From Synergistaceae bacterium (GTDB lineage Bacteria; Synergistota; Synergistia; Synergistales; Aminobacteriaceae), in NCBI GenBank assembly GCA_017444345.1, contig JAFSWW010000104.1, positions 1-34,131 of the forward strand: a stretch of DNA of 34,131 bases, given 5' to 3'. Both the position numbers and the translations under genes were made by a program. Under the pieces are notes generated by a model. That model was not told the DNA's origin and did no database searches. It saw only the letters and a program-made list of their open reading frames with translations. Shown here one piece after another: positions 1 through 34,131 of this stretch (the stretch's first letter is position 1; every line of letters starts with the position of its first letter).

Positions 1-24
1 ACTCCTTTCTCAAACTAAAATAAG

Positions 25-66
25 ACTCCTGACCTGATTCAATAGGGCCGGGAGTTTTATTTTTTT
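25..66 (+). terminator. Rho-independent terminator of a gene left of the window
   Basis: Positions 25-34 pair with 46-55 (ten positions, one mismatch, one G-U), with an 11-base loop, followed by a T-rich tail at 55-66. The tail orientation fits transcription on the plus strand. It would therefore end a gene lying before base 1 that converges on era. Bases 67-159 hold nothing recognisable. Confidence 0.65.
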
Positions 67-159
67 ACTTTATGCGGTAGATAAAATTATCGTGGGCGGG
101 CGGGTGGGAAGGACTCACTATGCGGCGGGGAATAACTTTATTATCTCTTGAATAAAATT

Positions 160-1038
160 TTACGCATAACCGAGTCGCTTTAAAGCAAGATTATTTTTAC
201 GCCATCCCGGAATTATTTTCACCCATAAATCAAGAAATACAGGCAGCCCCGTTATTTGTTCGAGTGAATTTCTTGACGACTCGCCTATTTTCTTAATCAT
301 TGAGCCTCCCGCACCGATTAAAATTTTTTTCTGGCCTTCAGTCTCTGTGATAAGTGAAGCGCGTATATATAATTTTTTCCTGTCAGGGAATTCGTCGGGG
401 CTCTTATACTCGTCAATCTCAACGGCGACTCTGTGAGGTATCTCGTCACGCAGTAACATTAAAATTTTTTCGCGTATAATTTCACTTGCCATAAATCTTT
501 CTGTCGTGTCCATTAATATATCAGGGTCATAAATGGGCTGGCCTTCAGGAAGTAAATTTTTCAATATATTAATCAGCTCATCAAGACCGCGCTTAAGTTT
601 TGCCGAGATTGCTATTTTATGTCTGAACGCGCAAATTTTTATGTATTGTCCGAGTGCCTGCGCCGGGTTGAACTTGTCAGATTTATTTATGACGAGTATA
701 ACGGGCTTTGATTTAACAAGTTCGGCCATGTGAAAATCTTGAGAGTCTAAATTTTTCGTCCCGGCGTCGACAAGCCATAAAATTAAGTCGCACTCTTCTA
801 TAGCGTCAAGTATAGAATTATTCAGGAAATCGCCGAGCTTGTCAGAATTATTAAATATCCCCGGAGTATCAGTAAAAATTATTTGCGAATCAGAATCATT
901 ATATATGCACCTGATTAAATTTCTAGTCGTCTGAGGCTTGGGCGATATAATCACCGCATGAGTCTTTAACAGCGCATTAATTAGTGAAGACTTCCCGGCA
1001 TTTGGACGGCCTATAACAGCAACAGTTCCGCACTTCAT
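160..1038 (-). CDS. era: GTPase Era
   Basis: Era is an essential GTPase that binds the 3' end of 16S rRNA and assists maturation of the 30S subunit. The 292-residue protein has the full family layout. The G1 P-loop GRPNAGKS is at residues 10-17, a G3 DTPG is near residue 57, a G4 NKSD is near 118, and a C-terminal KH RNA-binding domain carries GAGGSMIKKIG near residue 240. Length is normal (about 300). Start ATG lies 3 bases after the cdd stop, so the two are co-transcribed. The linkage to cdd, with ybeY, pgpH and phoH further upstream, is the conserved arrangement in several phyla. No gene follows on this strand inside the window. Confidence 0.97.
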   Translation of the reverse strand: MKCGTVAVIGRPNAGKSSLINALLKTHAVIISPKPQTTRNLIRCIYNDSDSQIIFTDTPGIFNNSDKLGDFLNNSILDAIEECDLILWLVDAGTKNLDSQDFHMAELVKSKPVILVINKSDKFNPAQALGQYIKICAFRHKIAISAKLKRGLDELINILKNLLPEGQPIYDPDILMDTTERFMASEIIREKILMLLRDEIPHRVAVEIDEYKSPDEFPDRKKLYIRASLITETEGQKKILIGAGGSMIKKIGESSRNSLEQITGLPVFLDLWVKIIPGWRKNNLALKRLGYA

Positions 1039-1041
1039 GAT

Positions 1042-1482
1042 TTAATCAGGATCCAGAGAAAAGCAATGAGGTAATAATTTTTTCAGCTCGTATACTTTTG
1101 CGCCGTCCTTTGAAGCCATTACAACGAGCATATTTTTATTAAATTCCATGAGAGCTTGACGACACGCACCGCACGGGGGACATTCAACCGTAAAATAATC
1201 GTCCGAGTCCTCATGTGAACCGACTACGGCAACAGCTAGGGGATTGCGCATTCCTTGAGATACCATTATGACGACTCCGGCTCGTTCTGCACAAATTGTT
1301 ACACCGTAAGAAGCATTCTCAACGTTGCAAGATAAAATTATTTCATCATTAGCAAATAATAAAGCTGCTCCGACATGAAAATGTGAATACGGCACATAGG
1401 CTCTATTAGCTGCTTCTCGTGCTTTATTTAACAAGTCTTCAGGCGTAATTTTTTCTGAAGGCCATAAATCTATTGCGGACAA
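1042..1482 (-). CDS. cdd: Cytidine deaminase
   Basis: Deaminates cytidine and deoxycytidine to uridine forms for pyrimidine salvage. The 146-residue protein has both zinc-site motifs of the small tetrameric class. C64-A65-E66 (TICAERAG) gives one cysteine ligand and the catalytic Glu. PPCGACRQ at residues 102-109 gives two further Cys ligands, C104 and C107. The substrate-binding NVENASYG stretch is at 53-60. It lies directly upstream of era with a 3-base gap. In related genomes the gene follows ybeY directly; here corC and an oppositely oriented toxin/antitoxin pair intervene, so cdd-era probably has its own promoter in 1483-1599. I could not assign that promoter confidently. Confidence 0.96.
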   Translation of the reverse strand: MSAIDLWPSEKITPEDLLNKAREAANRAYVPYSHFHVGAALLFANDEIILSCNVENASYGVTICAERAGVVIMVSQGMRNPLAVAVVGSHEDSDDYFTVECPPCGACRQALMEFNKNMLVVMASKDGAKVYELKKLLPHCFSLDPD

Positions 1483-1565
1483 TTTATTAACCTGCCTTAA
1501 ATTTATTATTAATTATTAATATGAGTAACTAGAATATTTTACACCATAAAAATTTTTGCATGTTG

Positions 1566-1585
1566 TATAATTTTCACGAAGGGAG
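1566..1585 (+). promoter_or_regulatory. Probable -10 element and ribosome-binding site of the toxin gene
   Basis: TATAAT at 1566-1571 is followed by GGGAG at 1581-1585, 14 bases before the toxin ATG at 1600. No convincing -35 is seen at 16-18 bp. The spacing of the Shine-Dalgarno-like GGGAG is longer than usual. The 117-bp gap 1483-1599 is divergent and must serve cdd as well. Confidence 0.4.
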
Positions 1586-1599
1586 CTTTATTTGCTGCG

Positions 1600-1965
1600 A
1601 TGGCTAAATATAAGATTGAATATTATCGAGACAAGAACGGCAAAAGTGAATTACTTGATTTTATTAGGGGACTATTAGAATCTCTTGAGACTAACAAGGA
1701 TTCACGTATACAATTTAGGCAGATAGCTAAACACTTAGATTTATTATCTGAACACGGTACAAATTTGCCGGAAAAATATACTAAGCACATCGACGAAAAT
1801 ATTTGGGAATTGCGTCCCGGCTCTAATAGAATATTTTATTTTTGTGTGTGCGGTGATACGTTTATAATGCTGCATCATTTCCGCAAGAAGACAAATAAGA
1901 CTCCTAGAAACGAAATTTTACGAGCTAAGGCAGAACGCGATGATTATTTAAGGAGGAATAATTAA
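1600..1965 (+). CDS. RelE/HigB-like toxin (phage Gp49-like family)
   Basis: A 121-residue protein resembling the Gp49/HigB branch of RelE-superfamily mRNA interferases, which cleave mRNA at the ribosome. Family hallmarks visible are an N-terminal YYRDKNGKSELLDFI segment, a central helix pair, and the C-terminal core IWELRPGSNRIFYF. That is followed by HHFRKKTNKTPRNEI, whose basic residues match the usual active-site region. The frame is full length and undamaged. It is followed after 2 bases by a second small gene on the same strand, the usual toxin-first HigBA order. The pair is inserted antisense within a minus-strand housekeeping cluster, which suggests horizontal acquisition. Activity cannot be judged from sequence. 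Confidence 0.8.
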   Translation: MAKYKIEYYRDKNGKSELLDFIRGLLESLETNKDSRIQFRQIAKHLDLLSEHGTNLPEKYTKHIDENIWELRPGSNRIFYFCVCGDTFIMLHHFRKKTNKTPRNEILRAKAERDDYLRRNN

Positions 1966-1967
1966 TC

Positions 1968-2210
1968 ATGGAATATGAAGATATTATTACATGGGAAGAT
2001 TTTAAAGAATATGCCGGAACACATTATCCTGAAGCTAATAAAATATTAGAAGAAGCTCATAAAGAAGCAGAGATAATTTCTTCTATTATGAATATGAATA
2101 TTAACAGCATAAATAAAGCTCCGAGATATATATCCCGCAAAAATTCTTATAACTCCGCAGCAAAATCAAGAAAACTCCGCGCCCGTTTATTGAGACTCCA
2201 GCATGCATAA
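1968..2210 (+). CDS. HigA-like antitoxin remnant, HTH region apparently decayed
   Basis: An 80-residue frame with a good ribosome-binding site (AAGGAGG, inside the toxin's last codons). Its first 40 residues (WEDFKEYAG, then an acidic helix EANKILEEAHKEAEIISSI) match the N-terminal part typical of antitoxins paired with Gp49-like toxins. These normally continue into a helix-turn-helix DNA-binding domain. Here the next 40 residues are Asn/Ser/Arg-rich with no HTH pattern. Fragments of an HTH-like sequence (ITPQQ, ENSAP) appear in the +1 frame around 2150-2190. The original frame then ends in LLRLQHA, which resembles the usual end of the HTH domain. I infer one or more small indels, leaving a truncated or altered antitoxin. 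It might still neutralise the toxin through its N-terminal helix. Confidence 0.55.
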   Translation: MEYEDIITWEDFKEYAGTHYPEANKILEEAHKEAEIISSIMNMNINSINKAPRYISRKNSYNSAAKSRKLRARLLRLQHA

Positions 2211-2219
2211 AAAATTATT

Positions 2220-2248
2220 CCCCCTTGCCTATATTATCAGACAGGGGG
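2220..2248. terminator. Bidirectional terminator between the antitoxin and corC
   Basis: Positions 2220-2225 (CCCCCT) pair with 2243-2248 (AGGGGG). On the minus strand the stem is followed by AATAATTTTTT, and on the plus strand by ATTATTT. It lies between convergent genes and overlaps the last codons of corC. Confidence 0.6.
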
Positions 2249-3559
2249 ATTATTTGCGCCGTCATGATTTATATTTTTTGATTCTGATTCTGGCTCTGAT
2301 TCTGATTCTGACTCGTTAATTCTCGTGAGCTTTAACAGCGTTATTCTATGTTCTTCCAGTGCCTCGACTTTGATACGCCAGCCCCCGTATTTAAATATTT
2401 CGCCGGTCTCAGGGAAGCTCCCCGATAAAGTCAACACAAGCCCGCCTATACTCTCAGCATCTTCGCTCTTGAATTCACTTCCTAAAGCCTCGCTCAAGTT
2501 TTCAAGACTCATGCTGCCCTGAACTAAATATGTATTCTCGTCTAATTTCTGCAATTCCGGAGTCTCTTGATCGTATTCGTCCTGAATTTCGCCCACTATC
2601 TGCTCTAAAATATCTTCCATTGTTACGATTCCAGCCACGCCGCCGTATTCGTCAACTATTACAGCAATATGAATGTGTTCGCGCCTCATTGCTTCGAGTA
2701 CTTCAGCCGTTCTGATAGTTTCAGGCACAAAAATGGGCTTGCGTAAAAGCGTCCTTACCTCACACGATAAATCAGAATCCAGCAAATTTTTTAGAGTATC
2801 TTTCACGTAAAGAATTCCTATAATATTATCCGGGCTTTCTTCATAGACGGGGATTCTTGAGTGTCCTTCTTCGATAAATAATTTCACTGCTTCACCGAGC
2901 GACTCGTCTGCCTCAAGAGCTATCATATCAGTCCGGGGTATCATAATTTCGTGTACCTTTGTCTCGTCAATATCAATAATTCCGTCAATCATTCGTCTTT
3001 CTCGTGCCTCAAGTGCGCCGCTCTCTTCGCCTATTTTCACAAATTGTTCTATTTCGTCGCGAGTTACAAAAACTTGCTGAGTCCCTAAATCCATATGCAA
3101 TAACACGCCTATAAAAGACACGCATTTTTTCATGAGCCATGATACCGGAGCGATCAAGAAAGCAATTACCCTTAAAATCGGTGCGGAAAAAATCAAAACT
3201 TTTTCAGAATATACTATAGCGGCACTCTTTGGCAGAATCTCACCGAATATAACTATTAAAATTGTGAGAATGGGCACGACAACAGCAACCCAGCCAAACC
3301 CGAAAATTTCAAGAGTTATACTTGACGCAAGGGCACTTAACGAAATATTTACGACGTTATTAGCAATTAAGCAGACCCGCAAAGCCTCTTGTGTGTCATT
3401 AATCAGCCATTGAAACGTGGAATTAAGAAATCTATATTTGCCGCGTTCCTGAAGAGATAATAATTTGCTAGTTCCCGTTGCTGTTATTGAAGTCTCAGCC
3501 CCGCTGAAAAATGCAGACAAGAGAAATAATATAATGAAGCTCGAAATTATCAGGAGCAT
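2237..3559 (-). CDS. corC: CNNM/CorC (HlyC) family membrane protein with CBS pair
   Basis: Membrane protein of the DUF21-CBS-CorC family, linked to Mg2+/Co2+ homeostasis; the biochemical role of bacterial members is only partly known. Order: an N-terminal DUF21 region with about four hydrophobic helices (residues 1-175), two CBS repeats (from IMIPRTDMIAL and from IHIAVIVDEYGG), the linker EDILEQIVGEIQDEYD, then the CorC_HlyC C-terminal domain. I place the start at the ATG ending at 3559, preceded by GGGAGG at normal distance and 4 bases from the ybeY stop. An in-frame ATG at 3589 would overlap ybeY and lacks support. Length is 440 residues. The C-terminal tail is an unusual Ser-Glu repeat from a 6-bp tandem repeat. 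Confidence 0.88.
   Translation of the reverse strand: MLLIISSFIILFLLSAFFSGAETSITATGTSKLLSLQERGKYRFLNSTFQWLINDTQEALRVCLIANNVVNISLSALASSITLEIFGFGWVAVVVPILTILIVIFGEILPKSAAIVYSEKVLIFSAPILRVIAFLIAPVSWLMKKCVSFIGVLLHMDLGTQQVFVTRDEIEQFVKIGEESGALEARERRMIDGIIDIDETKVHEIMIPRTDMIALEADESLGEAVKLFIEEGHSRIPVYEESPDNIIGILYVKDTLKNLLDSDLSCEVRTLLRKPIFVPETIRTAEVLEAMRREHIHIAVIVDEYGGVAGIVTMEDILEQIVGEIQDEYDQETPELQKLDENTYLVQGSMSLENLSEALGSEFKSEDAESIGGLVLTLSGSFPETGEIFKYGGWRIKVEALEEHRITLLKLTRINESESESEPESESKNINHDGANNPPV
2280..2315 (-). repeat. Six tandem 6-bp units coding for the Ser-Glu tail of CorC
   Basis: Units of GATTCT (plus-strand reading) with two variants, GGCTCT and GACTCG, run six times in tandem. On the coding strand they give alternating Glu-Ser (one Glu-Pro). 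Because the unit is 6 bp, changes in copy number would lengthen or shorten the tail without a frameshift. Confidence 0.85.
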
Positions 3560-3563
3560 ATTT

Positions 3564-4040
3564 TTACGCCCTCCCGGAAATCGCAGCAAGTAATTTACCC
3601 GCTATAATGTCCTGACGCTGCCACATAATTGATTCTTTCTCTTGAGTGTCGTGATCATAGCCCAGTAAATGCAAAAATGAGTGTGCAGTCATTAAGCAAA
3701 TTGACTCGTTATAATTTAATTCAGGGTGAAGGCGTTTAACTTCTTCAGGGCAGATTACTATATCACCGAGTGCCAAGACTGGAAGCTCAGGGAGTCCGAC
3801 TGATTCATTTTCCAGCATTGGGAATGATAATACATCCGTCGGTTCGTCAATATTTCTGTAAGTGCGGTTTAATTCGCGTATTGTGTCAGAGTCCGTGAAC
3901 GTTAAAGAAATTTCTGCGGTCTCAAAATTTTTTGAGTCAGGGTAAATATTTAATAATTCCTTCTCTAAGACACTTTCAAATTCCGTAAAATTTATATCCG
4001 GGTCATCTTCAGGAGTATTAATGCATAAAGATAACTTCAA
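3564..4040 (-). CDS. ybeY: Endoribonuclease YbeY
   Basis: Single-strand endoribonuclease needed for 16S rRNA 3'-end maturation and ribosome quality control. The 158-residue protein carries the diagnostic zinc motif H120-x3-H124-x5-H130 in HSFLHLLGYDHD, and upstream TDVLSFPM and LGDIVICPE segments. The start codon is TTG (4040-4038), with GAGG about 12 bases upstream; the upstream ATG reaches a stop after seven codons. It sits between pgpH (39-bp gap) and corC (4-bp gap), the usual neighbourhood. Confidence 0.95.
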   Translation of the reverse strand: MKLSLCINTPEDDPDINFTEFESVLEKELLNIYPDSKNFETAEISLTFTDSDTIRELNRTYRNIDEPTDVLSFPMLENESVGLPELPVLALGDIVICPEEVKRLHPELNYNESICLMTAHSFLHLLGYDHDTQEKESIMWQRQDIIAGKLLAAISGRA

Positions 4041-4079
4041 GAATAACTAACCTCTTTCATGAATAATAATATAAAAATT

Positions 4080-6170
4080 TTATTTCTTGCGCTCAATTTT
4101 CTTTACTTTTCGAGTGTGATACATGGACATTAAAACATTTATGAGCGTCTGTTTAATAATAGCAAAATCTTTCTGAGTAAAATTCACGTTGTCAAATTGT
4201 TTCTCGTTAATCTTGCTGGCGACTACCTGATTTACAATTTTCTCGATTGTGTTCGCGCCTTTATTTGAGTCCTCTGCCTCGACTTCTCGAATATTAGCGG
4301 CTCTTACTGCTGCTTCAACCGAGTCAGTAATCATTAATAAAGCTGTCTCGCGTGAACGAGGTGCAGGACCGGGATAACAGAATGAAGACCACTCAACATT
4401 TTCTCCCATTGCTACGGCCTTGTTATAAAAATATCTCGTGCAGGTCGTCCCGTGATGTTCGGCTATAAAGTCGCGTATCCTCTTAGGCAAATTCGCCTCG
4501 TAAGCAAGTTCCAGCCCGTCCCTTACATGTGAAATTATTGTCATTGAGCTTAACATCGGGGACATTTCGTCATGAGCATTGACTCCTCCGCCCTGATTCT
4601 CGACGAAATAATGAGGCTTTCTCAATTTGCCTATATCGTGATAATATGCGCCTGTACGCAATAAATTTATATTCATTCCGAGTTCTGCTCCGACTGCTTC
4701 TATTAATGTCGCTATAGTCAATGAATGCTGATAAGTTCCGGGAGCGTTTCTCTGTAATTCGCGCAATAACGGGCTTGACGGATAACTGACTTCACGCAGA
4801 GTCAAAATAGAAAGCGTGTCAATATATGGCTCAACAACCGGTAAAATCATCACAAATAAATAGCTCAAAATAGCCTCGTCCATATAATAAGAAATAGCCA
4901 TCTGCCAGAATTCACCGAGCGGAATAAATAATCTGAAATTATCTCGAACCCACGCAGGCCCCGTAAAATATTCGATTAACATTCTCGCAGTAGTCAATAA
5001 AAATGTCATGAACAGGACTCTTCGTGAAAGCTGTTGACGATTTTCAAGATTTCGCAGTAAATAAAATCCCATTGTTGTAGCAATAAGTGCCAGCATAGCA
5101 AGTGAAATAGTATGAGAAACTGCTTGGCCGGTTATAATAAACACTCCCGACGCTGAAGCAATGAAAGCTAGACAAAATGCAGCATAATCAATCGCGCATA
5201 AATAAGCAATCACTACAGGAGCTAAACTCCCCGCGCCGTAATTTCCCATTCTTGCCGAAATTGTTTCACTGATCCACGCAGTAATTATTACGAAAATTGC
5301 GCACCACCATGAAGGTTTATTATCGCCCGCGCCTCGTTCTAAGATATTCAGCCATATGGGCAAAGCTATAACGCAAGCAAGAACTACACATAATTGAGCA
5401 ATCGGGAATACATTTTCAGTATAGCCCTGAAGCCGTAATAAAATCGCTGTCTGTTCACTGACTATATCACCGCGATTAATAATAACGTCGCCCGGTTCGA
5501 GCTTTCTATCTATTACGGGTACTTCATCCATTACAGCTTGTTTGACTCTCTCTGTTAAATCTTCGTCAAGCCTGAAATTTAGATTTCCTTGTCCCGCTAA
5601 AATCTGATATATATAATTTGCATCGCTGGGAGTGAAGACTAATTTATTAATTTCTTCCCATAGAATTTTTGCCATTAACGGATTATTAGCTCTGTAAACT
5701 TTTTCGGCCTCAAGTCTGTCAATATAAGCTGCTCCGACTTTATTTGCGAGATTCAAGAGCCTTTCTTTGCTGTCTTTATCGAGTCTAATTAATGCCCGTA
5801 ATAATCCCTCGTTCATATTTGCAGAATACGGAGATTTACGAGCCGAGTCCAAATCTTTTAATTCAAATATTGCTGTTAATCTTCGCTGGAGTCTTATTTT
5901 TGCCGATAAATCACGAACTGTAACGCCCGCAATACTCTCGCCCGCCATAGTCCTGAGATTCTTTGCTGCGTCCTGATCGTCAAATCTCATGTGTGAAATA
6001 ACTCTATAGCTTTCCGGTGCAGGTTCGCCGACTTTGAAACTATCGCCCCGGCTGTTGAGTACTGCCCATTGAGCTAATACAAGAGAGACCCCGGCAATCA
6101 ATAAAACTATTACGGGAATTATATAATCTCTTATTGTCTTGAGATTTAAATTTTTATTCTGGGAATACAT
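4080..6170 (-). CDS. pgpH: PgpH/YqfF-type 7TM-HD cyclic-di-AMP phosphodiesterase
   Basis: Membrane-anchored HD phosphodiesterase; characterised members hydrolyse cyclic-di-AMP. The 696 residues show an N-terminal transmembrane helix (about 14-36) and a large extracytoplasmic 7TMR-HDED region to about residue 255. A block of roughly seven transmembrane helices (about 258-460) follows, then a cytoplasmic HD domain with TYQHSLTIA, the HD pair in GAYYHDIGKLRKP, and HVRDG and EHHGT further on. These metal ligands all look present. The ATG lies directly next to the phoH stop, with no gap, so translation is probably coupled. The C-terminal tail is basic. Confidence 0.93.
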   Translation of the reverse strand: MYSQNKNLNLKTIRDYIIPVIVLLIAGVSLVLAQWAVLNSRGDSFKVGEPAPESYRVISHMRFDDQDAAKNLRTMAGESIAGVTVRDLSAKIRLQRRLTAIFELKDLDSARKSPYSANMNEGLLRALIRLDKDSKERLLNLANKVGAAYIDRLEAEKVYRANNPLMAKILWEEINKLVFTPSDANYIYQILAGQGNLNFRLDEDLTERVKQAVMDEVPVIDRKLEPGDVIINRGDIVSEQTAILLRLQGYTENVFPIAQLCVVLACVIALPIWLNILERGAGDNKPSWWCAIFVIITAWISETISARMGNYGAGSLAPVVIAYLCAIDYAAFCLAFIASASGVFIITGQAVSHTISLAMLALIATTMGFYLLRNLENRQQLSRRVLFMTFLLTTARMLIEYFTGPAWVRDNFRLFIPLGEFWQMAISYYMDEAILSYLFVMILPVVEPYIDTLSILTLREVSYPSSPLLRELQRNAPGTYQHSLTIATLIEAVGAELGMNINLLRTGAYYHDIGKLRKPHYFVENQGGGVNAHDEMSPMLSSMTIISHVRDGLELAYEANLPKRIRDFIAEHHGTTCTRYFYNKAVAMGENVEWSSFCYPGPAPRSRETALLMITDSVEAAVRAANIREVEAEDSNKGANTIEKIVNQVVASKINEKQFDNVNFTQKDFAIIKQTLINVLMSMYHTRKVKKIERKK

Positions 6171-7136
6171 TTATTTGCGCTCCTGATTCTCGGCCTCGTA
6201 TTTAGCATAAGCCTGTACGATTCTCTGCACTATTTCATGTCTTACAACGTCGGCATCGCTTAAATCTATAAAGCCTATTCCCTTAATGCCTGATAGAATT
6301 TCTCTGACACTTCTAAGTCCTGATACAGTGCTGCCGGGTAAATCAACTTGTGTAATATCGCCTGTTATTACTGCCTTTGAGCCAAATCCTAAACGAGTCA
6401 AAAACATTTTCATTTGCCTGGGAGTCGTGTTTTGCGCCTCGTCAAGAATTATAAAACTTTCATTCAGAGTCCGCCCTCTCATATAAGCAAGCGGGACTAT
6501 CTCAATGACTCCTTTATCGGCATAACGCATAAATTTTTCAGGCGATAATAAATCAAAGAATGCATCATATAACGGCCTGACATAAGGCTCAATTTTTTCG
6601 CGCAAATCACCGGGCAAATATCCTAAAGACTCGCCCGCTTCAACTGCAGGACGAACTAGGACGACTCTATTTACTTTGCCGGCCTTCAACATTGAGACAG
6701 CTTCACAGACTGCCAAATAAGTTTTGCCAGTACCAGCCGGGCCGGTTGCGAATAATATAAAATTGTCCCGAATTGCTTTAATATAAGCTCGCTGACCGGG
6801 AGTCTTAGCTCTTATCGGCTTACCTCGTGCAGTTGTGCAGATAATTTCAGAATAAAGCTCGGTGAGTCTCAATTCCCGACCTTCAGCAAGCGAGTCCATA
6901 GCTGCCCTAACATCCGACTCTTTTATTTCGTGGCCTTTACTTGCAACTGAAGATAATTCACGTATTAAATGCCCCGCGATTCTTACCGGTTCAGGATCAG
7001 GGCCGCTGATTTTAACGACCCCGTCCCTAATTGAAAGTGTAACAGGGTAACGGGATTCGATAGCTTTAAAATTTTCGTCGTTCTGACCGAGTAATCTAGC
7101 TTGAACGAATCCGTCGCCCGATAAAGGAATTTCCAT
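6171..7136 (-). CDS. phoH: PhoH family ATPase (PhoL type)
   Basis: Cytosolic ATPase with an N-terminal KH-like/AAA-associated region and a PhoH P-loop domain. The family is linked to RNA metabolism and works near YbeY. The 321-residue protein has Walker A GPAGTGKT at 132-139, VRPAVEAGESLGYLPG at about 161-176, and Walker B FIILDEAQN at about 228-236, followed by TGDITQVDLP. Length is normal. The start overlaps the oadA stop by one base (TAATG), indicating translational coupling. The join to pgpH is seamless, so oadA-phoH-pgpH-ybeY-corC read as one transcription unit. Confidence 0.95.
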   Translation of the reverse strand: MEIPLSGDGFVQARLLGQNDENFKAIESRYPVTLSIRDGVVKISGPDPEPVRIAGHLIRELSSVASKGHEIKESDVRAAMDSLAEGRELRLTELYSEIICTTARGKPIRAKTPGQRAYIKAIRDNFILFATGPAGTGKTYLAVCEAVSMLKAGKVNRVVLVRPAVEAGESLGYLPGDLREKIEPYVRPLYDAFFDLLSPEKFMRYADKGVIEIVPLAYMRGRTLNESFIILDEAQNTTPRQMKMFLTRLGFGSKAVITGDITQVDLPGSTVSGLRSVREILSGIKGIGFIDLSDADVVRHEIVQRIVQAYAKYEAENQERK

Positions 7137-8533
7137 TATGCCGGGTAAGCCTCCGGAGCTGCCTGCTCTTGAAGTCCTACATCACGTTTATTAGCGCGTG
7201 CGTATTTTTTCGGCAAGAAATCTTTTGCGACCTGCGGGAACATTATCCACGTTAAAGCGTCTTCAGGCTGAGTCGCCCATGGCTGGCAGCCTTTGCGGGC
7301 CTGTTCCATTTCGGGGGCAATCTTTTCACCGGGTCTGCAGGTTATAGGCTCTTCATCACCGATTGCTAATTTCTGGACTTCGGGATCAACTGGTGCGGGC
7401 GGTTGTCCATAATAGCCTAAGAAATATTGCCTGATTTCTTTCGGGAAACTCTTCCAGCGGCCTCTAAGTACGTTTACTGTCGCTTGAGTTCCTACCATTT
7501 GACTGGAAGGTGTTACGAGCGGCGGATAACCCATTGCTTTACGTACGACCGGGACTTCATTTAACACGTCTTCTAACTTGTCAAGCGCGTTCATTTCTCT
7601 TAACTGATTGACCATGTTTGAATACATGCCGCCCGGTATCTGATAGCGCAAAATATTAATATCGACTCCGGCAATCTCAGGAAGTAAATTTTTATATTTC
7701 TCGCGTAATTTCTTGAAATGCATACAAATCGGCAGTAAATCATCCATTTTGATTCCCGTGTCATATTCAGAACCTGCCAAAGCTGCGACAAGTGACTCAG
7801 TGGGAGGCTGACTCGTTCCGAGTGCAAACGGTGAAATTGCTGTATCAACGATTTCTGCGCCCGCCTCAATTCCTGCTAAATATGCCATGCTTGCAAGTCC
7901 CGTTGTATAATGGCTGTGAAGTTCGACGGGTAAATCAACTTTTTCTTTTATTGCTTTAACGAGTTTTGCGCAGTCCATAGGCCCTATTAGTCCGGCCATG
8001 TCCTTAATTGCTATTGAGTCCGCGCCCATTTCTGCCATTGATTTTGCCATATTTGCGAAAGTGTCAAGAGTATGAACCGGCGATAAAGTATAACTCATAC
8101 AAAGCTGTAAATGCGCTCCCTCTTTCTTGACCTGATCGGCGGCGATCTCTACATTTCTTAAATCGTTAAGTGCATCAAAGCAGCGAATTATATCTATACC
8201 ATTCCCGACGGCTTTCTTTACGAACTCGCGAACTACATCATCAGCATAATGACGATAACCGACTAAATTTTGACCGCGTAAAAGCATCTGTAATTTTGCT
8301 TTCTTGACTCTTGCGCGTATGAGTCTCAATCTCTCCCACGGGTCTTCATCAAGAAATCTCATAGCTGAGTCAAATGTCGCTCCGCCCCACATCTCTAAAG
8401 CCCAGTAGCCTGCATTGTCCATATATTCAAGAACGGGGAGCATGTCATCCGTCTTCATTCTTGTTGCTATTAAAGATTGATGGGCATCACGTAAAGCAGT
8501 CTCAGTAATGCGAACTCTTTTCTCTCCTGCCAT
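7136..8533 (-). CDS. oadA: Carboxyltransferase subunit (oxaloacetate decarboxylase alpha / pyruvate carboxylase B type), no biotinyl domain
   Basis: Carboxyltransferase of the OadA/PycB family, which moves CO2 between oxaloacetate or pyruvate and biotin. The 465-residue protein starts TETALRDAHQSLIATRM, the metal- and substrate-binding opening of the family. It continues with EMWGGATFD, IRCFDALNDLRN, the active-site Lys region IAIKDMAGL, and LHSHYTTG with its metal-binding His pair. It ends soon after the carboxyltransferase and conserved regions. The C-terminal biotinyl (MKM) domain of full OadA (about 590 residues) is absent, so a separate biotin carrier must be encoded elsewhere. A strong AGGAGG site precedes the ATG. 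Whether it belongs to a Na+-pumping decarboxylase or a split pyruvate carboxylase cannot be decided here. Confidence 0.88.
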   Translation of the reverse strand: MAGEKRVRITETALRDAHQSLIATRMKTDDMLPVLEYMDNAGYWALEMWGGATFDSAMRFLDEDPWERLRLIRARVKKAKLQMLLRGQNLVGYRHYADDVVREFVKKAVGNGIDIIRCFDALNDLRNVEIAADQVKKEGAHLQLCMSYTLSPVHTLDTFANMAKSMAEMGADSIAIKDMAGLIGPMDCAKLVKAIKEKVDLPVELHSHYTTGLASMAYLAGIEAGAEIVDTAISPFALGTSQPPTESLVAALAGSEYDTGIKMDDLLPICMHFKKLREKYKNLLPEIAGVDINILRYQIPGGMYSNMVNQLREMNALDKLEDVLNEVPVVRKAMGYPPLVTPSSQMVGTQATVNVLRGRWKSFPKEIRQYFLGYYGQPPAPVDPEVQKLAIGDEEPITCRPGEKIAPEMEQARKGCQPWATQPEDALTWIMFPQVAKDFLPKKYARANKRDVGLQEQAAPEAYPA

Positions 8534-8599
8534 TAAAATAATTCCTCCTGTTAAAATAATATTTATTATTGAATTTCTTGTATTATACTTTATTTTGCT

Positions 8600-9403
8600 T
8601 TAATTCTTTAATATTTCCTTAGCTTTGTCCCAGAAAGAGTCAAGTTCTTCAAGTGTATAATCAGATAAATTTTTGCCTTCAGAGCGCGCGCGATCTTCCA
8701 TAATTTGAAAACGTTTCTTGAATTTCTCACAAACTCCGTTCAGTGCTGCGTCCGGGTCAACTTTGAGTCTTCGTGCTATATTAACCGTCATGAATAACAC
8801 GTCCCCTAATTCGTCGGCTAAATGTTCGGGGTTATTTTCTTGAGCGGCCTCTTTGAGCTCGTTAATTTCCTCGTCGAGTTTAGCAAATAAAGGCTCATTA
8901 CTTCCCTCGTGCCAGTCAAAACCTACATGGGCGGCCTTTGCTTGAATCCTGTCAGCTTTCAATAAAGGCGGGAGTCCGTCGGGGATTCCTGAAAGTATTG
9001 ACGTGCTTTGATGTTTAGCGAGTCTTTCTTGAGCTTTGATTTTCTCCCAGTTCCGCAAAACTTCCTCGCTTGTGTCTGCCTTGACTTGGCCGAAAACATG
9101 AGGGTGTCTCCTGATTAATTTATCGCAAATCGCACGCACAACGTCTTTAATGTCAAAATCGCCGGACTCTTTTGCGAGTGAGGCGACAAATACGACTTGT
9201 AATAATAAATCGCCTGCTTCTTCTTTGATTGACTGCATATCTTTCTTTGTGATAGCGTCTGCCAGTTCGTAGGCCTCTTCAGTAATTGGAGTGCGTAAAG
9301 TCTCAAGAGTCTGCTTGCGGTCCCACGGACATCCCCCCGGAGCCCGGAGTCTCTCTATAATATTTACTATTTCATCAAAATAGTGTGATTCTGAGCTAGA
9401 AAT
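8600..9403 (-). CDS. mazG: Nucleoside triphosphate pyrophosphohydrolase MazG, apparent AUU start
   Basis: Hydrolyses NTPs and dNTPs to monophosphates, a house-cleaning role. The frame encodes two MazG domains. The first has GGCPWDRKQT, ITEEAYELADAI and EEAGDLLLQVVF. The second has HVGFDW, then EEINELKEA and DELGDVLFMTVNIAR, each with the metal-binding E-x2-E-x12-E-x2-D pattern. The first in-frame ATG (9238) would delete the conserved GCPWD block and half the first domain. The frame stays open upstream to about 9440 without ATG, GTG, TTG or CTG. ATT at 9403-9401 lies 6 bases after a GAGGGGGG ribosome-binding site and gives a normal 267-residue protein, so I propose AUU initiation. It is probably first in the oadA-phoH operon (66-bp gap). 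Confidence 0.85.
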   Translation of the reverse strand: MSSSESHYFDEIVNIIERLRAPGGCPWDRKQTLETLRTPITEEAYELADAITKKDMQSIKEEAGDLLLQVVFVASLAKESGDFDIKDVVRAICDKLIRRHPHVFGQVKADTSEEVLRNWEKIKAQERLAKHQSTSILSGIPDGLPPLLKADRIQAKAAHVGFDWHEGSNEPLFAKLDEEINELKEAAQENNPEHLADELGDVLFMTVNIARRLKVDPDAALNGVCEKFKKRFQIMEDRARSEGKNLSDYTLEELDSFWDKAKEILKN

Positions 9404-9441
9404 TTTTATCCCCCCTCTTTCTTGTAACTTGAAATATAATA

Positions 9442-9447
9442 ATTATA
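9442..9447 (-). promoter_or_regulatory. Candidate -10 element of mazG
   Basis: TATAAT on the minus strand, about 30 bases upstream of the GAGGGGGG ribosome-binding site of mazG. No good -35 was found at 16-18 bp. A weak inverted repeat (TTCAC...GTGAA, 9454-9473) lies just upstream and could be an operator. Both are tentative. Confidence 0.35.
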
Positions 9448-9505
9448 TCGCGTTTCACAAATGAACTCGTGAATGGCAAAATTTTTTTATTATTTTATCA
9501 GGGGG

Positions 9506-9769
9506 ATTTATAGAAATTTGCAAGAAAATATCATTAATGGCTGCTCACACAAATAACGGGATTTATAGAAATTTGCAGGAAATTATTATTAGTCGGCACT
9601 CACGCAGAATATTTATATAAATTTGCAGAAAATATTATTAATGTCTGCTCACATAAATAACGGGATTTATAGAAGTTTGCAGGAAATTATTATTAGTCGG
9701 CACTCACGCAGAATATTTATATAAATTTGCAGAAAATATTATTAGTGTCTGCTCACATAAAATAACATG
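9506..9769. repeat. Tandem array of five 50-55-bp units in two alternating types
   Basis: Units start at 9506, 9561, 9611, 9665 and 9715, each opening with ATTTATA followed by AAATTTGCA or AAGTTTGCA. Units 2 and 4 end in GGCACTCACGCAGAAT (50 bp). Units 1, 3 and 5 end in CTGCTCACA plus AATAAC (54-55 bp). This makes a higher-order period of about 104 bp. Units are contiguous, with no spacers. I see no reading frame. The array lies between the mazG promoter region and the promoter of the FAD oxidoreductase. Confidence 0.9.
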
Positions 9770-9809
9770 ATAAAATTTTCAAGAATAAATTTTTTTGCAG
9801 GCTCCATAA

Positions 9810-9839
9810 TTCACAAAAATTTTTATCTCACATTATAAT
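9810..9839 (+). promoter_or_regulatory. Promoter of the FAD oxidoreductase gene
   Basis: TTCACA at 9810-9815 (five of six matches to the -35 consensus), an 18-bp spacer, and TATAAT at 9834-9839. The predicted leader runs to a GGGAGG site at 9866-9871. Confidence 0.6.
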
Positions 9840-9883
9840 ATCGCATATTATTTATTATTTTATTTGGGAGGATCTATTAAACT

Positions 9884-12091
9884 TTGAATGTAATCAAGAA
9901 ATTAGCAGTTATTACAATATTAATATTTATGACTTCTACGACTTCACACGCAAGAATGACACTTACACCGCGAACAAATTACGATATTATTATAGCAGGA
10001 GCAGGAACAGGCGGAATATCTGCAGCAATTCAGGCCGCAAAAATGGGAGCTTCCGTCTTAGTCGTTGAACCGTCTTCCATGATAGGAGGCCAAGCAATCG
10101 CCGCAGGAGTCTCAACTGTAGACGACAAAAGCCGGCAAATGAGCGGAATATATCTCGATTTCTATAACCGCCTGAAAAATTATTATGACTCGCGCGGCAA
10201 ATCAATGGGAACATGTTATTGGACTTCTCAGACTGTAGCATTTGAACCCAGAATCGGCCATGAAATTTTATTTGACATGATAAATGACGCAAGCCGCAAA
10301 AATAATCTTGATTTATTATTGAACTCTGAAATAATAAGCCTTAAAATCGGCAATAAATCAATTTCCGGAGTCAGCGTTAAGACTCAATCAGGGAAGCGCG
10401 ATTATACCTGCAAAGTTTTAATTGACGCTACAGAATACGGCGATATGTTACCGCTTGCAAGAATAAATTACAGAGTCGGCAACTCTGAAGCAAAATTCTA
10501 TAATCCTGAGTCAATGATTCAAGATATAACGTGGACGGCTGTAATCCGCAAATATCCCAGCGGAGTCCCTGCATATTTAAGGCCGTTATATCCTTTGCCC
10601 GGTTATGAACTCGCTAAACGAAATTATGAGGCATTTGTAAGTAAAGACGGTGCTAATTTCCGCAATGTCTTCCCGATTGAGACTCCTGTAAATTTTCTTA
10701 CTCATAATGCATACAGGGGGCTGCCTGACTCTTCTAATCCATATAACTATAATGCAGACGCTCAAAATCGAGTATACATCACGAAAACTAGCATAAACTG
10801 GGGCAATGATTACCCCGGGACTTATTCATGGGAAGGCAAAAGGGGACTCCCTGCGGCATATCTTGAAGACAAAAATTTTAGACTCCAAATTGAGCGCGAG
10901 GCATTAATTAAGACTCTCAACTTTATATATTACATGCAAAACGAACTCGGCGAGGACTGGTCAGTAGCTGATGACGAATATTATAATCAAGTTTTACCGG
11001 AAGCAGCAAAGACTCTCCCATATGAATGGCAGGAAATAGCCCGCAGAATGCCCCCGATTCCCTATGTAAGAGAGTCAAGACGAATAATTAATAAAAATTT
11101 TACTCTGACATCACATGAATTACTGCAAAATTCTTTGAGTTACAGGGACGGACGCACGAGCCATGAATTTTATGACGCAATCGCAATCGGAGGCTATATA
11201 TTAGACCTTCACGGAGCTACTAGAGACGCAGATATGGAATGGGATTTTAACGAGCGTGAACAGTCAATGATAACGAACAGACCCCGCGGCCCCTTTCAAG
11301 TTCCCATGCGAATATTAATCCCCGACGGAATTGACGGACTTATTGCAGCAGAAAAAAATTTATCAATGACTCGTTTAACTTCAGGAGCTCTGAGACTACA
11401 GCCTATAACAATGATGACCGGCCAAGCAGCAGGAGCTTTAGCAGCTTTGAGCGCACGAGACAATAAAGCACCCCGTTTTATTCACCCGATGAGAGTCCAG
11501 TGGGAATTATTAAATTCAGGAGTAAATCTCTCACTCTGCAAATATTCAGACGTTCCCCCCGAACATGAATTAAATAAAACTATTCAAATATCAAACATGT
11601 ATGGATTCTTGCCTGCAAAAGAATATCCGCACGCGCCTTCTTATAATATTGAAGACAGGGACGATCCTGTTTTAGCAATGGCACTTATTCGCGGACATGA
11701 TAAAGGAGTTTTCGGGCTTGATGAGTTAATTACTAGACGGGACGCAAAAGAAATTATTAACAAGGCTCAAAAAATTTTATCAGTCTCAAGTCAAGATAAT
11801 AAAACGGGAATAAATAACAAACTTGATAATTATATTACACGCGGAGATTTTATCAGGGCAATATGTGAGGCATTCCCGCGAATTTCAGAAGCTCCAGCAC
11901 CTAAACGCTATAGAATCCCGTTCAAAACAGGCTCTCACAGGAATTCAGAATATGTGAATATTTTAGCAAAACTGGGAATTCTTGACATTTACAGGAATGA
12001 GAGAGAATTTCATTACGGGCGGCCGGTTACTAAGGCTGAAGCGGCTGATATAATCGTGAAGTCTTGTATAATTATTTCTGCTCTGCATTAA
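9884..12091 (+). CDS. Exported FAD-dependent oxidoreductase with SLH-like C-terminus
   Basis: Starts at TTG, 12 bases after GGGAGG; the nearby ATG at 9888 is followed at once by a stop. An N-terminal signal peptide (hydrophobic residues 7-18, SHA cleavage region near 23) indicates export. Residues 33-65 form an FAD-binding Rossmann motif (YDIIIAGAGTGGISAA, then VVEPSSMIGGQ), as in the FAD_oxidored family (PF12831). A second conserved block, RMPPIPYVRESRRI, is typical of that family. From about residue 555, repeats resembling S-layer homology modules appear (YSDVPPEH, ITRRDAKEII, YITRGDFIRAI, PVTKAEAADIIV). This suggests attachment to the cell wall or envelope. The substrate is unknown. It stands alone, flanked by its own promoter and the flagellin gene. 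Confidence 0.8.
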   Translation: MNVIKKLAVITILIFMTSTTSHARMTLTPRTNYDIIIAGAGTGGISAAIQAAKMGASVLVVEPSSMIGGQAIAAGVSTVDDKSRQMSGIYLDFYNRLKNYYDSRGKSMGTCYWTSQTVAFEPRIGHEILFDMINDASRKNNLDLLLNSEIISLKIGNKSISGVSVKTQSGKRDYTCKVLIDATEYGDMLPLARINYRVGNSEAKFYNPESMIQDITWTAVIRKYPSGVPAYLRPLYPLPGYELAKRNYEAFVSKDGANFRNVFPIETPVNFLTHNAYRGLPDSSNPYNYNADAQNRVYITKTSINWGNDYPGTYSWEGKRGLPAAYLEDKNFRLQIEREALIKTLNFIYYMQNELGEDWSVADDEYYNQVLPEAAKTLPYEWQEIARRMPPIPYVRESRRIINKNFTLTSHELLQNSLSYRDGRTSHEFYDAIAIGGYILDLHGATRDADMEWDFNEREQSMITNRPRGPFQVPMRILIPDGIDGLIAAEKNLSMTRLTSGALRLQPITMMTGQAAGALAALSARDNKAPRFIHPMRVQWELLNSGVNLSLCKYSDVPPEHELNKTIQISNMYGFLPAKEYPHAPSYNIEDRDDPVLAMALIRGHDKGVFGLDELITRRDAKEIINKAQKILSVSSQDNKTGINNKLDNYITRGDFIRAICEAFPRISEAPAPKRYRIPFKTGSHRNSEYVNILAKLGILDIYRNEREFHYGRPVTKAEAADIIVKSCIIISALH

Positions 12092-12093
12092 CT

Positions 12094-12120
12094 GTAATAT
12101 TTATTATATAATTCCGATAA
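12094..12120 (+). promoter_or_regulatory. Candidate sigma-28-type promoter of the flagellin gene
   Basis: TCCGATAA at 12113-12120 matches seven of eight bases of the flagellar sigma-28 -10 element GCCGATAA. The -35 side at 12094-12097 is GTAA rather than TAAA at the expected 15-bp spacing. AAGGGGAG follows about 15 bases before the flagellin ATG. It fits the gene, but the -35 is poor. Confidence 0.4.
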
Positions 12121-12166
12121 TTATTTAACAGGAAATTTTTACAAGAAGGGGAGTCAGCATACTAGA

Positions 12167-13885
12167 ATGAGAATAAATCATAATTTACCGGCGTTACAGG
12201 CAATTGATATATTAGCGAAAAATAATGACTCGCTGCAAAAATCTATGGAAGCATTATCGAGCGGCTTACGTGTAAATCTTGCTTCAGATGACGCGTCAGG
12301 ACTGGCAATCAGCGAAAAAATGCGCTCACAAATAGCGGGCTATGATGTCGCGATTCGTAATTCTCAAGACGGTATCTCAATGCTTAGGACGGCAGAAGGT
12401 GCTTTGTCAGATGCTGACTCTTTCCTGCAAAGAATGCGCGAATTATCTATACAAGCAAGTAACGAGACTTTGACTTCACAGGACAGAAATTTTATTCAGG
12501 AAGAAATTAATAATTTACGCACTCAAATAAATATAATCTCTCAGACTACGCAATTTAATAAACGCAAATTACTTGACGGCAGCACGGGGATTTTATGGTC
12601 AAGCGATAATTTGAATCTCAAAGCAATATTAACCGGCGATGACTCAATCGAAAATATTTCACCCGAAAAAAATTACAGAATCGAAATTAATTCAAACCCG
12701 GGGGCGGCTCAAATCGTTAAAAGCAATATAATCAAAGGCATTTACACGGGCGAATTCATTGACGAAATTATTTATAACGATGACGGCGAAGAAGAAGAAA
12801 TTTTGCGGGTCATTGCAGAGAATGAGAATACTTTACGCGACATCGAAAATTTTTATAACTCCGACGGAAATTTTATTATCGAGCAGCCTCAACTATTAAA
12901 TATAACTCAAGGGGACGGCAAAAGCGCAGGAGTCATGATTTACGGCCAAGATACTTTAAGGGACGTAACAAATAAAATTAATGACGCTATAGCAAATAAA
13001 CTCGGTCAAGCAAAATATACTAATGACGCTGTGCACTTCGCTACAATTTCAGACGGCACCGCGAATACTCCGGAATCAATTAATACACGTGAGAATATTT
13101 ATGACTCAGACGGCAATATAACAGGCTATAATATAAATGCTTCAATCGTGATTAGATCTGCAATTTCAGGCAAAACGGGAGAGCTTCATTTTACGGGCGA
13201 TGAAGATTTAATGCGGGCACTTGGCCTTAATACTGTTCAATACGCGCGAGAAAACACGCATAATGTCTCGATTTATGACGCTCACACGAACGAGAATATA
13301 ATACGCGACTCAAAAGTTACAGGAAATAGAATTAAAGGCGTAATAAGTTCAAATCTTGATATTGAATTTGCACCTAACGCAGGACTCGAGTCTGTCTGGA
13401 ATGAGACTTCAAAGCAATATAATTTTTCAAGCATAGGCAGATATTCCGGCAAAATTCACGTAACTGATAACAGCTTATACTTTCAAACAGGAACGAATCA
13501 GGACGAAAAAATTTCTGTTCAATTCGGCGATATGTCGGCAAATTCTTTAGGACTTGACGGCGTGAATGTCTTGACTCGCGAGTCTGCAATGCGTTCAACG
13601 GGAATAATTGACGCGGCTATAGATAAAATTGTCAAAGAACGCACTAAAATTGTTTCTTATGAGCAGGTACTTGAGAATACTTTATCGAGCCTTGCAATCT
13701 CAAGCACTAATCTTGTAGACACTAACAGCCGCCTAACTGATGCAGATATGGCAAAATCCGTCTTGCGCTATATGGAGTTCCAAATTTTAAGCCAGTCAGA
13801 AACAGCTATAATCATACAGGCAAATCAAAATCCCCAGTCAGTATTAAGTTTATTAGATTTCGGAAATAGCAGCGACAACGAATAA
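12167..13885 (+). CDS. Flagellin
   Basis: Filament subunit of the flagellum. Residues 1-140 form the conserved D0/D1 N-terminal helices: MRINHNLPALQA, then SSGLRVNLASDDASGLAISE, RNSQDGISMLRTAEGAL and MRELSIQASNET. The last 90 residues form the conserved C-terminal helices (RLTDADMAKSVLRY, then QILSQSETAIIIQANQ, QSVLSLL). The middle, about 145-480, is a long variable surface domain. Length 572 is larger than a minimal flagellin (about 270-300). It is a single gene with its own terminator and no other flagellar gene nearby. Many flagellins are glycosylated, and a glycosyltransferase and methyltransferases lie within 2-18 kb, but a link is inference only. Confidence 0.95.
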   Translation: MRINHNLPALQAIDILAKNNDSLQKSMEALSSGLRVNLASDDASGLAISEKMRSQIAGYDVAIRNSQDGISMLRTAEGALSDADSFLQRMRELSIQASNETLTSQDRNFIQEEINNLRTQINIISQTTQFNKRKLLDGSTGILWSSDNLNLKAILTGDDSIENISPEKNYRIEINSNPGAAQIVKSNIIKGIYTGEFIDEIIYNDDGEEEEILRVIAENENTLRDIENFYNSDGNFIIEQPQLLNITQGDGKSAGVMIYGQDTLRDVTNKINDAIANKLGQAKYTNDAVHFATISDGTANTPESINTRENIYDSDGNITGYNINASIVIRSAISGKTGELHFTGDEDLMRALGLNTVQYARENTHNVSIYDAHTNENIIRDSKVTGNRIKGVISSNLDIEFAPNAGLESVWNETSKQYNFSSIGRYSGKIHVTDNSLYFQTGTNQDEKISVQFGDMSANSLGLDGVNVLTRESAMRSTGIIDAAIDKIVKERTKIVSYEQVLENTLSSLAISSTNLVDTNSRLTDADMAKSVLRYMEFQILSQSETAIIIQANQNPQSVLSLLDFGNSSDNE

Positions 13886-13895
13886 TAAAAAAATT

Positions 13896-13926
13896 TCTCT
13901 CTGAACTCGTTACAAATTCAGAGAGA
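13896..13926. terminator. Bidirectional terminator between flagellin and tRNA-Leu
   Basis: A perfect 10-bp stem (13896-13905 with 13917-13926) with an 11-base loop. On the minus strand it is followed by AAATTTTTTTATT, a good U-tract to end the tRNA transcript. On the plus strand the tail is TTACTTTAT, a weaker end for the flagellin mRNA. Confidence 0.85.
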
Positions 13927-13938
13927 TTACTTTATCAA

Positions 13939-14026
13939 TGCGGAGGGGGAGAATCGAACTCCCACGATGCTTAAATTGATCACAAGATCCTTAGTCTTGC
14001 GCGTCTACCAATTCCGCCACCCCCGC
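13939..14026 (-). tRNA. tRNA-Leu with anticodon AAG
   Basis: An 88-nt class II tRNA. The acceptor stem pairs 14026-14020 (GCGGGGG) with CCTCCGC (one G-U). The D arm reads GGCGGAATTGGTAGACGC. The anticodon stem CAAGA/TCTTG encloses the loop CTAAGGA, giving anticodon AAG. A long variable arm has a 4-bp stem, and the T arm is GGGAG/CTCCC around TTCGATT. The discriminator is A, and CCA is not encoded. Bacterial leucine tRNAs usually carry GAG here. AAG leaves A at wobble position 34, which would read CUU and, if converted to inosine, further CUN codons. Confidence 0.93.
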
Positions 14027-14055
14027 GAATTACTTATGAGGTATGACAGAAAAAT

Positions 14056-14083
14056 ATTATACACTCGAAAATTTTTGCGTCAA
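14056..14083 (-). promoter_or_regulatory. Promoter of tRNA-Leu
   Basis: On the minus strand, TTGACG (14083-14078), a 16-bp spacer, and a perfect TATAAT (14061-14056). Transcription would start about 20 bases before the mature tRNA 5' end at 14026. Confidence 0.8.
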
Positions 14084-14138
14084 GTTATGTTAAAATTTTT
14101 TGTGAGAATAAATTATTTATTTAAGGGAGGCTTTATTC

Positions 14139-14933
14139 ATGTCAAAATTTATTATTTCATTATTAAGTATATTTCTTGCGTCCGTGTCATTTGCGGGAGA
14201 AGTCGAAATTATTTCATTGCTTGACGTTCAGGGCGATGGGAAGCCGGAATTATTAATCGGAGCCAGCGAGTCGCAATTAAAGCAATATTTACCGGCGGGC
14301 AAAATGCCGAGTCAAATTCTAGCATATTTCGTGAAGGTCAACAATCAGGGAATATTATTCGACACGGGACTAAGCGACGGCCATATAGTTAAGGAACTCG
14401 CAAAGAATAATATCAAGCCTGAAGACGTGAAAATCATAATGCTGACTCATTTACATCCTGACCATTTCGGGGGATTGATCGACAAGCAGGAAAAGCCGGT
14501 ATTTCCGAACGCTGCTATTTATATTTCTGAAATTGAGCGCGATTACTGGGTAAATGACAAGCGGGACGAGAAAGTTTTGACGGCACTTGAGCCATATAGT
14601 GAACAGATTGATTTTTTCAAGTTCGGCGATGAGGTAATCAAGGGAGTGAAAGCTCTTGACGCTTCAGGACATACACCGGGCCACACAGTTTTTGAAGTCG
14701 GCAATAAGGAAAAAATTTTAATAGTCGGCGATATAATGCACTTTCCGGAGATTCAACTGCCCTGCCCTAATGTTTCAGTAAAATATGACACTGACCCGGA
14801 CAAAGCGAGAGAGTCAAGAATCAAAATTTTAGATTATGCAGCGAAGAATAATTTAACTATTGCGGGAATGCACATAACACCGCCGGGAATTTGCAAGATA
14901 ATAAAATCAGGTTCAGGCTACGAGAAAAAGTAG
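14139..14933 (+). CDS. Exported metallo-beta-lactamase-fold hydrolase
   Basis: A 264-residue MBL-fold protein with an N-terminal signal peptide (hydrophobic core about 4-16, cleavage near SFAG), so it probably acts outside the cytoplasm. The metal motif THLHPDHFGG (HxHxDH) is at about residues 108-117. It is followed by GHTPGHT, the bridging Asp in VGDIMHF, and a final His in GMHITPPG. This is the full ligand set. The arrangement resembles lactonase-like MBL proteins, but the substrate is not predictable from sequence. A good GGGAGG site precedes the ATG. It is monocistronic, with a hairpin terminator after it. Confidence 0.82.
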   Translation: MSKFIISLLSIFLASVSFAGEVEIISLLDVQGDGKPELLIGASESQLKQYLPAGKMPSQILAYFVKVNNQGILFDTGLSDGHIVKELAKNNIKPEDVKIIMLTHLHPDHFGGLIDKQEKPVFPNAAIYISEIERDYWVNDKRDEKVLTALEPYSEQIDFFKFGDEVIKGVKALDASGHTPGHTVFEVGNKEKILIVGDIMHFPEIQLPCPNVSVKYDTDPDKARESRIKILDYAAKNNLTIAGMHITPPGICKIIKSGSGYEKK

Positions 14934-14947
14934 TGAATAAAAATTTT

Positions 14948-14990
14948 GCCCCGTGTTTAATAAATAAATGCGAATAAATGTGGGGCTTTA
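14948..14990 (+). terminator. Terminator of the MBL-fold gene
   Basis: GCCCCGTGTTT (14948-14958) pairs with AAATGTGGGGC (14976-14986) over 11 positions including three G-U pairs, then a short T run. It directly precedes the next promoter. Confidence 0.65.
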
Positions 14991-15026
14991 TGCTATAATT
15001 TGCGAAAAATTTACGTATTAGGAAGG
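14991..15026 (+). promoter_or_regulatory. Extended -10 promoter and ribosome-binding site of the glycosyltransferase cassette
   Basis: TGC-TATAAT at 14991-14999 is an extended -10 element. An AT-rich leader follows, with AGGAAGG at 15020-15026. The best-spaced start codon for this site is TTG at 15037-15039 (10 bases), not the ATG at 15056 (29 bases). The same layout recurs at 26597, 29358, 20551 and 20711. Confidence 0.7.
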
Positions 15027-15055
15027 ATTGACAACTTTGACCGATAATTTGTATA

Positions 15056-16096
15056 ATGGCTCACGGCTCACGGCTCACGGCTCACGAGGTAGGTTCTGTC
15101 CAGTTTTCTATAATTGTCCCGGTTTATAATTGCGAGAAATATTTAAATAAGTGCTTAGACAGCCTTTGCAATCAAGATATTTACACCCTCACGAACTCAC
15201 GAAATTATGAAATTATCATAGTAGATGACGGCTCAACGGATAAGAGCCCGGAAATTTGCGATTCTTACGCTGAAAAGTTTTCATTTATTCATGTAACACA
15301 CACGGAAAATCACGGAGCAAGCCACGCAAGAAATACAGCATTAAAACAATGTCAGGGCAATTATATAATGTTTTGTGATTCAGATGATTTTGTCTCGCCG
15401 CAGTTAATTTCTTTAATGACTCGAACTGTTGAACTTGATAATCAGGCCGATATGTTTATATTCAAATATTTTAATAATAAATTGCCTGCTGATAAATGGC
15501 CGGATTATAATATTTCTGATATAAAAATTTCTGACTGGGTGAATATAACAAGCGATAAATTATGCTTTAAAGTCTTAAATAATGACAATATAGGCGGCTT
15601 TCTATGGAATAAAGTTTATAAACGAGAAATTTTGCAGGGACATTATTTTGACGAAAATATACGTGTTTTGGATGATCAGCCTTGGGTTATTGAGTTATTA
15701 TGTATTCATAAAAATATGCGTATATTCTGCCTGAATTATTATTTATATTGTTATGTTCGTCATAATCAATTCGGTCAAACTAGAGATCCGAGAATGATTT
15801 ACGATAAAAACGGGTTGAGCTGGTTTATAATTGCACTTGAGAAAGAATTAACTATAAAAAATTTACCGCCGTTAATGCACGAACAGATAGAATATGCAAT
15901 GTACTACTGGGCAACATGTAATTATTATCAGGCCGGGAATCTCATGACTGACGAAACGCGCGAGAAAGTAAAATTTTTATTGCGTAAATATGCGCTGAAA
16001 TATTATTTCAAGTCCGGCTATTCTCTATGGTCAAAAATAAAATCTTTTATCAGGCACATATTAATAACGTTTCACATATACAAGAAATATAAATAA
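15056..16096 (+). CDS. Family 2 glycosyltransferase with repeat-encoded N-terminus
   Basis: GT-A fold transferase that moves a sugar from a nucleotide-sugar to a glycan acceptor. In the 346-residue frame the catalytic domain begins at FSIIVPVYN (about 17-25). The nucleotide-binding DDGSTD is at 57-62, NHGASHARN at about 85-93, and the metal-binding DSDD at 108-111. A C-terminal basic helix could bind membrane. Residues 1-10 come from four 7-bp repeats. In the present phase the only in-frame start is ATG 15056, which lacks a ribosome-binding site. The well-placed TTG at 15037 is in a different frame and stops after about 30 codons. Losing one repeat, or gaining two, would join TTG to this frame. 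Current expression is probably low or off. Confidence 0.85.
   Translation: MAHGSRLTAHEVGSVQFSIIVPVYNCEKYLNKCLDSLCNQDIYTLTNSRNYEIIIVDDGSTDKSPEICDSYAEKFSFIHVTHTENHGASHARNTALKQCQGNYIMFCDSDDFVSPQLISLMTRTVELDNQADMFIFKYFNNKLPADKWPDYNISDIKISDWVNITSDKLCFKVLNNDNIGGFLWNKVYKREILQGHYFDENIRVLDDQPWVIELLCIHKNMRIFCLNYYLYCYVRHNQFGQTRDPRMIYDKNGLSWFIIALEKELTIKNLPPLMHEQIEYAMYYWATCNYYQAGNLMTDETREKVKFLLRKYALKYYFKSGYSLWSKIKSFIRHILITFHIYKKYK
15058..15085 (+). repeat. Four tandem 7-bp repeats (GGCTCAC) inside the glycosyltransferase start
   Basis: Perfect GGCTCAC x 4, starting within the ATGGC of the annotated start. The unit is not a multiple of three, so slippage changes the downstream frame, as in bacterial contingency loci. 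Confidence 0.9.
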
Positions 16097-16097
16097 G

Positions 16098-16117
16098 CCC
16101 CGTACACTCGCACGGGG
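16098..16117. terminator. Hairpin between convergent glycosyltransferase and LCP genes
   Basis: CCCCGT (16098-16103) pairs with ACGGGG (16112-16117) around an 8-base loop. The plus-strand tail TCATAAAATTTT is a weak U-tract. It lies between two convergent stop codons (16096 and 16129). Confidence 0.55.
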
Positions 16118-16128
16118 TCATAAAATTT

Positions 16129-17505
16129 TCACGAGTTCAAATTATTCAACCTGCTAAATAATTCGTCTTTATCGTGGCCGATTATCAGCGTTATAGAAGT
16201 CGCCCGGCTGTCAGATTGAATTAATCTCTCGTTAGTTATCCCGCATAATTCAGCCAGTGCCATTGCGCCTTGTTTTACTGATTCGTCGGAGTTCGGCGGG
16301 TAAATTATGCTTGAATATCTATAATCATAGTGTCTAGCATTGCCCGTATATGGGACTTCTATGCCGATCCTTTGGAAAATTTGAGCCGCTCTCTTGCCTA
16401 TACCTTTTTCGCCGTCGCCGTTGAGGATTCTAATACTTAAAATTTTGTCGCGTAACTCGGCGATTTTATTAGTATCGAGCGCAGAATTATTTGTATTTTC
16501 CGGTTTCTCTGTTAAATCGAGTCCGGCGTTTGCTTCCTGTAACTCTTCATTTGCAGGCGTAAATTTTGCTGATAACTGCGCGGAAAATGCGGCGTTGTCG
16601 AGAATCCAGTAACTAATATTTTTGCTGAATCCTGATTTGCCGGGAGCCATAAACATTTTTATTCGGTCAGGCGTTAAAGAATTCGCGAATTGTAATAATT
16701 TCAGTGCCTCCAACGGTGCTAAATCCGTGTCTATAGCGTCCATTACTTCACTGACTAGTCCGGGAATCTTTGGAATTATCGCCGGAGTCTTTAACTTTTC
16801 CATGACTATATTAATAAATTTCTGCTGTCTCTGAACGCGCCCTATATCGCCTAAGGGGTCATGCCTGAATCTCACGTAGCCCAGAGCCGTTTTGCCGTCT
16901 AAATGCTGCTGGCCTTTAGGAATATTTATAAACAATTTGCCCGAATAGTCCGTGTAATATAATTTTTTCTCCACGTAAATATCAACTCCGCCGAGTAAAT
17001 CTATAATGCGCGGGAAACTCTTATAATTAATCTTCACGAAATAATCAATCGGGAGTCCGGTCAAGTTTACAAGAGTCTCCCGTAATAAATTAATCCCCCC
17101 GTAAACATAAGCATGATTAATCTTGTCCCAGCTCCGGCCGGGAATGTAAACGCGCGAGTCTCTAGGAATTGAAGCGATTCGCAGGCCCATATTATCAGCG
17201 TCAAAAATTGCAAGTGCTATAGCGTCAGTTCGTGAAGCTCCGTCTACGTTGTCAAGTCCGACTATTAAGACATTTACAGAACCTTTTGCGGCCTCCTTTT
17301 GTCTCTGTTCGGAAATTACTAGATCTGAATCAGCTGATACGCTGCCTGCTTGGCCTGATTGAACGGTTTTATTTTCGCGTGTTCGTGATAGGGGGATCGG
17401 CAAAATATTCGGGTCGTTCCATACTTCGAGAAGTTTAACAGCTGCCCCCCCGATTAATGAAGCAACTATTGTAAATGTTATGCCTAAAATTTTAAGTATT
17501 CTCAT
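16129..17505 (-). CDS. LytR-CpsA-Psr (LCP) family protein with LytR_C domain
   Basis: LCP enzymes transfer undecaprenyl-linked glycans to cell-wall or other acceptors. The 458-residue protein has one N-terminal membrane anchor (about 5-25). The LCP catalytic domain runs about 75-260: LIVGLD, RTDAIALAIFDAD, IASIPRDSRVYIPG, INHAYVYGG, then a Tyr/Arg-rich region GYVRFRHDPLGDIGRVQRQQ. A linker and a C-terminal LytR_C domain (from LSIRILNGDGEKGIG) follow. The Asp and Arg residues that coordinate pyrophosphate and Mg2+ are in place. AGAGGTGAT precedes the ATG. It follows nadD by 26 bp and is likely the last gene of the obgE-nadD unit. Its target polymer is unknown. Confidence 0.9.
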   Translation of the reverse strand: MRILKILGITFTIVASLIGGAAVKLLEVWNDPNILPIPLSRTRENKTVQSGQAGSVSADSDLVISEQRQKEAAKGSVNVLIVGLDNVDGASRTDAIALAIFDADNMGLRIASIPRDSRVYIPGRSWDKINHAYVYGGINLLRETLVNLTGLPIDYFVKINYKSFPRIIDLLGGVDIYVEKKLYYTDYSGKLFINIPKGQQHLDGKTALGYVRFRHDPLGDIGRVQRQQKFINIVMEKLKTPAIIPKIPGLVSEVMDAIDTDLAPLEALKLLQFANSLTPDRIKMFMAPGKSGFSKNISYWILDNAAFSAQLSAKFTPANEELQEANAGLDLTEKPENTNNSALDTNKIAELRDKILSIRILNGDGEKGIGKRAAQIFQRIGIEVPYTGNARHYDYRYSSIIYPPNSDESVKQGAMALAELCGITNERLIQSDSRATSITLIIGHDKDELFSRLNNLNS

Positions 17506-17531
17506 ATTATGATAATCACCTCTTGAAAAAA

Positions 17532-18125
17532 TTAATATTTATATAAATTATTTGACATTATATAGATTTCCACTAAGTGAGGCACAAGAAAACGAATTCC
17601 TTTATTTTGTCTCACACGCTCGCGAATTTCAGTACTCGATATTGCGAACTGGGGGATCTCTATATATTTTAAATCATCGCGTATAAATTTCGGGAGTCTC
17701 TCTATTCCGTCAACAGGATAACCAGGCCGTCTTGCTGTAACGAGTGTGCATAATTCGGGAATTTTCTCGAATTCAAACCATGTCGTAATAGAGAGCATCG
17801 CATCAAGCCCAGTGATAAAAAATAGCTCGCCGGGATTAATTCCTGACTGCACGAACTCTCTTAATGTGTCTATAGTATAAGATGACTCTTGCCTGTCAAT
17901 TTCTGTGCGTGAGACTGAATATTCAAGAACTCCGGCCGTAGCTAAAAGAGTCATTGCGTATCTGTCTTCACCCGGAGTAACGCGGTTATTTACTTTATGC
18001 GGGGGATCTCCGGTCGGTACAAAGATTAAACGTTCAAGATTTAATATTCTGCGTGCTTCTTCTGCGGCCAGTAAATGCCCATAATGAATCGGATCAAATG
18101 TGCCGCCCATTATTCCCGTTCTCAT
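17532..18125 (-). CDS. nadD: Nicotinate-nucleotide adenylyltransferase
   Basis: Converts nicotinate mononucleotide and ATP to deamido-NAD in NAD synthesis. The 197-residue protein has the nucleotidyltransferase signature GGTFDPIHYGH at residues 7-17 and the C-terminal ISSTEIRERVR motif. FITGLDAM and TARRPGYP segments lie between them. Length is normal. The ATG overlaps the obgE stop by four bases (ATGA), so translation is coupled, as is common in this gene cluster. Confidence 0.95.
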   Translation of the reverse strand: MRTGIMGGTFDPIHYGHLLAAEEARRILNLERLIFVPTGDPPHKVNNRVTPGEDRYAMTLLATAGVLEYSVSRTEIDRQESSYTIDTLREFVQSGINPGELFFITGLDAMLSITTWFEFEKIPELCTLVTARRPGYPVDGIERLPKFIRDDLKYIEIPQFAISSTEIRERVRQNKGIRFLVPHLVEIYIMSNNLYKY

Positions 18126-19417
18126 GTTACTATTTCAGGCTCAAAATTAAATTCTTCGCCGCCTATGTAAATTTTATCGCCCTCACGAGCTCCCGCAGCC
18201 TCTAAAGCCTCTTCTATCTTGAGAGATTTTAACAGGCCCGCAAATTTCTTTAATGAGTCCTCATGATCGAAATTAATTCGTGATACGGCCTTCTCAAAAT
18301 TTTCATGTTCGATTCTGAATGAGCCATCAGATAATCTAATTATATTTACAGGTTTACGGGATGATTTGCTGGATCTCTTTCTCATGGGAAGCTCAATAAT
18401 TTTATTTGCGTCATAATCGAGTTTAACAGCCGGAGTCCTTCTCACTAAGCCGGCAATTTGCTTTATTAATTCCGGGATATTCTCGCCTGTTAAAGCACTC
18501 ACGCTGATATATGGCATATTTAAATTTTGTGAGTAATTGCGCAAGATTTCAGAATTTGACTCAGTGCCTGCTATATCTATTTTATTCCCGATTACTATAC
18601 AAGGCCGGTTATATAAATCTGCTCCGTATTGTTTGAACTCGTTTAATAGCGCGTCAAAAGTTGAAACCGGATCATTTTGCGATAAATCAATGACGTGTAA
18701 TAAAATTCTAGTTCTCTCAACATGCCGCAAAAATTGAAGTCCGAGTCCCTTCCCCTCGTGAGCTCCCTCAATTAGGCCGGGTAAATCAGCAATTACTACT
18801 TGAGCATCATCAACAGCAAGGACTCCGAGATTCGGCGTTAAAGTCGTAAATGGATAACCGGCGATTCTAGGTTTTGCCCCGCTTATTGCAGCTAAGATAC
18901 TTGATTTGCCGGCATTAGGGAATCCTGCGAGTCCTACATCAGCGATTAATTTAAGCTCAAGAGTTAAATTTTTTTCCTCGCCGGGGTCTCCTTTTTCGGC
19001 AAATTTAGGAGCGCGCCTCTGTGAACTTGCAAAATGAGTATTGCCCCTTCCGCCTCTGCCTCCATGTGCAGCGATAAAACTTTGTCCCGGTTCCGTCAAA
19101 TCAGCGAGTATATTATTATTCTCGTCCCGTAAAAGAGTCCCGCACGGCACAAAAATTTTTAAGTCTTCACCATTTGCGCCGGTTCGTAAAGCTCCTGAGC
19201 CATGCCCGCCGTTACCTGCCTGAAATCTTTTGTTATACTCGAAATCAGCAAGTGTAACTATACCGCCGACTGCCTCAATAATTACATCTCCGCCCTTGCC
19301 GCCGTCTGCTCCGTCTGGGCCGCCCTTAGGAATGAATTTCTCTCGCCTGAAACTCATTGCACCGTTGCCGCCTCGACCTGCTTTTATGAAAATTTCTGCT
19401 AAATCTACAAATTTCAT
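18122..19417 (-). CDS. obgE: GTPase Obg/CgtA
   Basis: Essential GTPase in 50S subunit maturation and stress control. The 431-residue product has the glycine-rich OBG fold (FIKAGRGGNGAMSFRREK, GGPDGADGGKGGDV) in residues 1-158. The G domain follows, with G1 GFPNAGKSS, G3 DLPGLIEG and G4 GNKIDIAG. An OCT C-terminal domain is present (ending EALEAAGAREGDKIYIGGEEF). I start at MKFVDLAEI (ATG ending 19417). An in-frame ATG ending at 19450 lies inside the rpmA terminator hairpin and would add 11 atypical residues. No clear ribosome-binding site precedes 19417. Confidence 0.94.
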   Translation of the reverse strand: MKFVDLAEIFIKAGRGGNGAMSFRREKFIPKGGPDGADGGKGGDVIIEAVGGIVTLADFEYNKRFQAGNGGHGSGALRTGANGEDLKIFVPCGTLLRDENNNILADLTEPGQSFIAAHGGRGGRGNTHFASSQRRAPKFAEKGDPGEEKNLTLELKLIADVGLAGFPNAGKSSILAAISGAKPRIAGYPFTTLTPNLGVLAVDDAQVVIADLPGLIEGAHEGKGLGLQFLRHVERTRILLHVIDLSQNDPVSTFDALLNEFKQYGADLYNRPCIVIGNKIDIAGTESNSEILRNYSQNLNMPYISVSALTGENIPELIKQIAGLVRRTPAVKLDYDANKIIELPMRKRSSKSSRKPVNIIRLSDGSFRIEHENFEKAVSRINFDHEDSLKKFAGLLKSLKIEEALEAAGAREGDKIYIGGEEFNFEPEIVT

Positions 19418-19430
19418 GTATATATATTCT

Positions 19431-19462
19431 GATAAAAAAATTTGCCCCATTCAAGCGGGGCA
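19431..19462 (-). terminator. Terminator of rplU-prp-rpmA, just upstream of obgE
   Basis: On the minus strand TGCCCC (19462-19457) pairs with GGGGCA (19448-19443) around an 8-base loop, followed by AAATTTTTTTATC. It stands between rpmA and obgE. It may therefore separate ribosomal protein expression from obgE-nadD, with readthrough or an unrecognised promoter supplying the latter. Confidence 0.75.
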
Positions 19463-19485
19463 TTATTGACCATCAACAAAAATTT

Positions 19486-19770
19486 TTACTCAACCGGGGC
19501 CGGCTCAACTGAGACAAATTTTCTGCTTTGTCTAGTGTGATAGCTGACTTTTCCGGGAACTAACGCAAATAACGTGAAATCGCGTCCGAGTCCTACGTGC
19601 TTGCCGGGGTGAACTTTTGTCCCGCACTGTCTAACAAGAATGCTTCCGGCGTTTACTGTCTGACCCGCGAAAACTTTAATCCCGCGATATTTGGGCTGAC
19701 TGTCGCGTCCGTTCGTGGAGCTGCCCTGCCCCTTCTTATGCGCAAAAAACTGTAAATCAAAGAATTTCAT
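19486..19770 (-). CDS. rpmA: 50S ribosomal protein L27 with cleavable N-terminal extension
   Basis: Ribosomal protein L27 sits at the peptidyl-transferase centre. The 94-residue protein begins MKFFDLQFF before the normal AHKKGQGSS start. This extension blocks activity until the protease Prp cuts after the LQFF motif, a feature known from Firmicutes, Fusobacteria and relatives and absent in E. coli. The prp gene lies immediately upstream with a 4-base overlap, which supports this processing here. Core L27 sequence ([34 protein letters not shown]) is intact. Confidence 0.96.
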
Positions 19771-20102
19771 TTGCTGACCTCCGAGTTAAATTTTACTTTC
19801 ACGAATTCGGGATTTTGCCGGGCGATTTGCTTTAAAGATTCTGCGATTGTCAGAGTCAATAAAAATATTTTCTCGCTCTCATTAACAGGCCAAGTGATTC
19901 GCATTATGGGAATTTTATTATCTATTAAATATTTTAGGCCGTCGACTTCCGCAATATCATCGAGTCCGAGTATCAAAGAATGCATTAAAGCCGATACAGC
20001 AGCACAGATAATATCTTGACCCTTTTCCGCCGAACCTGAATGACCCGAACACTCAATCCCGTTTAAAATTTTGTCCTGATAAAATAATTTTACTTGAATC
20101 AA
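19767..20102 (-). CDS. prp: Ribosomal-processing cysteine protease Prp
   Basis: Cysteine protease that removes the N-terminal extension of L27. The 111-residue protein has the catalytic His in [12 protein letters not shown] and the catalytic Cys in [14 protein letters not shown], about 12 residues later, the spacing seen in the family. The start is TTG (20102-20100), 7 bases after the rplU stop, with no obvious ribosome-binding site, so translation is probably coupled to rplU. It overlaps the rpmA start by four bases. The location between L21 and L27 genes is diagnostic. Confidence 0.93.
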
Positions 20103-20109
20103 GTTTTAT

Positions 20110-20424
20110 TTATGCGTCAATACTCTTAATCACGACTTCAGTAAAATATTGTCTATGGCCGTGCATTTTGCGAATATTTTTCTTGCTTTTGTACTTGAAA
20201 ACGAGAACTTTATCGGATCTTGCCTGCTTGACTATTTCAGCGGTAACCCTTGCGCCGTCAACATAGGGAGTTCCGAATTTTGCGCTGCCCTCGTCCGGAG
20301 CTACCATTAAAATTTTGTCGAATACTATTTCTGTACTAGTTTCGCCGGGTAATTTCTCGATTCTGAACTTATCGCCGACACTTGCGCGGTACTGTTTGCC
20401 GCCTGTTTCGATTACTGCATACAT
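20110..20424 (-). CDS. rplU: 50S ribosomal protein L21
   Basis: Binds 23S rRNA in the large subunit. The 104 residues start MYAVIETGGKQYRASVGD and end in the basic RNA-binding segment FKYKSKKNIRKMHGHRQ followed by VIKSIDA. AAGGAGG precedes the ATG by a normal distance. It is the first gene of rplU-prp-rpmA. The upstream leader (20425-20520) contains a minus-strand TTGACA near 20495 and a TATAAT near 20516, but they are not arranged as one promoter, so I assign none. Confidence 0.97.
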   Translation of the reverse strand: MYAVIETGGKQYRASVGDKFRIEKLPGETSTEIVFDKILMVAPDEGSAKFGTPYVDGARVTAEIVKQARSDKVLVFKYKSKKNIRKMHGHRQYFTEVVIKSIDA

Positions 20425-20550
20425 GATAAAAATTTTTCCTCCTTCGCTGATAAAGGCTCATGATTTCATGATTCAATAAATGCCCTTGTCAAGCGTTTAT
20501 GTTATGCAAGAAATTATAACAGAATAAATAAATATTTGCGTATAACAGCG

Positions 20551-20786
20551 TGATATAATGACTCTCGCAAATAAAAATTTTAAGCAGGAAATATAATTTT
20601 TACAGCTACATTTACAGCTACAAGAATATAATATTATTTCAGTGATTGCAAATATTCATAAGCACAAAAATTATCGCACTAAATTTATTACGTGAAAGCT
20701 CGTTAAAGAATGATATAATGTCCGACGTAAATAAAAATTTTTCAAGCAGGAAATATAAATTTTACTAATACATTTACTAATACAAA
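20551..20786 (+). repeat. Two orphan promoter-leader cassettes, each with a 12-bp tandem duplication
   Basis: The 514-bp spacer 20425-20938 has no gene. It contains two related units about 160 bp apart. Each starts TGATATAATG (20551 and 20711), continues with AAATAAAAATTTT, then AAGCAGGAAATATAA, then a 12-bp motif twice: TTTACAGCTACA at 20599-20622 and TTTACTAATACA at 20761-20784. The extended -10, leader and purine-rich site resemble the modules at 14991, 26597 and 29358, but no reading frame follows. They could be remnants left after loss of downstream genes, or short untranslated RNAs. Confidence 0.65.
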
Positions 20787-20938
20787 AAAGTGTTTTAATT
20801 CAAGATATAGCAATCACTCACAGATCTAAAAATTTTCGTATAATTGCAATTTTTGATTCACATAAAAATTTGCCGCAAAAAATAAAATTATTCGCTCCCT
20901 CAGGCCTTCAATGAGTCCCGCGCGTGAATATAAAATTT

Positions 20939-22267
20939 TTAGAACTGGGCATAAATAAACGCAGACTCGCCGACCCGTCCGAATAATATAATCATCACTG
21001 CAAATATAAACGTGAATATTCCCGAAAAATTTTTTTCTCTAGTTAATGCCAAATCATAAAGAAATAATATAAATATTTCAGCAAATAAAATCACTGCATA
21101 CACTGCGCAGGTATTATCGCCCGTAAAAATTAAAATCGTGTTCGTTATCGCGCTTAGTGAAATATCAAAATTTGTTATCATGCATGAGTAATAATTTATT
21201 GCCGCGTTAAAATTTATAGCCCTGAATGGCACCCATAAAAGAATTACTATAATGAACGTAAGAAATTTATTTTTCCTGCTAATAAAATATACGCATAAAC
21301 CGTGAGAAATTCCCCATAATAAAAAATTTATTCCCGAACCGTGCCAAATTCCTGAAACTAGAAAAGTTATGATTACATTTATAAATTTGCGTAAATTACT
21401 GCAGCGACTCCCGCCCAGTGGTATATAAATATAATCTCTAAGCCATGACGAGAAAGAAATATGCCAGCGAGTCCAGAATTCTTTTATTTTGCTTGAGAAA
21501 TAGGGCGCGTAAAAATTTCTTGTCTCTCTAAAGCCTAAAATTTTCATTAAACCGTTAGAAATATCCGACCAGCCCGAAAAATCCGCGTAAATCTCAATCG
21601 CATATAAGAACGCAGCCAGCCAAAGACTCAAGCCCGGAACTCCTGAAATATTCCCGTGTATAGAATTAACATAACTTGTTATCATGTTCGCAACGCATAA
21701 TTTCTTGAATAGCCCGGCAAGAATCAAGAAAACCCCCGACTTTGCAGATATATAATTAAATTCTAAGCGCGTCAAATCTTGTGTGAATTCATTTATCCGC
21801 ATGACAGGCCCGCTCAAAATCTGCGTGAACATCGAAATATAATTTATATAGTCAATTAATGGGACTGGCTTAATTTTTCCGTTATAGATTTCCATATAAA
21901 ATATAATTATCTTGAGCGTATAAAATGAGATTCCGGCGGGAATTATTAATTTTAGAGTGTGTTCGTGAAATAATCCGGAAGCAATAAAATTATATTTTGT
22001 GAATGCTAGAGTCAAGACAACAGGAATAATAGCAAGGGTCAAGAAAATTTTATTTCTATAACGAGCTAATAATAACGCCATATAATACGAAAAAATTATC
22101 TCGCATGAAAAAATTATAATTACTTCCCAGTTTGCAGCAATACTCACATAAAATAAAGCATTGCCGGCCAGCAAAATATATTTTTTTAGTGAATTACAAG
22201 TAACGTGATACAGAAATATTATTACAAGCGCAAAAATTATAAACGTGATTATATTATTATTTATCAT
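20939..22267 (-). CDS. MBOAT family membrane O-acyltransferase (AlgI/DltB-like)
   Basis: Polytopic enzyme that moves acyl groups, usually acetyl, across the membrane onto extracellular polysaccharide or wall polymers. The 442-residue protein has about ten hydrophobic helices. It carries the family core EFWTRWHISFSSWLRDYI (263-280) followed by YIPLGGSR, and the invariant His309 in SGIWHGSGINF. LSGPVMRINEF near 151-161 is also typical. Partners such as an AlgJ/AlgX-like or SGNH protein are not present nearby, so the acceptor is unknown. Ten bases separate it from the upstream Mrr-like gene. Confidence 0.87.
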   Translation of the reverse strand: MINNNIITFIIFALVIIFLYHVTCNSLKKYILLAGNALFYVSIAANWEVIIIFSCEIIFSYYMALLLARYRNKIFLTLAIIPVVLTLAFTKYNFIASGLFHEHTLKLIIPAGISFYTLKIIIFYMEIYNGKIKPVPLIDYINYISMFTQILSGPVMRINEFTQDLTRLEFNYISAKSGVFLILAGLFKKLCVANMITSYVNSIHGNISGVPGLSLWLAAFLYAIEIYADFSGWSDISNGLMKILGFRETRNFYAPYFSSKIKEFWTRWHISFSSWLRDYIYIPLGGSRCSNLRKFINVIITFLVSGIWHGSGINFLLWGISHGLCVYFISRKNKFLTFIIVILLWVPFRAINFNAAINYYSCMITNFDISLSAITNTILIFTGDNTCAVYAVILFAEIFILFLYDLALTREKNFSGIFTFIFAVMIILFGRVGESAFIYAQF

Positions 22268-22276
22268 GATTAAATA

Positions 22277-22801
22277 TTAAATCTCATAATCTTTGAAAGC
22301 TGCCGGATCTATTGATTTGAATTCGACGACTTCACGGACATTGACGCAGAAATTATTTATTATCATGAGCCTTACTAAAATATGCCCGTCGATTAAGATT
22401 ATATGTTTCTCCTTTGCGTAGTCTTGTGCAGGCTTTGAAAAACTTGCATTTGTTACGAGGAGTCCCCTCCCTGCCTTGCGTGTTACAGCGTCTCCGAATG
22501 TCTGCATATTCCAGCTTGTTATAATGCTGCCCTTTTCTAGCTTTCTTGCTTGAATATAAATCGGATTATAGCCCGGCCTGTCTTCAACTATTATGCCCTG
22601 AATCGCTGAACTTGCCGTGCGTCTCCGTGCGTTCTTGTAGACTTCATAGCCCATTCTGATTAACAGGTCAGTAATAAGCTGCTCAAATCCCGTTTGCGAT
22701 AAAGTGTTGATTTTCGCCAAGATTTGATAAGATAGATTCTGATAGTCCGAGCTTTCAGAGTCAGAGCCGATATTAAAATTTAAATCCGATTGTTCATTCA
22801 T
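22277..22801 (-). CDS. Mrr-type restriction-endonuclease-fold protein lacking catalytic residues
   Basis: A 174-residue protein of the Mrr_cat fold: GFEQLITDLLIRMGYEV (39-54), then IQGIIVEDRPGYNPIYIQARK, GDAVTRKAGRGLLVTNASFS, and QDYAKEKHIILIDGHILVRLM. Active members have an Asp in the GIDGII segment and Lys in the (E/Q)AK motif. Here they are Gln68 (AIQGI) and Arg86 (QARK), so nuclease activity is unlikely. It may still bind DNA or another partner. Start chosen at ATG 22801, after the CobU-like gene; an upstream ATG (22849) overlaps that gene. Neither has a clear ribosome-binding site. Confidence 0.75.
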   Translation of the reverse strand: MNEQSDLNFNIGSDSESSDYQNLSYQILAKINTLSQTGFEQLITDLLIRMGYEVYKNARRRTASSAIQGIIVEDRPGYNPIYIQARKLEKGSIITSWNMQTFGDAVTRKAGRGLLVTNASFSKPAQDYAKEKHIILIDGHILVRLMIINNFCVNVREVVEFKSIDPAAFKDYEI

Positions 22802-22809
22802 GATAATAA

Positions 22810-23334
22810 TTATAAATTTTTGTAGTGAAAACTCAAACCCGCAAAACATTCTATTGTGTCATCAGATTCGTGCGCAAATTTTTTTATGAGTTCAGCAAGA
22901 GTCTTTATATAAAGCTCCGTCAAGCCGTCATAAATTACCCCGTCGCAAAATATATTATCTGATACGAGAATTAAATTATTTGATATAGCTTTTATGCTCA
23001 TTATGTCATCAAAAATTTTTGTTATTACAGAGTCAGAATTATTTGTATTATCACCGTCAAAAATTTCATTAGCTGTCAAAGCTGTTAGGGATTCTATTAA
23101 GACGCTTGAGTTATGACAGGACTCGGCGATTTCTGAGAGATTATTATATTTTTCGATCGTTATAAAATTTTGTTCTTCCCTCATTAATTTATGACGCTTT
23201 ACACGTTCGAGCATTTCATTATCGTTATTATCAATTTTTGACGCAGCTATATAAATTTTTTTCGAGCCGGTTAATAATTTCTCAGCAATAAAACTCTTTC
23301 CGCTGCCTGCTGATCCTGAAATCAATATAAACAT
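22810..23334 (-). CDS. CobU-like P-loop kinase/nucleotidyltransferase
   Basis: A 174-residue protein resembling CobU, the adenosylcobinamide kinase/phosphate guanylyltransferase of cobalamin assembly. It has the P-loop GSAGSGKS (7-14), YIAASKIDNNDNEMLERVKRH with the family's D-x-EM-x-R-I-x-RH pattern, VLIESLTALTANEIF, and a late VSDN...LTELYIKTLAELI. In standard CobU the late motif reads VSNEVG, so this member is diverged there. It lies upstream of the Mrr-like gene with no cobalamin genes around it, so another nucleotide-dependent role is possible. GGGGG precedes the ATG. Confidence 0.6.
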   Translation of the reverse strand: MFILISGSAGSGKSFIAEKLLTGSKKIYIAASKIDNNDNEMLERVKRHKLMREEQNFITIEKYNNLSEIAESCHNSSVLIESLTALTANEIFDGDNTNNSDSVITKIFDDIMSIKAISNNLILVSDNIFCDGVIYDGLTELYIKTLAELIKKFAHESDDTIECFAGLSFHYKNL

Positions 23335-23386
23335 TTTGCCCCCTTTGCCCCCTTGTTTGTAATAATAATTTCTATGATATACGCCC

Positions 23387-23709
23387 GCTCGTAATTATTC
23401 GCAAATATTCACGAAAATTTTTATTCCCGCCTATTATTGCAAGCTGCCTAATAAATTATATGCCCGTTCGTAAAATATCGCTGTCTCACTTGTTATAATA
23501 ATGCGCCCGTCCGTTGTCTTAATGTGTAAAAATTATATTGCTAGTTCGTAAAATATCGCCTTATCATGTTAAATGCTGTCTCGCTCGTAATTATTCGCAA
23601 ATATTCACAAAAATTTTTATTCCCGCCTGTTGTTGCCAGCTGCCTAATAAATTATATGTCCGTTCGTAAAATATCGCTGTCTCACTTGTTATAATAATAT
23701 GCCTGTCCG
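23387..23709. repeat. Two direct repeats of 127 bp, 196 bp apart, with a partial third
   Basis: Copy 1 is 23387-23513 and copy 2 is 23583-23709. Both open with GCTCGTAATTATTCGCAAAT, contain TTCGTAAAATATCGC and CACTTGTTATAATAAT, and differ at only a handful of positions. A fragment repeating TTCGTAAAATATCGC lies between them (near 23543). The 477-bp divergent spacer 23335-23811 has no gene. The repeats sit upstream of both the CobU-like gene and the metal importer. Confidence 0.88.
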
Positions 23710-23750
23710 TAATTATTCCCGTAAATTCTCGCTTTAACACTATAAAAATT

Positions 23751-23778
23751 TTGTCTCACTCATTTTATCAAGTATAAT
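23751..23778 (+). promoter_or_regulatory. Probable promoter of the metal importer operon
   Basis: TTGTCT at 23751-23756, a 16-bp spacer, and TATAAT at 23773-23778, followed by AGGAG at 23797-23801 before the TTG start at 23812. I see no convincing Zur, Fur or MntR palindrome. Confidence 0.55.
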
Positions 23779-23811
23779 AGCTTAAAATCTTTATTTAGGA
23801 GTAAAATTTGT

Positions 23812-24633
23812 TTGATTAGACGAGTAATAATTATAATATCTTTCTTGTTAATTATGATTTCAACTGCTCATGCAAAAATTTTGATAACTTGCAGCTCGTT
23901 CCCTGTGTTTGATTTTGCGCGGGAGATTGCCGGAGATCATGCAAATATAAAGCTGCTTTTACGTCCGGGAATGGAGCCTCACGAGTTTGAGCCTTCTACA
24001 CGCGATATATTAATCTTGAATGAGTCAGATATATTTATTTACACTGGGCCGGAGCTTGAACACTGGGCCGGAAAAATTTCGCACTCACTTGAGAAGACTC
24101 ACATAATAAACGCCTCGCAAAATATAGAATTAATTAATAATGACCCTCATATTTGGATGGACATGCAGAAAGCCTCGCACATGGCCGCAAATATTTTAAT
24201 GGGCTTGCTTAAAGTTGACTCCGATAACGCAGAAATTTATAACGAGAATGCGCAAAAATTTTTGAGTAAATTATCAGAACTTGACTCGGAATTTATGAGC
24301 CTTCCCAGAAATAAAACTCTTGTTTTTGCCGGTGAATTTGCCTGTAAATATTTTATTGAGCGTTACAAGTTTAAATATATTTCAGCTTATGACGGTGAGA
24401 ACGAGCCGGGAATTAAACGAGTTGCAGAGATTATAAAATTTATCCGCGAAAACGGGACAAAATATATTCTTGCTGACAAGTTCGGAATTTCACAAATAAC
24501 GCGCTCGATTGCAAACGAGACTGACACGAAAATTTTAATATTTAACACTGCTCACACGTCTTCAGAAGATGACTCATTTCTTGAAATTATGAGCAGTAAT
24601 CTTGACTCGCTTAAAACTATATTAGATGAATGA
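23812..24633 (+). CDS. znuA: Metal ABC transporter substrate-binding protein (ZnuA/TroA type)
   Basis: Extracytoplasmic metal receptor for the ABC importer. It starts at TTG, 10 bases after AGGAG. A signal peptide covers residues 1-21 (STAHA); no lipobox Cys is seen. Ligand positions are His57 in PHEFEPS, His113 in PHIWMD, and Glu175 in FAGEFACKYF. Glu at this third position is typical of Mn-type members, whereas Zn-type have His. The last ligand, normally Asp, falls in IFNTAH and seems to be Asn245. No His-rich loop is present. Metal choice (Zn or Mn) is therefore uncertain. The stop overlaps the ATPase start by 8 bases. Confidence 0.87.
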   Translation: MIRRVIIIISFLLIMISTAHAKILITCSSFPVFDFAREIAGDHANIKLLLRPGMEPHEFEPSTRDILILNESDIFIYTGPELEHWAGKISHSLEKTHIINASQNIELINNDPHIWMDMQKASHMAANILMGLLKVDSDNAEIYNENAQKFLSKLSELDSEFMSLPRNKTLVFAGEFACKYFIERYKFKYISAYDGENEPGIKRVAEIIKFIRENGTKYILADKFGISQITRSIANETDTKILIFNTAHTSSEDDSFLEIMSSNLDSLKTILDE

Positions 24634-25249
24634 AAGATTAAATCTCGATAATATAACAATCAAATATGCTGACAAGTTAATAATAAATAATGTCTCACTG
24701 AAAGCAAATTCAGGCGAAATGATATTTATTACGGGCACTAACGGATCGGGGAAGAGTACTCTAATTCGGGGTATTGCCGGGCTTATTCCGTTAAGTTCGG
24801 GGCAAATTGAGAGATTCGGCAGAATTTCATACGTTCCGCAAATAGAAGAGGCTGACAGGGACTTCCCGGCGAAAGTCATAGAAATAATATTAACTGGTAC
24901 ACAGAGACCGGGACAAATTTTTTACTCAAAACATGATAAGGAACTCGCAAAAAATTTATTGAATGAGCTAAAAATTTCAGACTTGGCCGAACATGAAATA
25001 AAGACTCTTTCAGGCGGGCAGTTAAAGCGTGTATTTATAGCTCGTGCTTTATGCGGGGAGCCTGATATATTGCTGCTCGATGAACCTTGCGCGGGACTTG
25101 ACAGCGAGGCACATGATATTTTATTCACGATTTTACGCAAAAAAATTTCTGAAGGCTGCTTAATCTTAATGGTAACTCATGATGATTCAGATTTGGACGG
25201 CATAAGGGACTCAAGAGTCATAAAACTTTCGCACGGGAGAATTATATAA
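24626..25249 (+). CDS. znuC: Metal ABC transporter ATPase
   Basis: Nucleotide-binding subunit that powers metal import. The 207-residue protein has Walker A GTNGSGKST at 37-45, Q-loop YVPQ at about 69-72, signature LSGGQ at 128-132, Walker B ILLLDEPCAGLD around 148-159, and the switch His in MVTHDDSD. The length is short (usual about 230-250) but all motifs are present. ATG 24626 overlaps the end of the binding-protein gene, and the permease ATG follows its stop directly. Confidence 0.92.
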   Translation: MNERLNLDNITIKYADKLIINNVSLKANSGEMIFITGTNGSGKSTLIRGIAGLIPLSSGQIERFGRISYVPQIEEADRDFPAKVIEIILTGTQRPGQIFYSKHDKELAKNLLNELKISDLAEHEIKTLSGGQLKRVFIARALCGEPDILLLDEPCAGLDSEAHDILFTILRKKISEGCLILMVTHDDSDLDGIRDSRVIKLSHGRII

Positions 25250-26050
25250 ATGAGTGAAATTCTTGATTTACTGCAATATTCATTTGTACAGAGGGCATTA
25301 ATAGCTGGCTCATTAATTTCAATATGTGCGTCGATTCTTGGCGTTATTCTCGTGTTAAAGCATTATTCTTTAATAGGTCATGGCTTATCAGAAATCGGTT
25401 TTGCGTCGTTGTCAATTGCTGCGGCTTTGAAGATTTCAGCGATTTACATAACTGCACCGGCTGTGATAATTGCTGCGTTTATAATCATGTTCGTTAGTGA
25501 GAGATTCAAGACTGCGGGAGATATTGCGATTGCTGTAGCCTCGTCTGCTGCTCTTTCACTGGGAGTAATAATCTCGTCTTTATCGGGTTCAGCGTCAAAC
25601 ATGTCATCATATTTATTCGGGAGCGTCTTGGCCTTGAATGAGAGTGATTTAATTTTTGCGGTGATTCTGGCGGTGATATTTATTATTGTGTTCGTGATAT
25701 TTTATAATCGCTTTTTCCTGATTACATATAATGAAGATTACGCGCGTTCACTGGGGATAAATATAATATTCTATCAGGCTTTAATTTCTATCTTGACGGC
25801 CCTAATAATAGTAACTGGTATGCGAATAATGGGAACTCTTTTAATATCGGGCGTGATAATACTTCCTGCAGTGAGTGCGAAAAATTTAGCGTCAGGCTTC
25901 AAAAGTTTAGTGATTTATTCTGCTATAATTTCGTTTATAGCATTTATGGCGGGATTGACTCTTTCATTTGCTGTGAACATTCCGGCGGGTGCGGGAGTAA
26001 TTCTAGCTAATACAATAATATTAATTCTCGTGAAAGTGTTTATAAAATAA
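25250..26050 (+). CDS. znuB: Metal ABC transporter permease (ZnuB type)
   Basis: Membrane channel subunit of the metal importer, 266 residues with about eight hydrophobic helices. Family features are LLQYSFVQRALIAGSLISI at the start, LKHYSLIGHGLSEIGFA (a conserved loop that contacts the ATPase), NEDYARSLGIN, and the RIMGTLLISGVIILPA segment. The ATG follows the znuC stop with no gap, and the last base of its stop is shared with the next ATG, so all four genes of this operon are coupled. Confidence 0.92.
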   Translation: MSEILDLLQYSFVQRALIAGSLISICASILGVILVLKHYSLIGHGLSEIGFASLSIAAALKISAIYITAPAVIIAAFIIMFVSERFKTAGDIAIAVASSAALSLGVIISSLSGSASNMSSYLFGSVLALNESDLIFAVILAVIFIIVFVIFYNRFFLITYNEDYARSLGINIIFYQALISILTALIIVTGMRIMGTLLISGVIILPAVSAKNLASGFKSLVIYSAIISFIAFMAGLTLSFAVNIPAGAGVILANTIILILVKVFIK

Positions 26051-26589
26051 TGACCGGTAAAGGACATAGAATATCAACTTTTTCATTTGTATTAGGAGCG
26101 ACGGGCTCACCTTTAGCAGCTGCAATGAGTTTATTTGGCAGTACATTTCCTGACTCGTCCGAGTATCTTTTTTTCGGTAAAAGGCGGAATCGTTATCACA
26201 GGCGTTATACACACTGGTTTTTGCCGTGGCTGTTTCTTGCGTATACATGTTTTGAGCGTTCGGGGTGGATAGTTCCGAGAATTTCGGCACTAGTTGACGG
26301 ACGGGGTGCACATTTAGACGTATGGTCATGCGCGGGATTCTGGTTTATGGGATGTCTGCTGCATATTTTAGAAGACGCATGGTGCGGGACAGTGCCATTT
26401 TTGAGGCCTTGGAAGCGTACGGTCGGGCTGCATATTTTCCATATGTCAAAGAAGATCGGCCAAATGAGTCGCGGAGAAATAAATTTTGTGTTATGCACGG
26501 TGATAATTTCGTTATTTGCTTTCGGAGTAAGATTCTTCACTGTTAAAAGTTTTATAGATTTCTGTTATAGATTCTGGCAAAGTATTTAA
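26050..26589 (+). CDS. YdjM/DUF457-like membrane protein (predicted metal-dependent hydrolase)
   Basis: A 179-residue membrane protein of the YdjM-like family (PF04307). Hallmarks are GKGHRIS at residues 3-9, FPDSSEY near 34, HRRYTHW near 50-56, and the late GCLLHILEDAWCGTVPFL, whose His and Asp resemble a metal-dependent active site. About three or four hydrophobic helices are visible. Function is unknown; other members are annotated as membrane-bound metal-dependent hydrolases. One-base stop/start overlap (TAATG) with the permease shows it belongs to the importer operon. The promoter of the next cassette begins at its stop codon. Confidence 0.72.
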   Translation: MTGKGHRISTFSFVLGATGSPLAAAMSLFGSTFPDSSEYLFFGKRRNRYHRRYTHWFLPWLFLAYTCFERSGWIVPRISALVDGRGAHLDVWSCAGFWFMGCLLHILEDAWCGTVPFLRPWKRTVGLHIFHMSKKIGQMSRGEINFVLCTVIISLFAFGVRFFTVKSFIDFCYRFWQSI

Positions 26590-26596
26590 TTAATTG

Positions 26597-26634
26597 TGAT
26601 ATAATTCAAGAAAATAAATTTTCAGCAATAGGAG
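26597..26634 (+). promoter_or_regulatory. Extended -10 promoter and ribosome-binding site, FkbM cassette 1
   Basis: TGA-TATAAT at 26597-26605, then an AT-rich leader and AGGAG at 26630-26634. Starts at proper distance are TTG 26637 and GTG 26643, in one frame; GTG has the better spacing (8 bases). Confidence 0.7.
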
Positions 26635-26642
26635 TGTTGACA

Positions 26643-26768
26643 GTGCCAAAATTTTCTGACATAATTGGCTTCACGGCTTCACGGCTTCACGGCTTCACGG
26701 CTTCACGGCTTCACGGCTTCACGGCTTCACGGCTATTGTCATATCCTTTTAGCATATCACAAGAATAA
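26643..26768 (+). other. Leader reading frame 1 with repeats, currently short
   Basis: From GTG 26643 (MPKFSDIIG) the frame runs through the 8-bp repeats as an octapeptide repeat GFTASRLH. With eight repeats it exits into LLSYPFSISQE and stops at 26766-26768. The alternative exit frame, used by cassette 2, stays open to 27069 and overlaps the FkbM start. Whether the leader peptide itself functions is unknown. It may control translation of the gene downstream. Confidence 0.5.
26667..26730 (+). repeat. Eight tandem 8-bp repeats (GGCTTCAC), cassette 1
   Basis: Perfect GGCTTCAC x 8, followed by a partial GGCT. Sixty-four bases is one more than a multiple of three, so the frame leaving the repeats differs from that of cassette 2, which has six copies. 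Confidence 0.95.
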
Positions 26769-27011
26769 TTCACACACAAGACTAACAAGAATAAATAAAA
26801 TTTTTTTGTTTTCTCGTGAAATTTGCGAGGGAGTATTTTTTTGTCCTGATTTATTGCTGAAAGATTGCGAGTTATTTTGCGAACTTGGCGGGGCTCGTAA
26901 AAATTTGCTGCTGAAAATTTGCGGGATATTCTATAAAACTTGCTGCAACTCTCTCAAAAAATTTTATTCCATCATTCACAAAAATTTTTATATCATGGAG
27001 GACTGTTTATT

Positions 27012-28112
27012 ATGGGACTCAAGAAATTTGTCAAGAAAAATGCTCCCGACTGGCTATTACCTTTTTTGAAAGCAAGCTATATGACTGTGAAATTTCCTTA
27101 TACTCTTATTCATAAACGTAATATAATAGCTCGTGCTGAAAAATTAAGGCCGTATTATCGTGATGAATTATCGCGCTTGATTTTATCTGATAGAGAAAAA
27201 CTTTTATTGACTAATGACGAAAAAATTTTTATTGATCGTGCAGTAAAACAAGGCTGGAAATTTTACCCTTCATACAATCACTCACATATTTTAGTTATAT
27301 ACGATGACAAGAATAGCAAAAATTTTGATTATACGATGAAATTTATACAACTTTCGGGCTTATCTGATAAGTCAAGGACTCTATCTCTTGATAAATTCAT
27401 GAAAGACTCTAATATTATGGAAGATGAACTAATTATAATTGTTATGAGCAAAAAGAGTCGCGCAAAATTTCTTGATTATGCATGTAAGAAGAATTTATTT
27501 TATAAGCATAATTTTTTTATTGGTAATTTATCATCAGGACGAGAAGACATACAATATTTTGATGTATTTGACCCAGTCGACAATGAAATTATAATAGATG
27601 CTGGCTGTTATGATGGTACGACAGCAAAACAATTTTTAGAGTGGGCTGGCGATAGAGTCAAAAAAATTTACTCGTTCGAATTAGACCCTATCAATGCGGC
27701 CAAGTGTGAAGAGAATCTAAAAGATTTACACGATAAAGTTACTCTCATTAAAAAAGGTACATGGGACAAAGATGAGACAATATATATAAATGCGTTAGGC
27801 GATATAGCCAGTTCTATGATAAATGAAGGAAATGATATTGCTTATCTCACGTCAATAGATTCTGTAGTGAAAGATGAGCGCGTTACATTCATAAAAATGG
27901 ACGTTGAAGGCGCGGAGCTTAAATCTTTAATCGGTGCAAAGAATACTATAATCAAGAATAAGCCCAGACTCGCAATTTGCGTGTATCATAAGGCCGAAGA
28001 TATTTACGAAATTCCCGAATATATATTATCGCTCGTGCCTGAATATAGATTTTATCTGCGTCATTATTCTTCAGCTGGCCCTGAAACAGTTTTATATGCA
28101 AGCTGCGATTAA
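27012..28112 (+). CDS. FkbM family SAM-dependent methyltransferase, copy 1
   Basis: A 366-residue protein. The C-terminal half is an FkbM-type class I methyltransferase: the SAM-binding EIIIDAGCYDGTTAKQFL near 195-212, SFELDPINAAKCEENL, TSIDSVV, and the family signature FIKMDVEGAELKSLIGA, followed by PRLAICVYHKAEDI. Such enzymes O-methylate sugars or related groups, often on surface glycans. The first 170 residues are less conserved. I start at ATG 27012, 10 bases after GGAGG; a longer in-frame start at 26940 lacks support. A 420-bp leader with promoter and 8-bp repeats precedes it. It is a close paralogue of the gene at 29714. Confidence 0.83.
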   Translation: MGLKKFVKKNAPDWLLPFLKASYMTVKFPYTLIHKRNIIARAEKLRPYYRDELSRLILSDREKLLLTNDEKIFIDRAVKQGWKFYPSYNHSHILVIYDDKNSKNFDYTMKFIQLSGLSDKSRTLSLDKFMKDSNIMEDELIIIVMSKKSRAKFLDYACKKNLFYKHNFFIGNLSSGREDIQYFDVFDPVDNEIIIDAGCYDGTTAKQFLEWAGDRVKKIYSFELDPINAAKCEENLKDLHDKVTLIKKGTWDKDETIYINALGDIASSMINEGNDIAYLTSIDSVVKDERVTFIKMDVEGAELKSLIGAKNTIIKNKPRLAICVYHKAEDIYEIPEYILSLVPEYRFYLRHYSSAGPETVLYASCD

Positions 28113-28165
28113 ATAAATAATTGAGCTCTCTTAGTGTAAAATATTTTCTCAGGAGGGCTCATAAA

Positions 28166-28705
28166 TTGAACATAAAAATTTTATTCGATTTATTTATAAC
28201 TTTTGCGAAAATCGGCGCGGTAACTTTCGGGGGCGGTTATGCGATGTTAATGATTTTATTGCGTGAGGTCGTCGAAAAAAAGCACTGGGCAGCGGAGCAG
28301 GAACTAACAGACTATTACGCAGTCGCACAATGTACTCCCGGGGTTATTGCCGTGAATGTCGCTACTTTTATAGGCAAAAAACAGGCTGGAATTATGGGCG
28401 GGATAATTGCAACAATCGGCGTAGTATTTCCGTCAATTATAATAATTTCACTCTTATCGGGAATAATTCACGCTTATTCTGAACTCGAATGGGTGAGACA
28501 TGCATTTGCGGGAGTCCGTGTCTGTGTGTGTGTGTTAATATTTAATGCTGTCTTGAAAATTTTTAACTCGGCTATAATTGACAAAATCACGCTTTGTATT
28601 TATATATTAATTCTTGCCGGGACAATATTATTTAAAGTATCACCGATTATATTAGTCGTTCTTGCCGGCGCGGCTGGCTTGCTTATAAAGGGGTTGAATA
28701 AGTAA
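28166..28705 (+). CDS. Chromate transporter half-protein, first of pair
   Basis: A ChrA-family membrane protein of 179 residues (half-size, short-chain type). FAKIGAVTFGGGYAML at the start carries the family FGGG motif, followed by VVEKKHW, YYAVAQCTPGVIAVNVATFIG (the second conserved PG block), and about five or six hydrophobic helices. Start is TTG 28166, 9 bases after AGGAGG; an upstream in-frame TTG (28121) would place that site inside the gene. Short-chain members work as pairs. Some export chromate, but in anaerobes the true substrate is often unknown. It directly joins its partner. Confidence 0.85.
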   Translation: MNIKILFDLFITFAKIGAVTFGGGYAMLMILLREVVEKKHWAAEQELTDYYAVAQCTPGVIAVNVATFIGKKQAGIMGGIIATIGVVFPSIIIISLLSGIIHAYSELEWVRHAFAGVRVCVCVLIFNAVLKIFNSAIIDKITLCIYILILAGTILFKVSPIILVVLAGAAGLLIKGLNK

Positions 28706-29260
28706 ATGCTATATATAAAACTTTTCTGGGAATTCTTTAAGACTGGCCTATTTGCAGTCGGCGGAGGGATGGCAACACTTCCATTTTTATATGATATATC
28801 AGACAGGACAGGCTGGTTTACTCATGAACAGTTAGCGGACATGATAGCAATTTCTGAATCGACTCCGGGGCCGATCGGTGTAAACATGGCGACTTATGCG
28901 GGCAAATTGACTGCGGGATATTCGGGGGCAATCGTTGCGACTCTGGGATTAATTACTCCGAGCTTGATAATTATATTAATTATTGCTGCGTTCCTTCAGG
29001 CTTTCAGGACAAATAAATATGTCGATTCAGTTTTTTACGGAATGAGACCGGCCAGCACTGCAATGATTACGGCTGCATGCTTTCTCGTTGCTAAAATTGT
29101 ATTTATTCAAGACGGGCGATTTCTTAATATAAACTGGGACTCGGTTGATTTGGCTGTGTTATTATTAATGTTCACTCACACTGTAAAATTCACTAAAAAA
29201 TTTCACCCTGTTATTTGGATAGCTTTGTCGGCTTTAATCGGCGTTATATTCAAATATTAA
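28706..29260 (+). CDS. Chromate transporter half-protein, second of pair
   Basis: A 184-residue ChrA-family protein, the partner of the preceding gene, with zero gap. It shows FWEFFKTGLFAVGGGMATLPF, then DMIAISESTPGPIGVNMATYAG, and about five or six transmembrane helices. The two halves presumably form a heterodimer with inverted topology, as known for short-chain pairs. A terminator follows. Confidence 0.86.
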   Translation: MLYIKLFWEFFKTGLFAVGGGMATLPFLYDISDRTGWFTHEQLADMIAISESTPGPIGVNMATYAGKLTAGYSGAIVATLGLITPSLIIILIIAAFLQAFRTNKYVDSVFYGMRPASTAMITAACFLVAKIVFIQDGRFLNINWDSVDLAVLLLMFTHTVKFTKKFHPVIWIALSALIGVIFKY

Positions 29261-29267
29261 ATAAAGG

Positions 29268-29310
29268 CGGACAGGGATTTATTTATTCATTCTCTGCCCG
29301 TATTTGTTTT
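29268..29310 (+). terminator. Terminator of the chromate transporter pair
   Basis: CGGACAGGGA (29268-29277) pairs with TCTCTGCCCG (29291-29300) with one mismatch and one G-U, followed by TATTTGTTTT. The stem sequence is nearly the same as that at 30809-30838. Confidence 0.75.
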
Positions 29311-29357
29311 CTTGAATAAATTTTCCCCGTTAATCTGGCAAAGTTTTTAGTTAGTTA

Positions 29358-29395
29358 TGATATAATGCGATAAAATAAAATTTCAGCAGAAGGAG
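29358..29395 (+). promoter_or_regulatory. Extended -10 promoter and ribosome-binding site, FkbM cassette 2
   Basis: TGA-TATAAT at 29358-29366, an AT-rich leader, AGGAG at 29391-29395, then GTG 29404 at 8 bases. It is almost identical to the module at 26597. Confidence 0.7.
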
Positions 29396-29403
29396 TATTG
29401 ACA

Positions 29404-29751
29404 GTGCCAAAATTTTCTGACATAATCGGCTTCACGGCTTCACGGCTTCACGGCTTCACGGCTTCACGGCTTCACGGCTATTGTCATATCCTTTTAGCAT
29501 ATCACAAGAATAATTCATATACAAGAATAACAAGAATAAATAAAAATTTTTTACTCCGTCGTGTATTTTGCGAGGGGGTATTTTTTTGTCGTGATGATTT
29601 ATTGCTGAAATATTGCGAGTTGTTATATGAAACTTGCTGCTACTCACTCATTTATTCAGTAATTCACAAAAATTTTATTAATAATTTTATTTTATGGAGG
29701 ACTGTTATTTATTATGGGTCTCAAGAATTTTGTCAAGAAACATTGTCCTGA
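29404..29751 (+). other. Leader reading frame 2 with repeats, currently long
   Basis: From GTG 29404 the frame reads MPKFSDII, then two rounds of GFTASRLH. With six repeats it continues through GYCHILLAYHKNN to a stop at 29751, 38 bases inside the FkbM gene in another frame. The equivalent stretch in cassette 1 is conserved but is out of frame with its GTG. No known domain is recognised. Confidence 0.5.
29428..29475 (+). repeat. Six tandem 8-bp repeats (GGCTTCAC), cassette 2
   Basis: Perfect GGCTTCAC x 6 plus a partial GGCT. Forty-eight bases is a multiple of three, so the leader frame is preserved. Confidence 0.95.
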
Positions 29752-30802
29752 TTTCTTATATTCATTCGCAAAAAGTTGTTATTGGTTTTATCATAGAAAA
29801 ATGATGGCTCAGGAAGTAATAACACGTGCTGAAAAATTGCGTCCGTATTATCGTGATGAGTTATCGCTATTTATCTTGTCTGAACGAGAGAAATATTTAT
29901 TAACTCATGACAGAAATATTTTTCTTGATATAGCAATAAAACAAGGCTTGAAATTTCATATATCTTTCAGTAATTCTTATATCTTGATTATATATGAATG
30001 CAAAAGCCATAAATTTGATTATACAATAAAATTTTTTCAGGCTTCTGATTATGCTGATAAATACAAAACTTTAACGATTGATGAATTTATGAAGAGCCCA
30101 TCGTTAAATGAAAATGAGTTAATAATTCCTGTCATGAAATACAAGAATCTAAATAAATTTTTGCGCTTTATGTATGATAAAAATTTACTGTATAAGACTA
30201 ATATCTTTTCTGGAGGACTAGGATCAGGACGAGAAGACCTACAATATTTTGATGTATTTGATCCAGTTGACGATGAAATTATAATTGATGCGGGGTGCTA
30301 TGACGGAGCAACAGCAAAACAATTTTTAGAATGGGGCGGCGGTAAAGTCAAAAAAATTTACTCGTTTGAATTTGACCCAGTCAACGTGGCCAAGTGTGAA
30401 GAGAACCTAAAAGATTTACGCGATAAAGTTACTCTCATTAAAAAAGGTACATGGGACAAGGACGAAATTTTGCACATAAATGCGTCAGGAGGAGTTACAA
30501 CGTCTACATGTAATGAAGGAAATAGCACAGTCTATCTTACTAAAATAGATTCTGTTGTCAAAGACGACCGAGTCACACTAATAAAAATGGACGTTGAGGG
30601 AGCCGAGCTAAAATCTTTAATCGGTGCAAAGAATGCTATAATCAAGAATCACCCCAGACTCATAATTTGCTTTTACCATAAACCTGAAGACATGTATGAA
30701 CTCCCTGAATATATATTATCGCTTGTGCCTGAATATAGATTTTATTTGCGTCATTATTCTTCTTCGCCGTCTGAAACAGTTTTATATGCAAGCTGCGACT
30801 AA
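29714..30802 (+). CDS. FkbM family SAM-dependent methyltransferase, copy 2
   Basis: A 362-residue paralogue of the gene at 27012, with the same SAM-binding EIIIDAGCYDGATAKQFL and signature LIKMDVEGAELKSLIGA, then PRLIICFYHKPEDM. Start ATG follows GGAGG by 13 bases. The C-terminal 200 residues are nearly the same as copy 1, while residues 15-165 differ much more. This suggests the two may act on different acceptors, or that the C-terminal halves have been homogenised by gene conversion. It has its own promoter and repeat-bearing leader and ends at a hairpin. Confidence 0.83.
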   Translation: MGLKNFVKKHCPDFLYSFAKSCYWFYHRKMMAQEVITRAEKLRPYYRDELSLFILSEREKYLLTHDRNIFLDIAIKQGLKFHISFSNSYILIIYECKSHKFDYTIKFFQASDYADKYKTLTIDEFMKSPSLNENELIIPVMKYKNLNKFLRFMYDKNLLYKTNIFSGGLGSGREDLQYFDVFDPVDDEIIIDAGCYDGATAKQFLEWGGGKVKKIYSFEFDPVNVAKCEENLKDLRDKVTLIKKGTWDKDEILHINASGGVTTSTCNEGNSTVYLTKIDSVVKDDRVTLIKMDVEGAELKSLIGAKNAIIKNHPRLIICFYHKPEDMYELPEYILSLVPEYRFYLRHYSSSPSETVLYASCD

Positions 30803-30808
30803 ATCAAA

Positions 30809-30838
30809 GCGGACAGGGTTTTGCGCTGCTCTGCCCGC
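30809..30838 (+). terminator. Terminator after FkbM copy 2
   Basis: GCGGACAGGG (30809-30818) pairs with CTCTGCCCGC (30829-30838) with one mismatch, followed by TGAAAAATTTTTATT. It lies between convergent genes. Confidence 0.65.
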
Positions 30839-30848
30839 TGAAAAATTT

Positions 30849-31928
30849 TTATTGTGCTCTGTGATAATTTATGCTTGAACCGTCGGGGAATTTCATTATT
30901 AAAATATTTCCGGCCTGTAAAATTTCGATTTCTGCAGTAAATTCTACTCCTAAACTATTGCGGCCAGTTAAAATATTTCCGTTCAACTGAAAGACTCCGG
31001 ATTCAGAAGGAGTCCCGTTAATCCAGCCTCTATAATTATTATTCTCGTCATAAATCATGACCCATTTTTGATTGTCGACGACTGACTCCCATCTGCCGTA
31101 AATTGCCGGAGCTTGCCGGCTTGTCTGTATTCTCGGCTGAATCATAGGGCGGGGCTGAATTTGCTGTAACGGCTTTCTAGGCTGTCTACTGCGGGTAAAA
31201 ATTACGGCGTTTTCTCCCATTCCGTTCGGTGCATTAGTAAAAGTTGCTACAAGATTCCCCGTCTCAGGGTCAATCATAGCAAAAATTACTTCCCGCTTCC
31301 CTTCAGCTGTAGTGATTTCGAGCCTGTTGTCAGCTGCTGAGAATGTCCCGTAAAAATTCCCTGACGCAAAAATTTTATCGTTGTGAATTTCAAGATTTAT
31401 GCCGTCTGAACTGTCCCATGTGCCCACGTACCAATTTGCGGGGAACCAGTCATGATTCAACGGATAAATATAATGCACTTCTCCCGTTTCAGTCGAACAT
31501 AAGCACCAGACGTATTTATTCCCGTCTGAGATCACAACCGCAAAATCTTCTGTTATTATTTCGCCGTTCTGCGCAAAAGTTCTCAAAATCGGGACTTCTC
31601 CGGACGTATCAAGAGTCATATAAGCGTTATTATTTCTCTCATTGTAAGAGTCAATTTTCACCGGATATGCTGCCTTCTGCATTGAGAAACGCGCAATCTC
31701 AAGAACTACATTTGTAGGAGCTAAAAATTTTTCCCGCCTCGTCCTTGCCTCAACTTCTCCGACATGAGCATAACGACCGGGCAGTAATTTCGCGCCGTGA
31801 TTTATAGTGTCTTCAATATAGGGCGAAAATCGAGAGTCATTCTTTACCTGCTGCTCTAAATTAATATCAGCAAATGAACTTGACGCGCAAAATATTAATA
31901 TCGCAATTATCAACGCAAATTTTTTCAT
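30849..31928 (-). CDS. Secreted protein of unknown function with two beta-rich repeats
   Basis: Not recognised as a known family. The 359-residue product has a clear signal peptide (hydrophobic 5-17, SSSFAD cleavage region near 20). An N-terminal region contains VEARTRREKFLAPTN and a TGEVHYIYPLNHD stretch. Two similar C-terminal beta-rich segments resemble small lipocalin-like modules: one begins YVGTWDSSDGINLEI (about residue 167), the other YGRWESVVDNQKWVMI (about 280). A Pro/Gln/Arg linker (RQPRKPLQQIQPRP) lies between them. It begins 21 bases after the dhaK stop, so it may be read through from the dha operon, but no functional link is evident. Confidence 0.7.
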   Translation of the reverse strand: MKKFALIIAILIFCASSSFADINLEQQVKNDSRFSPYIEDTINHGAKLLPGRYAHVGEVEARTRREKFLAPTNVVLEIARFSMQKAAYPVKIDSYNERNNNAYMTLDTSGEVPILRTFAQNGEIITEDFAVVISDGNKYVWCLCSTETGEVHYIYPLNHDWFPANWYVGTWDSSDGINLEIHNDKIFASGNFYGTFSAADNRLEITTAEGKREVIFAMIDPETGNLVATFTNAPNGMGENAVIFTRSRQPRKPLQQIQPRPMIQPRIQTSRQAPAIYGRWESVVDNQKWVMIYDENNNYRGWINGTPSESGVFQLNGNILTGRNSLGVEFTAEIEILQAGNILIMKFPDGSSINYHRAQ

Positions 31929-31949
31929 GATATAAACTCACTCACTTTC

Positions 31950-32945
31950 TTAACATTGCACAAATGCCGGAGTATCTGCCGGGGCGTTCAAAAATTTTTT
32001 GAGTTCGTCATCAAGTTTTAGCAGCGTGATTGAGAATCCTTCCATGTCAAGAGAAGTCATATAATTACCCACTAAAGTTTTAGCGACTTTGATAGATTTC
32101 GAGTCAAGAACTTCTTTGACGTGTTTATTTGCTATGAATAATTCCATTAAAGGAGTCCCGCCCATGCCGTTAATCATTAGTGCGACCTCACAGCCGGAAT
32201 TATAAATATTTTCAGCGAATATCTTATCAAGTAACTTGTCAGCTATATCGTTGACGCTTGAAATTTTTTCGCGGTGAGTCCCCGGTTCGCCGTGAATTCC
32301 GATTCCTATTTCGATTTCATTATCAGCTAAATCAAAACTAGGTTTGCCCGCTGCCGGGACTGTACAGGCATTAACGGCCATTCCCATAGATCTGACATTT
32401 GCGATAACTTTTCCGGCGACTCTTTTCACCTCGTCAAGATTGAGTCCAGATTCGGCGGCTGCTCCTGCGATTTTATGAACAAATACGGTCCCTGCTATTC
32501 CCCTGCGTCCTGTCGTCCACGTTGAATTCTCGACAGCTACATCATCAGCGACTATTACTTGATCTACTTTGATTCCCTCATCGCGTGCCATATCTGCGGC
32601 CATCTCGAAATTCATAACATCGCCGGTGTAATTCTTTATTACGAGTAAAACGCCCTCGCCGGAGTCTACAGCTTTAATCGCTTCAAAAACTTGATCCGGT
32701 GTAGGAGAAGTAAACACAGCTCCAGCAACTGCACCGTCAAGCATTCCCCGGCCCACGAATCCGCCGTGTGAAGGTTCATGACCCGATCCCCCGCCTGAGA
32801 CAAGAGCAACTTTCTTATTTGCCTTATTTGCACGAACAAGAACGTCAAAGCCTTCGAGTCTCTTCACGTATTGCGGATAAGCTGCTGTCATTCCGTCAAG
32901 CATTTCATTGACAATATTGTCGACCTGATTAATTAATTTTTTCAT
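31950..32945 (-). CDS. dhaK: Dihydroxyacetone kinase subunit DhaK
   Basis: Binds dihydroxyacetone covalently for phosphorylation by DhaL. The 331-residue protein has GGGSGHEPSHGGFVG (51-65), TSPTPDQ, KNYTGDVMNFEMA and the substrate-binding His218 in GIGIHGEPG. That position equals the known E. coli residue number. AAGGAGGAAT precedes the ATG. It is third in a dhaL-dhaM-dhaK operon; the usual order is K-L-M. Confidence 0.95.
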   Translation of the reverse strand: MKKLINQVDNIVNEMLDGMTAAYPQYVKRLEGFDVLVRANKANKKVALVSGGGSGHEPSHGGFVGRGMLDGAVAGAVFTSPTPDQVFEAIKAVDSGEGVLLVIKNYTGDVMNFEMAADMARDEGIKVDQVIVADDVAVENSTWTTGRRGIAGTVFVHKIAGAAAESGLNLDEVKRVAGKVIANVRSMGMAVNACTVPAAGKPSFDLADNEIEIGIGIHGEPGTHREKISSVNDIADKLLDKIFAENIYNSGCEVALMINGMGGTPLMELFIANKHVKEVLDSKSIKVAKTLVGNYMTSLDMEGFSITLLKLDDELKKFLNAPADTPAFVQC

Positions 32946-32983
32946 GATTGTTGATTCCTCCTTACTTAAGAATACGAAAAATT

Positions 32984-33379
32984 TTATAACTTTGAGGCGT
33001 TACGTGATTCTTCTGCTGCTGTCAACACAGAATCAAGAGTCGCGCCTCCTGCTGCCTCAACTGCCGCACACACTGCACCTTCTATTAATGGAGCGTCGGC
33101 AATTTCTGCGTGTATATTTTCGCCCTCGTCCTCTAATAATTCTATAGCTGTCTCTGCACTCATTATCGCGCTGCCGATATCGGCCAAGATTGCAACCCCG
33201 TCGCCCTGATCAGCGTCTTTTATTGCGTCTGCTATTAATTGAGCGTCCGTCCCGATTGAGCCGTCTTCGAGTCCTCCCGCTGCTATAATTCCGGGATTCC
33301 CTCCGGCCATTTCGTTAGCAAGATCGCATACACCTTCGGCAATTTTCCAGCTGTGAGAGACAATTACAATTCCTACCAT
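32984..33379 (-). CDS. dhaM: PTS-dependent dihydroxyacetone kinase phosphotransferase subunit DhaM
   Basis: Passes phosphate from the PTS to the ADP bound in DhaL. The 131 residues form a single EIIA-Man-like domain with the phospho-acceptor His9 in IVIVSHSWKIAEG, followed by DGVAILADIGSAIMSAE and DAPLIEGAV. It lacks the HPr and EI-like domains of E. coli DhaM, so it depends on separate HPr and enzyme I, as in Lactococcus. AAGGAGAA precedes the ATG and lies within the end of dhaL. Confidence 0.92.
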   Translation of the reverse strand: MVGIVIVSHSWKIAEGVCDLANEMAGGNPGIIAAGGLEDGSIGTDAQLIADAIKDADQGDGVAILADIGSAIMSAETAIELLEDEGENIHAEIADAPLIEGAVCAAVEAAGGATLDSVLTAAEESRNASKL

Positions 33380-34019
33380 GATAAATTATTCTCCTTGTTT
33401 TGAGCGAGTCTCTAATTGCTTCAAGAGTAATTGCGGCACTAGTTGCGCCCGGGTCTTGATGGCCTATACTTCTTTCACCGAGATAACTTGCGCGCCCCTT
33501 TGTAGCAATAATAGTTTTCGTGAATTCTACTCCGTCATTAGCAGATTTGCAGGCTGAGTCAAGAGCTGTGATAAAATTTTCGCCCGAGTCTATTTTTTCG
33601 CAGTAAGTCTCATAAGCAGGTATTAAAGCGTCTAACATAGTTTTTTCGCCCCTGACAGCCTTCCCCCGTTTTTGAATTCCCGCGATTGCTGCCGAGAATG
33701 CTAATTTGAAATCTTCAGGCGTGAGTTCGTGTTTACCCGCTAAAATTTTGCCCGCTTCCATGTAAGCAGTCCCGTATAAAGGCCCTGACGCTCCGCCTAC
33801 TTTGGATAAAAGAGTCATTCCTGTTGTCTTGAGTGCTGCTCCTATGTCGTTATTTTCAGGAGTGGGAGAAAATTTTCCTTTGACGGCCTCAAACCCGCGA
33901 GCCATGTTTATGCCGTGATCTGAGTCTCCTATTTCGCGGTCTAGTTCAGTGAGAAAATCTTTATTAGCTATGATTCGATTCCCTATTTCAGCAAGACAAT
34001 CATAAATATTAATATTCAT
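33315..34019 (-). CDS. dhaL: Dihydroxyacetone kinase ADP-binding subunit DhaL, C-terminus probably frameshifted
   Basis: Holds ADP/Mg2+ and transfers phosphate to DhaK-bound dihydroxyacetone. The metal-binding Asp triad is D27, D32 and D34 (LDREIGDSDHG). KVGGASGPLYGTA and GRASYLGERSIGHQDPGA are intact. Normal DhaL ends soon after the last block (about 210 residues). Here the frame runs on for 26 residues into dhaM, overlapping it by 65 bases and giving a Cys-rich tail (CNCLSQLENCRRCMRSC). In the next frame a stop occurs in GAATAA, just before the dhaM start. One extra A in the AAAA run at 33398-33401 (minus strand) would explain it. The core enzyme is probably still functional. GGGAGGG precedes the ATG. 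Confidence 0.88.
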   Translation of the reverse strand: MNINIYDCLAEIGNRIIANKDFLTELDREIGDSDHGINMARGFEAVKGKFSPTPENNDIGAALKTTGMTLLSKVGGASGPLYGTAYMEAGKILAGKHELTPEDFKLAFSAAIAGIQKRGKAVRGEKTMLDALIPAYETYCEKIDSGENFITALDSACKSANDGVEFTKTIIATKGRASYLGERSIGHQDPGATSAAITLEAIRDSLKTRRIIYHGRNCNCLSQLENCRRCMRSC

Positions 34020-34076
34020 GGAAATAGCCCTCCCGTTTTATATAAATTCATAAATTCTGCGTGCGATTTAATGAGA

Positions 34077-34104
34077 ATATTACACTAAAATTTTTGTGAT
34101 TCAA
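34077..34104 (-). promoter_or_regulatory. Candidate promoter of the dha operon
   Basis: On the minus strand, TTGAAT (34104-34099), a 16-bp spacer and TAATAT (34082-34077), about 58 bases upstream of the dhaL ATG. Both boxes are imperfect. Confidence 0.4.
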
Positions 34105-34131
34105 GTTTTTAAAAATTTGCGCGGCGTGGAA

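Follow-up and report, generated by a model that had tools for sequence, protein, structure and literature searches.

Does a short tandem repeat across the start of a glycosyltransferase gene in a member of the Synergistaceae act as a phase-variation switch, and in which state is the gene found? The gene lies in a 34,131-nucleotide stretch of DNA (the window), which is one contig (C104) of a 2.33-Mb assembly of 141 contigs. A first-pass annotation, made from the sequence alone, had described an extended -10 promoter, the Shine-Dalgarno (SD) sequence AGGAAGG, a TTG codon at 15037 and four GGCTCAC units ahead of a glycosyltransferase frame, and had read these as a phase-variable surface sugar transferase that is probably off. 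From comparative sequence we infer that positions 15028-15086 very likely form a tandem-repeat translational phase-variation switch for this GT2 gene, although switching itself has not been demonstrated.

Architecture of the glycosyltransferase start region

All of the elements named in the first-pass annotation are present (Table 1), and the catalytic frame is that of a glycosyltransferase. With its PF00535 domain (Table 1) and with D58, D108, D110 and D111 invariant among relatives, the gene belongs to GT2. Its paralogues in the same genome are 55% and 51% (contig C111) and 56% (contig C38) identical to it. The GGCTCAC array contains an exact period-7 run of 22 bases; when the window was reshuffled 100 times under a first-order Markov model, the longest such run was 11.

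Table 1. Features of the three proposed switch regions in the window.
Feature	Position	Strand	Comment
P1, extended -10 TG-C-TATAAT (TGCTATAAT)	14991-14999	+	Likely promoter of the transcript with SD and start codon
Shine-Dalgarno AGGAAGG	15020-15026	+	
P2-like motif TTGACA-N18-TATAAT	15028-15057	+	Overlaps start codon; 12/12 sigma70 consensus; TTGACA 15028-15033, TATAAT 15052-15057
TTG start codon, proper SD spacing	15037-15039	+	Out of frame with the glycosyltransferase in the present assembly
ATG in glycosyltransferase frame, without SD	15056-15058	+	Possible weak alternative start
Tract GGCTCAC x4.14	15058-15086	+	Read as phase-variation tract
GT2 catalytic region (frame of ORF 15056-16096)	15087-16096	+	PF00535, E = 6e-37
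Second switch block	26600-26665	+	Extended -10 TATAAT 26600-26605, SD 26630, TTGACA 26637, GTG 26643, CATAAT ending 26665
Tract GGCTTCAC x8.5 in leader ORF	26667-26734	+	GTG frame off the long leader frame (OFF)
Terminator-like hairpin and T7 tail within leader ORF	26807-26835	+	13 pairs, only 3 G-C
FkbM-type methyltransferase gene, second switch	27012-28112	+	PF05050, E = 1e-11
Third switch block	29361-29426	+	Extended -10 TATAAT 29361-29366, SD 29391, TTGACA 29398, GTG 29404, CATAAT ending 29426
Tract GGCTTCAC x6.6 in leader ORF	29427-29479	+	GTG frame open to 29751 (ON)
Terminator-like hairpin, then T7, within leader ORF	29552-29580	+	-13.6 kcal/mol
FkbM-type methyltransferase gene, third switch	29714-30802	+	PF05050, E = 3e-12

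The ATG at 15056 lies 19 nucleotides from the TTG at 15037, so that four units leave the transferase shifted by one base relative to the TTG frame; a further TTG at 15028 shares the frame of 15037. As the first-pass annotation had calculated, losing one unit or gaining two brings the TTG into frame (three or six units). The glycosyltransferase frame contains no ATG, GTG or TTG from the end of the tract up to the SIIVPVYN motif. The earlier claim that the in-frame ATG at 15056 has no ribosome-binding site also held, but 'probably off' held only in the sense that the SD-linked start is out of frame, because this SD-less ATG might give weak expression. The proposal of a phase-variable surface sugar transferase is supported by the comparative data given below, with switching within a population and the role in surface glycans remaining inferences. 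What the first-pass annotation missed was the sigma70-like consensus straddling the start codon, and two further arrays in the window (26667 and 29427) with the same kind of upstream block.

Besides GGCTCAC, these two are the only arrays of at least four copies (periods 4-12) in the window. The window also holds repeats of other kinds. Within the glycosyltransferase gene, CTCACGAA occurs twice at 15188-15203, coinciding with a four-residue insertion (YTLTNS region) missing in the aligned relatives. A 104-bp intergenic repeat of a type other than the switch tracts is present in about 2.5 copies at 9506-9766 upstream of an ORF at 9884-12091, and diverged intergenic direct repeats are found at 23335-23800 upstream of a ZnuA-like gene cluster. 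A tRNA gene lies on the minus strand at 13939-14026 (Rfam RF00005).

Related tracts in the same genome

No orthologue of this exact locus was found in 42 sister species, and no second genome of the source species was found by protein and DNA search. Copy-number change at the window locus is therefore inferred from a paralogue. On contig C111, a leader closely similar to that of the window (TTGACAGTTTTGATAGATAATTTGTATAAT) carries exactly three units, and its TTG opens an uninterrupted frame of 345 amino acids that crosses the tract and continues into a GT2 domain (∼55% identical to that of the window). The window gene would be expected to enter this state on losing one unit.

The surrounding C111 block (1-2990) comprises a metallo-beta-lactamase-fold gene and, after it, two GT2 genes and is syntenic with window 14139-16096; the block is duplicated, with a tract only at the second glycosyltransferase.

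Pattern searches, which may be incomplete, recovered GGCTCAC tracts with matching leaders at C25:9933, C26:2472, C26:3607 and C111:1130. Contigs C25 and C26 end within tracts, and at four tract loci the assembly has a break or gap within the tract itself, which is no more than a hint of copy-number change. MutS-family genes are present in this genome, leaving loss of mismatch repair unsupported as a cause.

Distribution of the start module across the genus

The same arrangement recurs throughout an uncultured Synergistaceae genus, three sister genomes of which match named Synergistaceae metagenome-assembled genomes (MAGs) from goat gut. Pattern searches together with inspection yielded 61 loci with a tract. 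The TTG-type leader seen in the window, when searched for separately, was found again in the genus and brought in six more; all told, the loci come from at least 24 of 43 species. This census rests on draft MAGs, one genome per species, and is pattern-based; tRNA-Ser promoters caught by the pattern search were discarded, having neither SD nor tract. The recurring order is extended -10, SD, TTGACA, start codon, TANAAT, tandem repeat and a gene for surface-glycan synthesis. The full motif AGGA-N2-6-TTGACARTG-N14-15-TANAAT was present in 12/22 genomes of the genus versus 0/99 genomes of the order's other genera, and the reversed pattern in 0/121 genomes. Upstream, a TGnTAnAAT-type motif lies 15-75 nt 5' of TTGACA in 42/61 loci (against 1/61 and 0/45 in control stretches lying farther out), and the SD is spaced 8-10 nt from the start codon in 53/61. 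Relatives of the glycosyltransferase that have no tract (orthologues in two other species, G011 and G035, and the C38 paralogue) also have no TTGACA.

The repeat period is 7 nt in 56 of the 61 loci, 8 nt in three and 5 nt in two, and the six additional loci have period 7 or 5; no period is divisible by three, with 6 and 9 never seen. Because the 7-nt period is shared by descent, the 61 loci are not 61 independent events. Copy numbers range from 2 to about 15. The unit sequence itself has turned over between homologous GT4 genes, which retain 74-81% DNA identity and carry four different 7-nt units (CGCAGAA, AGCCAGA, CGCGACA and CGAACGC).

The genes that follow the tracts include GT2, GT4, GT8, GT56, GT-D-like, FkbM, FkbH, LicD, pyruvyl transferase, bacterial sugar transferase, acyltransferase, cytidylyltransferase, DUF4422, ATP-grasp and radical SAM proteins, together with one C-type lectin-domain protein. 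Most are typical for surface glycans, as targets of such switches should be, the role being inferred from family membership via Pfam matches.

Two TTG-type leaders with GGCTCAC in other species (L326 and L325) are apparently of the class II type described below. One tract-bearing GT2 (L063, G029:C63) is interrupted by a TAG stop inside the catalytic domain and is probably a pseudogene in that assembly.

Reading frames through the tract

The frame of the start codon is open as far as the tract in 61/61 loci, while the other two frames contain stops in 42/61 and 54/61. None of the 29 distinct units contains a forward stop codon in any frame (shuffle mean 3.2, P = 0.018), as opposed to 9/29 of their reverse complements. 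Forty-one loci have the gene joined directly to the tract (class I), and in 41/41 of these the gene frame remains open back through the entire tract. An SD-preceded start within the first 20 codons past the tract exists in only 2/41 class I loci, and on these two counts we rejected the possibility that the genes begin downstream of the tract. A conserved ATGCCCAAAATT-like stretch that follows many tracts was also considered as an ancestral start codon and rejected, its frame differing between loci.

The start codon is in frame with the gene in 16/41 class I loci and out of frame in 25/41, near the one third expected for a random frame; the in-frame share across the genus is likewise slightly above one third. 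Related loci occupy different states. C111 is in frame with three units and the window gene out of frame with four; two recent class II duplicates on one contig (G033:C36), 90% identical over 436 bp downstream, carry 7.6 units (ON) and 5.6 units (OFF); and GT8 orthologues carry 4.1-13.6 units in mixed ON and OFF states. Two marks of a contingency locus are thus met, namely a unit that is not a multiple of three in a translated 5' region (translation being inferred from the open frames and the SD) and related loci that differ in copy number and in frame state. The comparative data fit phase variation, and they speak against both a chance array and an untranslated tract.

Leader peptides ahead of the FkbM genes

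In the remaining arrangement (class II), no long ORF continues from the tract; here the tract is part of a leader peptide that terminates where the next gene starts. Past the tract, exactly one frame stays open, over about 20-110 codons, and its stop falls at that start or slightly beyond it, with junctions such as ATGA, GTGA, TAGGTG and TAATG (often RTGA), while the remaining frames stop soon past the tract in most loci. An in-frame leader that ends on the start of the next gene points to translational coupling.

Both additional switches in the window are of this class. The long leader frame of the second switch overlaps its FkbM gene, with the leader stop at 27067-27069, and the leader stop of the third (29749-29751) overlaps the start of its own. 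The two leaders, each ahead of an FkbM-type gene, are in opposite states: that at 26637 is out of frame and that at 29398 in frame. At these two and at other loci, the end point of the repeat-bearing leader peptide depends on the frame.

The two FkbM genes and their 8-bp tracts (26600-30802) appear to be a duplicated pair, 88% identical right after the tract.

Several class II leaders also contain hairpins with T tails, strong ones being those of -26.3, -26.7, -15.4 and -12.7 kcal/mol at L165, L183, L180 and L181, respectively. The hairpin in the third-switch leader (Table 1) is weaker than the strong ones, the best class I control reaching -11.5 kcal/mol; it was found by the energy-based search only and is absent from the consensus-scan list. 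That in the second-switch leader was seen by the consensus scan only, and the RNAfold search gave no stable hairpin there. Overall, a terminator-like hairpin is present in about 6/16 class II loci, with no convincing one in the rest.

A promoter-like motif around the start codon

The P2-like motif that straddles the start codon is not needed by the frame-switch model and is unexplained by it. At 11 loci that had not been found via the -10 motif, the -10 matched at 4.8 of 6 positions per locus versus 2.8 in the null, and none of 20,000 draws was as high. The motif is also kept in two frame registers (spacers of 17 and 18). Its presence in loci unselected for the -10 and in both registers makes it look like a constraint at the DNA level. 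The invariance of TTGACA cannot be judged from most loci, because TTGACA sat in their search pattern, though loci found through protein homology do carry it. The tract begins directly after the -10 in 36 loci. Position +7 past the -10 is A in 28/61, but as a test of a P2 start nucleotide (+1) this is uninformative because the position follows the repeat unit's own period.

A bolder reading makes the motif a functional second promoter. Its open complex and the first steps of transcription would then affect the tract itself, for example by raising its slippage rate or by setting transcript level, giving a dual-promoter switch with transcription-assisted mutability. We regard this as unlikely.

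Proposed mechanism and alternative explanations

The architecture, the reading frames, their recurrence, and the differences in copy number and frame between related loci are shown by the sequences; slippage within a population, the expression states and the surface-glycan role are inferred. In the model we propose, the upstream extended -10 promoter would yield an mRNA with the SD and TTG start, from which ribosomes would translate across the 7-bp repeats toward the transferase. Replication slippage would add or remove units, so that with three or six the transferase would be reached in frame and with four or five translation would stop early. Because the four-unit tract is short, the slippage rate at the window locus may be low, and the ATG at 15056, in frame at present, could possibly allow some expression. 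The start module, of which this element would be one copy among many, would switch surface-glycan genes in this genus, used either with the gene fused to the tract or, as at the two FkbM genes, with the tract in a leader peptide.

The main rival is a promoter or 5'-UTR rheostat, in which the number of units tunes the level or stability of a transcript from TTGACA-N17/18-TANAAT whatever the frame. In its favour are the significance of the P2-like motif in the unbiased subset of 11 loci, the tracts that abut the -10, and the precedent of the Haemophilus hmw1A repeats, which act via the P2 promoter and alter 5'-UTR length (PMC8262952). Against it, RNA from P2 would have neither the SD nor the start codon, with almost no SD-preceded start past the tract to replace them, and the coding constraints on leader and units would be left unexplained. 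A rheostat would also place the tract outside the coding frame, whereas every one of the 61 loci has an open, SD-started frame. We consider it very unlikely.

No more credible is constitutive expression from the ATG at 15056, with the repeats as a tolerated N-terminal extension. This ATG is indeed in frame at present and its ORF is intact, but it has no SD, the in-frame start in the three-unit C111 gene is the SD-linked TTG rather than the ATG, and an equivalent ATG is missing at most other loci. A neutral or selfish dispersed repeat that came to lie at gene starts by chance can be all but excluded. The leader is certainly dispersed, the C104 and C25 copies being 97% identical over 62 bp, yet such a repeat would not account for the strong link to surface-glycan genes, the SD and frame constraints, the absence of periods divisible by three, or class II leaders in which just one frame reaches the next gene. 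A translational phase-variation switch remains the preferred reading.

Comparison with known systems and significance

Systems of this kind are already known. The contingency loci of Haemophilus influenzae, among which tetranucleotides predominate (PMC2651432), likewise have a unit that is not a multiple of three near the start of glycosyltransferase-type genes, with the frame set by copy number, and comprise several loci per genome, in lipopolysaccharide (LPS) and glycan genes, with repeats in the 5' coding region. The Synergistaceae loci differ in their mostly 7-nt units of highly variable sequence, in the TTGACA/TANAAT that straddles the start codon and in their Synergistota host. Class II resembles pil1 of Streptococcus gallolyticus (GCAGA repeats; PMC3894217), where the frame of leader-peptide repeats sets where the ribosome stops ahead of a surface gene, and the layout matches in those several loci where a terminator-like hairpin is present. 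Unlike pil1, class I joins the gene straight to the tract, and most in-frame class II leaders end at or close to the next start codon, suggesting coupling beside or instead of attenuation. The hmw1A and hmw2A loci of H. influenzae (PMC8262952, PMC2651432) share 7-bp repeats beside a promoter ahead of a surface gene, but there the repeats lie in the promoter/5'UTR, some 70-106 bp ahead of the gene, and expression falls as repeats are added, whereas the Synergistaceae tract lies inside a translated frame. Three things appear new, namely the set of many loci, the lineage of the host and the promoter-like motif that straddles the start codon; we found no earlier report of such switching in Synergistota in the open-access literature searched.

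Most known cases of multi-locus repeat-driven phase variation are in mammalian pathogens or species closely related to them, and whether database bias explains this focus is a question raised in a 2025 review (PMC11868660). The genus described here is uncultured, and its identified members come from goat gut; it carries a large set of such switches recognisable by one sequence pattern, and the on or off state of its surface-glycan genes could for that reason be read straight from metagenomic reads. With such a readout, selection on surface glycans by phages or hosts could be tested in an environment that has yielded no cultures.
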